A stretch of DNA of 64,000 nucleotides from Propionispira arboris (GTDB lineage: Bacteria; Bacillota; Negativicutes; Selenomonadales; Selenomonadaceae). Location of the stretch: positions 124,001 to 188,000 of the forward strand of contig NZ_FNZK01000006.1 of NCBI RefSeq assembly GCF_900109225.1, given 5' to 3'. The notes under the pieces are model-generated. The model made no database searches and was not told the DNA's origin. It saw nothing but the letters and a program-made list of their open reading frames with translations. Within the stretch, counting starts at the first letter, position 1. Each line of letters begins with the position of its first letter. Shown here one piece after another: positions 1 to 64,000 of the stretch. The translations under genes and the position numbers were made by a program.

Positions 1-257
1 CAAAGCGATTTTAAGTTTAGAATGATATTCGTAACGTCATCCCGAACACCAGGAATGGTGGAAAACTCATGGAGAACCCCATCAACCCTAATGGAGGTAA
101 TTGCAGCACCCTGTAAAGACGATAATAATATGCGACGCAGACTGTTACCAAGCGTAGTACCATAACCACGTTCTAACGGCTCACAGATAAACTTGCCATA
201 ATGATTGTCTTCACTGATTTCCACTATCTCAATCTTCGGTTTTTCGATTTCGATCAT
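1..257 (-). CDS. rpoA: RNA polymerase alpha subunit, N-terminal part (cut by window edge)
   Basis: The first 85 residues of the alpha subunit are visible; the rest lies beyond base 1. The N-terminal domain drives alpha dimerisation, the first step in assembling core polymerase. The conserved block [13 protein letters not shown] at residues 34-46 is the alpha dimerisation signature. The ATG at 257 is preceded by GAGGAGGG with good spacing. It follows rpsD after 71 bases, as expected at the end of the alpha operon; rplQ would lie outside the window. Identity is certain; only the length cannot be checked. Confidence 0.97.
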
Positions 258-328
258 CTGGAATACCCTCCTCAATTTTGCGTAATAGAATACCTTACGC
301 TATGTCAATATTGATACATAAAGACATA

Positions 329-922
329 TTATCTGGAGTACAATTCAACAATCGCCTGTTCATCGATAGGAACATCGATTTCATCACGATTCGGAAATCT
401 TGTAACTGTACCGCTCAAGTTTGGAGCATCTGCAGAAATCCAAGCAGGTGTGCTTAATGAATCATATGATTCTACAACACCTTTAAAGAATTCATTGCCA
501 CGGCTAGTTTCTTTAATCGTAACAACGTCATTCACTTTAACTAAAGCAGATGGAATATCAAGACGTTTACCATTTACAGCAATATGACCATGGGAAACAA
601 TTTGACGAGCTTGTCTGCGAGTAGCAGCAAGACCTAAACGGAAAACAACATTATCAATTCTTCTTTCCAGAAGACCTAATAAGTTTTCACCTGTAACACC
701 TGGCATTTTTTTTGCTTTATCATAATAAGATCTAAATTGTTTTTCTAAAACACCATAGATAAATTTTGCTTTTTGTTTTTCTTTAAGCTGTGTACCATAT
801 TCGCTTACTTTTTTATTCGTACGTCTTGGTTGACGTTTCGATTCTTTATTTAAGCCAACAACAGCTGGTTCGATACCGAGGGATCGGCATCTTTTGAGAG
901 CCGGGACTCTATCAATTGCCAT
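329..922 (-). CDS. rpsD: 30S ribosomal protein S4
   Basis: Primary 16S rRNA-binding protein that nucleates assembly of the 30S body and helps control decoding accuracy. The 197-residue product has an N-terminal S4 region followed by an S4 RNA-binding domain (about residues 88-150, with RRIDNVVFRLGLA and SHGHIAVNGKR). The N terminus lacks the zinc cysteines of some S4 proteins, so this is the C-minus type. The ATG at 922 has GGAGG upstream. It lies between rpsK and rpoA in the alpha operon, where S4 is often the autoregulator; no leader pseudoknot was resolved here. Confidence 0.97.
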   Translation of the reverse strand: MAIDRVPALKRCRSLGIEPAVVGLNKESKRQPRRTNKKVSEYGTQLKEKQKAKFIYGVLEKQFRSYYDKAKKMPGVTGENLLGLLERRIDNVVFRLGLAATRRQARQIVSHGHIAVNGKRLDIPSALVKVNDVVTIKETSRGNEFFKGVVESYDSLSTPAWISADAPNLSGTVTRFPNRDEIDVPIDEQAIVELYSR

Positions 923-939
923 CTATATTTGCACCTCCA

Positions 940-1332
940 TTATACTCTTCTACGTTTTGGCGGACGGCATCCATTATGAGGAACTGGAGTAACATCTTTG
1001 ATTAAGTTAACTTCCAAACCTGTAGCCTGCAATGATCTTATTGCCGCTTCACGTCCGGATCCAGGACCTTTAACGAATACTTCTACTGATTTCAAACCAT
1101 GTTCCATTGCTGCTTTAGCGGCAACTTCTGCTGCCATCTGAGCTGCGAATGGAGTGCTTTTTCTAGAACCTCTAAACCCAAGTCCACCAGCACTTGACCA
1201 TGATAATGCATTACCTTGGACATCCGTAATTGTTACAATCGTATTATTGAAAGTTGAACGAATATGAGCGATACCAAATTCAATATTTTTACGAACTTTT
1301 TTCTTTGTACGCGATACTTTCTTAACTACCAA
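940..1332 (-). CDS. rpsK: 30S ribosomal protein S11
   Basis: Platform protein of the 30S subunit contacting 16S rRNA near the E site and S7. The 130-residue product carries the S11 blocks [18 protein letters not shown] and the C-terminal [13 protein letters not shown]. Translation starts at a TTG at 1332: a GGGGG ribosome binding site sits about seven bases upstream and no ATG is suitably placed. It is in the usual rpsM-rpsK-rpsD order. Confidence 0.97.
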
Positions 1333-1345
1333 TGTTTAACCCCCT

Positions 1346-1723
1346 TTACACTATTTTCTTTTTCTTCGCTCCAACTGCTCTTTTTGGACCTTTACGTGTA
1401 CGTGCATTATTTTTCGTGTTCTGACCGCGAACTGGAAGACCCATACGATGTCTTCTTCCACGGTAACAACCGATTTCTACTAAGCGTTTAATATTTAATG
1501 ATTCTTCACGACGTAAATCGCCTTCTACTTTACATTCTTTATCAATGATTTCACGAAGTTTTGCAACTTCATCTTCTGTCAAATCACGAGTACGGGTATC
1601 GGGATTAATACCTGTAGCTGCTAAAATCTTTTTAGAAGTCGTGAGACCAATACCAAAGATATATGTTAAAGCAATTTCGATTCTCTTATCACGCGGCAAA
1701 TCTATTCCGGTAATACGTGCCAT
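1346..1723 (-). CDS. rpsM: 30S ribosomal protein S13
   Basis: Head protein of the 30S subunit that contacts the 50S (bridges with L5) and the P-site tRNA. The 125-residue sequence begins [20 protein letters not shown] and has the helix-two-turn-helix [14 protein letters not shown], the [14 protein letters not shown] rRNA-binding block and a basic Lys-rich tail, all typical. It lies between rpmJ and rpsK with short gaps, indicating cotranscription. Confidence 0.97.
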
Positions 1724-1740
1724 ATATCAAGCACCCCCTC

Positions 1741-1854
1741 TTATCCTTGTTTTTGTTTATGTTTCGGATTTTCACAAATAACCATTACGTGACCTTTGCG
1801 CTTAATTACTTTGCATTTTTCACAAATAGCTTTAACCGATGGTTTAACTTTCAT
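1741..1854 (-). CDS. rpmJ: 50S ribosomal protein L36
   Basis: A 37-residue ORF starting [20 protein letters not shown] and ending KHKQKQG. It is the zinc-ribbon (C-plus) form of L36, with a Cys-x2-Cys pair at residues 11 and 14, then Cys27 and His32. The position between infA and rpsM is the standard one in Firmicutes. It is too short for many ORF callers but unmistakable. Confidence 0.96.
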
Positions 1855-1892
1855 TGCGCTCTGCCCCCTTCTTACAATGTCATTTTGATCGA

Positions 1893-1914
1893 TCTGATGC
1901 CTGTTTGCATCAGA
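1893..1914 (-). other. Hairpin between infA and rpmJ
   Basis: An 8-bp perfect inverted repeat, TCTGATGC/GCATCAGA, with a 6-base loop lies in the 72-base gap between infA and rpmJ. No T-tract follows in the direction of transcription, so it is not a normal terminator. It could be a processing or stability element. The function is not established. Confidence 0.4.
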
Positions 1915-1926
1915 CATCAATACGAA

Positions 1927-2145
1927 TTATTTGAAACGGTAGGTTATACGGCCACGAGTTAAATCGTATGGCGTAAGTTCAATTGTAACTTTATCCCCAG
2001 GTAAAATACGAATGAAATTCATGCGAATTTTTCCTGAAACATGTGCCAATACAACATGACCATTTTCTAATTCGACTTGGAACATTGCATTTGGCAATGA
2101 TTCAAGCACTTTACCTTCAACTTCAATTACGTCTTGTTTGGACAT
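1927..2145 (-). CDS. infA: Translation initiation factor IF-1
   Basis: A small S1/OB-fold factor that binds the 30S A site during initiation. The 72-residue product begins [20 protein letters not shown] and contains the S1-fold blocks [20 protein letters not shown] and GRITYRFK, which is full length. Its ATG at 2145 lies inside the 3' end of the upstream KOW gene (19-base overlap), and its AAGGGAG ribosome binding site is within that coding sequence, suggesting translational coupling. Confidence 0.97.
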
Positions 2146-2726
2146 GAGTTTCTCCCTTCTCGATGCCTGTCAGCGTCCGAGGATTTTAAAGCACTGCGAA
2201 TTTCTTCATCAGTAACCTTTCGATCAGCTTGAATGCGCTTCGCAATCTCTTCAAATACCTTTTTATAAACACTGACATGCCGAATGTTTTTCTTTTTCGG
2301 ATTCACGACTTTCCGTTTTCTGCCATCACTGACAAAAAGCATATTTTCTTGAATCTTAACGATCAAGTACCTCGTCGAAATATCACGACCTGTAATGCTT
2401 TCAACAACTTGACCTATTTGTGGTTGGGCTAAAGTCAGTCCAGATTGTAATCGTGGCACATGACTGCCTAAACCAGCATTCGGAATCTGAGGAGCTTTTT
2501 GCATTTTACAAATGCCATGCCCAACATCGTCGTTATTTAAATTGGGAATTTCCAGTGCAGCCTTAGCGGCTGCTCCCGGATCTTCACCATAGACTTTTAA
2601 AGTTGGAATTGCACCACAACTTCGTATATATCTTTCGGTGATTTTATTATTTTCGGATGTACAAACGTCCGGCTTACCAGCGTCTAATTCAGCATCGGTT
2701 TCCCGACTAGACTTTTGGATGAGCAT
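2127..2726 (-). CDS. Chimera: degenerate methionine aminopeptidase remnant fused to KOW-domain RNA-binding protein
   Basis: A 199-residue ORF. Residues 1 to about 102 resemble type I methionine aminopeptidase in three colinear blocks: the N terminus [28 protein letters not shown] (compare the usual GAIPSFKGY region); and VGHGIC...APQIPN...[10 protein letters not shown], matching the C-terminal GHGIG...DPQIPN...PRLQPGMVLAIEP region. The central part with the two metal-binding Asp is missing and the IEP glutamate motif reads QPQ, so peptidase activity is very unlikely. Residues from about 103 are the KOW-type (L14e-like) protein that normally follows map ([27 protein letters not shown]). I found no start codon or ribosome binding site for the KOW part alone; the only good start is the map start at 2726, with GAGAGG upstream. 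The ORF starts 3 bases after adk and overlaps infA. The KOW assignment is firm; the role of the chimera is unknown. Confidence 0.85.
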
Positions 2727-2729
2727 CTA

Positions 2730-4645
<1,916 letters not shown>

Positions 4646-4646
4646 C

Positions 4647-5087
4647 TTAGATCACCTCTACTTTTCCGCCTGCCGCTGTAATTTTGGCTTCAGCAGATTT
4701 CGTAAAGCCGTTAGCGATTACAGTTAATTTTTTTGTAAGTTCACCATTCCCTAGAATACGAATACCGTCATGCACATTTTTAAGGATGCCGATTTCGATT
4801 AAAGCGACTGGATCAACTGTTGCGCCGTCTTCAAAACGATTTAATTCTGCTACGTTTACTTCAGCAAACACTTTAGCAAAAATATTTGTAAAACCACGTT
4901 TCGGTAATCTGCGATAAATTGGCATCTGTCCGCCTTCAAAACCAGTACGAACACCACCACCGGAACGAGAATTTTGACCTTTATGACCTCTACCAGATGT
5001 TTTACCTAGTCCAGAACCAATACCGCGACCTACACGGGTGCGAACTTTCTTGGAACCAGGAGCTGGGGATAATTCATGTAAATTCAT
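4647..5087 (-). CDS. rplO: 50S ribosomal protein L15
   Basis: Late-assembly 50S protein. The 146-residue sequence shows the typical Gly/Arg-rich N-terminal arm ([20 protein letters not shown]) that threads into 23S rRNA, followed by a compact C-terminal domain ending GGKVEVI. The ATG at 5087 has a GGAGG site. It lies between rpmD and secY as expected. Confidence 0.97.
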
Positions 5088-5107
5088 ACCATAGCACCTC
5101 CTTGAAC

Positions 5108-5293
5108 TTAGTCTTGTAATTCTTCAACTGTAACAAGATGTTCAACTTTGTGAACCATGCCGCGAATCACAGCCGTATCTTCTTGTTCTACTGACGAATT
5201 TAATTTACGTAACCCTAAAGCCTTAACAGTAACTCTTTGATTTTCAGGTCTGCCGATCAGGCTTCTGGTAAGAGTAATTTTCAGTTTTGCCAT
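5108..5293 (-). CDS. rpmD: 50S ribosomal protein L30
   Basis: A 61-residue L30, [20 protein letters not shown], with the conserved [11 protein letters not shown] and a C-terminal VRGMVHKV-type block ([16 protein letters not shown]). Full length for the bacterial family. Located between rpsE and rplO. Confidence 0.96.
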
Positions 5294-5305
5294 TGAAATG
5301 CCTCC

Positions 5306-5806
5306 TTAACCCAAAAGTTCCTGGACTGTTTTACCACGAAGTTCTGCTACAACTTCAGCTTTTTTCAATTGATTCAAACCTTTTAACGTAGCGCGAACCA
5401 TGTTATTAGGATTTGAAGAACCAAGAGATTTTGTTAAGATATCGTGAATGCCTGCAAGTTCGAGCACTGCACGTGCTGGACCGCCAGCAATAACACCAGT
5501 ACCTTTAGCAGCTGGTTTTAAGAAAACGCGACCTGCGCCAAACACACCGATAATCTGATGTGGAATTGTTTTTCCAACCAATGAAACTTCAATAAGATTT
5601 TTCTTAGCATCTTCGATGCCTTTTCTGATTGCTTCAGGAACTTCACCGGCTTTGCCCAAACCAGCGCCAACGTGACCGTTTCCATCTCCAACAACAACAA
5701 GTGCGCTGAATGAAAAACGACGACCACCTTTTACAACCTTAGCAACTCTATTGATATATACAACTTTCTCCTGTAATTCAAGAGCAGTATAGTCGATTCT
5801 GGCCAT
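5306..5806 (-). CDS. rpsE: 30S ribosomal protein S5
   Basis: Small-subunit protein at the mRNA entry region, important for decoding fidelity. The 166-residue product has the double-stranded RNA-binding S5 domain ([20 protein letters not shown]) and the C-terminal domain with [20 protein letters not shown]. The residues around the spectinomycin loop ([10 protein letters not shown]) look wild type. The ATG at 5806 has AGGAGG upstream. Confidence 0.97.
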
Positions 5807-5827
5807 TCATTTACCTCCTTTACAAAA

Positions 5828-6196
5828 TTAGAATTTCAGACCCGCTTCGCGAGCTGCTTCTGCTAATGCTGCAACTCTACCATGATATATATAACCACCA
5901 CGGTCGAACACAACTTCTGTAATACCTTTTTCTAAAGCAAGTTTAGCAATTGCTGTACCGACTGCTTTAGCTGCTTCAACATTACCACCGTAATTTTCGA
6001 AGCCTTTATCTTTTGAACTTGCTGCAACCAATGTTACACCATTTATATCGTCAATCACTTGTGCGTAAACATTACTCAAACTGCGAAACACATTCAAACG
6101 TGGTCTTGCGGCAGTTCCAGAAATATGATTACGAACTCTTAAGTGACGTTTTTGACGAGATTTATTTTTGTCTGCTTTAAGAAGCAAATTAGTCAC
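5828..6196 (-). CDS. rplR: 50S ribosomal protein L18
   Basis: 5S rRNA-binding protein of the central protuberance. The 122-residue product has a basic N-terminal arm and the conserved blocks [20 protein letters not shown] and [20 protein letters not shown]. It lies between rplF and rpsE; with L5 (rplE, same operon) it forms the 5S RNP. Confidence 0.97.
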
Positions 6197-6215
6197 TCCT
6201 TTCCCCTAAAGATGA

Positions 6216-6767
6216 TTATTTTTTGCCTTTCGCGCCAGCTTTACCAACCTTGCGACGAACAACTTCACCTTCATATTTAATACCTTTACCTTTATAAGGT
6301 TCTGGTTCTCTGTAACTGCGAATGTTAGCAGCAATTGCGCCAACTTGTTCTTTATCAATACCTGAAACAACAATTCTGTTTGGTGCAGGAACCGCTAAGC
6401 TAATACCAGCTGGTGGTTCTACAACCAATGGATGGGAAAACCCAAGCGATAAGTTTATGTTGTTACCGGTCTGTGCTGCTCTATAACCAACACCGTTGAT
6501 TTCAAGAGTTTTTGTAAAACCTTCTGTTACACCAAGTACCATATTATTAAGTAAAGTACGAGAAAGACCATGTAATGATCTGTGTAGTTTATCATCGGAA
6601 GGACGTTTTACTGTAATAACATTGCCTTCCATTTCAAATATCATATCTTTATGAAATGTGCGAGTTAATTCGCCTTTTGGACCTTTTACGTTCACCGTGT
6701 TATCATCTGCAATTGTAACTGTTACGCCAGCTGCAAATTCGATCGGCGCTCTACCAATTCTTGACAT
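6216..6767 (-). CDS. rplF: 50S ribosomal protein L6
   Basis: A two-domain 23S rRNA-binding protein near the sarcin-ricin loop. The 183-residue product begins [17 protein letters not shown] and has the C-terminal signature [22 protein letters not shown]. It is full length and sits in the usual rpsH-rplF-rplR order. Confidence 0.97.
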
Positions 6768-6795
6768 TAGTACACCTCCTAGCTAAAAAAATATA

Positions 6796-7194
6796 TTACC
6801 AAACGTAAGCGATTACTTCGCCGCCGAGACCAGCACGACGGGCTTGTTTATCACTCATGATTCCCTTTGAAGTAGAAACAATTGCGATACCAAGACCACC
6901 AAGTACGCGAGGTATTTGGTCACTTTTAGCATATGCACGTAACCCAGGTTTTGAAATACGTTTAATGCCAGTGATTACTTTTTCACGTTCTGGACCATAT
7001 TTAAGCGTCAATGTAAGAACGCCTTGTTTATTATCTTGTGAAAAGCTAAAATCTTTGATGAAACCCTCTTCTTTCAAAACAACCGCAATAGCTCTTTTGA
7101 TTTTCGAACCAGGAATTTCAACTTTCTCATGAAAAACCGAGTTTGCATTACGCAAACGAGTTAACAGATCTGCAATAGGATCAGTCATTACCAT
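6796..7194 (-). CDS. rpsH: 30S ribosomal protein S8
   Basis: Primary 16S rRNA binder of the 30S body. The 132-residue product starts [17 protein letters not shown] and ends with the conserved [20 protein letters not shown] block. The first ATG (7194) is preferred because AAAGGAGG lies about ten bases upstream; a second ATG two codons later would be too distant. In other bacteria S8 autoregulates the spc operon; no operator was identified here. Confidence 0.96.
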
Positions 7195-7224
7195 AAATCG
7201 ATATCCTCCTTTCGTTCTATCTTA

Positions 7225-7410
7225 TTACCAACTAGCTTTGGTTATTCCAGGAACGGCACCTTTGTAGCTTTGTTCTCTGAAACAGATACGGCACATTTCA
7301 AATTTCCTCATGTACCCGTGTGGACGACCACAGATTTTACATCTGTTGTACTTGCGAACCTTAAATTTAGGTTCTTGGCTCCATTTTTCAATCATTGACT
7401 TTTTGGCCAC
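7225..7410 (-). CDS. rpsN: 30S ribosomal protein S14, zinc type
   Basis: The 61-residue short S14 with a C-x2-C...C-x2-C zinc ribbon (C24, C27, C40, C43) and the block [18 protein letters not shown]. This is the C-plus form that many Firmicutes back up with a zinc-independent paralogue; no paralogue is in this window. Located between rplE and rpsH. Confidence 0.97.
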
Positions 7411-7425
7411 AGTCAGTACCTCCTT

Positions 7426-7965
7426 TTACGCACTAAATGGCATGCCCATTAATTTAAGAAGCGCTCTTGCTTCCTCATCAGTGTTTGCTGTTGTAACAAC
7501 AACAATATTCATGCCACGAAGTTTATCGATTTTATCATATTCGATTTCCGGGAAAATTAATTGTTCTTTCAAACCTACAGAATAATTACCACGACCATCA
7601 AATGCTTTTGCACTTACGCCACGGAAATCACGTACACGTGGAAGCGCAATGTTCATAAATTTATCTAAGAATTGATACATCCGGGAGCCGCGAAGAGTTA
7701 CTTTCGCACCAATTGGCATACCTTCACGTAACTTCCAAGCTGCTAAAGATTTTTTAGCACGAGTAAGTACAGGTTTTTGACCAGCAATCATAGTCATATC
7801 GTTCACTGCAGCATCGAGAACTTTTGGATTACCAACAGCTTCCCCAACACCCATGTTAATGATAATTTTATCTACTTGAGGAATTTCCATTACATTTTTA
7901 TAACCGAATTGTTCAGTCAAAGCCGGAACAACTTCATTAAGATATTTCTCTTTTAATCTATCCAC
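7426..7965 (-). CDS. rplE: 50S ribosomal protein L5
   Basis: 5S rRNA-binding protein that also contacts P-site tRNA. The 179-residue product has [14 protein letters not shown], the loop [20 protein letters not shown] and a C-terminal [12 protein letters not shown]. Typical length, with the standard position between rplX and rpsN. Confidence 0.97.
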
Positions 7966-7985
7966 CAGTGTTCCTCCTTCCTTAA

Positions 7986-8318
7986 TTATTTAGCCTGATC
8001 GATGATTTCGCCGCATTTTTTGCAAGCACGAAGCATCTTTCCATTGACTTCTTTTTTCGCAATACGGGTAGCTTTCGAGCAAGCTGGACATACAACCATA
8101 ACTTTTGCTGCAGCCATAGGAGCTTCTTTCGAAATAATTCCGCCTTGTGGAGCACTTTGGCTAGGTTTTGTATGACGTTTAATTTTGTTTACGCCTTCAA
8201 TAACAACTTTGTCTTTTTTAGGTAACGCCTGAACAACTTTACCCTGTTTGCCTTTATCTTTACCAGACAATACTAAAACTGTATCGCCTTTTTTTACGTG
8301 TAATTTTTTAAGTGACAA
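7986..8318 (-). CDS. rplX: 50S ribosomal protein L24
   Basis: Assembly-initiator protein for the 50S subunit. The 110-residue product opens with a KOW motif ([20 protein letters not shown]) and carries a C-terminal zinc-ribbon-like segment with cysteines C87, C90, C103 and C106 ([10 protein letters not shown]...ACKKCGE), found in many Firmicutes L24 proteins. Located between rplN and rplE. Confidence 0.96.
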
Positions 8319-8336
8319 TATGGCACCTCCTCACTA

Positions 8337-8705
8337 TTAGATAACTTCTGGAGCTAGTGAGACGATTTTCATGAAATCTTTGTCACGCAACTCTCTAGCT
8401 ACTGGTCCAAAAATACGGGTTCCTTTTGGAGTTTTATCATCTTTAATTAAAACAGCTGCGTTTTCATCAAAGCGAATGTAAGAGCCATCTGAACGTCGTA
8501 ACCCTTTTTTAGTACGTACGACTACAGCCTTAACAACTTCACCTTTTTTAACCATGCCGCCAGGAGCAGCGGATTTAACTGCAGCTACAATTACGTCACC
8601 AATATTAGCGAATTTGCGATATGAACCGCCTAAAACACGAATGCACATAATTTCTTTTGCACCAGTATTATCACCAACAGTGAGCATTGTTTGTTGTTGA
8701 ATCAT
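8337..8705 (-). CDS. rplN: 50S ribosomal protein L14
   Basis: Large-subunit interface protein that contacts 16S rRNA and L19. The 122-residue product begins [20 protein letters not shown] and ends [18 protein letters not shown], both highly conserved in L14. A good AGGAGG precedes the ATG at 8705. Confidence 0.97.
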
Positions 8706-8757
8706 TGTTTTACCTCCTTCTTAAAATCCTAAACAGAATTGCCTCATAAGATCAATC

Positions 8758-9018
8758 TTATTTTGCTCTTCCGAGAATTTCAACTACTCTCCAGCGTTTG
8801 TCTTTAGACAGTGGACGAGTTTCCATGATTGATACGGTATCGCCAGTATGTGCGTCATTATTTTCATCATGCGCTTTGAATCTAACAGTCTTTTTTACTG
8901 CTTTTTTGTAGAGTGGATGTTGTTCAAGATCAACAACAGCAACTACAACTGTTTTATCCATTTTATCACTTACAACTTTACCAACTTTAGTCTTGCGTTC
9001 ATTTCTTTCTTCGCTCAT
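8758..9018 (-). CDS. rpsQ: 30S ribosomal protein S17
   Basis: OB-fold 16S rRNA-binding protein. The 86-residue product contains [15 protein letters not shown] and the C-terminal [17 protein letters not shown], typical of S17. Located between rpmC and rplN. Confidence 0.96.
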
Positions 9019-9064
9019 CTAGGGAGCCTCCTTCCTCTGCATATCATTTTCGTCTGTAAACGTT

Positions 9065-9259
9065 TTAAGCTCTAAGCTCTTGTTCACGTTGAACTGTTTT
9101 AAGACGGGCTATTGTTTTCTTAACTTCTTTGATACGCATCGGGTTTTCAAGCTGACCAGTAGCGAGTTGAAATCTGAGGTTAAATAACTCTTCTTTAAGC
9201 GAAGCAATTTTCTGGTTAAGTTCGCCAGCACTCATATCTCGTATATCTTTAACCTTCAT
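9065..9259 (-). CDS. rpmC: 50S ribosomal protein L29
   Basis: A 64-residue helical protein near the peptide tunnel exit, where trigger factor and SRP dock. Sequence [20 protein letters not shown] with [20 protein letters not shown] is diagnostic. Its start overlaps the 3' end of rplP by 11 bases, indicating coupled translation. Confidence 0.96.
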
Positions 9260-9707
9260 TTACTTCACCACCCTCTGCCAAATCCGCCAGCTGTTGAGCT
9301 TGGTCACGTGTAACAAATTTTGTTTTAATAGGAAGTTTGTGAGCTGCGAGACGCATTGCTTCTTTAGCGATCTCAGGTGTCACTCCATCCATTTCAAACA
9401 AAATACGACCTGGTTTAACAACTGCTACCCAGTATTCTGGGGAACCTTTACCACTACCCATACGAGTTTCAGCAGGTTTCGAAGTTACAGGCTTATCTGG
9501 GAAAATTTTAATCCAAACTTGGCCGCCACGTTTGATATAACGAGTCATAGCAATACGAGCTGCTTCAATTTGTCTATTTGTGATCCAAGCTGGTTCTAAT
9601 GCTTGAAGACCAAATTCACCATGGCTTACAGTATTGCCTCTATGGGCTTTACCTTTCATACGTCCACGGAATTGTTTCCGATATTTTACTCTTTTTGGTA
9701 ATAACAT
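9249..9707 (-). CDS. rplP: 50S ribosomal protein L16
   Basis: 50S protein next to the A-site tRNA elbow. The 152-residue product starts [20 protein letters not shown] and contains [20 protein letters not shown] and [16 protein letters not shown], all typical. The tail is slightly longer than the common 137-145 residues. The ATG overlaps the rpsC stop by one base (TAATG). Confidence 0.97.
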
Positions 9708-10381
9708 TAAGCTTCGCTCCCTTCAACAGAGGCAACAGCTACTGGTTGTTTCTTTTCTGGAAGAACTTCACCTTTGAAGATCCATACCTTTACACCGATG
9801 CGGCCGTAAGTTGTATGAGCTTCAGCTGTACCGTAGTCAATGTCAGCTCTTAACGTATGAAGAGGGATACTACCTTCACGGTAGAATTCACTTCTAGCAA
9901 TTTCGGCACCGCCAAGACGACCACCAACCATTACCTTAATACCTTTTGCACCCATGCGCATTGTACGGGTAACAGCTTGTTTCATTGCACGACGGAACGC
10001 AATACGGCGTTCTAATTGAGCTGCAATATTTTCAGCTACAAGTGTAGAATCCATATCAGGCTGTTTGATTTCAGCGATATTAATATCAACACGTTTTGTA
10101 GTAAGTTTTTTCAAACCAGTTTTAATTTGTTCAATTCCAGAACCGCCGCGACCAATAACCATACCAGGTTTAGCCGTATGAATCGTTAATTTCAAACGAT
10201 TTTTTGAGCGTTCTGTTTCTATTCTAGATACGCCAGCAGTATGAAGGTTTTCCTTCAAGTATGTGCGCACTTTAATATCTTCATGCAGGTTAGCTGCATA
10301 ATCTTTATCTGCGTACCATTTTGCATCCCAAGTTTTCACAATACCTAGACGCAGACCATGTGGATTAACTTTCTGACCCAA
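9707..10381 (-). CDS. rpsC: 30S ribosomal protein S3
   Basis: Head protein at the mRNA entry tunnel with helicase-like function. The 224-residue product has an N-terminal KH domain ([17 protein letters not shown] at about residues 74-90) and the C-terminal S3 domain ([20 protein letters not shown]). The TAA stop overlaps the rplP start in a TAATG junction, consistent with translational coupling. Confidence 0.97.
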
Positions 10382-10397
10382 TTCGTTTCCCTCCTTC

Positions 10398-10730
10398 TTA
10401 TCTTTCTTTTACTACAACTGTAACATGAGATGTGCGTTTCAAAATTTTGAACGCCTGTCCACGGGAACGCGGATGGATTCGTTTTAATGTAGGGCCTTGA
10501 TCAACAAAAGCCGAGGATACATAAAGCTTATCAACATTCATATCAAAATTGTTTTCAGCATTTGCTATTGCTGATTTCAATACTTTTTCTATTACGTCAG
10601 CACCAACTTTAGGTGTGAACTTTAAGATCGCAAACGCTTCTCCAATGTTTTTGCCACGGATAAGATCCATAACAACACGCACTTTACGAGGAGCTACGCG
10701 AATGTATTTTGCTATTGCTTTCGATTCCAC
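10398..10730 (-). CDS. rplV: 50S ribosomal protein L22 (GTG start)
   Basis: Tunnel-wall 50S protein. The start is placed at the GTG at 10730 ([20 protein letters not shown]), giving 110 residues, because AAAGGAGG lies seven bases upstream. The longer ORF opening at 10751 would put this Shine-Dalgarno sequence inside the coding region and add residues not found in the family. The C-terminal hairpin region ([17 protein letters not shown]) that reaches into the tunnel is intact. Confidence 0.95.
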
Positions 10731-10754
10731 AGAGGAGCCTCCTTTCGGCACTTA

Positions 10755-11036
10755 CTACTTAAGTGATGTACGTCTTTCTTCGCCGGAATGACCTTTGAAA
10801 GTACGTGTCGGCGCGAATTCGCCAAGTTTATGACCAACCATATCTTCAGTTACGTATACAGGTACATGTTTGCGACCATCATGCACTGCCAACGTATGAC
10901 CAACAAATGTCGGCAAAATTGTAGAGCTGCGTGACCAAGTTTTGATGACCTTTTTTTCGTCGGCTTCATTCATTGCTGTGATTTTTTTCATAACACTTTC
11001 ATGAACATAAGGTCCCTTTTTTATTGATCTTGACAA
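10755..11036 (-). CDS. rpsS: 30S ribosomal protein S19 (TTG start)
   Basis: Head protein of the 30S subunit that complexes with S13. I place the start at the TTG at 11036, giving a 93-residue protein read as [19 protein letters not shown], the canonical S19 N terminus. GGGAGG lies seven bases upstream. The open frame extends to 11063, but that extension contains the ribosome binding site itself. The conserved block [20 protein letters not shown] is present. Confidence 0.94.
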
Positions 11037-11107
11037 AGTATGTCCTCCCTTCATCCAGGGCAAACTTATTAATTAAGGTTCGCACCTGCTTGTTTATCTT
11101 ACTTTAT

Positions 11108-11935
11108 TTATTTCGTACGACCCTTAACAATAAACTTGTCAGAGTTTTTCTTACGACGAGTTGTAGCACCCATAGCACATTTACCCCATTTAGTAACAGG
11201 ATTTTTACGGCCAACCGGACTGCGTCCTTCACCACCACCATGTGGATGGTCATTAGGATTCATCGATACACCGCGGTTTGCTGGGCGAATACCCAACCAA
11301 CGGGAACGACCTGCTTTACCGATCGTAATGTTTTCATGTTCTAAATTACCAACCTGACCGATTGTTGCACGGCAGTTGATATGAACTTTACGAAGTTCAC
11401 CGGACGGCATACGCAAAAGTGCATAATCGCCTTCTTTTGCCATTAATTGAGCACTCGCACCAGCAGAACGAACTAATTGTCCACCTTTACCAATTTTCAG
11501 CTCAATATTGTGGATCATCGTACCAACTGGAATATTTAAAATTGGAAGTGCATTACCAGTTTTGATATCTGAATCAGCGCCTGAAACAACTTGATCCCCA
11601 ACTTTCAATCCGTTTGGTGCTAAAATATAACGTTTTTCACCGTCAACATAATTTAAAAGCGCAATACGTGCACTGCGATTCGGATCGTATTCAATTGTAG
11701 CAACACGTGCTGGAATACCATCTTTATTTCTTTTAAAATCGATTACACGATATAAACGTTTATGACCGCCGCCTTGATGTCTTACTGTCAAACGACCTTG
11801 TTGGTTACGACCGCCATGTTGGTTTAGTTTTTCAACAAGGGATTTCTGAGGCTTATCTGTAGTGATTTCATCAAATGAAGCCACTGTCATAAATCTTCGG
11901 CCTGCAGAATATGGTTTAAAACTTTTTACTGCCAC
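11108..11935 (-). CDS. rplB: 50S ribosomal protein L2 (GTG start)
   Basis: One of the most conserved 50S proteins, close to the peptidyl-transferase centre. The start is the GTG at 11935 ([17 protein letters not shown]), preceded by AAAAGGAGG at good spacing, giving 275 residues, the family length. The open frame continues to 12004 but overlaps rplW and has no ribosome binding site. The C-terminal loop [18 protein letters not shown] with the key histidine is present. Confidence 0.96.
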
Positions 11936-11966
11936 GTAATTAACCTCCTTTTCAAAAAGTCGAAAC

Positions 11967-12248
11967 TTATGCTTCGAAGAATTCGATTGTTTCTCCAGCT
12001 GCAAGTTTCACAATTGCTTTTTTATAATCAGAACGTTTGCCAATGCTGCGTCCCATACGTTTTACTTTACCAAGCACATTTACTGTGTTTACCGACTCAA
12101 CTTTTACTTTAAAAATATCTGAAACTGCTTTGCTGATTTCAATTTTATTTGCTGCTTTAGCCACAACAAATACATATTTACCTTCAGCCATAAGTTCAGT
12201 AGTTCTTTCAGTAATAAGTGGACGGATCAAAATATCGCGTGCGTCCAT
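11967..12248 (-). CDS. rplW: 50S ribosomal protein L23
   Basis: Tunnel-exit protein that docks trigger factor and SRP. The 93-residue product has the N-terminal [20 protein letters not shown] and the block [20 protein letters not shown]. Its ATG overlaps the rplD stop by one base (TAATG). Confidence 0.96.
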
Positions 12249-12871
12249 TATGCAAGTACCTCCTCAATACGTGTAATCGCATCTTTTGTAATGAAGAGTT
12301 TGTTATGATTCAAGATATCATAAACATTCAATCCACAAGAACTGATAGCTTTTACACCAGGGATATTGCGCGAAGATTTTTCTACGTTTTCAACCATGTC
12401 GGCTGTAACAATCAGAACTTTTTTATCAACGCTAAAGTCATTTAACATTTTAACAACATCTTTTGTTTTAGGAGCATCAAAATTGAGGTTCTCTAAAACG
12501 ACAAAATCGCCACTTTGTACTTTATCAGATAAAGCACATTTAATTGCTAAACGACGTTGTTTACGAGGCATTCTGAAAGCATAAGAACGAGGTGATGGTC
12601 CAAAAACCGTACCGCCGCCTACCCAAATTGGGGAACGCGTGCTTCCGCTTCTTGCACGACCTGTGCCTTTTTGCTTCCAAGGTTTACGTCCACCACCGCG
12701 AACAAAACCTCTAGTTTTAGTTGCATGTGTACCAAGACGCTGTGCTGCAAGCTGCATAACAATCGCTTGATGAACAAGTGCTGTATTTACTTCAACGCCA
12801 AAGACGTTTTCATTCAATTCTAAATCACCAGCTGTTTGACCAGTGATCGTATAAACTGCTACTTTAGGCAT
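12248..12871 (-). CDS. rplD: 50S ribosomal protein L4
   Basis: 23S rRNA-binding protein with a long loop that lines the exit tunnel. The 207-residue product contains the loop [20 protein letters not shown] and [19 protein letters not shown]. In some bacteria L4 autoregulates the S10 operon; no L4-leader structure was recognised upstream of rpsJ. Confidence 0.97.
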
Positions 12872-12894
12872 AATATAGCATATCCTCCTTCCAA

Positions 12895-13542
12895 TTAGTT
12901 TTTACCTGGTTTAATCGTATTTTTAATTACTACGAAACTATTCTTAGGACCAGGAATAGCTCCTTTAATTAAGATCAAGTTGCGATCAGCATCTACTCGT
13001 ACAACACTTAAGCGTTGTACAGTAACTTGTGCGCCACCCATACGACCTGGTAATTTTTTACCTTTTAATACGCGTCCGCCGTGACCACTGATCATTGCAC
13101 CAGTAGAACCTGGTTCACGATGTGATTTAGAGCCATGACCCATTGGGCCGCAAGCGAAGTTATAACGTTTAATAGTACCAGCAAAACCCTTACCTTTGGA
13201 AGTACCTGTAACATCAACTAATTCACCAGCACTAAATATGTCAACGCCGATTGTATCACCGACTTTATATTCAGAAACATCAGTCAAACGCATTTCACGA
13301 ATATATTTCACTGGTGTTACGCCAGCTTTTGCGAAATGACCTTTCATAGGTTTTGTTACTTTAAATTCTTTTATTGCTCCAAAACCTAACTGTACAGCAT
13401 TGTAACCATCATTTTCAAACGTTCTGTTTTGTACAACAACGTTTGTACCTGATTCAACAACTGTAACAGGAACTACTTTACCTTCTTCGGTAAAAATCTG
13501 AGTCATACCAAGTTTTTTACCCAAAATTGCTTTTTTAGACAT
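12895..13542 (-). CDS. rplC: 50S ribosomal protein L3
   Basis: Early-assembly 50S protein reaching towards the peptidyl-transferase centre. The 215-residue product begins [20 protein letters not shown] and has the diagnostic [20 protein letters not shown] and the glutamine-containing MGGAQVT loop. Located between rpsJ and rplD. Confidence 0.97.
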
Positions 13543-13557
13543 TCATTCCACCTCCTC

Positions 13558-13869
13558 TTACAATTTGATTTCGATATCCACACCAGCTGGCAAATCCAAG
13601 CGCATTAAAGCGTCTACGGTTTTGGAAGTTGGTTCTAAAATGTCAATCAGACGTTTATGAGTTCTCATTTCGAACTGTTCACGTGAATCCTTGTTGACAT
13701 GTGGAGAACGTAAAATTGTATATATATTTCTTTCAGTAGGTAGTGGAATAGGACCGGACACCATTGCACCCGTTCTCTTTGCAGTATCAACAATTTTCAC
13801 TGCACTCTGATCAAGAGCTTTATGATCATAAGCCTTTAAACGAATTCTAATTTTCTGTTGTTTAGACAA
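13558..13869 (-). CDS. rpsJ: 30S ribosomal protein S10 / NusE (TTG start)
   Basis: 30S head protein that also acts as NusE in antitermination with NusB and NusG. The start is placed at the TTG at 13869, giving 103 residues ([20 protein letters not shown]). AAGGAGG precedes it by about eight bases; the longer frame to 13899 includes that site. The conserved [13 protein letters not shown] block is present. This is the first gene of the S10 operon, downstream of the tuf terminator. Confidence 0.95.
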
Positions 13870-13969
13870 TATAATTTCCTCCTTATCGCCCAGGTTCAAG
13901 ACCGGACATTTCTCCGTGATAGTTCCCTCGATTATGCGAGCAATCTACCACGTCATCGCATGGGGGTAC

Positions 13970-14017
13970 CAAAAAAAATCTTTATATAAGGGCGACGATA
14001 TCGTCGCCCTTATATAA
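13970..14017 (-). terminator. Terminator after tuf, with a 36-bp perfect palindrome
   Basis: Bases 13982-14017 form a perfect palindrome (18-bp arms, centre GATATC) with a GC core GGGCGACGAT and AT-rich ends. On the minus strand it is followed by an 8-base T run at about 13971-13978. It lies 14 bases past the tuf stop and separates the str operon from the S10 operon. I see no convincing -35/-10 pair between this terminator and rpsJ. Confidence 0.88.
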
Positions 14018-14030
14018 CTAATTGTTAAAA

Positions 14031-15218
14031 TTAAGCTTTAACTTCGATTACACGACCGGCACCAACTGTATGGCCGCCTTCACGGATAGCGAAACGTAAA
14101 CCTTTTTCAATAGCAATCGGAGTGATTAATTCGATATCCATTTCGATGTTATCGCCAGGCATAACCATTTCAGTACCTTCTGGTAAACGAACAACGCCAG
14201 TTACGTCAGTTGTACGGAAGTAGAACTGTGGACGATAGTTTGTGAAGAACGGTGTATGACGGCCGCCTTCTTCTTTCGTCAATACGTAAACCTGAGCCAT
14301 GAATTTCGTATGTGGATGAATAGATCCTGGTTTAGCAAGAACTTGTCCACGTTCAATTTCTTTACGTTCAACACCACGAAGAAGTGCGCCAACATTATCG
14401 CCAGCTACAGCACTATCGAGCATTTTACGGAACATTTCAATACCAGTTACGGTTGTAGATTTAGGAGCTTCTGACATACCAACAATTTCTACAATGTCGC
14501 CGATTTTGATTTCGCCACGTTCAACACGACCAGTAGCAACTGTACCACGGCCAGTGATTGTGAAGACATCTTCGACAGGCATCAAGAAAGGTTTATCTGT
14601 ATCACGAACTGGTGTAGGGATGTATTCATCAACAGCGTCCATGAGTTCAAGGATTTTAGCTGTATATTTTTCATCGCCTTCAAGAGCTTTTAATGCAGAA
14701 CCAGTAATAACTGGAATATCATCACCAGGGAATTCATAGCTGGAAAGAAGTTCACGAACTTCCATTTCTACAAGTTCCAATAATTCTTCGTCATCAACCA
14801 TATCAGCTTTGTTTAAGAAAACAACCATAGCCGGTACGCCAACCTGACGGGATAAAAGAATATGTTCACGAGTCTGTGGCATAGGACCATCAGCTGCACT
14901 TACAACCAAAATAGCACCATCCATTTGTGCCGCACCAGTGATCATGTTTTTTACATAATCGGCATGGCCCGGGCAGTCAACATGAGCATAATGTCTTTTT
15001 TCAGTTTCATATTCTACGTGAGCTGTGTTGATTGTAATCCCACGTTCTCTTTCTTCTGGAGCCTTATCAATCATAGAATAATCCATGAAGTCAGCGCCGC
15101 CTTGTGCTGATAACACTTTTGTGATAGCAGCCGTCAAAGTAGTTTTACCATGATCGACATGACCGATAGTACCAATATTTACATGTGGTTTCGTTCTTTC
15201 AAACTTTTTCTTAGCCAT
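14031..15218 (-). CDS. tuf: Elongation factor Tu
   Basis: GTPase that delivers aminoacyl-tRNA to the ribosome. The 395-residue product has G1 GHVDHGKT (residues 19-26), G3 [10 protein letters not shown]4 NKAD and the C-terminal beta-barrel domains ending [13 protein letters not shown]. It closes the str operon and is followed by a strong terminator. Only one tuf copy is in this window. Confidence 0.98.
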
Positions 15219-15235
15219 TGTGAATAATTCCTCCC

Positions 15236-17314
15236 TTATTCGCCCTTGTTTTTAGCTGTAATAGCTTCTGATATATTTTTAGGAACTTCATCGTAATGGG
15301 ATATTTCCATTGAGTAGTTCCCACGACCCTGTGTTTTCGAACGTAAATCCGTTGAGTAACCAAACATTTCAGAAAGTGGAACAAATGCATCAATGACTTG
15401 TGCACCATTTCTAGGTTCCATTCCTTCAATACGACCACGTCTTGAATTTAAATCGCCAATTACATCACCCATATAATCTTCTGGAACAATAACTTCAACT
15501 TTCATGTATGGTTCAAGAAGTACTGGTGTTGCTTTTTGAGCACCTGATCTAAATGCCATCGAACCGGCAATTTTAAAAGCCATTTCAGAAGAATCGACAT
15601 CATGGTATGAACCATCATATACGATTGCTTTAATATCAACCATTGGATAGCCGGCAACAACACCGTTTTCCATAGCTTCTTTTATCCCAGCTTCGATTGG
15701 ATTGATAAATTCTCTTGGAATCGAACCACCAACAACCTTGTTTTCAAAGCTGAATCCAACACCAGGTTCCTGCGGAACAAGTTCAAGCCAGCAATGACCG
15801 TATTGACCACGACCACCAGACTGACGAACAAATTTACCTTCGGATTTAACCTGCTTGCGAATTGTTTCACGGTAAGCAACCTGAGGTTTACCTACAGTAC
15901 AATCAACTTTAAATTCACGAAGCATACGATCAACAATAATTTCTAAATGAAGTTCGCCCATTCCGGAGATAATAGTCTGTCCAGTTTCCTGATCAGTTCT
16001 TACACGGAATGTAGGATCTTCTTCAGCTAATTTTGAAAGTGCAATACCCATTTTTTCCTGATCCGCTTTTGTCTTCGGTTCAACTGCAACCGAGATAACT
16101 GGATCTGGGAATATCATGGATTCAAGAATGATTTGAGCTTTGTCATCACAAAGTGTATCACCTGTTGTTGTATCTTTCAAACCAACTGCTGCTGCGATAT
16201 CACCGCTGTAAACAGCACTGATTTCTTCACGATGGTTGGCATGCATTTGGAGGATACGACCAATACGTTCTTTTTTGCCTTTTGTAGAGTTAAATACATA
16301 AGACCCAGAAGAAAGCATACCAGAGTATACACGGAAAAATGCAAGTTTACCAACAAATGGATCTGCCATAATTTTAAATGCAAGAGCTGAAAATGGTGCG
16401 CTATCGTCAGAAGGACGACTATCTTCTTCACCAGTATCAGGATTTGTGCCTTTAATCGCCGGAACATCCGTCGGTGCAGGCATGTAATCAACTACTGCAT
16501 CAAGCATTGGCTGAACACCTTTGTTTTTATAAGAAGAACCGCAAACAACTGGAGTCATTGTGCAAGCGATAGTCGCTTTACGAATTGCTCCTTTGATTTC
16601 GGCTTCTGTTAATTCTTCGCCTTCAAGATATTTCATCATTAACTCATCGTCACATTCAGCAACGGCATCAAGTAATATCTGACGATATTTTGCAGCGATT
16701 TCTTTCATATCTTCTGGAATAGCAACTTCTTCACTAACTTCACCAAGGTCATCTTCATATATGATGGCATCCATCTTTATCAAATCGATTACACCAAGGA
16801 AATGATCTTCAGCACCAATTGGAAGTTGAATTGCAACTGGGTTTGCATTCAAACGATCAATCATCATTTGAATAACATTGTAAAAATCCGCCCCAATAAT
16901 ATCCATTTTATTAATGTACGCCATACGAGGTACATTATATTTTTCAGCCTGGCGCCATACTGTTTCAGACTGAGGTTCAACCCCACCCTTAGCAGAGAAC
17001 ACAGCAACCGTGCCGTCAAGCACTCTAAGTGAACGTTCTACTTCAACTGTAAAGTCCACGTGGCCTGGTGTGTCGATGATGTTGATACGATGATCTTTCC
17101 AGTGGCAAGTAGTCGCAGCAGAAGTAATTGTAATACCTCTTTCCTGTTCCTGAGCCATCCAGTCCATTGTAGCAGCGCCTTCATGAACTTCACCAATCTT
17201 GTGTACGATACCTGTATAGAAGAGAATACGTTCAGTAGTAGTGGTTTTACCGGCATCAATATGTGCCATAATTCCTATGTTACGAGTTTTTTCAAGTGAA
17301 AACTCTCTACCCAC
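15236..17314 (-). CDS. fusA: Elongation factor G
   Basis: Translocase GTPase of protein synthesis. The 692-residue product carries G1 AHIDAGKTT (residues 17-25), G3 [10 protein letters not shown]4 NKMD and domain IV with [14 protein letters not shown] and the [15 protein letters not shown] tail. It lies between rpsG and tuf in the normal str order. Confidence 0.98.
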
Positions 17315-17348
17315 TATTACATCGCTCCTTACTTTCTATAGATAGATA

Positions 17349-17831
<483 letters not shown>

Positions 17832-17865
17832 TTACTCAATAATCTTCATTTATAAACTTTATAAA

Positions 17866-18243
17866 TTATTTTTTCTTAGCGCGTTTTGCACCATATTTCG
17901 ATCTGCTTTGCATACGATCTTGAACACCTGCCGTATCTAAAGAACCACGAATGATATGATAACGAACCCCTGGTAAATCTTTTACACGGCCGCCTCTAAT
18001 CAAAACAACACTATGTTCTTGAAGATTATGACCAATACCCGGAATATAAGCTGTTACTTCGATACTGTTCGTTAAACGAACACGGGCAACTTTTCTCAGT
18101 GCAGAGTTTGGTTTTTTAGGAGTAGTTGTATATACTCTTGTACAAACGCCACGTTTCTGAGGGCAATTCTTCAAAGCTGGTGCTGTGGATTTCTCCTGCA
18201 TACTTTTTCTGCTGTTGCGAACTAACTGATTAATTGTAGGCAT
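17866..18243 (-). CDS. rpsL: 30S ribosomal protein S12
   Basis: Decoding-site protein. The 125-residue product has the conserved [18 protein letters not shown] (residues 41-58) and [14 protein letters not shown] (84-97). The lysines at 43/44 and 88, which change in streptomycin-resistant mutants, are the wild-type residues. Located between the L7Ae-like gene and rpsG. Confidence 0.97.
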
Positions 18244-18335
18244 ACATGCACCTCCTTCCTTAAATTCAAAATTTATTATTTAATAATCCAATCTTCCTCA
18301 TATTATGAAAGAGATGAGATTTTTAACAATAATAA

Positions 18336-18581
18336 CTACTTCAAAATTGCTGCGGCCGCTGCGCCAACTTCAATCATACAAGCTTGACCAAGATCTTTCA
18401 TTGCCAAAACTTTTACAACCTCAATGTTTTTACTTTTGCATAACTCCTCAAGGGGCTTCAATACCCTCTCATCAGCATCATCCGCAAGAAAAACGGATTC
18501 AACAAATCCCTTATTCACAGCTTTCGTAACTTGTTTTATGCCAATCACTCTATTGGCGTTTTTCAGTGCTTCAAGCGTCAT
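18336..18581 (-). CDS. L7Ae-family ribosomal protein (YbxF-like)
   Basis: A short RNA-binding protein of the L7Ae/L30e fold; the Bacillus homologue YbxF binds kink-turn RNA and associates with ribosomes. The 81-residue product (start at the ATG at 18581, after AGGGGTGAGG) has VIGIKQVTKAVNKGFVESVF and a C-terminal alanine-rich helix. It usually sits between rpoC and rpsL; here rpoC is about 12.7 kb away because accessory genes intervene. It is the first gene after the str promoter. Confidence 0.9.
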   Translation of the reverse strand: MTLEALKNANRVIGIKQVTKAVNKGFVESVFLADDADERVLKPLEELCKSKNIEVVKVLAMKDLGQACMIEVGAAAAAILK

Positions 18582-18633
18582 TCGCCTCACCCCTATATAC
18601 CAACATGAATGCTTTTATTTCAGGCACTTATAT

Positions 18634-18662
18634 ATAATACCATCAGATAAAATCAATGTCAA
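18634..18662 (-). promoter_or_regulatory. Promoter of the str operon
   Basis: On the minus strand TTGACA (18662-18657) and TATTAT (18639-18634) are separated by 17 bases, a near-consensus housekeeping sigma promoter. It lies about 50 bases upstream of the L7Ae-like gene, the first gene of the str operon. Confidence 0.85.
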
Positions 18663-18764
18663 CACTTATCTGCTCAATATTTCCATGTACACGTTACCTG
18701 GTGTATCTTTTTTGTATTATTCCCCTAATTTCACTTAAAAAAAATATATTGTACCCCGCAAAAA

Positions 18765-18802
18765 GAAAGAACCCTTCTTAATTATATAGGAAGAGTTCTT
18801 TC
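18765..18802 (-). terminator. Terminator after transketolase
   Basis: On the minus strand a stem GAAAGAAC(T)CTTC...GAAG(G)GTTCTTTC is followed by TTTTTG. It lies 25 bases past the tkt stop and isolates tkt from the str promoter downstream. Confidence 0.85.
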
Positions 18803-18826
18803 AACATATATTAAATTTTTATGTTT

Positions 18827-20836
18827 TTATTGATCTGTATCCGTTGCCAATAAATATACTTTTTTCATAGTTTCTACGACATTTTGCGTCGTAAAGCCAA
18901 ATTTATCAAACAAGATTCCAGCCGGTGCCGATGCACCAAACCCTTTCATAGTAACGGTTGCTCCATCAATACCAACATATTTTCCCCAGCCAAAGTCAAT
19001 CGCTGCTTCAACCGCAACTCTAGCTTTCACAGCTCGAGGCAGAATGCTTTCTTTATAGGCATCCGTTTGTTCTTCAAACAGATCCATACAAGGCATACTT
19101 ACAACACGTACATCAATATTGTCTTTAGCCAGTTCAATTTTAGCATTTACCGCAAGTTCAACTTCTGAACCACTCGCAATAAGAATAGCATCTGGCACTT
19201 CTTTTGCAGCTTCCGCAATAACATAAGCACCTTTCAATGCTTCTTTACTGCTGCCAGCAAGCTGTGGCAGATTTTGTCTTGTTAAAACTAGTGCCGTAGG
19301 GGTATGTTTACTTGTCATCGCTAAGTACCAGCCAGCTGCTGTTTCTGTTGCATCTGCTGGTCTGAATACATTAAAGTTTGGCATAGCACGGAGCATTGCC
19401 AATTGTTCAATCGGTTCATGAGTTGGGCCATCTTCGCCGACACCAATGCTGTCATGCGTCAGTACATACGTTACAGGGATTCCCATAAGAGCCGCTAAGC
19501 GCGCCATTGGTTTTATATAATCACTAAAAACAAAGAATGTTGCAATATAAGTTTTAAGACCACCGTGAAGAGTAATACCATTGGCGATACCAGCCATAGC
19601 CAATTCTCTTACACCAAAGTGCAGGTTACGACCAATATAATTCTCTTTTGAAAAATCACTGATACCATCCATATGTGTCTTTGTGGATGGAGCAAGATCT
19701 GCACTACCACCAAATAGATTTGGCATGATATCTTTCAACTTATTGATTGCAATACCAGATAAATTCCGTGTTGCCTGCGGTTTATTTTCATAAGCCCAGA
19801 ATGCTTCATTATTTAATAATTTTCTTGCATCTACGTCATTGTGGAATGTATCCCATAATGTTTTGCAGTCAGGATATTTAGCACAATACGCTGCAAACAG
19901 CGTATTCCACTGATCTTCTGCCTGTGCACCTTGTTTTGCCAGTTCTTTATAATTCGCATACACGGCATCTGGCACATAAAACGGATCAAGTTTTTCCCAT
20001 TTCAAGTTTTCTTTTAACGCTTTCACATTGTCTTCGCCCAGTGGTTCACCATGTGCACTTGCTTTCCCTTGTTTAGCCGGACAGCCAAAACCAATCTGTG
20101 TTTTTACAGTAATAAAGGATGGTCTTGTTTTATCAGCCTTCGCTGTTTCAATTGCTTTACCAATTTCCACTAAGTCATTGCCATTTTCAACTATAATGAT
20201 CTGAAAACCAAATGCGGCAAGACGTTTTTGCACATCTTCTGTAAAAGCAAGATCCGTACTGCCTTCAATAGAAATTTTATTGCTATCATAAAATACAATT
20301 AATTTACTTAAACCCAATGTACCTGCCAAGGAAAAGGCTTCCGAAGAAATACCTTCCATTAAACAGCCATCGCCGCCCAGTACATATGTATAATGGTCAA
20401 CAATTGGGAAATTTTCTTTATTAAATGTTGCCGCCAAATGTGTTTCCGCCATAGCCATACCAACAGCCATAGCCATACCAGCACCTAATGGTCCAGTTGT
20501 AGCTTCAACCCCTACCGTATGACCATATTCCGGATGGCCTGGAGTCAGTGACCCATCTTGACGAAAATTCGCCAAATCATCAACTGTTAAACCATAACCA
20601 AATAAATGTAAAAGTGAATAAAGTAGCGTTGAACCATGTCCCGCCGAAAGAACAAATCTATCACGATTAACCCATTTCGGATTTTTAGGATTATGATTCA
20701 TGTGCTTTGCCCATAATTCATAAGCCATTGCTGCACTGCCCAGCGGCAAACCTGGATGCCCTGACTTAGCTTTTTGTACTGCATCCGCTGCTAAAATACG
20801 GATTGCATTTACCGATGTCATATCGATGTTACTCAT
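18827..20836 (-). CDS. tkt: Transketolase
   Basis: Thiamine-diphosphate enzyme of the non-oxidative pentose phosphate pathway, transferring C2 units between ketose and aldose phosphates. The 669-residue product is full length: N-terminal ThDP domain with GHPGLPLG (residues 27-34) and GDGCLMEG (155-162), the central pyrimidine-binding domain with GVGEDGPTHEPIEQLA, and a C-terminal domain. The ATG at 20836 follows AAGGGGAA. It is monocistronic, between its own terminator and the PTS operon terminator. It could serve sugar phosphates from the adjacent PTS locus, but that is inference. Confidence 0.96.
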   Translation of the reverse strand: MSNIDMTSVNAIRILAADAVQKAKSGHPGLPLGSAAMAYELWAKHMNHNPKNPKWVNRDRFVLSAGHGSTLLYSLLHLFGYGLTVDDLANFRQDGSLTPGHPEYGHTVGVEATTGPLGAGMAMAVGMAMAETHLAATFNKENFPIVDHYTYVLGGDGCLMEGISSEAFSLAGTLGLSKLIVFYDSNKISIEGSTDLAFTEDVQKRLAAFGFQIIIVENGNDLVEIGKAIETAKADKTRPSFITVKTQIGFGCPAKQGKASAHGEPLGEDNVKALKENLKWEKLDPFYVPDAVYANYKELAKQGAQAEDQWNTLFAAYCAKYPDCKTLWDTFHNDVDARKLLNNEAFWAYENKPQATRNLSGIAINKLKDIMPNLFGGSADLAPSTKTHMDGISDFSKENYIGRNLHFGVRELAMAGIANGITLHGGLKTYIATFFVFSDYIKPMARLAALMGIPVTYVLTHDSIGVGEDGPTHEPIEQLAMLRAMPNFNVFRPADATETAAGWYLAMTSKHTPTALVLTRQNLPQLAGSSKEALKGAYVIAEAAKEVPDAILIASGSEVELAVNAKIELAKDNIDVRVVSMPCMDLFEEQTDAYKESILPRAVKARVAVEAAIDFGWGKYVGIDGATVTMKGFGASAPAGILFDKFGFTTQNVVETMKKVYLLATDTDQ

Positions 20837-21143
20837 TTAATCATTCCCCTTTTGATCAACAATTTTGCTAGATAAACCCAACATAATTTAATGATACAAT
20901 ATGTCGGCTTAAAAGTACAGAATTTAGAAAAAATCAAATACTCCATCTTACCTCATTATTTAAATATAATACTCCTATTGTCAGTGTACTCTTCCGATTA
21001 TAAAAAAGGCCTTAGCCAAAATGCTAAGACCTTTAAGCTGCACAACTGTATGATTAAAAATCCAATACATATCACATAAAATACTTAGTTCAACCAAATC
21101 TCTCCTTAAGATCCAAACTTTTCTTTACAATTTTAAGTATTGA
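20837..21143. other. Intergenic region between tkt and the PTS operon end
   Basis: This 307-base gap holds the PTS-operon terminator at 21005-21034. The rest must contain the tkt promoter, but I cannot pick a convincing -35/-10 pair. No further gene was seen. Confidence 0.5.
21005..21034 (-). terminator. Terminator of the polyol PTS operon
   Basis: On the minus strand AAAGGTCTTAGC and GCTAAGGCCTTT pair (one mismatch) around a 6-base loop and run into a T-rich tail. It lies 110 bases beyond the srlE-like stop codon. Confidence 0.8.
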
Positions 21144-22169
21144 TTAATACATTCCAATGCTAGCTGCATATGCAATCAATACCGCAAGTGGACCTGTAAT
21201 TACACGTGAATATAATACAGCCGGAACTCCAAGTTCTATTGTTTCTGGATCGGCTTCGCCCAAGCTAAGTCCTACTGGTACAAAGTCACCGCCTACCTGG
21301 GCATTAATGGCAAACAATGCTGGTAACGCATATTGCGCTGGAATATGCCCTAATCCTATTTCCACACCTAAAAGTGTACCTACAACCTGCGCAATAACTG
21401 CACCTGGTCCAATTACTGGCGAAATAAATGGCAATGAGCATACTACCGAAATGACTAGCATCCCCGGCAAGGTACTTGCTAATGGTGAAATTGTTTTTGC
21501 TATTACATCCCCAATGCCCGATGCACTGATAATACCGATTAACATACTTACAAATGCCATAAATGGTAAAATAGTTTTTACCACCATATCTATCGTTTCA
21601 CGACCAGCTTGGTAGAATTTATTTACGACTCCACCAACACCAATTCCTAATTTTGTTATAAAGTTCTTTTCTTTTCCTGCATTCATCTTTGCAAGTTCCG
21701 CTCTTGCTTGTGCTTTAGTTTTGGGCGCATTTGGCACTGCTTCATTAGCGGGACTTACATTGCCTGCTTTAAAACCATCTTTTGCAGTCAGTGGAGTTTC
21801 TTCTGCAGCATACGTAATTGTTTCTACAGTTACTGCCGATACATATAAGCTTTCAGTAATATATTGCGCCAATGGTCCAACATTACCAACTGGCGTTAAA
21901 TTTACAGTAAAGATTTTTTTCTTCGGATATACACCGCATCTCGCTGTGCCACCACAATCAACAACGGCTACCAAAGTTTCTATATCCGGTACAGCTGAAC
22001 TAAATCCATCAATTGCTTCACAGCCTGTCATTTCTGCAATTTTTGCCGCAACTGGATGAATTCCACCACCAGTAACGCTAATGATTTTATTACAAGTTTC
22101 TGTTGGTTGAATCGTTAAAGGTCCACCCCAGCCACCCTTGCCTTTAGATATTGTAATTGCCTTATACAT
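21144..22169 (-). CDS. srlE: PTS glucitol/sorbitol-family IIB(C) component
   Basis: Membrane-bound IIB part of a glucitol-family phosphotransferase permease, passing phosphate from IIA to the incoming polyol. The 341-residue product begins with the IIB domain: [11 protein letters not shown] (residues 12-22), a conserved [20 protein letters not shown] block and [17 protein letters not shown] (the phosphocysteine region). After a linker at about residues 135-165 there is a membrane region with about four hydrophobic segments (including [20 protein letters not shown]). Last gene of the operon, 30 bases from the IIC gene. The family is certain; the substrate is not, because no sorbitol-6-phosphate dehydrogenase is nearby. 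Confidence 0.9.
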
Positions 22170-22199
22170 AAATTACTCCATCCTTTCTATAGACCAATT

Positions 22200-22721
22200 T
22201 TAATTTTCTTCTTTAGCTTTCATATACGCATAGATTTTTTCTGTTACAACCCCGCGAATAAAGATAACGACAATCCCGACTAAGAAATACCGTACCGCTA
22301 AGTCACCAAGTGGCAATCCCAACGTCGTAATTCCGGCTGCAATTCCCATGTATACGAAAAGTTCGCCACCATTTGCGTGCGGGAATAGTCCCGTGATTGG
22401 ATGTACAAAACTTACCGCTGCATCATAAAATGCTGGTTTGTGCTTTGCCTGTACAAATCTGCCAAAACTATAACACATTGGATTTCCTAGAAATAGCACT
22501 GCTAACACTGGTAACACTGTATATCTCGTAATAATGTTTTGTGTTGCTCGTTGTGCTAATTTATCTACCTGTTCTTCACCAATTAATTTAATAACTGAGC
22601 TTACAGCGGTCATTAAAACCACAATTAAAGGAATAATTCCTGCCACCCAACTTGCAAAAGTACCTGCACCTGCTTTAAAGACGTCCATAAATCCATTGGC
22701 TAAACCTGCAATAAATTCCAT
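22200..22721 (-). CDS. srlA: PTS glucitol/sorbitol-family IIC component
   Basis: Integral membrane translocation subunit. The 173-residue product has about four hydrophobic stretches, the N-terminal GFMDVFKAGAGTFASWVAGI and a conserved central YSFGRFVQAKHKPAFYDAA and HANGGELFVYMGIAAGI, typical of SrlA. It has a good GGGAGG site. It is separated from the upstream yjbQ-like gene by 274 bases with a hairpin and an inverted repeat, so it may be separately controlled. Confidence 0.9.
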   Translation of the reverse strand: MEFIAGLANGFMDVFKAGAGTFASWVAGIIPLIVVLMTAVSSVIKLIGEEQVDKLAQRATQNIITRYTVLPVLAVLFLGNPMCYSFGRFVQAKHKPAFYDAAVSFVHPITGLFPHANGGELFVYMGIAAGITTLGLPLGDLAVRYFLVGIVVIFIRGVVTEKIYAYMKAKEEN

Positions 22722-22813
22722 AATGCTTTTACCTCCCTAACTTTTTCAAAAAATCATCGATGACACTTACCAAACTTGACCGTACATATTGCACTCTTTA
22801 GAATTTTCCGATT

Positions 22814-22854
22814 ATTGTTTTGTAAAAACATGCTATATTTTTTTATAAAACAAT
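22814..22854. repeat. 15-bp inverted repeat upstream of srlA (possible operator)
   Basis: ATTGTTTTGTAAAAA (22814-22828) and TTTTTATAAAACAAT (22840-22854) are inverted copies matching at 14 of 15 positions with an 11-base spacer. It lies about 95-135 bases upstream of the srlA start. AT-only arms without a T-tract argue for a protein-binding site rather than a terminator. No clear promoter was seen next to it. Confidence 0.5.
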
Positions 22855-22895
22855 CGATTGCGTAGAGAGTTTTCAAATTTTTTATGTTAAGACTA

Positions 22896-22939
22896 AAGGC
22901 TTCTTATATATTCTATTTTTTGCAATAGTAAGAAGCCTT
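22896..22939 (-). terminator. Intra-operon hairpin after yjbQ-like gene (possible partial terminator)
   Basis: Perfect 11-bp arms AAGGCTTCTTA and TAAGAAGCCTT flank a 22-base loop. The minus-strand sequence after it is T-rich only in part (TTTAGTCTTAACAT), so it may be a weak terminator or an mRNA processing or stabilising hairpin that splits expression of the enzyme genes from the permease genes. Confidence 0.5.
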
Positions 22940-22995
22940 CAGCCCATAAAATGGATTAACACAGAAAATTATTTTGTACCCTATAAAAAACTTTT

Positions 22996-23511
22996 TTATT
23001 CCCCCATGACAACAATCTTACATTGCCTATCTCTCGGACGATTTGGATCCCAATCAATAAAGTAGTAGTAGCCTGTAACTTGATTAATCTGCAATACACC
23101 ATTTTCAATAGCACTTGTTACACTTTCTCCTACAAGGGATGCTTTAATATGAGCTTCTGTATTTAATAAAGATCTTCTGTCTGGTACCAATGCTGCATCA
23201 CAATCTTTTTCACCAAAAGCAACATGTTCCGGTCCTGGATGATAATATTGTCCTTCTGTCAAACATCTTGGAACAATTTTTTCTAATACATTATTAAAAT
23301 CAACTTGCAAATACTCATCACCACAATAATTTGTATCATGAGAATATTCTTCATATATTACCGAACACGTTGTATGTGGTGTTGTGATTACACAAATACC
23401 ATTTTTCACTTTACTTTTTTCAATAACTGCTCTAACTTCTTTTGTAATTTCATGATAAGATGCTCTGTTTCCATTAGATCTCACTATCAGTTCTTCAATA
23501 TATACTGTCAT
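22996..23511 (-). CDS. YjbQ/UPF0047 family protein
   Basis: Small alpha/beta protein of the family often labelled secondary thiamine-phosphate synthase, for which the physiological role is unsettled. The 171-residue product carries the family motifs TTPHTTCSVIYEE (residues 43-55), NTEAHIKASLVGES, and a C-terminal DxxxPRxR-like stretch (DWDPNRPRDRQ). It is somewhat longer than the common 130-140 residues. The start is 2 bases after the isomerase-like gene, so it belongs to the polyol operon. Its job there is unknown. Confidence 0.8.
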   Translation of the reverse strand: MTVYIEELIVRSNGNRASYHEITKEVRAVIEKSKVKNGICVITTPHTTCSVIYEEYSHDTNYCGDEYLQVDFNNVLEKIVPRCLTEGQYYHPGPEHVAFGEKDCDAALVPDRRSLLNTEAHIKASLVGESVTSAIENGVLQINQVTGYYYFIDWDPNRPRDRQCKIVVMGE

Positions 23512-23512
23512 T

Positions 23513-24208
23513 TCAAATCCCCCTATCTTCCTTCGCTTTTTTAATCACTTCAATCATGTCTTTTACCATTTCTTTTGGATCTTCAGCACACACAATCCCA
23601 CTTGTACCACCGGTTCCATCTGCACCTTCCATAATTGTACGATACACATCATCCGCAGTACTAATTCCGGCCGCTTGCATAACCAAAATATTCGGATTTA
23701 TTTTTTTGATACTGTCAGTTGTTTGCTTGATATAAGCTTGATCACTCGTGTTCCCTGTACCGATAAGTTCAGTCGGTTCACATAAAATAATATCTGGATC
23801 GAGCAAAGCAATTGCTTGTGCTTCTTTAACAGAATCAGCACAGACAACTGTATACATACCTATCTCTTTAGCTCTTCCAATCGTTTTTACTAAATCTACT
23901 AATTTTAAAGAATGTTCAGCATGATTTAGAAATACTGCTTTTGCACCAGCTTCTTTTAACGCTTCTGGCACTAAGTATCCCATACCACGACCAGCTTTTA
24001 GTGCATCCATATGTTGTGCTGTTACAATAAGATTTTTTGTTTTTTCTGCAATCAATCGAATATCCGCAAAGGATGCTGTAAAAAATACATCAAAATCCTT
24101 GTCTGCTGCCCATTTATCAGCCTCTAGTGCCAATTCTAATGATTTCTTTCCATAAAGATATGATTTAAGGTTTACCATAAAAAATGGTGTTCTGATTTTC
24201 TCCTCCAT
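23513..24208 (-). CDS. Triosephosphate isomerase-like protein
   Basis: A 231-residue TIM-barrel protein resembling triosephosphate isomerase. The catalytic positions look retained: N13/K15 (MVNLKSY), H95 in LNHAEHS, E143 in CEPTELIGTG, and a phosphate-binding loop GADGTGGTSG. The flanking sequences differ from housekeeping TpiA (for example NHAEH instead of GHSERR). Such paralogues in tetritol operons isomerise erythrulose 1-phosphate (EryH/LerI type). Its place between an aldolase and a YjbQ gene in a PTS operon suggests isomerisation of a sugar phosphate from this pathway; the substrate is inference. Confidence 0.75.
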   Translation of the reverse strand: MEEKIRTPFFMVNLKSYLYGKKSLELALEADKWAADKDFDVFFTASFADIRLIAEKTKNLIVTAQHMDALKAGRGMGYLVPEALKEAGAKAVFLNHAEHSLKLVDLVKTIGRAKEIGMYTVVCADSVKEAQAIALLDPDIILCEPTELIGTGNTSDQAYIKQTTDSIKKINPNILVMQAAGISTADDVYRTIMEGADGTGGTSGIVCAEDPKEMVKDMIEVIKKAKEDRGI

Positions 24209-24219
24209 GTTTTCATCTC

Positions 24220-25080
24220 CTATTTATTGTATTTTACTGTTTCAAATACTTGATAGTAATGTTTCAAACAATCTTTAATGCCTTGTTTTGCCTGTGCTAT
24301 TAATTCATAATAATTTTCTGCAGTTGCTATAGATATTTTATCTTTAGCAGCAAGGACAAAATCCGTATATATATTAATTTTAGCAATTCCACTTGTTGCA
24401 CATCTATTTAAATTTGCATCACCAGAAGATGAACCTCCATGCAATACAAGTGGTGTATTCGTACTTGCTGCAATTTCTTCTAATCTTTTAAAGTTAATAA
24501 CCGGTATCCCTTTATAGGTACCATGTGCTGTTCCGATAGATATCGCCAATGAATCAACCTTCGTTTGTTTACACATTTCCACCGCTTCTTCTGCCGAGGT
24601 ATAAATGGAATCATCATCCTGCCCAGATCCACCACCTTCGCCTACACTACCAACAAGAGTTCCAGTACCAACATGTCCGATTTCAGCTTCCACGACAACA
24701 CCTCTTGCATGTGCATACGCCACTACTTCTTTAGTGATCACAATATTTTTTTCTAACACTTCTTGAGAAGCATCGATCATAACCGATGTAAATCCTAAAT
24801 CAATTGCTTGCTTTACTACTGCTAAAGATGTGCCGTGGTCCAAATGCAATACCACAGGAACATCTACTTTTTCCCCATAAAATTTACCAAGTAAAGCTGC
24901 TTCTTCTAAAGATAAATAATCCTTATGCGCCTCAGCGTAACTTAAGATAATAGGCAATTTCATCTCACTGGCAACCTCTGTATGGGCCATTACAGAGGTC
25001 CAGTCAAAGAAATTAGCAGACGGTATAGCGAACTTTTGCTGTTTGGCTGTTTGCAAAAGTTCTTTTGATGTAACTAACAT
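24220..25080 (-). CDS. Class II (zinc) ketose-bisphosphate aldolase family protein
   Basis: A 286-residue class II aldolase of the fructose/tagatose-bisphosphate family. Catalytic and zinc residues are in place: D81-H82 (LHLDHG), EAE at 131-133, H186 (SIGTAHGTYKG) and H214 (LVLHGGSSSG). It would cleave a ketose (bis)phosphate to dihydroxyacetone phosphate and an aldehyde. It sits between the COG4091-like oxidoreductase and the TIM-like protein, consistent with a dedicated catabolic path. True substrate (fructose-, tagatose- or a shorter-chain phosphate) cannot be read from sequence. Confidence 0.85.
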   Translation of the reverse strand: MLVTSKELLQTAKQQKFAIPSANFFDWTSVMAHTEVASEMKLPIILSYAEAHKDYLSLEEAALLGKFYGEKVDVPVVLHLDHGTSLAVVKQAIDLGFTSVMIDASQEVLEKNIVITKEVVAYAHARGVVVEAEIGHVGTGTLVGSVGEGGGSGQDDDSIYTSAEEAVEMCKQTKVDSLAISIGTAHGTYKGIPVINFKRLEEIAASTNTPLVLHGGSSSGDANLNRCATSGIAKINIYTDFVLAAKDKISIATAENYYELIAQAKQGIKDCLKHYYQVFETVKYNK

Positions 25081-25179
25081 AATTTCACCCCTTTTTTTGT
25101 AATTTTACGCAATATTAACAATTTAACTTACATTACACTAGCTAAACTATAGGAGGAACAAGCATGCTGATAAATCATT

Positions 25180-26475
25180 TTATTTGCCGTACATTTTATC
25201 TTGTTCTTGACGTAATTTGTAGATAAGCGTTGAAGTATCAAGTTGAACCATATCTTTCGTAATAAGTTGACCTTTCTTCACATCTTTCAACATTTTTGTG
25301 TTTTTATTTACTAAACCATACGGTACATATCCTTTTGCATCCGATTCTGTTGCTGTTGCGATAGAACCATACGTTGTAAAACCGCCTATACCATCAATGG
25401 TTTGACCAGCTTTTAAATCAGTTTTGGCTACTGTGATACATTCACTTACAAGGCCATCCATTGGTACGATCGTAGTTTCACCATCAATTACAGCTTTTGC
25501 TACAGTTAATGGTGTTTCAAGGTTACATAAATGGTATGGACGATATAGAATCCATAATGGTCCATTCCCCATGCTATGATATCTCATTTGATATGCAATT
25601 TCTTCATTTTCAGTAGACACAGCAACAAATACACCCGGAGCAATACCATTTACATATTCAACCACGCCATGTTTATTTAACACACCACCATCTTGTTTCA
25701 ATCTGCACAAATCAGCTAATCCTTTTACATCAGATACGATCCCATGACCACCGATTATATCTGGAACTAAACCCGTAGCATTAGACATAGCAGTCATTTC
25801 TACCATTGTTTTTGTACCATCTTTAAAGGAACAAAGCATTTTAGGGCTCATTTTACGGCGAGTTGCCTCTTCTAATACAGAATCTGGATTGCAATCATAA
25901 TCCAATTTATTATTTTTACCTTTACCCATTACTTTTACATCCATCCCTATTGCCTTTGCAAAACAATATAATTCCATTACTGCACCAGGTTCATCACCAG
26001 CAGAGCCTGTATAAATCACGCCTTGTTGCTGCGCTAATTTTTTGAGGTAGGGTCCAATAACTACATCGGTTTCTACATTTAACATGACACAATGTTTACC
26101 ATTTTTCATTGCATCCGTTGCTACTTTTGCTCCTACATCAGGTACACCAGTTGCATCAATTGCACACTCTACTAAGTTTGCTTGCGATACTAAATTCGCA
26201 TCTGTTGTTGCTACAAATTTACCCATTTCCATCATCTTATTTGCCTCAGTAAGAGTATTGACAATTGCAATTTGATCGTCTTTAATACCAGCATAATTAA
26301 AAGCATGTATAGCATTCTCTATCGCAATATCAGATACAATTGCTGGTGTGATACCTTGCATCAATGCCATTTGTGTTACCATGCCTCTCCCCATTTGCCC
26401 TGCACCTACGATACCTGTACGGATAATTTTTCCTTCTTGTTGACGTTTAATCAATTTTTGATTCATGTTTAACAT
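25180..26475 (-). CDS. NAD(P)-dependent oxidoreductase with C-terminal SAF domain (COG4091-like)
   Basis: A 431-residue protein with an N-terminal Rossmann fold (GIVGAGQMGRGMVTQM), a central homoserine-dehydrogenase-like region and a C-terminal SAF domain (from about residue 340: CITVAKTDLKAGQTIDGIGG, VKKGQLITKDMV). The start is the ATG at 26475, since AGGAG is about nine bases upstream; an upstream GTG is too close to it. Members are called predicted homoserine dehydrogenases, but threonine-pathway genes are absent here. In this PTS operon it may oxidise a polyol phosphate in place of the missing SrlD; that is inference. Confidence 0.75.
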   Translation of the reverse strand: MLNMNQKLIKRQQEGKIIRTGIVGAGQMGRGMVTQMALMQGITPAIVSDIAIENAIHAFNYAGIKDDQIAIVNTLTEANKMMEMGKFVATTDANLVSQANLVECAIDATGVPDVGAKVATDAMKNGKHCVMLNVETDVVIGPYLKKLAQQQGVIYTGSAGDEPGAVMELYCFAKAIGMDVKVMGKGKNNKLDYDCNPDSVLEEATRRKMSPKMLCSFKDGTKTMVEMTAMSNATGLVPDIIGGHGIVSDVKGLADLCRLKQDGGVLNKHGVVEYVNGIAPGVFVAVSTENEEIAYQMRYHSMGNGPLWILYRPYHLCNLETPLTVAKAVIDGETTIVPMDGLVSECITVAKTDLKAGQTIDGIGGFTTYGSIATATESDAKGYVPYGLVNKNTKMLKDVKKGQLITKDMVQLDTSTLIYKLRQEQDKMYGK

Positions 26476-26504
26476 ATAAATCACTCCTGTTATTCATTTT
26501 TTAT

Positions 26505-26873
26505 TTAAAATATTTCTATAGTACCGCCTTTAACTAAGTCTTTCGATGTAAATTCATCCCCTTCAATCATAATACAGCCTGGTCTTTCTGGTTCATTACC
26601 ACCCTTAAAAGACAACGTACAATGTCCAAGTTCTCTTAATGTATGCAAGGCTTCGTCACCAATCGCTGTAATTGTAAATACCTTGTCACAAAGAATCAAT
26701 GTATCTAACACATTGATATCAGCTAAAAGTGGAGCTACTCTATGCAAAACTGAAATTTCAGCCAGCTCTGGTGGTGCTGTTTCATTAAAGATGATAATAA
26801 AGTTTAAATCTTTATCATCTAATAATGCTGTTACTTCTGACCCCCATCCAGTAATTTCAGCATTGTATTTCAT
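26505..26873 (-). CDS. srlB: PTS glucitol/sorbitol-family IIA component
   Basis: Soluble phosphocarrier IIA of the glucitol family, accepting phosphate from HPr. The 122-residue product starts MKYNAEITGWGSEVTALLDD; the ATG at 26873 follows AAAGGAGG at proper spacing, so the longer frame is rejected. The conserved ELAEISVLHRV (probable phospho-histidine region), AIGDEALHTLRELGHCTLSF and PGCIMIEGDE blocks identify SrlB. Next to gutM. Confidence 0.9.
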   Translation of the reverse strand: MKYNAEITGWGSEVTALLDDKDLNFIIIFNETAPPELAEISVLHRVAPLLADINVLDTLILCDKVFTITAIGDEALHTLRELGHCTLSFKGGNEPERPGCIMIEGDEFTSKDLVKGGTIEIF

Positions 26874-26962
26874 TGAATGACCTCCTTTGATAGATTTTTT
26901 AATCATCTTATATGATAAAACTCACACCTGTTTTAAAAACACCTATAAGTTTTTTCATCTCA

Positions 26963-27352
26963 CTAAGTTTTTATGGAGTTTAAACGCATATCCAAAGCAT
27001 CAATTGCTTGAACATGAGCTTGGTAAATCTTTTGTTTTTTTTCTGGTAAAGCCATATATTCTGCTTTTAAATCATAAATATTTTTTCCAATAATATCATT
27101 AAGCTCTTTAAAACCATTAAATATGGTAAAACCTTCCATGATTTCACCACCTGTAATTTCCCCTTGGTTATTACAAGCAATAACCACAATATTACCAGGT
27201 CTCAATTTTGATTTTCTACTACCAATACCCACATTTCCTATTTTATGCAGCCTTCGCACCGCTTTTTTATATTGCTTAACTTGAAGATATGTCCCACTAG
27301 CTTGAATAAGCATAAAAATTAGTAAAACTGCAATCAATGTTGTAAACTCCAT
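26963..27352 (-). CDS. srlM: Glucitol operon activator GutM/SrlM
   Basis: A 129-residue protein with one N-terminal hydrophobic segment (FTTLIAVLLIFMLIQASGTYL) followed by a cytoplasmic part with VGIGSRKSKLRPGNIVVIA, typical of GutM. In E. coli GutM activates the glucitol operon. The ATG at 27352 follows AGGAGGG; the longer frame overlaps the regulator gene and lacks a site. It starts 13 bases after the SorC-family regulator gene, so the two are cotranscribed. Confidence 0.85.
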   Translation of the reverse strand: MEFTTLIAVLLIFMLIQASGTYLQVKQYKKAVRRLHKIGNVGIGSRKSKLRPGNIVVIACNNQGEITGGEIMEGFTIFNGFKELNDIIGKNIYDLKAEYMALPEKKQKIYQAHVQAIDALDMRLNSIKT

Positions 27353-27365
27353 ATAAATAACCCTC

Positions 27366-28328
27366 CTACATTTCCAATAATACTTTGGCACAATCAATAT
27401 CGGTAATTAATATATTCAAGAATTCCCCTTTTATCGCACCATATACAGCTTTTGCTTTTTGTGCGCCACCAGCAATTCCAATTCGTTGTGGTACTTTTTT
27501 TAATTGATCAATTGGCATTCCTGCAACTCTTTCATTAAATTCTCTGAATTTTTCAACTTTTCCAGATTCATCAAAAAACTGTAATGCTATATCACCAACA
27601 GCGCCCAGCTTAACAAACTCTTCTAAAATATTTTCATCTACATACCCCGTATGCATTAGAGTGGAACCTATTCTATCAGGTACACCTATCCCCATAATGA
27701 CTGTATTTATTTTTCTAAATATTTTGAAAATATTTTTCACTGACTTTTCCATCATAAATCCAGTTAATACATCAGCATTAGAAAATACTGCTGGAGCAAA
27801 AAATTGTATACAATCACCGCCAAACATTTTAGCCATTTTCATTGCAATATAATTTGAATGAATATCCGGTCTACTTTCACCCACACCACCAACAATTGGT
27901 ACAAAAGTACATTTGATTGGTTCTTCAATACATTCCATTTTTGTGAGATTTTGCAATGTCATCCCCATTGTAACGCCAACGTACTCACCATCTTCTAGCA
28001 ATTTTCCTAAAAAATCGATGGACTCTTCAACTAATTTACTGTTTATCCCTTCATTTCCATTTACTATGGAACTCGAATCAACAATAATAACCTCTTTTAA
28101 ATTGAATTTTTTTTCTAATTCACGTTCCATTTTACCAAAGGTAAGACCATAAGGACTTTTAATTTCAAATTTTACAATACCTTGTTCTTTTCCCATTTTT
28201 ATCATACGAGAAACAGATGGTCTTGATATCTCAAGAAAATCGCAAATTTCTTGTTGACTCATATTATCTTCATAATAGAGACTACAGCATTTGAATATCA
28301 TTCGTATATCATCAATGATTTTTTTCAC
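27366..28328 (-). CDS. SorC/DeoR-family sugar-binding transcriptional regulator
   Basis: A 320-residue regulator with an N-terminal helix-turn-helix (MSQQEICDFLEISRPSVSRM, residues 23-42) and a C-terminal sugar-phosphate-binding domain of the SorC type (GVTMGMTLQNL, VPIVGGVGE, MGIGVPDRIGSTL, IGIAGGAQKAKAVYGAI). It is the promoter-proximal gene of the polyol PTS operon and presumably controls it in response to a phosphorylated intermediate. A palindrome abutting its promoter -35 could be its own operator. Confidence 0.9.
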   Translation of the reverse strand: MKKIIDDIRMIFKCCSLYYEDNMSQQEICDFLEISRPSVSRMIKMGKEQGIVKFEIKSPYGLTFGKMERELEKKFNLKEVIIVDSSSIVNGNEGINSKLVEESIDFLGKLLEDGEYVGVTMGMTLQNLTKMECIEEPIKCTFVPIVGGVGESRPDIHSNYIAMKMAKMFGGDCIQFFAPAVFSNADVLTGFMMEKSVKNIFKIFRKINTVIMGIGVPDRIGSTLMHTGYVDENILEEFVKLGAVGDIALQFFDESGKVEKFREFNERVAGMPIDQLKKVPQRIGIAGGAQKAKAVYGAIKGEFLNILITDIDCAKVLLEM

Positions 28329-28463
28329 AAAAGCAACTCCTCTACAGGTTTATCGTTTTTTTTTAGTTGATTAACTAACGATCTGTACATTTGTTATTAC
28401 TTCATATCATTTATTATCTATTATCTATTATCTGTTACTTATAATTTTATATTTTATATTCAT

Positions 28464-28492
28464 ATTATATAACAGTGATATTATTTTTTCAA
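28464..28492 (-). promoter_or_regulatory. Promoter of the polyol PTS operon
   Basis: TTGAAA (28492-28487) and TATAAT (28469-28464) with a 17-base spacer on the minus strand, about 135 bases upstream of the SorC-family gene. A palindrome TTCTA-TAAA-TAGAA at 28495-28508 touches the -35 and is a candidate operator. Confidence 0.8.
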
Positions 28493-28494
28493 TA

Positions 28495-28508
28495 TTCTAT
28501 AAATAGAA
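28495..28508. promoter_or_regulatory. Candidate operator palindrome
   Basis: Inverted repeat TTCTA(N4)TAGAA directly upstream of the -35 box of the PTS operon promoter. The position suits a regulator that contacts polymerase or blocks it. Which protein binds is unknown; the SorC-family gene downstream is the obvious candidate. Confidence 0.4.
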
Positions 28509-28596
28509 CATTTGTAAAAGAGTTTGCTGTTTTTTATTATGTTTACATTTGTTTGAATATTTCGCATAAAGTCCTTATTATTTTTTTAGAATAAAC

Positions 28597-28624
28597 TTGC
28601 ATAAAAAAACAAAAATGGTATTAT
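28597..28624 (+). promoter_or_regulatory. Promoter of ferritin gene
   Basis: TTGCAT (28597-28602) and TATTAT (28619-28624), 16-base spacer, 42 bases upstream of the ferritin ATG. It overlaps the first in-frame ATG of the open frame (28597), which supports choosing the later start at 28666. Confidence 0.7.
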
Positions 28625-28665
28625 TGTGTTATAGATACAATTTATTTTACAGGAGGTTCTTCAGT

Positions 28666-29184
28666 ATGATAAGTAAAAAAATGCAAAATGCTATCAATGA
28701 TCAAATTACACTTGAATTTTATTCGGCGAATTTGTATTTAGCTATGTCAGCGCATATGGAAACAAAGAACTTAAAAGGTTTTGCCAATTGGTTACGAGTT
28801 CAATATGAAGAAGAAACATTTCATGCGCTAAAGTTATATGATTATTTAAACAGTCGTGAAGGTGTAGTAGTCATACAAAATATTGATGCACCGCCAGCTG
28901 ATTTTGGCACACCAGCTAAAATATTTAAGCACGTATTAGAACATGAACAAGAAATCACTTCATCGATTAACAAATTATATAAAGTAGCTGTTGAGCAAAA
29001 CGATCTTGCTACACAAATCTTCCTGCATTGGTATATTAACGAACAAATCGAAGAAGAATCCAACGCAGCTGAGGTAATTGGAAAATTAGATTTGATTGGC
29101 GATCATGGTGTTGATTTATTGTATTTAGATGCAGAACTCGCAAAACGAGTTTTTGTGCCGCCATCTTCAAACAATGAAGCTTAA
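28666..29184 (+). CDS. ftn: Ferritin
   Basis: Iron-storage protein that forms a 24-mer shell and oxidises Fe(II). The 172-residue product keeps the ferroxidase residues E17, E50, H53, E94 and Q127, with E130 nearby. No Met-rich haem site is evident, so this is a non-haem ferritin rather than bacterioferritin. The ATG at 28666 follows AGGAGG. One of only two plus-strand genes in the window. It shares a bidirectional terminator with the rubredoxin-like gene and lies near an Nramp metal transporter, suggesting an iron/oxidative-stress cluster. Confidence 0.95.
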   Translation: MISKKMQNAINDQITLEFYSANLYLAMSAHMETKNLKGFANWLRVQYEEETFHALKLYDYLNSREGVVVIQNIDAPPADFGTPAKIFKHVLEHEQEITSSINKLYKVAVEQNDLATQIFLHWYINEQIEEESNAAEVIGKLDLIGDHGVDLLYLDAELAKRVFVPPSSNNEA

Positions 29185-29240
29185 TCCTAAAGCAATTCTA
29201 TGAAAAAATATCGGATCTATTTTTTAGAACGAGTAAATAA

Positions 29241-29284
29241 AAAAGCTCTGCAATGCGGAATAAAATTCCGATTGCAGAGCTTTT
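29241..29284. terminator. Bidirectional terminator between ferritin and rubredoxin-like gene
   Basis: AAAAGCTCTGCAAT and ATTGCAGAGCTTTT form a long stem with an inner CGGAAT/ATTCCG stem (one bulged base). A-runs on one side and T-runs on the other let it work on both strands, ending the two convergent genes. Confidence 0.9.
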
Positions 29285-29293
29285 ACTGTTATT

Positions 29294-29629
29294 TTACCAT
29301 TTACCCTTGCCGATATGATTTTCAATTTCTGCTTTTGAGCGCTGCTTTATAATATAGCCTTCCTCAATGGCAGCTTTAAAACCAGCAACACAGGCTGGAT
29401 CAAGATCTAATATAATCCCCTGTTTAGAAACTTCAATCATTTTATCAACCAATGTCACAATTTTCATGTGTATATCATTGGTTTTTTCTGATTTGTAAAC
29501 CAAAGCAGCTTGCTCTGGTGTCAATTCCACAAATTTTTCATGTGGCTGCCCACATTTTGGACAAACGGCTGGAGCATCTTCGCCTTCCCAAATAAAATTA
29601 CATACACTACATTTAAATAACTTTTTCAT
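29294..29629 (-). CDS. Rubredoxin-like zinc-ribbon/iron-binding protein
   Basis: A 111-residue protein starting [19 protein letters not shown]7, C10, C23 and C26 form the two CxxC knuckles of the rubredoxin-like domain found at the end of rubrerythrins. The rest (residues 35-111) is a charged helical region I do not recognise. The ATG at 29629 follows AGGGGAG. The longer open frame to 29734 has no family support. A redox partner role beside ferritin is plausible but unproven. Confidence 0.75.
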
Positions 29630-30007
29630 ACTATGCAGCTCCCCTATACAATATTTAGTCCCTATGTATGCTAATACGACATTATCTGCAAAATACCTGT
29701 AACGGAAGCAAATTTTATCATTTCTGTCAGACATAAAATTGATATTTTAAATCTACTGATTGAGGCAGTATAACAATTTAAAGAATCTAAAATCCTATTT
29801 TTATTCCCATTTAACAGACTGTTAACATTCTTTAATTATATAGTTTTATTGCATGCAGGAACTTAATGAGTCATGCGGGAATTTATAATACTATACAAGA
29901 ATTTGTGCCTAGATACGTTTCACTAACTACGTAAACAGTAATGAACCGAAAATAAATAGGAAACGAACCTGCATTCTTTAATTTATTCTATAAGGAAGGT
30001 TTTGCGA
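29630..30007. promoter_or_regulatory. Divergent region upstream of Nramp transporter
   Basis: A 378-base gap. It holds three imperfect 15-base repeats spaced exactly 20 bases apart (29851-29865, 29871-29885, 29891-29905) and a TATAAT at 29884-29889 that lacks a consensus -35. No gene was found. I looked for a manganese (yybP-ykoY) riboswitch and did not recognise one. Confidence 0.5.
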
Positions 30008-31267
30008 ATGAAAAATTTATATTCCTACTTTAAAATAACGCATGATTCCAGCGAAAAAGCCCGTGAATTTTTAAAATATATTGGCCCTGGTATTTTAATT
30101 ACAGTTGGTTTTATCGATCCGGGAAACTGGGCCTCCAATATGGCAGCCGGTGCTGATTATGGCTATGATTTACTATGGATGGTCACACTATCTACCATCA
30201 TGTTAATTGTCTTACAGCACAATGTTGCTCACTTAGGCATCGTGAGTGGTTTATGTTTAGCCGAAGCTGCTACAATCTATCTTAAGCCTTGGATTTCACG
30301 CACGATTTTATTTTCAGCCATAGCGGCTTCTGTTGCCACAGCTTTAGCTGAAATTTTGGGTGGAGCAATTGCGCTTTCGATGTTATTTCATCTTCCAATA
30401 AAACTGGGTGCTGTGTTCACAGCCTGTTTTTGTGGCTGGCTGTTATGGTCGAATTCGTATAAAAAACTAGAAAAAGTCATTATAGGTTTTGTATCTTTGA
30501 TTGGTCTATCTTTTTTAGCAGAATTAAGTCTGGTTCAGATCAATTGGGGGCAGGCCGCTACCGGTTGGGTTGTACCGACCATACCAGAAAATTCACTGCC
30601 CATTATTATGAGTGTACTCGGAGCGGTCGTTATGCCGCATAATCTATTTTTGCATTCTGAAATCATTCAAAGCCGTCAATGGAATCTCGAAGATGAAACA
30701 ATCATTCATAAACAATTAAAATATGAATTTTTAGATACACTTTTTTCCATGGGACTGGGCTGGGCTATCAATAGTGCAATGATTTTAATTGCTGCGGCTG
30801 TCTTTTTTACGAATCAAGTACCTGTTGATGCTTTAGATCAAGCTCAAACCATGTTGAAACCACTTTTAGGCGATGGTGCTGCTTTAATTTTTGCAATTGC
30901 TTTATTTTTTTCAGGAATTGCATCCACTACCACCGCTGGCATAGCCGGAGGCAGTATTTATGCTGGTTTATTCGAAGAAGCCTACAATATTAAAGATCAT
31001 CACTCTTGGCATGGTGTTTTACTAACTTATGGCTTGGCCTTACTTATTTTATTTTTTATTGATGATCCATTTCAAGGACTTATTTATTCACAAATTGCTT
31101 TAAGCATTCAATTGCCCTGGACAATCGTTTTACAAATTTATCTAACATCTTCAAAAAAAATAATGGGGAAATATGCAAATACAAAACTACAAAAAACTCT
31201 TTTGTGGAGCATCGGCAGTATCGTAGCTATATTGAACATTATGTTATTGCAGGATATGTTAAAATAA
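30008..31267 (+). CDS. Nramp-family divalent metal transporter
   Basis: Proton-coupled importer of Mn(II)/Fe(II) and related metals. The 419-residue product has about 11 membrane segments, the TM1 motif DPGN (residues 37-40) and the TM6 motif MPH (209-211), the metal-binding signatures of transporting Nramp proteins. The ATG at 30008 is preferred over the TTG at 30002 because GGAAGG at 29994-29999 then has an 8-base spacer. Stand-alone gene, ended by the bidirectional terminator shared with rpoC. An aluminium or magnesium-type variant is less likely given the intact DPGN and MPH motifs. Confidence 0.92.
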   Translation: MKNLYSYFKITHDSSEKAREFLKYIGPGILITVGFIDPGNWASNMAAGADYGYDLLWMVTLSTIMLIVLQHNVAHLGIVSGLCLAEAATIYLKPWISRTILFSAIAASVATALAEILGGAIALSMLFHLPIKLGAVFTACFCGWLLWSNSYKKLEKVIIGFVSLIGLSFLAELSLVQINWGQAATGWVVPTIPENSLPIIMSVLGAVVMPHNLFLHSEIIQSRQWNLEDETIIHKQLKYEFLDTLFSMGLGWAINSAMILIAAAVFFTNQVPVDALDQAQTMLKPLLGDGAALIFAIALFFSGIASTTTAGIAGGSIYAGLFEEAYNIKDHHSWHGVLLTYGLALLILFFIDDPFQGLIYSQIALSIQLPWTIVLQIYLTSSKKIMGKYANTKLQKTLLWSIGSIVAILNIMLLQDMLK

Positions 31268-31297
31268 ACAAACCATTTTTTTATAAAAACAAGTATA

Positions 31298-31333
31298 AAA
31301 AAACCGAGCTGATGGATACCAGCTCGGTTTTTT
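31298..31333. terminator. Bidirectional terminator between Nramp gene and rpoC
   Basis: AAAAAACCGAGCTG and CAGCTCGGTTTTTT flank an 8-base loop. It ends both the plus-strand transporter gene and the minus-strand rpoBC transcript, 6 bases past the rpoC stop. Confidence 0.95.
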
Positions 31334-31338
31334 GTGCT

Positions 31339-34300
31339 TTATTTTGAAATTTCAGTTGCTTGTGTTTTTGATTCCATATCAGATTCAATAATTTTGATAT
31401 TACGATAACGGCTCATCCCTGTACCTGCTGGGATCAGTTTACCAATAATAACATTTTCTTTGAGACCAATAAGTGGATCAACCTTGCCTTTAATTGCTGC
31501 ATCCGTCAAGACACGAGTCGTTTCCTGGAACGATGCTGCCGACAAGAAAGAATCCGTAGCAAGCGATGCTTTTGTAATTCCCAAGAGAATTGGTCTGGCA
31601 ACGGAAGGTTCTCCACCGTTTTCAATCGCTTTTGCATTTGCAACTTCAAAGGTATTAATATCAACAAATTCACCAGGTAAGAAGCCAGTATCTGCCGATT
31701 CTTCAATCTTAACCTTATGAAGCATCTGGCGTACCATAACTTCAATATGTTTATCATTGATTTCAACACCCTGAGATTTATAAACTTTTTGTACTTCATA
31801 TACGAGATAACGCTGGGTATCACGCAGGCCACAAACACGCAAAATATCATGCGGATTTATTGATCCTTCCGTGAGTTTATCCCCCGGTTTAATCATCATT
31901 CCTTCTTTAACAACAATACGTGCGCCATAAGGAATCTGATATAAACGTTCTTCCCCTTCTTCCGGGAAGACTGTAATCTTTCGCATACCTTTTGTATCTT
32001 TGATTTCTACACGGCCTTCAACTTCAACAATGACCGCATGATGTTTTGGTTTACGTGCTTCAAATAATTCTTCAACACGCGGCAAACCTTGTGTAATATC
32101 ATCCCCGGCAACCCCACCAGTATGGAATGTACGCATTGTAAGTTGTGTACCAGGTTCACCAATGGATTGAGCTGCGATAATACCAACTGCTTCTCCAACA
32201 TCAACCTGTGTAGCATTTGCCAAATCACGTCCATAACATTTGATACATACACCAAACTGAGATTTACAAGTAAGTACAGAACGAATGGATACTTGCTCAC
32301 GTACTTTACAAATTTCATCAGCCAGTTCTTCATCAATATTCTGATTCAGTGAAGCGACTTTTTCGCCCGTTTCCAGATTGATAATATCTTCCGCAAGTAC
32401 ACGGCCAACGATACGATCTTTAAGGGATTCGATTACACCGTTTCCTTCTTTGATCGCTTCGACTTCAATACCACGGATATTATTGTTACGCACTTTAACT
32501 TCCTTAGCATCACTGCCCAGTACAGCTTCAATATATGCTTCTGTAAGCGGTGAATTAGCTGGAATAATTTCGTTACCTTCCGCATCTAAAACACAATCAG
32601 TCGTATTTTTCCCAAGCATTTCACGAATCATTGATCTCTTAATAGCCATACGTACTTTTTCTTCTGGTGCACCAAGAATGATTGTCTCAGAAACCATTGC
32701 ATTACTAATTGTTGCTTCCGTTGTTACCGAAGAACCACGAACAACAATTTCCGGTACATGATGTTCACCAATTAATTTGAGTTCTGCTTCATCCAAGGTT
32801 GTATCAACCGGAATCAAGATATTGCCGGTTTTTGGATCAATAACATCCGCTCCGAGTAAACGGCCCATCAATGTATCTTTCAAAACTGCAATCGCATTCA
32901 CCGTGGAAGATGCTAGTCTTGCTCTTTCACGAACAAGGTTAATACCTACGATATCGCAGTCATCTTCACGTACGATTACATCTTGTGCAACGTCAACAAG
33001 ACGACGTGTCAAGTAACCAGAATCGGCTGTTCTAAGTGCTGTATCGGCAAGACCTTTACGAGCACCATGCGAGGAAATAAAATAGTCCGATACTGTTAAA
33101 CCTTCACGGAAATTTGCCTTGATTGGCAAATCGATGATTTTACCAGATGGATCCGCCATGAGACCACGCATCCCGGCAAGCTGACGCATCTGTTGCTTGT
33201 TACCACGAGCACCAGAATCTGCCATCATATAAATCGGGTTAAACGGATCCATGTTTTTCATCATGGCTTCGGTTACATCATCCGTAGCTTTTGTCCAAAG
33301 CGTAATAACTTTATTATAACGTTCTTCATCCGTGATAAGACCACGACTGAATTGACGTTCAATCAAGTTTACTTCGGTTTCTGCTGCTGCCAAAATGGAT
33401 TTCTTTTCCGGCGGGATGATAATATCTGAAATGGCCACAGTCATACCAGCAATACATGCATAATGATAACCAAGGTTTTTAACATCGTCAATTACGGTAG
33501 CTGTCTTACTACCACCAAATTGGCGATAACATTTCGCAACAAGCTGCCCAAGCTGCTTTTTATCCATCAAGATACCGAGGCACCATTGATCAGAACCAGC
33601 TTCTTTATGATAATAGCGGATTTCCGCTGGAAGTGTTTCATTAAAAATCATACGACCAAGTGTTGTTTTCACCAAACCATATCCATCAATACGAACTGTA
33701 ATTTCAGCTTGCAGAGATAATTCATTCTGCTGATAAGCAAGCAATGCTTCATTGATGCCGGTCATGATTTTCCCCTGACCTAAAGACCCTGGTCTTACAA
33801 TTGTTAAATAATAAGAACCTAGAACCATATCCTGGGTCGGTACGATAATCGGACGACCATCTTTTGGTGCAAGAATATGATTAGCCGCAAGCATCAAAAC
33901 ACGTGCTTCAGCTTGTGCTTCAGCTGACAGCGGCAAATGAATTGCCATCTGATCACCATCAAAATCGGCATTATAAGCTGTACATGCAAGCGGATGCAAT
34001 TTCAGCGCCCGCCCTTCTGTAAGAACTGGTTCAAATGCCTGTATCCCTAATCTATGAAGCGTCGGGGCACGATTCAAAAGTACTGGATGTTCTTTGATAA
34101 CTTCTTCTAGTACATCCCAAACTTCTGGACGAACTCGTTCAACCATGCGTTTTGCTGATTTAATATTATGAGCTAAACCTGCATTCACAAGTTTTTTCAT
34201 AACAAATGGCTTAAATAATTCAAGGGCCATTTCTTTTGGCAGACCACACTGGTGAAGCTTGAGTTCTGGACCAACAACGATAACCGAACGACCAGAATAA

Positions 34301-35310
34301 TCAACACGTTTCCCCAATAGATTTTGACGGAAACGACCTTGTTTACCCTTTAGCATGTCACTCAATGATTTAAGTGGTCTGTTCCCCGGTCCAGTTACAG
34401 GACGACCGCGGCGACCATTATCAATCAATGCATCAACAGCTTCTTGCAGCATACGTTTTTCATTGCGGACAATAATATCCGGTGCACCAAGATCCAATAA
34501 ACGTTTCAAACGATTATTACGGTTGATTACACGACGATACAAGTCATTTAAATCAGATGTCGCAAAACGACCACCATCAAGCTGTACCATTGGACGAAGT
34601 TCCGGTGGTATTACCGGAACAACATCCATGACCATCCATGAAGGATGATTGCCTGACTTACGGAAAGCTTCAACGACTTCAAGTCGACGGATCGCGCGGA
34701 TTTTACGCTGTCCGCTTACCTCTTTAAGTTCTTGACGAAGATCTATGTTCATTTTATCAAGATCAAGTTCCTCAAGAAGTTTTTTAACAGATTCAGCACC
34801 CATGCCAACTTTAAATGCAGCACCATATTTAGTACGGTGTTCTCTGTATTCATTTTCAGTCAGAAGCTGTTTTTTCATCAGAGGAGTATCTGCTGGATCC
34901 AATACGATATAAGACGCAAAATATAGTACTTTTTCAAGTGCACGAGGTGAAACATCAAGAATCAACCCCATACGACTTGGAATACCTTTAAAGTACCATA
35001 TATGTGATACTGGGGCTGCCAATTCAATATGACCCATACGTTCACGACGAACTTTGGAGCGTGTTACTTCAACACCACAACGATCGCAAATAATGCCCTT
35101 ATAACGTATTCTTTTATATTTACCGCAATGACATTCCCAGTCACGTGTTGGTCCAAAAATTCTCTCACAGAACAGACCATCTCGTTCAGGTTTCAATGTA
35201 CGGTAATTGATTGTTTCCGGTTTTTTTACTTCGCCATAAGACCAGTCTCTAATCTTTTCTGGCGATGCGAGCCCAATACGCATTGAATCAAAATTATTTA
35301 CATCCAACAA
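31339..35310 (-). CDS. rpoC: RNA polymerase beta-prime subunit
   Basis: Catalytic subunit of RNA polymerase. The 1323-residue product has the N-terminal zinc ribbon (C60, C62, C75, C78), the active-site motif [12 protein letters not shown], and the second zinc site in [15 protein letters not shown]. The start [20 protein letters not shown] is canonical. Gap to rpoB is 17 bases. Downstream it is stopped by a strong terminator, whereas in many relatives the L7Ae-like gene and rpsL follow directly. Confidence 0.98.
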
Positions 35311-35327
35311 GGGGGTGTCACTCCCTT

Positions 35328-38300
35328 CTATTTTTCAAAGTCGTTACCGACTAGATCATTAATATTTTTAACATCTGTATCTTTAGCTTCTGTATCTTTA
35401 TTAGCCTCATCTTTTGTAACTTCAGGTTCACTATCCATGTTACCAAGTTCAGCAATAATATCTGTGTCATTTTCTGATAAGGCACCTTCATGCTTCACAT
35501 TAACCTCAATTGGTTTATCATCAAACTGTGGTTTTCTTGGGGCAACAGCAGTCACATCAAGATCAAGCTCTTTCGCAGTTTCATTGATATCCTCATCAAC
35601 ATCGTTAATCATGATTTCTTGTGCATCTTCAGAAAGAACTTTGATATCAAGACCAATACTTTGTAATTCTTTAATCAATACTTTGAAGGATTCCGGCACA
35701 CCTGGTTCCGGAATATTTTCACCCTTAACAATGGCTTCATAGGTCTTAACACGTCCAACAACATCATCTGACTTAACCGTCAAAATTTCCTGTAGAGTAT
35801 AAGCTGCGCCATATGCTTCAAGTGCCCAAACTTCCATTTCCCCGAAACGCTGTCCACCAAATTGAGCTTTACCGCCAAGTGGCTGCTGCGTAACTAAGGA
35901 GTATGGACCTGTGGAACGTGCATGAATCTTATCATCAACTAAATGATGCAGTTTCAGCATGTACACACAACCAACCGTAACTGGATTATCAAACGGTTCT
36001 CCAGTACGACCATCATAAAGAATCGTTTTACCATCATCACGAAGACCAGCTGCACGAAGTGTATCAAATACTTCATTTTCTTTCGCACCATCAAATACAG
36101 GTGTCGCAATGTGAATACCCGCAACATCCGGGATTGGCATGCCATTTGTTTCAACATCATAACCAATTTTACGAAGTCTGGATTCTACATTTGGATCTCC
36201 TGCTTTAATTTGCATACCAAGCGCACGAACAGCCATACCCAAATGTGTTTCAAGTACCTGTCCAATATTCATACGCGATGGTACGCCAAGTGGATTTAAG
36301 ACGATATTAACTGGTGTTCCATCTGGTAAAAATGGCATGTCTTCTTCACGCATAATACGTGAAACAACCCCTTTATTACCATGACGGCCCGCCATCTTAT
36401 CACCGACAGAAATCTTACGTTTTTGGGCAATATAGACACGAACAAGATGATTTACACCTGGTGGCAATTCATCATTATTTTCGCGGCTAAATACTTTGAC
36501 ATCAACAATCTTACCAGCTTCACCATGTGGAACACGAAGTGATGTATCACGTACTTCACGAGCTTTTTCACCAAAGATTGCACGAAGCAGTCTTTCTTCT
36601 GCTGTAAGTTCTGTTTCACCTTTTGGTGTCACTTTGCCGACAAGTATATCGCCAGGACGTACTTCTGCACCAATACAAATAATACCACGATCATCAAGAT
36701 CGCGTAGTGCTTCTTCTGCTACATTTGGAATGTCGCGCGTGATTTCTTCAGGTCCAAGTTTGGTATCACGAGCATCACATTCATATTCTTCAATATGAAT
36801 GGAAGTGTAGATATCTTCCTTGACGATTTTTTCACTAAGCAAAATAGCATCTTCGTAGTTATACCCTTCCCAAGGCATAAATGCGACTACGATATTGTAA
36901 CCTAACGCAAGTTCACCATGATCGGTAGCCGGACCATCTGCGATTGGTTGTTTTACAGAAACGCGTTCACCCTTATAAACAATTGGAAGCTGGTTAATAC
37001 AAGTTCCCTGATTTGAGCGTAGATATTTCTGCAATTTATAGATATCAAGGTCGCCATGATCTGTGCGAACTTGAATTTGATCTGCTGTAACTTTTTCAAC
37101 GGTTCCTTCACGTCGTGCCAGAACCATAACGCCCGAATCACAGGCAGCCTTATATTCCATACCAGTCCCCACGAGTGGAGCCTGTGTACGAAGCAGTGGC
37201 ACTGCCTGACGCTGCATGTTCGCGCCCATTAAGGCACGATTTGCATCATCATTTTCAAGAAACGGAATCATTGCTGTTGCAATCGATACAACCTGTTTTG
37301 GCGATACATCCATATAATCAACACGATCATTTGGCATTAAAAGAGTTTCTTCGTTATAACGTGATGTAACACGCGTTTCAGCAAACCAATCTTCATCTGT
37401 TAGCTTTTCATTGGCCTGCGCAATAACGAGTTCATCTTCTTCATCCGCCGTCAAATAACGAACTTCTTCCGTTACTTTATGATGTGCTTTATCAACTTTA
37501 CGATATGGTGTTTCCATAAAACCAAATTCATTGATTCGTGCATAAGTTGAAAGCGAGCCTATCAAACCGATATTTGGACCTTCCGGGGTTTCAATTGGAC
37601 ACATACGTCCATAATGAGAATTATGAACATCACGAACTTCAAACCCAGCGCGTTCACGACTCAAACCACCTGGTCCAAGTGCACTCAAACGGCGTTTATG
37701 GGTAAGTTCACTTAGTGGGTTATGCTGATCCATAAACTGTGACAACTGACTTGATCCAAAAAACTCTTTGATCGCAGCTACAACCGGACGAATATTAATG
37801 AGTGCCTGCGGAGTAATTACATCAACATCTTGAATTGTCATACGTTCTTTGACAACCCGTTCCATTCTTGATAAACCAATTCTAAATTGATTTTGTAATA
37901 ATTCCCCAACAGAACGCACACGACGATTGCCTAAATGATCAATATCATCGGTGTTGCCATAGCCATCCATAAGGTTTAATAAATAATTAATGGAAGCTAT
38001 AATATCGCTTCTGGTGATTGTTCTATGACGATATTCCAGCGTCGGCGAACAAATCATCTTCATTATTTTATCGTCTTTTATCTGTACTTTGATTTCAATA
38101 GCCTTATCAGAACCAAAAATTGCAGTTTCTGCAGCTACATCAATATTTTCCAGCATTGATTCTTCAATCAGCGTATCAGCCGACAGAATAATCTCGCCAG
38201 TTTCTTTATCAACAATAGGCTGTACCAGTATTTTACCAAGTAAACGACGTTTCCAACCTAATTTTTTCGTGAGTTTATAACGACCCACTGTAGCAAGATC

Positions 38301-39101
38301 ATAACGTTTTGGATCAAAAAACAGCGATTCTAATAACTGTTTTGCATTATCTACAGTTGGTGGTTCACCTGGGCGGAGCCTTTTGTAAATTTCCACCAAA
38401 GCTTCTTCTTTGGATTCCGTATTATCACGTTCCATGGTCGCTCTAACACGAACATCATCGTCAAACAGCTCTGAAATAGCTGCATTAGATCCATAACCTA
38501 AAGCACGAATCAACACAGTTACAGGCAATTTACGAGTCCTGTCAATTCTTACTGAAATTACATCATTCGCATCGGTCTCTAATTCGAGCCATGCCCCACG
38601 ATTTGGAATTACGGTAGCATTGTATAATTTTTTACCGGTAGCATCGATTGTTTCGCCATAATACGCTCCTGGAGAACGTACCAACTGGCTTACAATTACA
38701 CGTTCAGCACCATTGATAATGAACGTACCGGTTTCGGTCATGAGTGGAAAATCACCCATAAAAACTTCTTGTTCTTTAATTTCGCCTGTTTCACGATTAA
38801 TTAAACGAACATTTACCCGAAGTGGTGCAGAGAAAGTTACATCTCGTTCTTTGCATTCATCGATATCATACTTCGGATCACCCAATGTAAAGCTTTCAAA
38901 AGATAATATTAAATTACCTGTGAAATCTTGAATTGGTGAAATATCATGAAAAATTTCCTGCAAACCTTCTTTTAAAAACCACTCATAGGAGTTTCTTTGA
39001 ATATCCAGAAGATGAGGCATATCCATGACTTCTTTGATTTTCGCATAGCTATACCTGATTCTTTTGCCTACCGGAACAGGATTGAACATTAAATCCTTCA
39101 C
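35328..39101 (-). CDS. rpoB: RNA polymerase beta subunit
   Basis: The 1257-residue beta subunit. The rifampicin-binding region ([20 protein letters not shown] then [17 protein letters not shown]) shows the usual sensitive residues. Other landmarks are [31 protein letters not shown] and the C-terminal [14 protein letters not shown] clamp. After residue about 1170 it carries an acidic, low-complexity extension ending in [14 protein letters not shown]. The ATG at 39101 follows AAGGGG. Transcription can start from a strong promoter at 39358-39386. Confidence 0.98.
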
Positions 39102-39357
39102 CCCTTAGCCCAATTTTGACTCAGACACACCTTAAACAGACATGAAAAAGAATGATGAAACACTAAAAAGCAAGGCCGTTTTCCTTTTTTAAACCTTGCT
39201 TGTTTTATTGATGAAAAATTTTTTTCATCTTCCATCGTATTCCATTTTCATTCTTTTTAATCCGTATGCCGTTATACTTCATATTACATCTTTTCTGCGG
39301 TAGTCAATCGCATTTCTTTTGTATAATAAATATTGAATTATACATCTGTAGTAAGAA

Positions 39358-39386
39358 ATACTATCACATTTGTATATAAATGTCAA
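39358..39386 (-). promoter_or_regulatory. Promoter of rpoBC
   Basis: TTGACA (39386-39381) and TAGTAT (39363-39358) with a 17-base spacer, minus strand, about 260 bases upstream of rpoB and downstream of the post-rplL hairpin. Confidence 0.8.
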
Positions 39387-39412
39387 TATTTTTTTGTTGA
39401 TCTATGATAAAA

Positions 39413-39444
39413 ATTAAAGAGTACCAACACAGGTACTCTTTAAT
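39413..39444 (-). terminator. Hairpin/attenuator after rplL
   Basis: ATTAAAGAGTACC and GGTACTCTTTAAT are perfect 13-base arms around a 6-base loop, followed on the minus strand by TTTTATC. It lies 36 bases past the rplL stop. The T-run is short, so partial termination is likely. Confidence 0.7.
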
Positions 39445-39480
39445 TTTAATACTAAATACGAATCTTACTTAGAGTTAAAA

Positions 39481-39846
39481 TTATTTAACTTCTGCAGATG
39501 CGCCAGCTTCTTCTAATTTTGCTTTAAGAGCGTCAGCGTCAGCTTTGGAAATTTTTTCTTTAATAGCTTTAGGAGCGCCATCCACTAATTCTTTAGCTTC
39601 TTTTAAGCCAAGACCAGTAACTTCACGAACTGCTTTGATTACATTGATTTTGCTGCCACCAGCACTAGTCAAAATAACATCAAATTCTGATTTTTCTTCT
39701 TCAGCAGCACCAGCTGTAGGAGCAGCAGCTACAGCTACAGGAGCAGCAGCAGACACGCCAAATTTTTCTTCCATATCTTTTACTAATTCGGACAATTCAA
39801 GAACAGTCATGTTCTCGATAGCTTCCATAATTTCTACTTTAGTCAT
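39481..39846 (-). CDS. rplL: 50S ribosomal protein L7/L12
   Basis: Stalk protein that recruits translation GTPases, present as several dimers on L10. The 121-residue product has the N-terminal dimerisation helix, an alanine-rich hinge ([19 protein letters not shown]) and the C-terminal domain [20 protein letters not shown]. The ATG at 39846 has GGAGG. Confidence 0.97.
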
Positions 39847-39914
39847 TTAAAAATACCTCCAAATTATATTTAACTTTTATTTTTTAAATTTATCCTCATA
39901 CAAGAAAATACGCG

Positions 39915-40454
39915 TTATGCGGATTCTTTCTGTTGACGAACTGCGTCAAGCACATATACAGCATTGCGAATCGTACCTTGCAATACATTGACCAGACCTG
40001 CAATCGGGGATTGCATACCAGCGAGCACCTGTGCGATAAGCACTTCGCGGGATGGTAAAGAAGCAAGAGCTTTGACACCTGCGGCATCAATAACCTGACC
40101 TTCTACCAGACCAGCTTTGACTTCTAATTTTTTTTCTTGATCAAGTTTATTTGCTTTAATAAACTCAGAAATTACTTTTGCTGGGGCAACTGCGTCATCA
40201 AATGATACAGCTAATGCTGTAGTACCTTCTAAATATTCAGTTAAACCATCAAGACCAACTTCTTTAGCGGCAATACGTGTCATTGTGTTTTTCACTACAT
40301 TATAAGAAACACCTGCTTCACGTAATTTGCGACGAAGCTGTGTATCCTGAGCAACAGTTAATCCACTATAACTAGTTAAAACAGCACCTTTAGCAGTACT
40401 GAGTTTTTCTTTTAAATCAGCGACAATCGCTTGTTTTGCTGAAGTTACAGCCAT
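39915..40454 (-). CDS. rplJ: 50S ribosomal protein L10
   Basis: Stalk base that binds 23S rRNA and the L7/L12 dimers. The 179-residue product starts MAVTSAKQAIVADLKEKLST and has LRREAGVSYNVVKNT-like sequence (LREAGVSYNVVKNTMTRIA). L10 (with L12) represses its own expression by binding its leader; a matching leader with an intrinsic terminator is present upstream at 40494-40570. Confidence 0.97.
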   Translation of the reverse strand: MAVTSAKQAIVADLKEKLSTAKGAVLTSYSGLTVAQDTQLRRKLREAGVSYNVVKNTMTRIAAKEVGLDGLTEYLEGTTALAVSFDDAVAPAKVISEFIKANKLDQEKKLEVKAGLVEGQVIDAAGVKALASLPSREVLIAQVLAGMQSPIAGLVNVLQGTIRNAVYVLDAVRQQKESA

Positions 40455-40493
40455 GAACTACACCTCCTCTCGTATATAAAAACAACTTAAAAA

Positions 40494-40570
40494 CGACCTC
40501 TAGCCGAGAAGACCAGAGGTCGCAGTGGCAAAAGCCACGTCAAAACTCCGACCTCGGCAGGCGGATTTCT
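40494..40570 (-). promoter_or_regulatory. Ribosomal protein L10 leader with intrinsic attenuator
   Basis: The untranslated leader of rplJ contains CTGCCGAGGTC, a small GTGGC-AAAA-GCCAC hairpin (40525-40538), and a terminator hairpin CGACCTCT/AGAGGTCG (40494-40522) with a T-run. GCCGAG and GAGGTC upstream can also pair with CTCGGC and GACCTC in the terminator, giving mutually exclusive structures. This is the layout of the L10 leader, an autoregulatory element bound by L10-L12. Confidence 0.85.
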
Positions 40571-40572
40571 CC

Positions 40573-40602
40573 ATTATACACGAAAAGTGCACCTGCTGTC
40601 TA
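40573..40602 (-). promoter_or_regulatory. Promoter of rplJL
   Basis: TAGACA (40602-40597) and TATAAT (40578-40573), 18-base spacer, minus strand, directly ahead of the L10 leader. Confidence 0.7.
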
Positions 40603-40643
40603 CAGCCCAATAATGATAACACACATTATTGATATACTCTATT

Positions 40644-41339
40644 TTATTTGCCGGAAGTTTTTAACGTAGTAACCTGCACACCAGGGCCCATAGTTGCGCT
40701 CACAGTAATGCTGCGTATATACTGGCCTTTGGCTGCTGCTGGTCTAACTTTAACCAATGTATCAATCAAGGTCTGATAATTATCAAATAATTTATCAGCG
40801 TCGAATGAAGCCTTACCAATAGGAGAATGGATATTCCCCGCTTTATCAGTACGGTATTCGATTTTACCTGCCTTAATTTCATTAATTGCACGGGTAAGAT
40901 CCATAGTAACTGTTCCCAGTTTTGGATTTGGCATTAAGCCTTTAGGTCCCAAAATTTTACCTAAACGACCTACTGTACCCATCATATCAGGAGTAGCTAC
41001 TGCAACATCAAAGTCGCTCCAGCCTCCCTGAATTTTTGTAACAAGTTCATCAGAACCAACAAAATCTGCACCGGCAGCTTCTGCTTCTGCAACTTTGTCA
41101 CCTTTAGCAAACACTAAAACGCGTTTGGATTTGCCTGTACCATGTGGCAATACTATTGCACCACGTACCTGCTGATCAGCATACTTAGGATCTACACCTA
41201 ATCTTACAGAAACTTCGATTGTTTCATCGAATTTAGCTGTAGCTGTTTTTTTAACAAGTTCGATTGCTTCGTTAGCATCGTATAATTTATCTTCAATAAG
41301 CTTAGCAGCTTCTTGATATTTCTTACCAAATTTAGCCAT
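40644..41339 (-). CDS. rplA: 50S ribosomal protein L1
   Basis: L1-stalk protein that moves E-site tRNA. The 231-residue product begins [20 protein letters not shown] at the ATG at 41339, after a GGGG site; the longer frame to 41396 has no family support. Conserved blocks are [19 protein letters not shown] and [17 protein letters not shown]. Encoded directly after rplK. Confidence 0.96.
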
Positions 41340-41407
41340 ATAAAATAATTCCCCTTTCGTGGTAATAACGGTGTGTACCTCCCACGAGTATAGCATCGGA
41401 CTAAGAA

Positions 41408-41833
41408 TTAGTCAACGATTTCAATACCCATACTGCGAGCTGTACCTTCGATCATGCGAGTTGCAGCTTCGATATCAGCAGCATTTAAATCTTGCATTTT
41501 GCTTTCAGCAATTTCTCTTGCTTTTGCACGAGGCAATTTAGCAACTTTTACTTTGTTAGGTTCACCAGAAGCTTTTTCTAAACCAGCAGCTTTCTTTAAA
41601 AGAACAGCAGCTGGAGGAGTCTTCGTAACAAACGAGAAAGATCTATCCTCAAATACTGTAATTTCAACTGGAATGATTAAACCGCCTTGTTTAGCAGTTC
41701 TTTCGTTAAATTCTTTAACAAAAGCCATGATGTTAACCCCAGCCTGACCCAAAGCAGGACCTACCGGAGGAGCTGGAGTAGCTTTACCAGCTAATACTTG
41801 TAATTTTACAAGTTTAACAACTTTTTTAGCCAT
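41408..41833 (-). CDS. rplK: 50S ribosomal protein L11
   Basis: GTPase-centre protein and thiostrepton target, needed for RelA activation in other bacteria. The 141-residue product has the proline-rich [20 protein letters not shown] and the C-terminal rRNA-binding domain ending [13 protein letters not shown]. Located between nusG and rplA. Confidence 0.97.
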
Positions 41834-41865
41834 GTTATTTACACCTCCTTAAATAAAGATATATA

Positions 41866-42396
41866 TTAGATTTTTTCTACTTGCTCAAAATCAAGTTCAA
41901 CTGGAGTTTCACGCCCGAACATATTAACAAGAACTTTGAGCTTGCCCTTTTCCGGATCTACTTCAGTTACTGTGGCAGCAAAATTTTCAAATGCTCCCGA
42001 ATTAATGTGAACAGCCTGACCAATTTCAATATCTATTGTCGGTCTAAGCTCTTCGATTCCCATAGATTTTAGAATACGTTTTACTTCAGCATCCGTAAGC
42101 GGAATAGGTTTTGTTCCGGAACCAACAAACCCTGTAACACCCGGCGTATTGCGAACAACATACCAAGAACGATCACTTACGATCATTTCTACTAATGCAT
42201 ATCCAGGGAAAACTTTTTTCTTGGTTATTTTTTTCTTGCCATCTTTATGTTCAACTTCATCTTCCATTGGAACAACTACGCGAAAGATTTCATCTTCCAT
42301 GTCCATAGAATGAACTTTACGTTCAAGATTAGCTTTTACTTTGTTTTCATAACCGGAATACGTATGAATTACATACCATTTTTTTTCTGATTCCAT
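41866..42396 (-). CDS. nusG: Transcription termination/antitermination factor NusG
   Basis: Elongation factor that bridges RNA polymerase with ribosome or Rho. The 176-residue product has the NGN domain (KKWYVIHTYSGYENKVKANL...PGYALVEM) and a C-terminal KOW domain (EIGQAVHINSGAFENFAATV). A lysine-rich stretch (KDGKKKITKKKVF) lies inside the NGN domain. Follows secE. Confidence 0.97.
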   Translation of the reverse strand: MESEKKWYVIHTYSGYENKVKANLERKVHSMDMEDEIFRVVVPMEDEVEHKDGKKKITKKKVFPGYALVEMIVSDRSWYVVRNTPGVTGFVGSGTKPIPLTDAEVKRILKSMGIEELRPTIDIEIGQAVHINSGAFENFAATVTEVDPEKGKLKVLVNMFGRETPVELDFEQVEKI

Positions 42397-42437
42397 CGCT
42401 AAGGGACGTCTTCCTCGTCCCTCACCTCCCAGCCGCC

Positions 42438-42662
42438 TTATCTTAGAATGATTTCGAGCATTTTTGCAAAGACAGTATCACATATCCAGATTAACGCACA
42501 GACAAATACAACTGCAATAAGTACAACACCTGTATAAGAAGCAAGCTCCTTTTTGTCTGGCCATGATACTTTTTTTAATTCAGCCTTTACTCCACCTAAA
42601 AATCCTTTCAGATTAAAACGTGAACCATTGTCCTGAACCGCTGAGGATTCTTCTTCAGCCAA
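42438..42662 (-). CDS. secE: Preprotein translocase subunit SecE (TTG start)
   Basis: Small clamp subunit of the SecYEG channel. I place the start at the TTG at 42662 (then AEEESSAVQDNG), since GGGGA lies about nine bases upstream; a GTG at 42671 is an alternative but is only two bases from that site. The product is 74 residues: an amphipathic block LGGVKAELKKVSWPDKKELA, then one membrane segment (TGVVLIAVVFVCALIWI). The open frame upstream runs through tRNA-Trp and is not coding. Confidence 0.9.
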   Translation of the reverse strand: MAEEESSAVQDNGSRFNLKGFLGGVKAELKKVSWPDKKELASYTGVVLIAVVFVCALIWICDTVFAKMLEIILR

Positions 42663-42711
42663 ATTCTTCACATCCCCGTAACATACTGCATCATAAAAAA
42701 CACAAATTTTT

Positions 42712-42787
42712 TGGCAGGGGCAGTAGGACTTGAACCCACAACCAATGGTTTTGGAGACCACTACTCTACCAGTTGAGCCATGCCCCT
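42712..42787 (-). tRNA. tRNA-Trp (anticodon CCA)
   Basis: A 76-base cloverleaf starting AGGGGCATGGCTCAACTGG, anticodon loop CTCCAAA, T-loop GGTTCAAGTC and an encoded 3' CCA. Acceptor AGGGGCA pairs with TGCCCCT. It sits between rpmG and secE, the common Firmicutes position. Confidence 0.97.
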
Positions 42788-42803
42788 ACAAAATAGAAAT
42801 AAA

Positions 42804-42953
42804 TTATTTCGTTTCTTTGTGTAAAGTATGTTTTTTACAGAATTTGCAGTATTTATTAAATTCTAATCTATCCGGGTCATTTTTCTTGTTTTTATTGGTC
42901 TGATAGTTGCGTTGCTTGCATTCAGTACAGGCCAATGTAACTGCATTGCGCAT
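42804..42953 (-). CDS. rpmG: 50S ribosomal protein L33, zinc type
   Basis: A 49-residue L33 starting [20 protein letters not shown] with two CxxC knuckles (C9, C12, C36, C39), the zinc-containing form. The end is KHTLHKETK. Located between tRNA-Met and tRNA-Trp, upstream of secE, as in many Firmicutes. Confidence 0.96.
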
Positions 42954-43004
42954 TTTATGCACCCCTTACCTGTAAATATACTACATTCAAAATGTCACTA
43001 ATAT

Positions 43005-43033
43005 AATTTATCATAATTAAAACTTGCTGTCAA
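43005..43033 (-). promoter_or_regulatory. Promoter of rpmG-trnW-secE-nusG
   Basis: TTGACA (43033-43028) and TAAATT (43010-43005), 17-base spacer, minus strand, about 50 bases upstream of rpmG and past the tRNA-cluster terminator. Confidence 0.75.
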
Positions 43034-43120
43034 TAACTTATCCACAACAATTTGTGATTATCTCTAATCCATCATGACACTTCACATCGTAGCATTTATA
43101 CTGTAGCTAACATAAATAAA

Positions 43121-43138
43121 AACCCCATCTCAGGGGTT
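43121..43138 (-). terminator. Terminator of the tRNA cluster
   Basis: Minus-strand stem AACCCC-TGAGAT-GGGGTT followed by TTTATTTA, 12 bases past the tRNA-Met 3' end. Confidence 0.75.
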
Positions 43139-43150
43139 CATCTATCAAGT

Positions 43151-43227
43151 TGGTGGCGGCGCAGAGATTCGAACTCCGGACACTGCGGGTATGAACCGCA
43201 TGCTCTAGCCAACTGAGCTACGCCGCC
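43151..43227 (-). tRNA. tRNA-Met, elongator (anticodon CAT)
   Basis: A 77-base cloverleaf beginning GGCGGCGTAGCTCAGTTGGC with anticodon loop TTCATAC and encoded CCA. The first acceptor pair is G-C, unlike the initiator genes nearby. The overall sequence matches elongator Met rather than the lysidine-modified Ile2 tRNA. Confidence 0.93.
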
Positions 43228-43233
43228 ATATTA

Positions 43234-43309
43234 TGGAGCTAATGACCGGGATTGAACCGGTGACCTTATCCTTACCAAGGATACGCTCTACCGACTGAGC
43301 TACATCAGC
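43234..43309 (-). tRNA. tRNA-Thr (anticodon GGT)
   Basis: A 76-base cloverleaf beginning GCTGATGTAGCTCAGTCGG, anticodon loop TTGGTAA, T-loop GGTTCAATCC, encoded CCA. Acceptor stem contains one G-T pair. Confidence 0.95.
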
Positions 43310-43325
43310 GATCATTACTAAAAAT

Positions 43326-43401
<76 letters not shown>

Positions 43402-43420
43402 GTAAAAATTATATTGAAAA

Positions 43421-43506
43421 TGGTGGGCAGGGATGGATTCGAACCATCGTAAACCGAAGTTGGCAGATTTACAGTCTGCTCCCTTTAACCACTCGGGCAC
43501 CTACCC
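43421..43506 (-). tRNA. tRNA-Tyr (anticodon GTA)
   Basis: An 86-base type II tRNA with a long variable arm. Acceptor GGGTAGG pairs with CCTGCCC, anticodon loop CTGTAAA, encoded CCA. Confidence 0.96.
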
Positions 43507-43516
43507 ATTTTCTTTA

Positions 43517-43592
43517 TGGAGCTGGCAAGAAGACTTGAACTCCCAACCTGCTGATTACAAGTCAGCTGCTCTACCAATTGAGCTACACCAGC
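43517..43592 (-). tRNA. tRNA-Thr (anticodon TGT)
   Basis: A 76-base cloverleaf beginning GCTGGTGTAGCTCAATTGG with anticodon loop CTTGTAA and encoded CCA. Second Thr isoacceptor of this cluster. Confidence 0.95.
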
Positions 43593-43651
43593 GTTAATAA
43601 CAATATATATTTTACATCAACGTTTACTCCACGTCAACTATTTATTATTTT

Positions 43652-43727
<76 letters not shown>

Positions 43728-43832
43728 ATATTCACTCCCAAATAATTTTTTACAATCACTTGGCTGACAAGAAATAATGATATCATACTCTAAATCTTTT
43801 GTAAAGCTTTTTTATCATATAATTTCAAAAAT

Positions 43833-43874
43833 AAAAAGCCGTTGTAGTTTTCTTGCTGCTGCAGCGGCTTTTTA
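43833..43874 (-). terminator. Terminator after PPi-phosphofructokinase
   Basis: Minus-strand AAAAAGCCGCTG...CAACGGCTTTTT stem followed by a T-rich tail, 4 bases past the stop codon. Confidence 0.85.
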
Positions 43875-43877
43875 GTA

Positions 43878-45128
43878 TCAATTAAATAAATACTGATAGC
43901 GTTTTTTAAAATCATTCACATTCATTTTATAAGCGTTTGCAATGCCCGGATCTTCGAGATCTTCTTTCTCCAATCTCAGCATAAATCCCCTGGCAATCTT
44001 ATAGTTGATAGAATTAATCTGTACGCGACGAACTCTTGTTTTTCCGGTTTTTGGATCTTTTAAGTCTTCAAAATAAAGCGGCACTGCTTCATTTTCTTGT
44101 AATGCGATCATTGCACCTGTCCCACCGCCCAGTAAAAATTGGACAGCTTCATATCCCAATGATCTAGTATAATCAATGTCATAGGAAATCGGCGGAGCAC
44201 AACGAAGTTCATACCCAATTTCTTTATCAACAACAGTAACTTTCATACCAATTTTTTGCATAGCAGCCGATACAGTTTTTTTGAGCATTTCACCAAAATC
44301 AAGTTCTGAATAGCGAATATGTCCATGTTCATCAAGACAAATCTCCCCTAGCAATGCAAAATCTTCGGTAGCAATTTTTTCCAAAACACCTTCAGCGATG
44401 ACTGCAACGCCATAATTTCTTCCAGTTAAATAACGCTTCACCATCGAACTGACAAGTAAATCGACAACCTGCTGTAATCTAATTTTCGGTTTTTCAAACT
44501 CTTCTGGAATAATGGTGATAATAGCACCGGCTGATCTTCCCATCCCAAGTGCCAAGTGACCAGCCGTCCGCCCCATTGCAATCACAAAATACCACCGATT
44601 ATTCGTTGTCCTGGCATCTTCCATGAGATTTTCAATCTCCATCGTCCCCATAGCTCTGGCTGTTTCAAAGCCAAAGGTTGGCAGGCCCGGTGGTAATGGC
44701 AAATCATTGTCAATCGTCTTCGGAACATGAACTACATTGATTGTTCTACCGCAAGATTTAGCATATTCGGCTACTTTAGCAGAGCTAAAAGCCGTATCAT
44801 CACCGCCAATCGTAACCAAATGAGTCACACCAAGCTCCGTCAAAGTATCAACAACTTTTTTCAAATCCGCTTCCTTTTTCGTAGGATTGAACCGTGACAT
44901 TTGTAATATACATCCACCAGTCAAATGAATCCTGCTAACATCATCATATGTTAAATTTATAAATTTCTTTTCACCTTTAGCCAGACGGGAAAATCCATCA
45001 TAAATCCCCAATACATCCCAGCCATGTTTTTTGGCTTCTAGCGTTACCGAACTGATTACGCTGTTTATCCCAGGTGCTGGTCCGCCCCCGCAAACAATTG
45101 CAACCACATTTTTAACTGAATTGACCAT
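43878..45128 (-). CDS. pfp: 6-phosphofructokinase, probably pyrophosphate-dependent
   Basis: Glycolytic enzyme phosphorylating fructose 6-phosphate. The 416-residue product is longer than the 320-residue ATP-PFK of Bacillus. It has the substrate motif PKTIDND (residues 136-142) and GGDD at 108-111. In ATP enzymes this loop reads GGDGS; an Asp at the fourth position is the accepted mark of PPi-dependent PFK. The ATG at 45128 follows GAGGGGG. Monocistronic. Phosphodonor is inferred from the motif, not proven. Confidence 0.88.
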   Translation of the reverse strand: MVNSVKNVVAIVCGGGPAPGINSVISSVTLEAKKHGWDVLGIYDGFSRLAKGEKKFINLTYDDVSRIHLTGGCILQMSRFNPTKKEADLKKVVDTLTELGVTHLVTIGGDDTAFSSAKVAEYAKSCGRTINVVHVPKTIDNDLPLPPGLPTFGFETARAMGTMEIENLMEDARTTNNRWYFVIAMGRTAGHLALGMGRSAGAIITIIPEEFEKPKIRLQQVVDLLVSSMVKRYLTGRNYGVAVIAEGVLEKIATEDFALLGEICLDEHGHIRYSELDFGEMLKKTVSAAMQKIGMKVTVVDKEIGYELRCAPPISYDIDYTRSLGYEAVQFLLGGGTGAMIALQENEAVPLYFEDLKDPKTGKTRVRRVQINSINYKIARGFMLRLEKEDLEDPGIANAYKMNVNDFKKRYQYLFN

Positions 45129-45334
45129 CCTGAATTCCCCCTCATCAAGACATAGTTCCTTTTGTTTTTATACCTGTTTAAATGAATATATTGGCCTTAT
45201 ATATTTAGTTCTTTATTCTTCTTCCCATGGTTATTATCCTTCATTTTATTGAAAATTGTGATAAATATATAAATAATATGATCCAAGGTTTTAGTTCAAG
45301 TTATATCGACACTCCTCTGCATCTTACTATAAAG

Positions 45335-45364
45335 AAAAGCACCTCTCTTTAAAGAAGTGCTTTT
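45335..45364 (-). terminator. Terminator after sigH
   Basis: Minus-strand stem AAAAGCAC(T)TCTTTAAAGAG(A)GGTGCTTTT, with a T-run, directly after the sigH stop codon. Confidence 0.75.
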
Positions 45365-45366
45365 TG

Positions 45367-46101
45367 TCAATTTGATTTCAGACCATCACCGAATCCATGC
45401 AAACGTTTATTGATAGAACTTAATCCATTATACATACTGTTCACATCTGTATCTTCACGATTGTCTAAATATCGTTCTAATTTTCTTTTAACGCGTTGCA
45501 AAGCATTATCAATAGACTTAACGTGCCTATCAAGCTCCACAGCTATTTCTTGGTATGACTTTCCATCAAGATATGCCATCAATACTTTCCACTCTAAGTC
45601 ACTCAAGATCTGCTCCATTTTGGATTCAATATCCAAAAATTCTTCTCGACTAATAACCAATTCTTCAGGATCTGATATTTTCGACCCTGATAATACATCC
45701 AGTAAAGTACGATCGGAATCTTCATCATAAATTGGTTTATTGAGTGAAACATAAGAATTGAGTGGGATATGTTTCTGCCTTGTCGCCGTTTTTATTGCTG
45801 TAATAATCTGCCGTGTGACACACAATTCAGCAAAAGCACGAAATGAAGACAACTTATCATTACGAAAATCTCGTATCGCTTTATATAAGCCAATCATTCC
45901 TTCTTGAATAATATCTTCTCTATCCGCACCAATCAAAAAATAAGAACGCGCTTTAGCTCGTACAAAATTGCGATACTTATTAATTAGATAATCCAGTGCG
46001 ATAGTCGTATGAGTTTCTTTAATTTCAGCAACAATTTCTTCATCTGTCAAATGGGCAAACTCATTAACTGGTTCTGCTGGTTCCTGCGTATTAATTCTCA
46101 T
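45367..46101 (-). CDS. sigH: RNA polymerase sigma-H factor (Spo0H-type)
   Basis: A sigma-70-family factor of the SigH group, which in spore-formers drives early stationary-phase and sporulation genes. The 244-residue product has region 2 (ADREDIIQEGMIGLYKAIRD, FAELCVTRQIITAIKTATRQ) and region 4 helix-turn-helix (SYQEIAVELDRHVKSIDNAL). The C terminus (DTDVNSMYNGLSSINKRLHG) extends about 25 residues past region 4. Has its own promoter at 46279-46307. Presence does not prove that the organism sporulates. Confidence 0.92.
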   Translation of the reverse strand: MRINTQEPAEPVNEFAHLTDEEIVAEIKETHTTIALDYLINKYRNFVRAKARSYFLIGADREDIIQEGMIGLYKAIRDFRNDKLSSFRAFAELCVTRQIITAIKTATRQKHIPLNSYVSLNKPIYDEDSDRTLLDVLSGSKISDPEELVISREEFLDIESKMEQILSDLEWKVLMAYLDGKSYQEIAVELDRHVKSIDNALQRVKRKLERYLDNREDTDVNSMYNGLSSINKRLHGFGDGLKSN

Positions 46102-46232
46102 CGCACCACCTCCCCCAAGCCTTATTAAATTTTAAACTGCGCTCCTGCGCTCTTTTTCAATCAATGACTCGGATTATAAAACCAGATGATTCAGCTGTAA
46201 ATAATACATTTCCAGCTTATGAAAAAAAAGAA

Positions 46233-46248
46233 AACGCTCCATAGCGCT
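46233..46248 (-). other. Small hairpin plus T-run in the sigH leader
   Basis: On the minus strand AGCGCT-ATGG-AGCGTT forms a 6-bp stem (one G-T pair) and is followed by TTCTTTTTTTT. It lies between the sigH promoter and the sigH gene, so it could attenuate sigH. The stem is short and evidence is moderate. Confidence 0.4.
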
Positions 46249-46278
46249 CCTAGGAATTATTATTTGTTATTCATGCAA

Positions 46279-46307
46279 ATTATACCTTAGGCGACCAGCA
46301 TAGTCAA
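46279..46307 (-). promoter_or_regulatory. Promoter of sigH
   Basis: TTGACT (46307-46302) and TATAAT (46284-46279), 17-base spacer, minus strand. The sigH start is about 180 bases downstream, leaving a long leader. Confidence 0.85.
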
Positions 46308-46340
46308 GCCTAGTAAGCCTGATTAGCCAATAATCCTACA

Positions 46341-46874
46341 TTAATTGCGATTTTTTCGAATTTGATCCAGCTTCCGTGCTGTTTCATCATCAATTCTGCC
46401 GCTAAGCTCACGCCGCCCAGCCATCGAAAGAGGATTTTCCGTATATTCGTCACGAATTTTCTTCTTGGCCGCCAAAACTGCTTTTCTCATTTCCAGTGAT
46501 GGCATACGATATGCCCCAGCCCCTAAAATCACCGACTGTTCTATCCCATCGGATGTTACAACATGTACTTCCTTTCCCTCTCTCACTAAATCATAAGCCA
46601 GTTTTTCGATATAACTGTCTGCTGTTTCGCCAGCATCTGTATAAATCACATCCAAATGTTCATTTATTTTTTCATAAGAAGAACCTTGTGCGGTAAATAG
46701 TGCATCGAAAACAATTGTAATATCATAATGCTGAAATTCACCATATTCAATCAGGTCAGAAACCAAACGATCTCTCGCATGTTCTAAACTGTCTCGCAAA
46801 GCAATAAGCTCTGGCCAGGCATTCACAACATTGTAGCCATCAATAATAAAATGCTCCCGTTTAACTCTCTTCAT
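46341..46874 (-). CDS. yacP: NYN-domain RNase, YacP/Rae1 family
   Basis: A 177-residue PIN-like (NYN) nuclease. The Bacillus homologue Rae1 cleaves mRNA in the ribosomal A site. Family motifs are FIIDGYNVVNAWPEL, ITIVFDA, TDAGETADSYIEKLA and VVTSDGIEQ, which carry the acidic residues of the active site. The ATG at 46874 follows AGGAG; an upstream ATG at 46904 lacks a site. It follows rlmB, the standard neighbour. Confidence 0.9.
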   Translation of the reverse strand: MKRVKREHFIIDGYNVVNAWPELIALRDSLEHARDRLVSDLIEYGEFQHYDITIVFDALFTAQGSSYEKINEHLDVIYTDAGETADSYIEKLAYDLVREGKEVHVVTSDGIEQSVILGAGAYRMPSLEMRKAVLAAKKKIRDEYTENPLSMAGRRELSGRIDDETARKLDQIRKNRN

Positions 46875-46968
46875 TTGATTTTTACTCCTATATACAGATT
46901 CCATTTTATCCCAATGTTTTCTGTACTACTCTAAAGCCACTGTATAGCAGTAAATATATCCTACCAGA

Positions 46969-47841
46969 TCAGTTATTCTTTACCATACGCTGTTTCATTG
47001 ATTCATACATCAAAATTGACCCCGCAACCGAAGCGTTCAATGAATTGATCGTTCCACGCATTGGCAGTTTGACAAGAAAATCACAGTTTTCTTTTGTTAA
47101 ACGGCTAATCCCTTTTCCCTCATTGCCAATAATTAAAACCAACGCTCCTGTAAGTTCTGCATCATAATAATTTTTTTCACCAGCCATATCAGCCCCTACA
47201 ACCCATAACCCCTGTTTTTTTAAATCCTTGATTGTCTGAACCACATTGCCAATTCTTGCAACAGGAACATATTCAACCGCCCCAGCTGAAGTTTTCGCTA
47301 CGGTAGCGGAAAGCGGGCAGCTCCGGCGTTTTGGAATAAGTACACCATGGACACCTGCGGCATCAGCCGTACGAAGTATGGCTCCTAAATTATGTGGGTC
47401 TTCTAATTCATCCAATAAAACGATAAACGGTGGTTCATTTGCCTCCGCAGCCCGCTGCAAAATGTCTTCTATCTCAACATAATCAACTGGTGATGTATAA
47501 GCGAGAACACCTTGGTGACGAAGTCCCTGTGCCAATTCTTCAATTTTCCTAATATCAACCTCTTGCAGCATTACGCCATTTTCAATAGCAATTGCAATCA
47601 CTTCTTTAATAGACCCTTGGCGATCACCGCTCGCTACAAGAATTTTATTAATAGAACGCCCACTGCGAAGAGCTTCTGTTACCGCATTGCGGCCAATGAT
47701 AATTTCATCAGATAAGCCCTGCGGCGTATCTTTTTCTGGACGAATTTCTTCTTTATTCCGTTTTTCGCCAAACCTGTTATTTTCTCTTTTTTTTGCTTCG
47801 CTGCGTGTTGACAAATAGTTTTTTTTATTTTCGCTGCCCAT
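46969..47841 (-). CDS. rlmB: 23S rRNA 2'-O-methyltransferase, TrmH/RlmB family
   Basis: SpoU-class methyltransferase modifying a guanosine in 23S rRNA. The 290-residue product has a basic, disordered N terminus (about 45 residues), a substrate-binding L30e-like domain, and the knotted SPOUT domain with LDELEDPHNLGAILRTADAA, LIIGNEGKGISRLTKE and LPMRGTINSLNASVAGSILM. It follows thyX and precedes yacP. Confidence 0.92.
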   Translation of the reverse strand: MGSENKKNYLSTRSEAKKRENNRFGEKRNKEEIRPEKDTPQGLSDEIIIGRNAVTEALRSGRSINKILVASGDRQGSIKEVIAIAIENGVMLQEVDIRKIEELAQGLRHQGVLAYTSPVDYVEIEDILQRAAEANEPPFIVLLDELEDPHNLGAILRTADAAGVHGVLIPKRRSCPLSATVAKTSAGAVEYVPVARIGNVVQTIKDLKKQGLWVVGADMAGEKNYYDAELTGALVLIIGNEGKGISRLTKENCDFLVKLPMRGTINSLNASVAGSILMYESMKQRMVKNN

Positions 47842-47935
47842 ATACTGCCTCTTTTCTAAAATATCATGATGGTCTTTTTATTCACTTAGCTCCTATATAA
47901 CTATATATAATATACCTTATTTTTAATGAGAAAAA

Positions 47936-47953
47936 AAGCCGCAGCTGCGGCTT
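47936..47953 (-). terminator. Terminator after thyX
   Basis: AAGCCGCAG/CTGCGGCTT is an 18-base perfect palindrome followed on the minus strand by TTTTT, 4 bases past the thyX stop. Confidence 0.85.
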
Positions 47954-47957
47954 CTTC

Positions 47958-48647
47958 CTATAGATCACGAAGTTTAAGCATTTCAGCAAGCTTTCCACAA
48001 GTCATACTGCCTTCGGGACAATGCCCCGTTGCCACACAAGATGCACCCGCATTTTTAAATAAAAGTGGTGCTACGTGTTTAACTTGTTTCACCATTTTAT
48101 CCGCAAGTTCACGAATTTCCCAATGAGCCCGATTACAACAGCGAAGCGCAAAAAAGTTCTGCAAGGATCTTGCATTAAACGTTGCGACAATTTTCGTTTC
48201 TGCGGCATTGGCCAAAACATAGCGAGCATCTTCTTTATGCACACCCAACCCTACAAGTTCATCATACACCACGCGAATCTGTTCCATAAGGGCATCAAAC
48301 TTAGCCTGAGCACCCGGAGTAGAGGAAACCGTAGGTGGTACTATATATTCAAAATCGTGTTCACTGACATAACGCTGTGACTGCTGAGAATATGATGCTA
48401 TTCTGTGACGCACCAGTTGATGCGTCAAAACTCTCGATACACCCTCAATTGCAAAGGTAAAGCTCACATGTTCCAATGTAGAGGCATGCCCCAGACTTAC
48501 AATCTTATCTACAAGTTTTTCAACCTGGGCATCCGACATTTTCTCTGCTAGTTCTTCGGCACCGATCGGTGAATAACACAGTCTTGCCGCCATAGCCACA
48601 ACACGTTCAGGATCTTTTGTATATTGTATCAACTTCACTTTTATCAT
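47958..48647 (-). CDS. thyX: FAD-dependent thymidylate synthase
   Basis: Makes dTMP from dUMP using methylene-tetrahydrofolate and FADH2. The 229-residue product has the ThyX signature RHR-x7-S (R80, H81, R82, S90 in [15 protein letters not shown]) and the dUMP-binding [20 protein letters not shown]. The C-terminal cysteine-rich [12 protein letters not shown] is present in several relatives. Cotranscribed with mrnC. Confidence 0.96.
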
Positions 48648-48662
48648 CTTATTGCCACCTTA

Positions 48663-49148
48663 CTACTTAGTATTCACATGTTCCAACATAGCTTTTGATA
48701 TAATCTCAAAAGATTTTTCTGCAATCATATACAAACGTTCATGTTCTTCGTTTAAATACAACGTCCCAAGCAATGCCTCAAAGCCAGTACTCGCACGATA
48801 TTCAGCCACACTGGCACTTTTAGGAACATTGCTTTTTGCATTACGCCCACGACGAAAAACATTTTTTTCGCCCTCGGTAAGTATATCTTCAATCCCATGA
48901 AATGCTCTGGACTGCCATACAGCCGAAACAATCTGAGCACTGAATTGATGTAATATTTGTACTTTATTTTGTTCATAGCCCAAAAGTTTACCACGAACAA
49001 ACAAATGAAAATAGGCATCACCAATGTAAGCAAGTACCAATGGATTGAGCATTTTAGGATCAACTTCTTGATAGCGCTGTTTCACATTGCCATCATCATC
49101 CGACATAAACATTGAATCTACAAGAACTTTAAAATGATCAAACTTCAT
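48663..49148 (-). CDS. mrnC: Mini-ribonuclease III
   Basis: An RNase III catalytic domain without dsRNA-binding domain; in Bacillus it matures 23S rRNA. The 161-residue product contains NPLVLAYIGDAYFHLFVRGK, the catalytic-helix region, and TGFEALLGTLYLNEEHERL. The ATG at 49148 overlaps the cysS stop in a TAATG junction, with AAGGTGGA just upstream, so translation is coupled; four extra codons of open frame are rejected. Confidence 0.92.
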   Translation of the reverse strand: MKFDHFKVLVDSMFMSDDDGNVKQRYQEVDPKMLNPLVLAYIGDAYFHLFVRGKLLGYEQNKVQILHQFSAQIVSAVWQSRAFHGIEDILTEGEKNVFRRGRNAKSNVPKSASVAEYRASTGFEALLGTLYLNEEHERLYMIAEKSFEIISKAMLEHVNTK

Positions 49149-50587
49149 TACTTTTTCCACCTTATACCCGTCGGAGAATCTTCCAGTGTAACCCCAATCG
49201 CTTTTAAGTCATCACGAATCTTATCAGCAGTGGTCCAGTCTTTCGATACGCGTGCCTGTTGGCGAAGTTCAATGATCAGCTTCATCAAATCTTCAACCAT
49301 GCCAGTATCTTCTTCGGCGATTTTAGACCCATCAGCAACTAAAATTCCTAAAATATCAGCCATATCTTCATACACGGCTTCCGCCTGTGCAAAATCCGAA
49401 GCTGCATGTTCAATTTCACCAGTTGTCACTGCATGATAGTATATATTAATTTCTTTTGCCAGTGCAAACATATAGCTAAGCGCCAGAGCCGTATTAAAAT
49501 CATCATCCATTGATTCATAAAAATCTTTTTGGGCCTGCAAGGCCGCATCGACTAAAGCTTTTGATGCTGCACTTACTTGCCCTGATTTTTGTTTTTCCAA
49601 TTCATAAACATTTTCCATTGCTGTATTGAGTCGATTCAGACTAGTTTGTGATTCTTTCAAACGTTCATCACTAAAATCAAGCGGACTCCGGTAATGTGTT
49701 TCAATAATAAAGAACCGCAGTACCTCCGCTGGATATTTCTCGAGTATATCTTTTACTGTAAAGAAGTTATTGAGTGATTTACTCATTTTTTCCTGATTGA
49801 TCGTAATAAAACCATTATGCAGCCAGTAATGAGCAAAACTATCATCATGCCCACAGCAAGCTTGTGACTGGGCTATTTCATTTTCATGGTGTGGAAAAAT
49901 TAAGTCACTGCCGCCGCCATGAAAATCAAAGGTTTCCCCTAAATATTTTAGAGACATTGTAGAACATTCAATATGCCAGCCAGGTCTGCCGCTTCCCCAA
50001 GGACTCTCCCAAGCTGGTTCACCTGTTTTCGCTGCTTTCCATAAGGCAAAATCCATGGGATTTTGTTTACGGTCATCTACTTCAACACGAGCGCCTGCCT
50101 GCATATCATCTAATTTTCGACCGCTAAGTTTTCCATATCCAGCAAATTTTTCCACACTAAAATATACATCTCCATCCATTGGATATGCATAACCTTTATC
50201 AACCAATGTTTGAATCATAGCAAGAATATCAGGAATATGTTCCGATACTTTCGGATATACATCCGCACGCTGCACATTCAGCTTATCCATCACTTCAAAA
50301 TAGGCATCAATATAACGTGTGGATATATCAGACCATTTTACACCTTCACTATTTGCTGTACGAATGATTTTATCATCAATATCCGTAAAATTTTGGACAT
50401 GTTTTACATGATAACCGCATTTTTTCAAATATCGTTTGATAACATCCCAGGTCACAAAAGGCCTTGCATTGCCAATATGAGGATGATTATATGGCGTTAC
50501 CCCACAAACATAGATACTAATTTCGCCTTTTTTAAATGGTTTGAATTCATCTTTTTGTTTCGTCAGCGTATTATAAACTTTTAACAT
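49148..50587 (-). CDS. cysS: Cysteinyl-tRNA synthetase
   Basis: Class I aminoacyl-tRNA synthetase charging tRNA-Cys. The 479-residue product starts [20 protein letters not shown] and has the zinc/HIGH region [45 protein letters not shown] and KMSKSLNNF. The start is the ATG at 50587 inside the end of cysE (17-base overlap). Controlled by the Cys T-box upstream of cysE. Confidence 0.96.
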
Positions 50588-51317
50588 TTTTATCACCAAG
50601 CTCCTTTTCCAGCTTATTAACCTTCTCTTCCAATCGTTGTATGCTTCGCAGCATACATAGCAGCATTTCAGAATCTGGATCCGGCAGATTTCCATGCGCT
50701 AAATCCACATCTTTTTCATCTTCAATTTCCTGGATATCTTTGTCTACCGTTATTCTGCCATCTCGTTCCAATTCCGCTTTGGTTTTAACTCGTTTACCAT
50801 GCATTAATACAACTTTCCCGGGGATTCCAACTACCGTCGCATAAGCTGGCACTTCTTTTAAAACAACGGATCCTGCTCCTATTTTAGCATGATCACCAAC
50901 ATAAAAAGAGCCCAATACTTTGGCCCCGGAAGCAACAACCACATTGTTGCCGATCGTCGGATGCCTTTTTCCTTTTTCTTTCCCTGTGCCGCCTAGTGTC
51001 ACACCTTGATACAAAGTAACATTTTTGCCAAGTTCAGCGGTTTCGCCTATGACGATGCCTGTACCATGGTCAATGAATAAACCTTCACCAATTGTTGCTC
51101 CTGGGTGAATTTCAATACCAGTTAAAAATCGGCCAAAATTCGAAATCATTCGTGGGAGAAGCACCCATCCTTTTTGATATAAAAAATGTGATATGCGGTG
51201 GAGCCAAATCGCATGAAGGCCTTGGTAACACAGAACGACTTCAAAAACACTGCGCGCCGCCGGATCGCGTTCAAAAACTACACGAATATCTTTTCTTAAT
51301 CTTGCAAAAAAAACCAT
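50571..51317 (-). CDS. cysE: Serine O-acetyltransferase
   Basis: Makes O-acetylserine, the precursor for cysteine. The 248-residue product has an N-terminal helical domain and the left-handed beta-helix of hexapeptide repeats ([25 protein letters not shown]-like [39 protein letters not shown]). The C-terminal part (from residue about 180) is a charged, coiled-coil-like extension. The ATG at 51317 follows AAAGGAGG. It is the first gene of the T-box-controlled unit. Confidence 0.95.
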
Positions 51318-51343
51318 AAAAAGACCTCCTTTCAAGCATAAAA

Positions 51344-51565
51344 AACCAGCGTCTCTATGCAGAGACGCTGGTTCGTGGTTCCACTCTGTTTAGATGATAC
51401 AAAAATCATCTCGCTCAATACAGTTAACGCCTGCTTACGGTATAACCTACTTCTATCAAGTTCAGCCACACAGCTCCCGGGTGCACTTCAACGAGGATTC
51501 TTTCCAGCATTGCTCACAGCTATTGCAACGCCTCTCTGAGGAAGATTTCTCGTCTACTCTCCCAA
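51344..51565 (-). promoter_or_regulatory. T-box riboswitch, probable cysteine specificity
   Basis: Upstream of cysE the minus strand shows a Stem I-like region, then the conserved T-box AGAGTGGAACCACG (51387-51374), then a terminator stem AACCAGCGTCTCT/AGAGACGCTGGTT (51344-51373) with a run of T. The T-box can pair alternatively with the left arm of the terminator. A TGC followed by A in GAAGTGCACC (about 51488-51497) fits a cysteine specifier. Uncharged tRNA-Cys would stabilise the antiterminator and turn on cysE-cysS. The T-box is certain; the specifier assignment is likely. Confidence 0.9.
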
Positions 51566-51577
51566 TCATAGCTTTAT

Positions 51578-53044
51578 TTATTTTACCCGCATCATCGTTT
51601 CCTCAATGCGTTTGATTACTTTATCACGGCCCAAAACTTCAACAAGACCCACCAGATCAGGCCCATGCATCTGACCAGTCAAAGCCACACGCAGCGGCAT
51701 ATACACTTTTTGTCCACCAACTTTAAGCTCTTTGGTAATCACTTTAAAAATTGGTTTAATGGCTTTCGCATCCACCACTTCTAATGCTTTTAATTTATCT
51801 TTAAATAAATTAATCACCGCTGGTGTCGTTTCATCGAGTAATGTTTCCCTGGCTTCGTCACTTTCAATCAGAACATCATCTTTAAAGAAAATATCAGCAA
51901 AATTAACAACCTGTGCAGCAAAGCTCAAATGGTCTTGAATCACAGCAACAAAGGATACTAATTTTGCCATTTCAACATCGGTAAGCGGACCTTTAATATA
52001 ACCTTTTTCTACAAGATGAGGAATAGCAAGCATTGTAATTTTTTCCGGTTTCGCTTGCTTAATATAATGAGCATTGATCCAATTTAATTTATCAATATCA
52101 AACACAGCCGGATTCTTCGCTACACGATCCATGGAAAATGCTTCTATTAATTCTTCCGCTGAAAAAATTTCTTTTTCGTCCTGCGGAGCCCAACCCAGCA
52201 GTGCTAAAAAATTCACCAAAGCTTCTGGTAAGTAACCTAATTTTCTATATTGATCCACTGACGTAGCACCATGGCGTTTACTCATCTTGCTATGATCTTT
52301 ACCTAAAATCAAAGAAATATGACCGAAAATCGGCACTGGTAAATTCAAAGCCTCAAACAATACAACCTGACGTGGTGTATTTGACAAATGTTCTTCTGCC
52401 CTGATCACATGAGAAATCTTCATCAGTGCATCATCGAGAACTACTGCATAATTATAAACCGGCATCCCATCGGCTTTCACAATAACAAAATCACCGATTC
52501 CATTCGATTCGAAACACATTTGCCCGCGAACAAGATCTTTAAACATAACTTGCTGATTTTCCGGCGTTCTGAACCGAACAACAGGTTTTCTGCCTTCCGC
52601 TTCATATTGCGCTCTTTGCTCCGCTGTCAAATTACGACAATGACCTTGATAAATTGGCATTTTATTTTCTGCACGAAGCGCTTCACGTTCTGCCTCTATT
52701 TCAGTTTCAGTGCAGTAACAATAGTATGCTTTATCTTCCGCAATAAGCTTATCCGTAAACTCCTGATAAAGATGAAGCCGCTCCGTTTGACGATATGGGC
52801 CATATTCGCCCCCAACATCAATTCCTTCATCCCATGTAAGCCCCAGCCACTTGAGAGCTTCTTTTATATTTTCTTCTGACTCTTTCGTCGAACGTGCTCT
52901 ATCCGTATCTTCTACTCGCAAAATCAATTTTCCATCTTTATATTTCCGAGCCAATAACCAGTTAAATAAAGCGCTGCGGGCGCCACCGATATGAAATGGA
53001 CCGGTTGGACTTGGCGCAAACCGAACCCTGATTTGTTCTGACAT
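51578..53044 (-). CDS. gltX: Glutamyl-tRNA synthetase
   Basis: Class I synthetase charging tRNA-Glu (and in many Firmicutes tRNA-Gln, for later amidation). The 488-residue product has RFAPSPTGPFHIGGARSALF (HIGH motif) near the N terminus and KDHSKMSKRHGATSVDQYR (KMSKS loop). Located upstream of the T-box, so it is separately expressed from cysE-cysS. Confidence 0.96.
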   Translation of the reverse strand: MSEQIRVRFAPSPTGPFHIGGARSALFNWLLARKYKDGKLILRVEDTDRARSTKESEENIKEALKWLGLTWDEGIDVGGEYGPYRQTERLHLYQEFTDKLIAEDKAYYCYCTETEIEAEREALRAENKMPIYQGHCRNLTAEQRAQYEAEGRKPVVRFRTPENQQVMFKDLVRGQMCFESNGIGDFVIVKADGMPVYNYAVVLDDALMKISHVIRAEEHLSNTPRQVVLFEALNLPVPIFGHISLILGKDHSKMSKRHGATSVDQYRKLGYLPEALVNFLALLGWAPQDEKEIFSAEELIEAFSMDRVAKNPAVFDIDKLNWINAHYIKQAKPEKITMLAIPHLVEKGYIKGPLTDVEMAKLVSFVAVIQDHLSFAAQVVNFADIFFKDDVLIESDEARETLLDETTPAVINLFKDKLKALEVVDAKAIKPIFKVITKELKVGGQKVYMPLRVALTGQMHGPDLVGLVEVLGRDKVIKRIEETMMRVK

Positions 53045-53111
53045 CTAGCATTCCCTCCAAAAATCTTTGTGTAAATTATATTGTAGCAGAAATCCGTTTC
53101 TCATACAAACA

Positions 53112-53591
53112 TTATTTCTTTTCAATCCCTACGACAGCATAGGCTGAAATTCCCTGTTCTGTCCCCGTGAATCCCAATCCTTCTTCAGTTGTTGCTTTCA
53201 CATTGACCTGGTCGATCGCGATTCGTAATGCCATTGCTATATTTTCATTCATTTGTAAAATAAAAGGAGCTACTTTCGGTTTTTGAGCTACAATCGTTGC
53301 ATCAACATTGCCAATCTCATATTTTTTTTCAAGCAGTAAATCCCGCACATGCTCTAATAAAATAAGGCTCGAAATTCCTTTATAGGCATCATCCGAATCC
53401 GGAAAATGACGACCGATGTCGCCAAGTGCCGCTGCTCCCAGCAATGCATCTGCAATCGCATGTAACAGCACGTCCGCGTCCGAATGCCCTAAAAGCCCTA
53501 CCGTATGCTCTATCTCAACACCACCTAAAATCAGCTTACGCCCTCCTACTAATTTATGCACATCATAGCCCATACCAAATCGAATCATCAT
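53112..53591 (-). CDS. ispF: 2-C-methyl-D-erythritol 2,4-cyclodiphosphate synthase
   Basis: Fifth enzyme of the MEP isoprenoid pathway. The 159-residue product has the metal-binding GMGYDVHKL and [20 protein letters not shown], and the C-terminal [20 protein letters not shown]. The start may be either of two adjacent ATG codons (53591 or 53588). Starts 2 bases after ispD ends. Confidence 0.96.
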
Positions 53592-53592
53592 A

Positions 53593-54357
53593 TTACCTCT
53601 TTCTAAAAATTTTTTCTTTCACGTTAGACACGACTCCTGAAACAGACGAGGACACGCGGCTTACCACCTTCGCAACCACACCGTCTCGCATAAAAGCTTC
53701 AGCAATCAATAGATCTTCCGGTGTCGTTACTTTTATATTGCTGTAATCACCCTGAACGACCTTGACTCGTACACCAATCCGTTCAACCAGACTTGAATCA
53801 TCTGTACCTAAAAATTCATCATTCGCTGCCTGTTGATATGCTTTGACGATAACGTCCTTTTTAAAGCCCTGTGGTGTCTGTACGGTCCATAAAGATTGAC
53901 GATCTGGAGTTGCCTCAACCAAATCACCCTTATCCACTATTTTGATTGTATCTTTCGCAGGTACTGCTGCAATCGCTGCACCGCTTTTTCTAGCTTCTTC
54001 AACCACAGCACTGATTATCTGACAGCTCACAAGCGGCCTTGCTCCATCATGGACTAATACGACATCCGTCGCCGGGTTTAGCTGAGCTAATCCATTAAAA
54101 ATGGAATATTGTCGTTCCGTGCTGCCCGCTATAACTTTATAAGGTTTCAGTCCAGGCACTGTCGCTAATAGCGCTTTGATGAAAGTTACTTCATCCGCCC
54201 CCACGACAACAATTAGATTGTCAATTGCATCACAACGCGAAAAAGCTAACAGCGTATGTACTAAAATAGGCTTCCCCATAAGTTCTAAAAAAACTTTATT
54301 GACGCTGGCTTTCATTCTTTTACCCTGCCCAGCAGCGGGGAAAATTGCAGTTACCAT
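53593..54357 (-). CDS. ispD: 2-C-methyl-D-erythritol 4-phosphate cytidylyltransferase
   Basis: Third enzyme of the MEP pathway. The catalytic core is canonical: [20 protein letters not shown] (CTP loop), [11 protein letters not shown] and [13 protein letters not shown], plus [13 protein letters not shown]. The 254-residue product carries about 25 extra C-terminal residues ([20 protein letters not shown] then KEKIFRKR), predicted as an amphipathic helix, beyond the usual 230. Paired with ispF. Confidence 0.95.
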
Positions 54358-54490
54358 AAAATTACGCTCCTATAAATACTCAATAATTTATTTTTCTTTA
54401 TCATACTACATGTAAGTTGCTAATTGAAAGCAAAACCACATCACCGTCAATAATTTTATCAATATAGGTAAAAAAATAATCATTTCAAAA

Positions 54491-54518
54491 AAAATGCTGC
54501 GGTTACCCGCAGCATTTT
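54491..54518 (-). terminator. Terminator after PIN-TRAM gene
   Basis: AAAATGCTGCGG/CCGCAGCATTTT with a 4-base loop and a T-run on the minus strand, about 55 bases past the stop codon. Confidence 0.9.
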
Positions 54519-54571
54519 CATTCTTTTTAATTTTAAAAATCATAGTGCCCAGAGTTTTTAAAAATACATTC

Positions 54572-55702
54572 TTATGCTGCTTTCGGTTTAGCAAATATCA
54601 TACGGCCAGCTGCTGTTTGAAGAACGGATGTTACGATGACTTCAATTGTTTCGCCCATATGCTTTTTACCGCCTTCTACAACAATCATCGTACCGTCATC
54701 CAGATAAGCAACCCCTTGTCCATTTTCCTTGCCATCTTTAACAACATTAACTACCATATCCTCGCCTGGAATAACCACAGGCTTTACAGCATTTGATAAT
54801 TCATTGATATTAAGTACGGATACCCCTTGAAGTTCAGCAACTTTATTCAAATTATAATCGTTCGTAATAATTTTTGCCCCAACAAGCTGTCCAAGCTTTA
54901 CCAGCTTAGAATCTACTTCAGTAATATCATCAAAATCATGATTATCAATTTTAACAAACATATCAAACTCTGTCTGAATGCGTTTCAAAACATCCAAGCC
55001 ACGGCGGCCTCGAGTACGTTTGAGTAAATCAGAAGAATCTGCGATATGCTGCAACTCTTCCAAGACAAAAACAGGAATCAATAAGGTCCCTTCAATAAAT
55101 CCACTTTTACAAATATCTGCAATACGTCCATCAATAATAACACTTGTATCCAAAAGTTTATATAACGGATCTATAACAGGTTCTTCCTTGATAATGTCTT
55201 TTTCCCTAGTCCTGTCTTTTACAAGTTTAGGGATAAAATCAAAGAGAGCTGTAATTTCATCTCGTTTTTCAATGGTAATATGGATACCAAGATATCCTAA
55301 AACTATACTGAAAACAACCGGTATATAATTTCCTACGATTGGAATTTGAGAAAATGCCGAGCCTAATAAATTTGCAATAATAAGTCCAATTGCTAATCCA
55401 CAAGCACCTGCAATCACATCGTGAATTGGCATTTTATTTAATTGTAATTCCACCCATAAAGAAAATGTTAACAATTTTTTCACCAAATAAGGTGAAATAA
55501 GAAAACCTGTTACACCACCTATGATACCACCAAGTAAAATAGACAAAAGATTTGTCATTGTCATGCCGAAAAGACCCATGTCCAATCTCAGAAATTCAGC
55601 ACTGATCAAAAAAGAAAGCAATGGGTTTGCTAACTGCATCAAAGCAAGACCACCAATTGCCATTAAAACTGTGATAAAAAAGCGTAACACTTTATCTAAC
55701 AA
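54572..55702 (-). CDS. PIN and TRAM domain membrane protein (YacL-like)
   Basis: A 376-residue protein with four N-terminal hydrophobic segments (residues about 5-155), a cytoplasmic PIN domain (LLDTSVIIDGRIADI, PVFVLEELQHIADSSD, RGRRGLDVLKRIQ, IITNDYNLNKVA; acidic residues in place) and a C-terminal TRAM domain (GQGVAYLDDGTMIVVEGGKK). Related to Bacillus YacL. A ribonuclease role is likely from the PIN residues but unproven. Neighbour carD is typical. Confidence 0.88.
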   Translation of the reverse strand: MLDKVLRFFITVLMAIGGLALMQLANPLLSFLISAEFLRLDMGLFGMTMTNLLSILLGGIIGGVTGFLISPYLVKKLLTFSLWVELQLNKMPIHDVIAGACGLAIGLIIANLLGSAFSQIPIVGNYIPVVFSIVLGYLGIHITIEKRDEITALFDFIPKLVKDRTREKDIIKEEPVIDPLYKLLDTSVIIDGRIADICKSGFIEGTLLIPVFVLEELQHIADSSDLLKRTRGRRGLDVLKRIQTEFDMFVKIDNHDFDDITEVDSKLVKLGQLVGAKIITNDYNLNKVAELQGVSVLNINELSNAVKPVVIPGEDMVVNVVKDGKENGQGVAYLDDGTMIVVEGGKKHMGETIEVIVTSVLQTAAGRMIFAKPKAA

Positions 55703-55775
55703 TACCTTCCCACCTCCTTCTGCGTAGACTTTATTTCATATTACTAAAATAATTTACATTTGTCAAAATTTAATA

Positions 55776-55805
55776 AAAAATACGTCAGTCACCTGGCGTA
55801 TTTTT
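55776..55805 (-). terminator. Hairpin overlapping the end of carD (probable terminator)
   Basis: AAAAATACG/CGTATTTTT arms flank a 12-base loop; the carD stop codon lies within the loop. A minus-strand T-run follows. Overlap with coding sequence lowers confidence. Confidence 0.6.
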
Positions 55806-56279
55806 ATCAAGCAAATCATACATCCACGTTTCTACAGCCTCAGGCTCTTTATCGCAGGCAAACACAAGTTCGCTGACCAATATTTGTTTTGCAATATCTA
55901 ATAAACGCCTTTCCCCTGTAGAAATTTTTTTAGAACGATCTTGTAAAATCAAATTTCTAACAACCGCTGCTACATTGCAGATATCACCTGTTTTGATTTG
56001 GAGTAAATTTGCGTTGAATCGTTTATTCCAACTGCCGGCTAACTGTTCCGGTACTCCCTGAAGTATAACCTTTACTTTTCCAACTTCGCCTTGCGGTATA
56101 ACATCTCTCAAGCCAATATTCGCGACATTATCAATCGGAATCATGACTTTCATGCTGCCTAATGGCATTTTCAAAACATAATAAGATCGATTTTCTCCCA
56201 TAATCTCACAATCTTCTATGCCGTTGATAATCCCTGCACCATGCATTGGATATACCACCTTGTCTCCTATGCTAAGCAA
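55785..56279 (-). CDS. carD: CarD/CdnL-family transcription regulator
   Basis: A 164-residue protein with an N-terminal RNA-polymerase-interacting CarD domain (GDKVVYPMHGAGIINGIEDC, YYVLKMPLGSMKVMIPIDN) and a C-terminal helical DNA-binding domain (RNLILQDRSKKISTGERRLL). Family members bind the beta subunit and stabilise open complexes, especially at rRNA promoters. Located between radA and the PIN-TRAM gene. Confidence 0.9.
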   Translation of the reverse strand: MLSIGDKVVYPMHGAGIINGIEDCEIMGENRSYYVLKMPLGSMKVMIPIDNVANIGLRDVIPQGEVGKVKVILQGVPEQLAGSWNKRFNANLLQIKTGDICNVAAVVRNLILQDRSKKISTGERRLLDIAKQILVSELVFACDKEPEAVETWMYDLLDKNTPGD

Positions 56280-56404
56280 AGCAACACCTCCTAAGACACG
56301 TCCCTATTATACCACATTTTTGTATTTAATAAAAGGAATTATTTTATCACTTTAAATTTTTCTTGTCAATACACTATATGAAAATCATTTTAAAACAGCA
56401 AATT

Positions 56405-57763
56405 TTATTTTAAAGCCACTCGAAGGGCTTCACCAACATTTTCAACACCATACAATTTAACTGGCAAATCAAGCGATAAGCGTTCCAAGTTTTTCTTCGG
56501 TAATATTATATTTTTGAAGCCCATTTTAACAGCTTCACGTATCCGAACCTCAGCCTGACTGACTGCACGCACTTCCCCCGCCAACCCAACTTCACCAAAA
56601 ATAACACACTGCGGTAAAACTATACTATTTTTAAAACTAGAGGCCAATGCTACACTGAGTCCAAGATCAATAGACGGCTCATCAAGTTTTATACCGCCGG
56701 CAACTTTAACATAAACATCGCAAGCCCCAATACTCAAATGAACTCGTTTTTCCAAAACAGCTAAAAGCAATTGGATTCGTTTAATATCAACATAATCAGA
56801 AGTCCGCCTTGGCGGCATATATGGGGTCTGTGCAACCAATGCCTGCACCTCAACCAAAAGAGGCCTCGTACCCTCAACCGTTGGCACAACAATACTGCCT
56901 GAGTCCGCCTGCATTTCTGATAGAAACAACTTGGATGCATCTGGTACATCTACAAGACCAACATCTCTCATTTCAAAAAGTCCAATTTCATTTGTACTGC
57001 CGAAGCGATTTTTAACAGCTCGTAATACGCGAAACTGTGCATTTCTTTCACCTTCAAAGTAAAGTACAGTATCAACAATATGCTCCAATACTCTTGGACC
57101 AGCCAGCGTACCATCTTTTGTTACATGCCCAACTAAAAACACAGCAATGCCATGGGTTTTTGCAATACGCAAAAGTTCAACCGCGCATTCTCGTACTTGG
57201 CTAACACTCCCTGGCGCACTCTGTATGTCAGGTCTAAATATTGTCTGAATAGAATCAATTACTAATAGTCTGGGTCTGGCAGTTAAGACATGCTGCTCAA
57301 TAAGATCAAGATTTGTTTCACTCAAAACAAGCAATTCTTTCTCAATTGCGTCTAAACGATCCGCCCGCATTCGTACCTGACGTGTGCTTTCTTCGCCGGT
57401 AACATAAAGTACTTTACCCGTTTTAGCCACATTAGCACACACCTTAAGCGTAAGGCTTGATTTACCAACACCAGGATCACCTACGATCAATACGACCGAT
57501 CCTGGAATAATTCCACTACCTAACACTCGATCCAATTCACCCGATCCTGTCAAAAACCGCGGCATATCATCCACTGTCACATTTTCAATAGATTCTGGCT
57601 GAGCCGAGGTCGACAGACCCAAGCTCAGACCAGCTTTACGCTCCGGCATGATTACTTCCTCAACCATTGTATTCCATGCGCCACAGCCAGGACATCGACC
57701 AAGCCATTTTGCCGTATCATAGCCACAATCCTGACATACATATGCCGTCTTTTTTTTAGCCAA
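56405..57763 (-). CDS. radA: DNA repair protein RadA
   Basis: RecA-like helicase for recombinational repair. I place the start at the TTG at 57763 (MAKKKTAYVCQDCGYDTAKW), the usual RadA N terminus, with AAGGTGA six bases upstream; a GTG at 57772 is possible. The product has a zinc finger (C10, C13, C24, C27), Walker A GDPGVGKSS, the RadA motif KNRFGSTNEIG and a Lon-like C-terminal domain (GGIKLDEPSIDLGLSVALAS). Confidence 0.94.
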   Translation of the reverse strand: MAKKKTAYVCQDCGYDTAKWLGRCPGCGAWNTMVEEVIMPERKAGLSLGLSTSAQPESIENVTVDDMPRFLTGSGELDRVLGSGIIPGSVVLIVGDPGVGKSSLTLKVCANVAKTGKVLYVTGEESTRQVRMRADRLDAIEKELLVLSETNLDLIEQHVLTARPRLLVIDSIQTIFRPDIQSAPGSVSQVRECAVELLRIAKTHGIAVFLVGHVTKDGTLAGPRVLEHIVDTVLYFEGERNAQFRVLRAVKNRFGSTNEIGLFEMRDVGLVDVPDASKLFLSEMQADSGSIVVPTVEGTRPLLVEVQALVAQTPYMPPRRTSDYVDIKRIQLLLAVLEKRVHLSIGACDVYVKVAGGIKLDEPSIDLGLSVALASSFKNSIVLPQCVIFGEVGLAGEVRAVSQAEVRIREAVKMGFKNIILPKKNLERLSLDLPVKLYGVENVGEALRVALK

Positions 57764-57764
57764 A

Positions 57765-57956
57765 TCATTCACCTTTTCCTATACGTATCTTTTTATTGCG
57801 CCGCAAAACATTTTGGATGAAATTCACAACCGCGCAATATAATATCTTAACAACAAATTTTATCAACCAAATAATTGCAATGACAAAGTTCTCTATAAAA
57901 TTCCATATATTAACAATTAATGAATTTTTGTCTAACGTGTTTCGTCTTTTTTTCAT
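57765..57956 (-). CDS. Hypothetical small membrane protein
   Basis: A 63-residue ORF starting MKKRRNTLDKNSLIVNIWNF. A central hydrophobic stretch (FVIAIIWLIKFVVKILYCAV) is bracketed by basic ends, typical of a small membrane protein. The stop codon sits beside the radA start. No homologue is recognised. The ribosome binding site GGAGG is unusually close (2 bases) to the ATG; an ATG four codons earlier has none. Could be a real, coupled gene or a chance ORF. Confidence 0.45.
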   Translation of the reverse strand: MKKRRNTLDKNSLIVNIWNFIENFVIAIIWLIKFVVKILYCAVVNFIQNVLRRNKKIRIGKGE

Positions 57957-57971
57957 ATCCTCCACCATGGT

Positions 57972-58008
57972 AAAAAGACGAACTCAGACCAGCCAAGTTC
58001 GTCTTTTT
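57972..58008 (-). terminator. Terminator after clpC
   Basis: AAAAAGACGAACT and AGTTCGTCTTTTT flank a 10-base loop; T-run on the minus strand, 16 bases past the clpC stop. Confidence 0.9.
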
Positions 58009-58024
58009 ATGTTTTACACGTATT

Positions 58025-59220
58025 TTATTTTACAATCAAAGCTTCTGTTTTATTCTTAAACGTCAACTTTCCTTCTATCGCATCAATAAGAATTGTATCT
58101 CCAGCTTTAAAAGTCACTTCTAACAAACGTTCAGCTACTTCATCCTCGATCAATTTCTGAATCGCTCTTTTGAGAGGTCTGGCACCAAAGGTAAAATCAG
58201 ACCCTTCTTCTATAACTCGCTCTTTCGCAGCTTCACTAATTTCAAGAGAAATAGCCATATCTTTCAATCGTTTATTGAGATCATTAAGCATGATGTCCAC
58301 GATCTTCGTAAGTTCTTTTTTCGTAAGTGAATTAAACACAACCATTTCATCGATACGATTCAAAAATTCCGGACGGAAAATTTTCTTCACTTCATCCAGC
58401 ACCTTTTTCTTCGCAATATCCGGCATAACCTGTGGTTGATCTTTCGTTAAAAAACCAACGGTTGAATTTTCCGGTTTAAGATAATTGGCCCCAATGTTTG
58501 ATGTCATAATAATGACTGTATTCTTAAAGTCAACAACGCGCCCCTGACTATCCGTCAAGCGTCCATCTTCAAGAACCTGTAACAGTATGTTAAATACATC
58601 ATAATGGGCTTTTTCAATTTCATCTAACAAAATAACAGAATAAGGTTTGCGACGTACTGCATCTGTCAGCTGACCCCCTTCGGCATACCCTACATACCCT
58701 GGAGGTGCGCCAATCATACGTGAAACAGTATGTTTTTCCATATACTCCGACATATCAAATCGCAGCATAGCCGCTTCATCACCGAATAAAGCTTCAGCTA
58801 AAGCCCTGGCCAATTCGGTTTTACCAACCCCCGTCGGTCCTAAAAACAAAAATGATCCAATTGGTCTTTTGGCATCTTTCAGTCCCGTTCTGGCCCTACG
58901 AATTGCTTTGGCAATTGCAGTAACAGCAGCTTCTTGTCCAACAACTCGGGTTTGTAAAATTTCTTCCATGTTTAATAAACGTTCTGACTCTTTTGCCGCC
59001 AATTTCTGCAATGGAATTCCCGTCCAATTTGACACAACAGCTGCAATATCTTCCCCCGAAACAACAATGCGGCTATTTTCTTTATTACCCCATTCTTTTT
59101 GTTTGACCTCGAGTTCAATTTTCGTTTTACTTTCTTCATCGCGGATATTTGCCGCCTGTTCATATTCCTGAATGGTAATAGCTGCTTCTTTTTCCGTTTT
59201 CAGTGTTTCTAATTTTTTTC
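58025..59220 (-). CDS. clpC: ClpC C-terminal half (second AAA domain), displaced by a frameshift
   Basis: Continuation of clpC in another frame. It carries the coiled-coil middle region ([19 protein letters not shown]) and AAA domain 2 with Walker [15 protein letters not shown], sensor and arginine-finger region ([12 protein letters not shown]) and a normal C-terminal domain ([20 protein letters not shown]). It has no plausible start codon with a ribosome binding site near its upstream end. The junction with the first half is the A7 run at about 59213-59219: one additional A would restore a single 819-residue ClpC. Confidence 0.85.
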
Positions 59221-60483
59221 TAACTGTTTGATATCTTCAGGCTGTACGACTGCGGCCAGACGGACTTTCGAAGCAGCTTCATCCATCAAATCGATTGCTT
59301 TATCCGGCAAAAAACGATCCGTAATGTAACGATGTGATAACTTAACCGCGGCCTCAATCGCCTCATCCGTAATCTGGGCACGATGAAAGGCTTCATATTT
59401 ATCACGGATTCCGCGTAAGATCTTTATAGCATCTTCCACATTAGGTTCGCCAACTACGATTGGCTGAAAACGTCGTTCTAATGCAGAGTCTTTTTCAATA
59501 TATTTTTTATACTCATTTAAAGTGGTTGCACCGATAACTTGAAGTTCTCCCCGAGCTAATGCCGGTTTCAATATATTCGCAGCATCAACCGATCCTTCTG
59601 AAGCGCCTGCACCAATCAGTGTATGCAACTCATCGATAAATAAAATAACATCTTCCGCATTTGTAATTTCTTCAATTATTTTCTTTAAACGATCTTCAAA
59701 TTCGCCCCGGTATTTCGCCCCAGCAACCAAAGAAGCCATGCTAAGCGATACAACGCGTCTATTCGCCAAAATTTTTGGCACACTCCCTTGCGTAATACGC
59801 TGAGCCAATCCTTCGGCAATAGCCGTTTTCCCCACGCCAGGTTCACCGATCAATACTGGATTATTTTTGGTACGACGGCTCAGGATTTGAATAACTCTTT
59901 CTATTTCTTTATCGCGCCCGATAACCGGATCTATTTTCCCTTTTTCTGCCATTTCATTTAAATTACGACCAAATTCATTTAAAACAGGTGTATTGCTTTT
60001 TTTATGAGCCGTATTGGCGGCGCCACTTTCATTGCTGGCTTCGGCTTGCTCTCCCCCCAGCATTTCAATGACAGTTTCTCTGACAATATCCAAATCAGCA
60101 CCCAATGAGATGAGTACTTTAGCTGCAATTCCCTCATTTTCTCGAATCAGGCCTAACAAAATGTGTTCCGTCCCAATATAATTATGGCTAAGTGACTGTG
60201 CTTCTTCTGATGCCAATTCCATAACTCGTTTTGCTCGTGGTGTATAAACAAAGGCATTGCCAGCATTATCATTTTCTGGTCCAATCATAGCTTCCACACG
60301 GTTGCGTACAGTTGCTAAATCAATGCCTAAAGACATTAATGCTCTGGCTGCCACACCTTCGCCTTCATGAATCAACCCCAACAGCAAATGCTCCGTACCT
60401 ACATAATTATGTTCTAAGGCCCTTGCTTCATATTGAGCAAGTTCTAATACTTTAATAGCTCTAGCTGTAAATCTATGATCCAT
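59209..60483 (-). CDS. clpC: ClpC N-terminal half (N domain and first AAA domain), frameshifted
   Basis: Hsp100 unfoldase that feeds ClpP and recognises arginine-phosphorylated proteins in Bacillus. The ATG at 60483 follows AGGGAG. It has two N-terminal Clp repeats ([40 protein letters not shown]) and AAA domain 1 with Walker A GEPGVGKT and Walker [12 protein letters not shown]. It ends prematurely with QLEKN then TAG, immediately after a run of seven A. The next in-frame continuation is the C-terminal half. Either a genuine inactivating or phase-variable mutation, recoding, or a sequencing indel. Confidence 0.85.
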
Positions 60484-60487
60484 GTTC

Positions 60488-61567
60488 TCACTCCCTAACA
60501 ACTTTAAATTTTTCCAATGTTTCACGAATCGTTTTTGCTCGTTCTTTATCTATTTCATTTTGCGATAAATTTTCATTTTCCTGCAAATTCTTCAAATAAT
60601 TTGTGCGGCTTGATACCAATAATTCAGTAAATGACTTTGCGGCAACTTCTGTAATCATTTTTGTATCAATGCCAAGCCTGACTTTACTTAATAACGACAA
60701 AGCTTCATTAGCTGAAACCGAACGTGCATATTTCAATATACCAAAAGCACGCCATACCTGATCACTTAATCTTTCGGCCGAATATGTCATCAAGGCTTTT
60801 CTGGCTGCTCGTTCATGCATAATAATTTCAAGCACAGCACTGGTTAAATTATCCATAATTTCTTGTTCATTAAACCCTAAGGTTAATTGATTCGAAATTT
60901 GAAATATATTACCGATAACTTCTGTACCTTCCCCATACAATCCTCGTACTGCCAGCCCTAACTGTGGTGAAGCATTCATTATTTTACCGATCTGTTGAGT
61001 AAATACAAGACCCGGTAAATGAACCATCACCGATGCTCGAAGTCCGGTACCAAGATTTGTCGGACACGATGTTAAATAGCCCATCTTTTCATTGAAAGCA
61101 ATATCTAGTTTTGATTCTATTGTATCATCGATTTTAGAGGCCAATTCTAATGGAACTGCAAGATCCAAACCTGATACCATACATTGAATACGCAAATGAT
61201 CTTCTTCATTAATCATAATACTCACTTTACGGTCATCACTCACAACAAGGGCGCGGTGTTCTGGATTTTCTATATGATTATTGCTGATCAAATGTTTTTC
61301 AATCAACACTTTTCTTTCCAAATTTGTAAGTTCATCAATTGGCAGGCACTGATAAGGTTTATCTGTTATATCTTCAAGTTCGGGCAAAATTTCCTGCATC
61401 ATTGCTTTTACTTCAGACAATTGGGCAAGATTCGCACGATTTGGAAACGGGATATCAGAAAAATTTCTAGCAAGCCTTACCCTGCTTGATAAAACAACGT
61501 CACCATCCATTCCGCTGCCATTCATCCATGGTGAATATGGATTCGTAAACAATTCATCTGTTGACAT
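60488..61567 (-). CDS. mcsB: Protein arginine kinase
   Basis: Phosphorylates arginines on damaged proteins, tagging them for ClpCP in Bacillus, and controls CtsR. The 359-residue product is a phosphagen-kinase-like enzyme with [19 protein letters not shown] (residues 24-42), the catalytic-loop region [16 protein letters not shown] and [18 protein letters not shown]. The gene ends 4 bases before the clpC start. Confidence 0.95.
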
Positions 61568-61579
61568 AGCACACTCCCC

Positions 61580-62119
61580 CTAGTTCTTTTCCTGCTGCTC
61601 TTCTTCATTGAAGGCTTTTTCTAAATCTTTAATTTGATCACGAAGTTTAGCTGCTTCTTCATATTCTTCATTAGCAATATGATTTTGAAGTGTTTCGCGC
61701 AATCGTTTAATTTGATGTTTCACTTCAAGCTGTCCGCCTGATCTTTTAGGTATCTTGCCATTATGCGTACTAGATCCATGGATTCTGCGCAAAAGTGGTT
61801 CCAGTCTTTTACCAAATTTCGTATAACAAACACTACAACCAATTTTTCCGGTGTGTGTAAAATCTCTATACGTCATACCACAATTCGGACAAACAAAATC
61901 CTGAGCTGTATCTTTGGTATCCTCTAACTGTGGTTTAAGACCACTATTGAACATTCCTGTTAAAAAATCGTTTACAGAAAAACTTTTATCTGGATTGAAA
62001 ACAATTTTCCCATATTTTTGAGCACAATCTTCGCATAAATTTCTGTCCACCTTACCATCACTGCTAATCTGCGTAATATGAACACACGCTTCATTTTTTT
62101 TGCAATCATCACATAACAT
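61580..62119 (-). CDS. mcsA: McsA, activator of protein arginine kinase
   Basis: A 179-residue protein with two zinc-binding units (CDDCKKNEAC...NLCEDCAQKYG; CPNCGMTYRDF...IGCSVCYTKFG) and a C-terminal UVR motif (LRETLQNHIANEEYEEAAKL). In Bacillus it stimulates McsB. Located between ctsR and mcsB. Confidence 0.93.
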   Translation of the reverse strand: MLCDDCKKNEACVHITQISSDGKVDRNLCEDCAQKYGKIVFNPDKSFSVNDFLTGMFNSGLKPQLEDTKDTAQDFVCPNCGMTYRDFTHTGKIGCSVCYTKFGKRLEPLLRRIHGSSTHNGKIPKRSGGQLEVKHQIKRLRETLQNHIANEEYEEAAKLRDQIKDLEKAFNEEEQQEKN

Positions 62120-62132
62120 AGATTTTTACCTC

Positions 62133-62576
62133 CTAAGAAAAATTTGCCAATGTCAAAAATACGGAGCGAATCATCCGTGTTCGTTCTGCTGCTTCAAGTT
62201 TATCATAAGCAAATGTAAAAAATTGCATTACAATTGCGGCTTCCCGAGTTTGAATTAGTTGTCTTTGCAGCAGATAACGGACCATCCGTTGAATTTCATC
62301 AAGTTCCGTGTTTTCAGCTATCTTATCCAGCATATCCTGATAAATAAAATCCAACGGAACCTGGGCAATACGGATAAACCCCCCAAGACCTCGTCTCGAC
62401 TCTACAACAAAGCCTTTTTTTAGCGTAAATCGTGTATTCAGTACATAACTAATTTGTGACGGTGCACAACATATCTTATCAGCAATATCAGTTCGCCGAA
62501 GTTCCACTTTACGATTTTGTTCACTCGACAAACGCCTTAAAATATACTCTTCGATTAAATCTGCTATATTACTCAT
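62133..62576 (-). CDS. ctsR: Transcriptional repressor CtsR
   Basis: Heat-sensing repressor of clp genes. The 147-residue product starts MSNIADLIEEYILRRLSSEQ at the ATG at 62576, after AAGGTGA. It has a winged helix-turn-helix (TDIADKICCAPSQISYVLNT) and the RGLGGFIRI glycine-rich loop that senses heat and binds DNA. A longer frame to 62648 begins inside the promoter and is rejected. First gene of the operon, with two candidate CtsR boxes upstream. Confidence 0.95.
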   Translation of the reverse strand: MSNIADLIEEYILRRLSSEQNRKVELRRTDIADKICCAPSQISYVLNTRFTLKKGFVVESRRGLGGFIRIAQVPLDFIYQDMLDKIAENTELDEIQRMVRYLLQRQLIQTREAAIVMQFFTFAYDKLEAAERTRMIRSVFLTLANFS

Positions 62577-62595
62577 TTTTTCACCTTCGCATTGT

Positions 62596-62648
62596 CTTGA
62601 CCATTTGACCTTTATTTTTATTATATTTGACTTTTTGACTTTTTGCAA
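62596..62648 (-). promoter_or_regulatory. ctsR operon promoter with paired CtsR boxes
   Basis: Promoter TTGCAA (62648-62643), 17-base spacer, TATAAT (62625-62620), minus strand. The spacer carries AGTCAAA-A-AGTCAAA (62640-62626) and a second pair GGTCAAA-T-GGTCAAG lies at 62610-62596, just past the expected start site. The two pairs are 30 bases apart centre to centre. Canonical CtsR operators are heptad direct repeats with a 3-base gap; here the gap is 1 base. Confidence 0.8.
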
Positions 62649-62712
62649 TAGATTTTGCGAATTATTCTTATTTAGAAATAAATAAGTGCCTGCGATTCAA
62701 TTTCCATAAAAA

Positions 62713-62737
62713 AAACTGCCTCAAAAAGAGACAGTTT
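62713..62737 (-). terminator. Terminator after znuA-like gene
   Basis: AAACTGCCTC/GAGACAGTTT with a 5-base loop (one mismatch) and a T-run on the minus strand, 13 bases past the stop codon. It insulates ctsR from the upstream gene. Confidence 0.85.
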
Positions 62738-62749
62738 CTAAATAAAATT

Positions 62750-63655
62750 TTATTGTAGAGCTTCTTTTAAAACCTGTGCATTTTTTTTCATTGCATTAAT
62801 ATATGCATCAGCGGCAGTTTCATCCGCATCTCCTGTAACTACAGGATCCAGTGTATATACTTTAGCACCGCTTTCTTTCGAAATAGTCTGTGCGGCACCT
62901 TCTGGATATTGTGGTTCAGCAAACAATGCTTTCACATTAAGGCTTTTAACTTTATCTACTGTTTCTTCAATATCCTTCGGTGTCGGCTCACTGCCCGGCT
63001 CACGTTCAATCACAGCAACAATATTTAAATTAAATTCTTTAGCAAAATAAGGAAATGCCTCATGAAATGTTACAATATTTTTATTTGGCAAAGGATCAAT
63101 AGCCGTATGCATCTCCCGTTTTAAGCTTTCAAGCTTGGTGACATAAGCATCCGCATTTTCTTTATATTGAGCGGCATGTTTCGGATCATCTGCAATCAAT
63201 TGTTCCTCAATATTTCTCACCTGCTGAATTGCATTTGTAATACTGACCCAAACATGAGGATTCTCTTCCGTTCCATCTTTTAAAAGATCAATCCCTTTTG
63301 ATGCATCAATGATTTTTAATTTTTCTTGTTGTTTTACAACCTTATCTAAAAAAGCTTCCATTCCGGCACCATTAACAATAAATGCATCGGCTTTTTCTAA
63401 TGTTTTTAAATCAGCTGGTGTCAATTGATAATCATGCAAACAACCAGTCTGTGGTTTCGTCATGTTTTTGACCTCAACCCCATCAATTCCGTTGGTAATA
63501 TTGATGGTTGCAACATACATCGGATAAAACGATGTAACAATTTTAAAATTTCCATTCTCTTTTTCTTTATCAATACTTTGATTGGCTCCACATCCCGCAA
63601 AAGCAACTACACAAATTAAGAAAAAAAATAGGGCCTGACATACTCTCGATTTCAT
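62750..63655 (-). CDS. Metal ABC transporter substrate-binding lipoprotein (ZnuA/TroA-like)
   Basis: Extracytoplasmic binding protein for Zn or Mn. The 301-residue product has a signal peptide (KSRVCQALFFFLICVVAFA) and a lipobox FAGC (Cys22), then the SBP_bac_9 domain with H74, H133, H198 type metal ligands in GCLHDYQLTP, NPHVWVSI and ITFHEAF-like (IVTFHEAFPYF), and the acidic ligand in LFAEPQYPEGA. No His-rich loop typical of ZnuA is seen, so Mn/Zn choice is open. Permease and ATPase genes are not adjacent. Confidence 0.88.
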   Translation of the reverse strand: MKSRVCQALFFFLICVVAFAGCGANQSIDKEKENGNFKIVTSFYPMYVATINITNGIDGVEVKNMTKPQTGCLHDYQLTPADLKTLEKADAFIVNGAGMEAFLDKVVKQQEKLKIIDASKGIDLLKDGTEENPHVWVSITNAIQQVRNIEEQLIADDPKHAAQYKENADAYVTKLESLKREMHTAIDPLPNKNIVTFHEAFPYFAKEFNLNIVAVIEREPGSEPTPKDIEETVDKVKSLNVKALFAEPQYPEGAAQTISKESGAKVYTLDPVVTGDADETAADAYINAMKKNAQVLKEALQ

Positions 63656-63720
63656 TTAAAAATCCTCCTGTGATAATAAATCATACATTTTATGTACAAT
63701 TAAGAACATTACTATATAGT

Positions 63721-63749
63721 ATAATACAGTATTTAATCTCATATAGCAA
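63721..63749 (-). promoter_or_regulatory. Promoter of the metal-binding lipoprotein gene
   Basis: TTGCTA (63749-63744) and TATTAT (63726-63721), 17-base spacer, minus strand. The palindrome ACTATATAGT (63711-63720) lies next to the -10 and could be a metal-regulator site. Confidence 0.7.
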
Positions 63750-63758
63750 GGAAAGCTA

Positions 63759-63803
63759 CAGAAAAAGAAACACTATGAAATTATTTTTCCATAGCGTTTC
63801 TTA
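63759..63803. terminator. Terminator after the right-edge gene
   Basis: AGAAAC(A)CTATG and CATAG(C)GTTTCT form a stem with one mismatch around a 12-base loop; T- and A-runs on both sides. It ends the minus-strand gene at the right edge. Confidence 0.75.
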
Positions 63804-63829
63804 TGTTGGTTTATTTTAAGAAAAATTTT

Positions 63830-64000
63830 TTAAACATGAATGGATGGAGCATTATCCAGTATAGCTCTTGCTTCCAAAACGATTGAATCAATAATTTTTT
63901 TTGCCGGTTCAATTTTCTTAAGTGGTAATAAACTTTGTCCAGCCTGAACCATGCCATTTTCAACGTCACCGTCAACCGCTGCAAGTTTATTTGTACCAGT
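63830..64000 (-). CDS. C-terminal end of a nitronate monooxygenase/FabK-like enzyme (cut by window edge)
   Basis: The last 56 residues are visible, running LAAVDGDVENGMVQAGQSLL to LDNAPSIHV. The pattern GDVENGxVxAGQ followed by a helix with PAKKIIDSIVLEA is that of the C-terminal end of the 2-nitropropane dioxygenase/FabK family of FMN enzymes. Whether it is enoyl-ACP reductase II or nitronate monooxygenase cannot be told from this piece. Confidence 0.7.
   Translation of the reverse strand, partial: TGTNKLAAVDGDVENGMVQAGQSLLPLKKIEPAKKIIDSIVLEARAILDNAPSIHV

Follow-up and report, generated by a model that had tools for sequence, protein, structure and literature searches.

A glucitol-type PTS operon with a DXR-II/DRL family protein in Propionispira arboris: a candidate route of branched-polyol catabolism

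Which substrate would be used by a glucitol-type PTS operon that carries no polyol-phosphate dehydrogenase is the question raised by a nine-gene operon of Propionispira arboris, which lies within the 64 000-nucleotide stretch of DNA analysed here (the window). A first-pass annotation had proposed uptake of a polyol phosphate, oxidation by a SAF-domain protein, aldol cleavage and isomerization, and had matched this combination to no described pathway. Our search of the literature, which was partial in its coverage, likewise found no description of an operon or pathway that joins a PTS to the oxidoreductase identified below (DRL).

Organization of the operon

The nine ORFs all lie on the minus strand, and their order is the one that had been read from the sequence: SorC, GutM, IIA, DRL, aldolase, TIM, YjbQ-like, IIC and IIB. 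Their protein families were assigned with Pfam and NCBIfam.

27366..28328, minus strand: SorC/DeoR-type sugar-binding regulator, first gene (Pfam Sugar-bind PF04198, 197 bits)
26963..27397, minus strand: GutM-like protein (Pfam GutM PF06923, 87.7 bits; under the NCBIfam PRK10234 cut-off, 55.3 versus 148)
26505..26906, minus strand: glucitol-type PTS IIA (Pfam PF03829, 98 bits; under the NCBIfam cut-offs)
25180..26475, minus strand: DRL/DXR-II, ORF as listed from 26484 (Pfam DRL_cat PF21135, 214 bits versus a cut-off of 27)
24220..25080, minus strand: class II aldolase, F_bP_aldolase family (Pfam PF01116, 270 bits)
23513..24208, minus strand: archaeal-type TIM homologue (NCBIfam PRK04302, 190 versus a cut-off of 132)
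22996..23511, minus strand: long (171 aa) YjbQ/UPF0047 protein (Pfam PF01894, 81.5 versus 27 bits; TIGR00149 narrowly missed, 65 versus 67.75)
22893..22942, no strand: inverted repeat with 14-nt arms 22 nt apart, within the 274 bp YjbQ–IIC gap
22200..22721, minus strand: glucitol-type PTS IIC, SrlA (NCBIfam NF049923, 238.7 versus a cut-off of 150)
21144..22169, minus strand: glucitol-type PTS IIB, SrlE, last gene (NCBIfam NF049924, 480.8 versus a cut-off of 400)
21005..21034, minus strand: terminator-like hairpin with 12 pairs and a T-rich tail, between the operon and a transketolase gene

The gaps between successive ORFs, from SorC to IIB, are −32, 56, 20, 99, 11, 1, 274 and 30 bp. A promoter-like TTGAAA-17-TATAAT is found on the minus strand at 28492–28464, in a scan that returned 37 such sites compared with 44.5 in shuffles, a number not above chance. 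Terminator-like sites number eight (5.2 ± 2.1 in shuffles), and none of the others has a stem as long as that of the hairpin at 21034–21005. The transketolase gene is the next gene downstream on the same strand (20836–18827) and passes the ordinary TIGR00232 cut-off; because the hairpin intervenes, it was not counted in the operon.

The glucitol-operon set of IIA, IIB, IIC and GutM is complete. IIB scores above the equivalog cut-off for srlE and IIC above that for srlA; IIA and GutM reach the gathering scores of Pfam but score too low for the NCBIfam models. Neither Pfam nor NCBIfam finds a polyol-phosphate dehydrogenase family among the nine proteins and srlD is absent, in agreement with the first-pass annotation. 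The operon thus differs from the gut/srl operon in having DRL, aldolase, TIM and YjbQ-like genes in the place of srlD.

The oxidoreductase and its family

The protein that had been read as a SAF oxidoreductase, followed by the aldolase and isomerase genes, is the one most naturally assigned to the oxidation step. The COG4091-like label needs correction: judged by its sequence, the protein is a full-length member of the DXR-II/DRL family, the alternative 1-deoxyxylulose-5-phosphate (DXP) reductoisomerase of isoprenoid synthesis. At E ≤ 0.001 the PDB yields no matches other than 3upl and 3upy (best E value of 2.1e-103, covering residues 5–433). For the C-terminal SAF domain of the family, Pfam gave no match beyond DRL_cat, but the alignment of the C-terminal part to 3upl continues as far as chain residue 437. 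The listed GTG start at 26484 falls inside a ribosome-binding-site-like AGGAG, and the likely start is the ATG at 26475 that follows it. The first-pass view that the family has no settled role in sugar metabolism is not supported: as described in PMC3847144, its structure has been solved, its members complement dxr-deficient Escherichia coli and it is related to the homoserine dehydrogenases.

The residues that define DXR-II are retained. G121, K191, K193, T229, H250 and R320 of the Brucella protein correspond to G118, K188, K190, T226, H247 and R315 of the window DRL (counted from the GTG at 26484). G121, T229, H250 and R320 separate DXR-II from DLO1/DLO2, and K191 and K193 anchor fosmidomycin (PMC3847144). 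The equivalents of G121, K191, K193, T229 and R320 are found in 122 of 122 aligned DRLs and that of H250 in 109 of 122, while two more distant control proteins lack four and two, respectively, of the six. The window DRL resembles Brucella abortus DXR-II (3upl/3upy) over its full length and in its substrate-binding and dimer residues; it differs in its PTS operon, in a genome with DXR-I, in its acidic β2 end and in the oxidative direction proposed below. Because DRL is both an oxidoreductase and a rearranger of the carbon skeleton, one would expect it to act on a branched polyol phosphate and to yield DXP instead of the C3 or C4 product of a simple oxidation that had been envisaged.

The window genome has DXR-I, with both Pfam domains, as well as a DXS domain match of full length, and MEP synthesis there should not depend on DRL; a biosynthetic role is unlikely, and DXR-I in the same genome rules against DRL as the sole biosynthetic DXR. 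Among 34 DRL genomes tested, IspF is present in all 34 and DXR-I was not found in 13, six of which also have no full DXS match. In seven Selenomonas-type genomes neither DXR-I domain was seen, although IspF and DXS matches are present. The DRLs of these seven are 74.6–76.0% identical to that of the window. DXP chemistry is therefore plausible for the window's clade, and these relatives suggest that the window DRL itself could convert DXP to MEP.

An acidic residue at the end of Rossmann strand β2 usually indicates NAD+. The window DRL has D52 at this position (A-R-R in Brucella), and the cofactor is thus probably NAD+, as catabolism would want. Asp or Glu occupies the position in 113 of 122 DRLs, in 90 of 91 that are PTS- or kinase-linked compared with 23 of 31 that are unlinked (p = 6e-5); the difference is not significant once the loci are restricted to those with 5 kb on either side (71 of 72 versus 11 of 12, p = 0.27), and six of the nine exceptions belong to one clade. 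The DXR-I-less Selenomonas DRLs also have the Asp, although they are expected to be biosynthetic, which counts against a catabolic reading of the cofactor.

Neighbours of DRL and the downstream module

The surroundings of DRL were compared at 84 unique loci flanked by 5 kb or more on either side; this sample is weighted towards the window's DRL. At least two glucitol-PTS genes lie within 8 kb at 68 of the 84 and an FGGY kinase at three more (together 71 linked loci). This core recurs across many genera, and the arrangement is therefore not a chance one. What accompanies it varies. A pyruvate/acetoin-dehydrogenase-like E1–E2–E3 set is present at 24 of the 71 linked loci; TIM and YjbQ are present, as in the window, at 15 (13 with the aldolase). 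E1 and YjbQ occur together at a single linked locus (Fisher test on 1, 23, 15 and 32, p = 0.0075, kinship ignored), and this alternation fits one product that is cleaved in different ways. None of the searched modules was found at 25 linked loci, four of which show E1, E2 or E3 at or beyond the edge. A transketolase is found at six of the 71 and an FSA/transaldolase-like gene at five, three of these also with E1; such neighbours fit a pentulose 5-phosphate better than DXP.

At the three loci tested, E1-α is under the PDH equivalog cut-offs, E1-β passes a subfamily model named for PDH E1-β, and no model names a DXP-cleaving complex. Chemistry by E1 at the acyloin bond of DXP nevertheless has precedent, since, according to PMC3424233, pyruvate and glyceraldehyde are joined to 1-deoxyxylulose by purified PDH, and DXP rises about 20-fold with aceE mutants but not with wild-type aceE.

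In the window the module consists of aldolase, TIM and YjbQ-like genes. The aldolase has the class II fold and, in alignment, the metal-site motifs, keeping LDHG, GTAHG and HGGS. The DPR motif, part of the second-phosphate site in class II fructose/tagatose-bisphosphate aldolases, is missing from the window aldolase and from all 20 module aldolases compared. Its absence is consistent with a ketose 1-phosphate that has no second phosphate, and the enzyme is proposed as a candidate ketose-1-phosphate aldolase; the argument is weak because four of the eight other aldolases checked in the genome also do without DPR (L237–L240 have it). The TIM homologue (best PDB match 1hg3) has the catalytic Asn, Lys, His and Glu, with N13, K15, H96 and E144 invariant in 20 module homologues, and the genome's strongest TIM match is elsewhere, on contig C23; the window homologue is proposed as a candidate ketose-phosphate isomerase. 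H46, H58, D59, H96 and H121 of the YjbQ-like protein are invariant across 20 homologues. Its model (pLDDT of 69) gives 17 Foldseek matches at E ≤ 0.001, all to YjbQ-like, uncharacterized or putative thiamin phosphate synthase structures and the best of them to YjbQ-like or uncharacterized ones, and its role as a second carbonyl-shift isomerase is speculative. The three-gene set also occurs without DRL, with a galactitol-type PTS or with a mannose-type PTS and RPE, and is therefore not specific to DXP.

A proposed route and its alternatives

Gene content and family membership lead us to propose, at about even confidence, that the operon serves the catabolism of a branched polyol, most likely 2-C-methyl-D-erythritol, via MEP to DXP. 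The PTS would import 2-C-methylerythritol as 2-C-methylerythritol 4-phosphate (MEP), and DRL, acting in the reverse of isoprenoid synthesis, would oxidize and rearrange MEP to DXP with NAD+. The DXR equilibrium favours MEP, which counts against this direction. Cleavage of DXP would then give a C3 phosphate and a C2 unit. A thiamine-dependent E1–E2–E3 complex, absent from the window operon, would break the acyloin bond in many relatives to give glyceraldehyde 3-phosphate and acetyl-CoA. In the window, more tentatively, two shifts of the carbonyl, from C2 to C3 and on to C4, would be the work of the YjbQ-like protein and the TIM homologue; the resulting 5-deoxyketopentose 1-phosphate would be cut by the aldolase to DHAP and acetaldehyde. 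Lsr/AI-2 catabolism (LsrG and LsrF) follows the same logic with unrelated enzymes and a different entry step: there, a 1-deoxypentulose phosphate derivative has its carbonyl brought beside CH2OP before cleavage to DHAP and a C2 unit.

The main rival, to which we give a minor but real share of probability, is a hydroxylated analogue such as apiitol, from which DRL would produce a pentulose phosphate of the D-xylulose 5-phosphate type that enters the pentose phosphate pathway or is isomerized and cleaved to DHAP and glycolaldehyde. A transketolase directly follows DRL in the Pelosinus and Lucifera loci, a split one follows it in locus L066, and the DRL–PTS cluster of Ligilactobacillus salivarius ends with FSA and transketolase; the window genome has the aldolase–TIM–YjbQ set with RPE and a mannose-type PTS elsewhere, as well as the ordinary transketolase beyond the hairpin, which that hairpin sets apart from the operon. 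Xylulose 5-phosphate would, however, need no dedicated aldolase module, E1–E2–E3 acting on it would presumably yield glycolyl-CoA, a poor product, the signature residues are those of DXR-II, and close relatives seem to be used for MEP in DXR-I-less genomes.

It is unlikely that DRL is a plain dehydrogenase that replaces srlD, acting on a linear tetritol or pentitol phosphate and leaving its skeleton unchanged. Its position in a glucitol-type operon and the kinship of its family to homoserine dehydrogenases would suit this role, as would the resemblance of the TIM homologue to EryH. The DXR-II substrate-binding residues are nevertheless retained, and the genome's own sorbitol operon uses an SDR dehydrogenase for this job. 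Erythritol catabolism combines EryH with an FGGY kinase and a GlpD-like dehydrogenase; the window shares its TIM homologue and sugar-binding regulator but has PTS, DRL and aldolase instead of the kinase and dehydrogenase.

Quite improbable for the window is a salvage of 2-C-methylerythritol for isoprenoids, in which the PTS makes MEP for IspD or DRL is a backup DXR giving MEP. The PTS–DRL genes of locus L056 lie 117 bp upstream of ispD–ispF on the same strand, and the DXR-I-less genomes point the same way, but DXR-I is encoded in the window genome alongside a full DXS match, and the aldolase and isomerase-like genes of the window operon have no known use in isoprenoid synthesis.

An ordinary sorbitol operon with its dehydrogenase encoded elsewhere, named by the first-pass annotation as its refuting case, would account for the srlE and srlA matches but is highly improbable, as no part in the use of sorbitol is known for DRL, aldolase, TIM or YjbQ and a separate operon on contig C21 (L192; SorC-GutM-IIC-IIB-IIA-SDR-PfkA), also headed by a SorC-type regulator, already has its own PTS, PfkA and an SDR that passes the NCBIfam sorbitol-6-phosphate dehydrogenase model (406 versus a cut-off of 304 bits).

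Returning to methylerythritol catabolism, it is possible, if doubtful, that DXR-II is in origin an MEP oxidoisomerase of catabolism that depends on NAD+. Bacteria would then feed on methylerythritol by running the first half of the MEP pathway backwards, with several exchangeable means of cleaving DXP, and the DXR-II enzymes that make isoprenoids would be recruits from this stock, in line with the nesting of DXR-I-less Selenomonas within the PTS-linked DRL clade. On this reading, in the six genomes that have IspF but in which neither DXR-I nor a full DXS match was detected, the PTS–DRL–E1 operon might itself provide the precursor of isoprenoids, through salvage of methylerythritol or through E1 working as a DXS. 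Work on DXR-II has treated it as an alternative enzyme of isoprenoid synthesis, its distribution being read mainly as gene loss (PMC3847144). A catabolic role would explain this patchy distribution and the activity in Finegoldia. Methylerythritol occurs free in plants and is also a product of isoprene oxidation; if the proposal is true, anaerobes and soil bacteria would have a route to use it. Genes now labelled SAF-domain protein would gain a function and long YjbQ proteins a first testable role, and a DXR-II gene alone would be no proof of isoprenoid synthesis.

Operon layout and the identity of its oxidoreductase

Nine ORFs lie on the minus strand in the order that the first-pass annotation had read from the sequence: SorC-type regulator, GutM, IIA, oxidoreductase, class II aldolase, TIM homologue, YjbQ-like protein, IIC and IIB. 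Pfam and NCBIfam searches agree with the families named there for all but the oxidoreductase, which had been called a COG4091-like SAF protein and is instead a DXR-II (DRL), the alternative 1-deoxyxylulose-5-phosphate (DXP) reductoisomerase. The genes are tightly spaced, the exception being a 274-bp gap 5' of IIC. The features are as follows.

28328-21144, minus strand, operon of nine ORFs
25180-26475, minus strand, DRL
22893-22942, inverted repeat with 14-nt arms and a 22-nt spacer, within the YjbQ-IIC gap
21034-21005, terminator-like hairpin between the operon and the transketolase gene
18827-20836, transketolase gene, beyond the hairpin

The transketolase was rejected as a member of the operon because the hairpin intervenes. 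Scanned with Rfam at gathering thresholds, the operon showed no regulatory RNA.

The DRL matches Pfam DRL_cat (PF21135) with 214 bits, and 3upl and 3upy, across 429 residues, are the sole PDB entries related to it at E <= 0.001. Enzymes of this type convert DXP to 2-C-methylerythritol 4-phosphate (MEP) in isoprenoid synthesis. The entry 3upy is the DXR-II of Brucella abortus according to PMC3847144, which also gives the residues by which DXR-II can be told from DLO1 and DLO2, both uncharacterised families. Brucella G121, K191, K193, T229 and R320 have identical counterparts in 122/122 aligned DRLs, and H250 in 109/122. Of the six, four are missing from L063 and two from L064, more distant proteins from the same class that served as controls. 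Assignment to DLO1 or DLO2 was considered, and the signature residues point to DXR-II, which is the predicted identity of the window protein. The system is more specific than first reported: a DXR-II occupies the place expected of a polyol-phosphate dehydrogenase in a glucitol-type PTS operon.

In PMC3847144 the DXR-II family is represented by 53 sequences, 11 of them shown to be functional, and is found to coexist with the usual enzyme, DXR-I, mainly in Firmicutes. Finegoldia magna has an active DXR-II with no other MEP genes and no mevalonate genes found there, and gene loss is the explanation that the paper favours (PMC3847144). The term PTS is absent from the main text of that paper, and in the literature searched, which had most subscription journals outside it, we recognised no account of this operon or of methylerythritol catabolism.

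Neighbourhoods of DRL genes

Of 300 genomes of the class, 41 gave a DRL_cat match, as did 39 of 398 at the level of the phylum. Wider DRL stretches from class and phylum were obtained for part of the places found (32, then 16, then one, L228), seven of 111 matching plasmid records were examined, and named genomes supplied 80 loci, the highest-ranking of at least 552 and those closest to the window DRL; the sample is therefore biased towards this protein. In all, 136 loci were annotated by our own ORF selection and phmmer against a small reference set, naming only genes with a reference, and the DRL exceeded 300 bits and 330 residues in 133. Removal of duplicates with identical C-terminal 380 residues left 124 loci, of which 84 are flanked by 5 kb or more on each side. 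For the tree and the residue counts, 121 of the 124 DRLs (at least 400 residues) were used together with that of the window (122 rows).

A survey of DRL neighbourhoods for glucitol PTS genes had been proposed at first pass; in this biased sample, at least two such genes lie within 8 kb in 68 of the 84 well-flanked loci. An FGGY kinase takes their place in three, and 13 have neither, E1 genes occurring in two of these and YjbQ in two. Among the 71 linked loci (PTS or kinase), pyruvate/acetoin-dehydrogenase-type genes for E1 alpha and beta are found in 24, and TIM with YjbQ in 15, accompanied by the aldolase in 13; the window belongs to this aldolase-TIM-YjbQ group. Transketolase occurs in six and an FSA-like gene in five (three of them with E1), and 25 show none of the modules sought. 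Four linked loci scored as having no E1 module (L034, L109, L139 and L143) do carry E1, E2 or E3 genes, which lie at the edge or past the 8 kb limit. E1 and YjbQ occur together in a single linked locus (Fisher table 1, 23, 15, 32; p = 0.0075, uncorrected for phylogeny). At the three E1 loci tested, E1-alpha falls under the PDH equivalog cut-offs, and E1-beta scores above the cut-off of a subfamily model named for PDH. In L067 and similar Selenomonas loci, the TIM-YjbQ and aldolase genes have their own GntR/UTRA regulator, which they flank, next to the PTS-DRL genes.

Two further observations concern these neighbourhoods. A putative small zinc-ribbon protein (95-149 residues, LFCLHC...C..C-like pattern) recurs near DRL genes with 21 hits (L122:11383-11754, L127:2535-2873, L107:8469-8756 and 18 other loci) and also adjoins some TIM-YjbQ sets that have no DRL; the one tested had no NCBIfam match. 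At L056:8019-10718, in a genome that belongs to the window's family and also has DXR-I, ispD and ispF follow the PTS-DRL genes at a distance of 117 bp, on the same strand.

Sorbitol, isoprenoid synthesis and the reaction of the DRL

Plain sorbitol-6-phosphate metabolism, which the first-pass annotation had named as a case against its own reading, is made unlikely by the rest of the genome. Glucitol IIB is matched three times in the window genome. One match lies in a separate sorbitol operon (L192; SorC-GutM-IIC-IIB-IIA-SDR-PfkA), the SDR of which scores 406 bits against a cut-off of 304 with the NCBIfam sorbitol-6-phosphate dehydrogenase model, and sorbitol was rejected as the operon substrate on this ground. 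A third glucitol-PTS cluster, on contig C36 (L191:3455-16480), includes transaldolase-like, glycerol-1-phosphate-dehydrogenase-like and NagD-like genes, a split transketolase and two RpiB genes. The DRL was also considered as the sole DXR of the genome, and DXR-I was found there with both Pfam domains. Because DXR-I is accompanied by a full domain match to DXS, the DRL is dispensable for MEP synthesis in this genome. The operon is therefore probably for neither sorbitol nor isoprenoid synthesis.

Relatives of the DRL can plausibly handle DXP. Of the 75 genomes in which DRL_cat matched, 34 were searched for DXR-I and for IspF, the one later MEP gene tested; DXR-I was present in 21 and had no match in 13, and IspF was present in all 34. 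The 13 absences were reproduced with the second DXR-I domain, which, like DXS, was tested in these genomes and the window genome. Seven of the 13 belong to one Selenomonas-type genus of the window's family and have clear DXS matches (Selenomonas sp. F0473 and S. flueggei among them, via an identical DRL). Their DRLs are 74.6-76.0% identical to that of the window, are placed inside the PTS-linked clade of the 122-row tree and have probably replaced DXR-I. The other six (G335, G471, G588, G629, G667 and G412, the last matched to Fervidicola ferrireducens) have IspF and weak, transketolase-like DXS matches. In the five inspected, all except G667, a DRL lies beside E1 genes (L196, L197, L198, L200 and L203); G588 has a second DRL with no E1 (L199).

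An acidic residue at the end of the second Rossmann strand usually indicates NAD+. The window DRL has Asp52 at this position, compared with Ala-Arg-Arg in Brucella. Asp or Glu is found there in 90/91 PTS- or kinase-linked DRLs compared with 23/31 unlinked ones (p = 6e-5), although significance is lost when only well-flanked loci are counted (71/72 and 11/12; p = 0.27). Six of the nine exceptions fall in one clade, mostly Tissierellia, and the DRLs of Selenomonas genomes lacking DXR-I retain the acidic residue, which is a misfit with a strict rule. This is a hint of NAD+ use, which would suit catabolism.

A proposed route through MEP and DXP, and its rivals

The best-supported explanation, which we hold with about even confidence, is catabolism of methylerythritol through MEP and DXP. 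The PTS-DRL core is constant and the downstream modules are exchangeable, which suggests that the DRL makes one product open to more than one kind of cleavage. DXP would be such a product: as an acyloin, it could be split by a thiamine enzyme into a C2 unit and glyceraldehyde 3-phosphate. According to PMC3424233, purified PDH forms 1-deoxyxylulose from pyruvate and glyceraldehyde, and DXP rises about 20-fold with aceE mutants and not with the wild type; this is the same bond as in the proposed E1 cleavage, in the opposite direction.

Where E1 is absent, DXP would become a 5-deoxyketopentose 1-phosphate through two shifts of its carbonyl (C2 to C3 to C4), and a class II aldolase could split this into DHAP and acetaldehyde. 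Besides its single aldolase, the window module contains a TIM homologue that keeps its catalytic residues and the YjbQ-like protein. Giving the first shift to the latter is a guess, and a YjbQ fold search gave no pointer to a reaction. The DPR motif, presumably a second-phosphate site, is absent from 20/20 module aldolases compared, which mildly supports a substrate with no second phosphate; the support is mild because 4/8 other aldolases of the window genome lack it too, the other four having it. The class II F_bP_aldolase family is matched 15 times in that 4.26-Mb assembly. As background, EryH of erythritol catabolism is a TIM homologue, and in Lsr/AI-2 catabolism a carbonyl is likewise moved before the chain is cut to DHAP and a C2 unit. 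The DXR equilibrium favours MEP, a point against the route.

Some loci fit this route less well. Transketolase follows the DRL in Pelosinus and Lucifera, and the Ligilactobacillus salivarius cluster ends with FSA and transketolase; these genes suit a pentulose 5-phosphate. A pathway for a hydroxylated analogue is unlikely overall. The DRL could also act as a plain dehydrogenase, the activity expected at its place in the operon, which we regard as quite improbable for a protein with DXR-II signature residues. Isoprenoid salvage is the least probable of the three, in a genome that has its own DXR-I.

The aldolase-TIM-YjbQ set also occurs outside DRL operons. In Lacticaseibacillus paracasei and Enterococcus faecium it accompanies a galactitol-type PTS (whose IIC shares 41-43% identity with a Pfam EIIC-GAT protein), and in E. 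raffinosus it adjoins a sugar-binding regulator, the only PTS being of beta-glucoside type about 3 kb away. The window genome has a second set on contig C36 (L190:4292-9731), behind a mannose-type PTS and RPE, with a YjbQ 78% identical to that of the operon. YjbQ is further found with RPE and HxlB, either with TIM (L234-L236) or with no TIM annotated. On plasmids of Lacticaseibacillus paracasei and Enterococcus faecium (L226:8001-10326 and L227:8001-9773), a long YjbQ, RPE and 6-phospho-3-hexuloisomerase follow a galactitol-type PTS, and neither TIM nor aldolase is annotated in the vicinity; these gene sets are a further candidate sugar pathway. Since the aldolase-TIM-YjbQ set occurs with other PTS types and with RPE, it probably acts on ketose phosphates in general.
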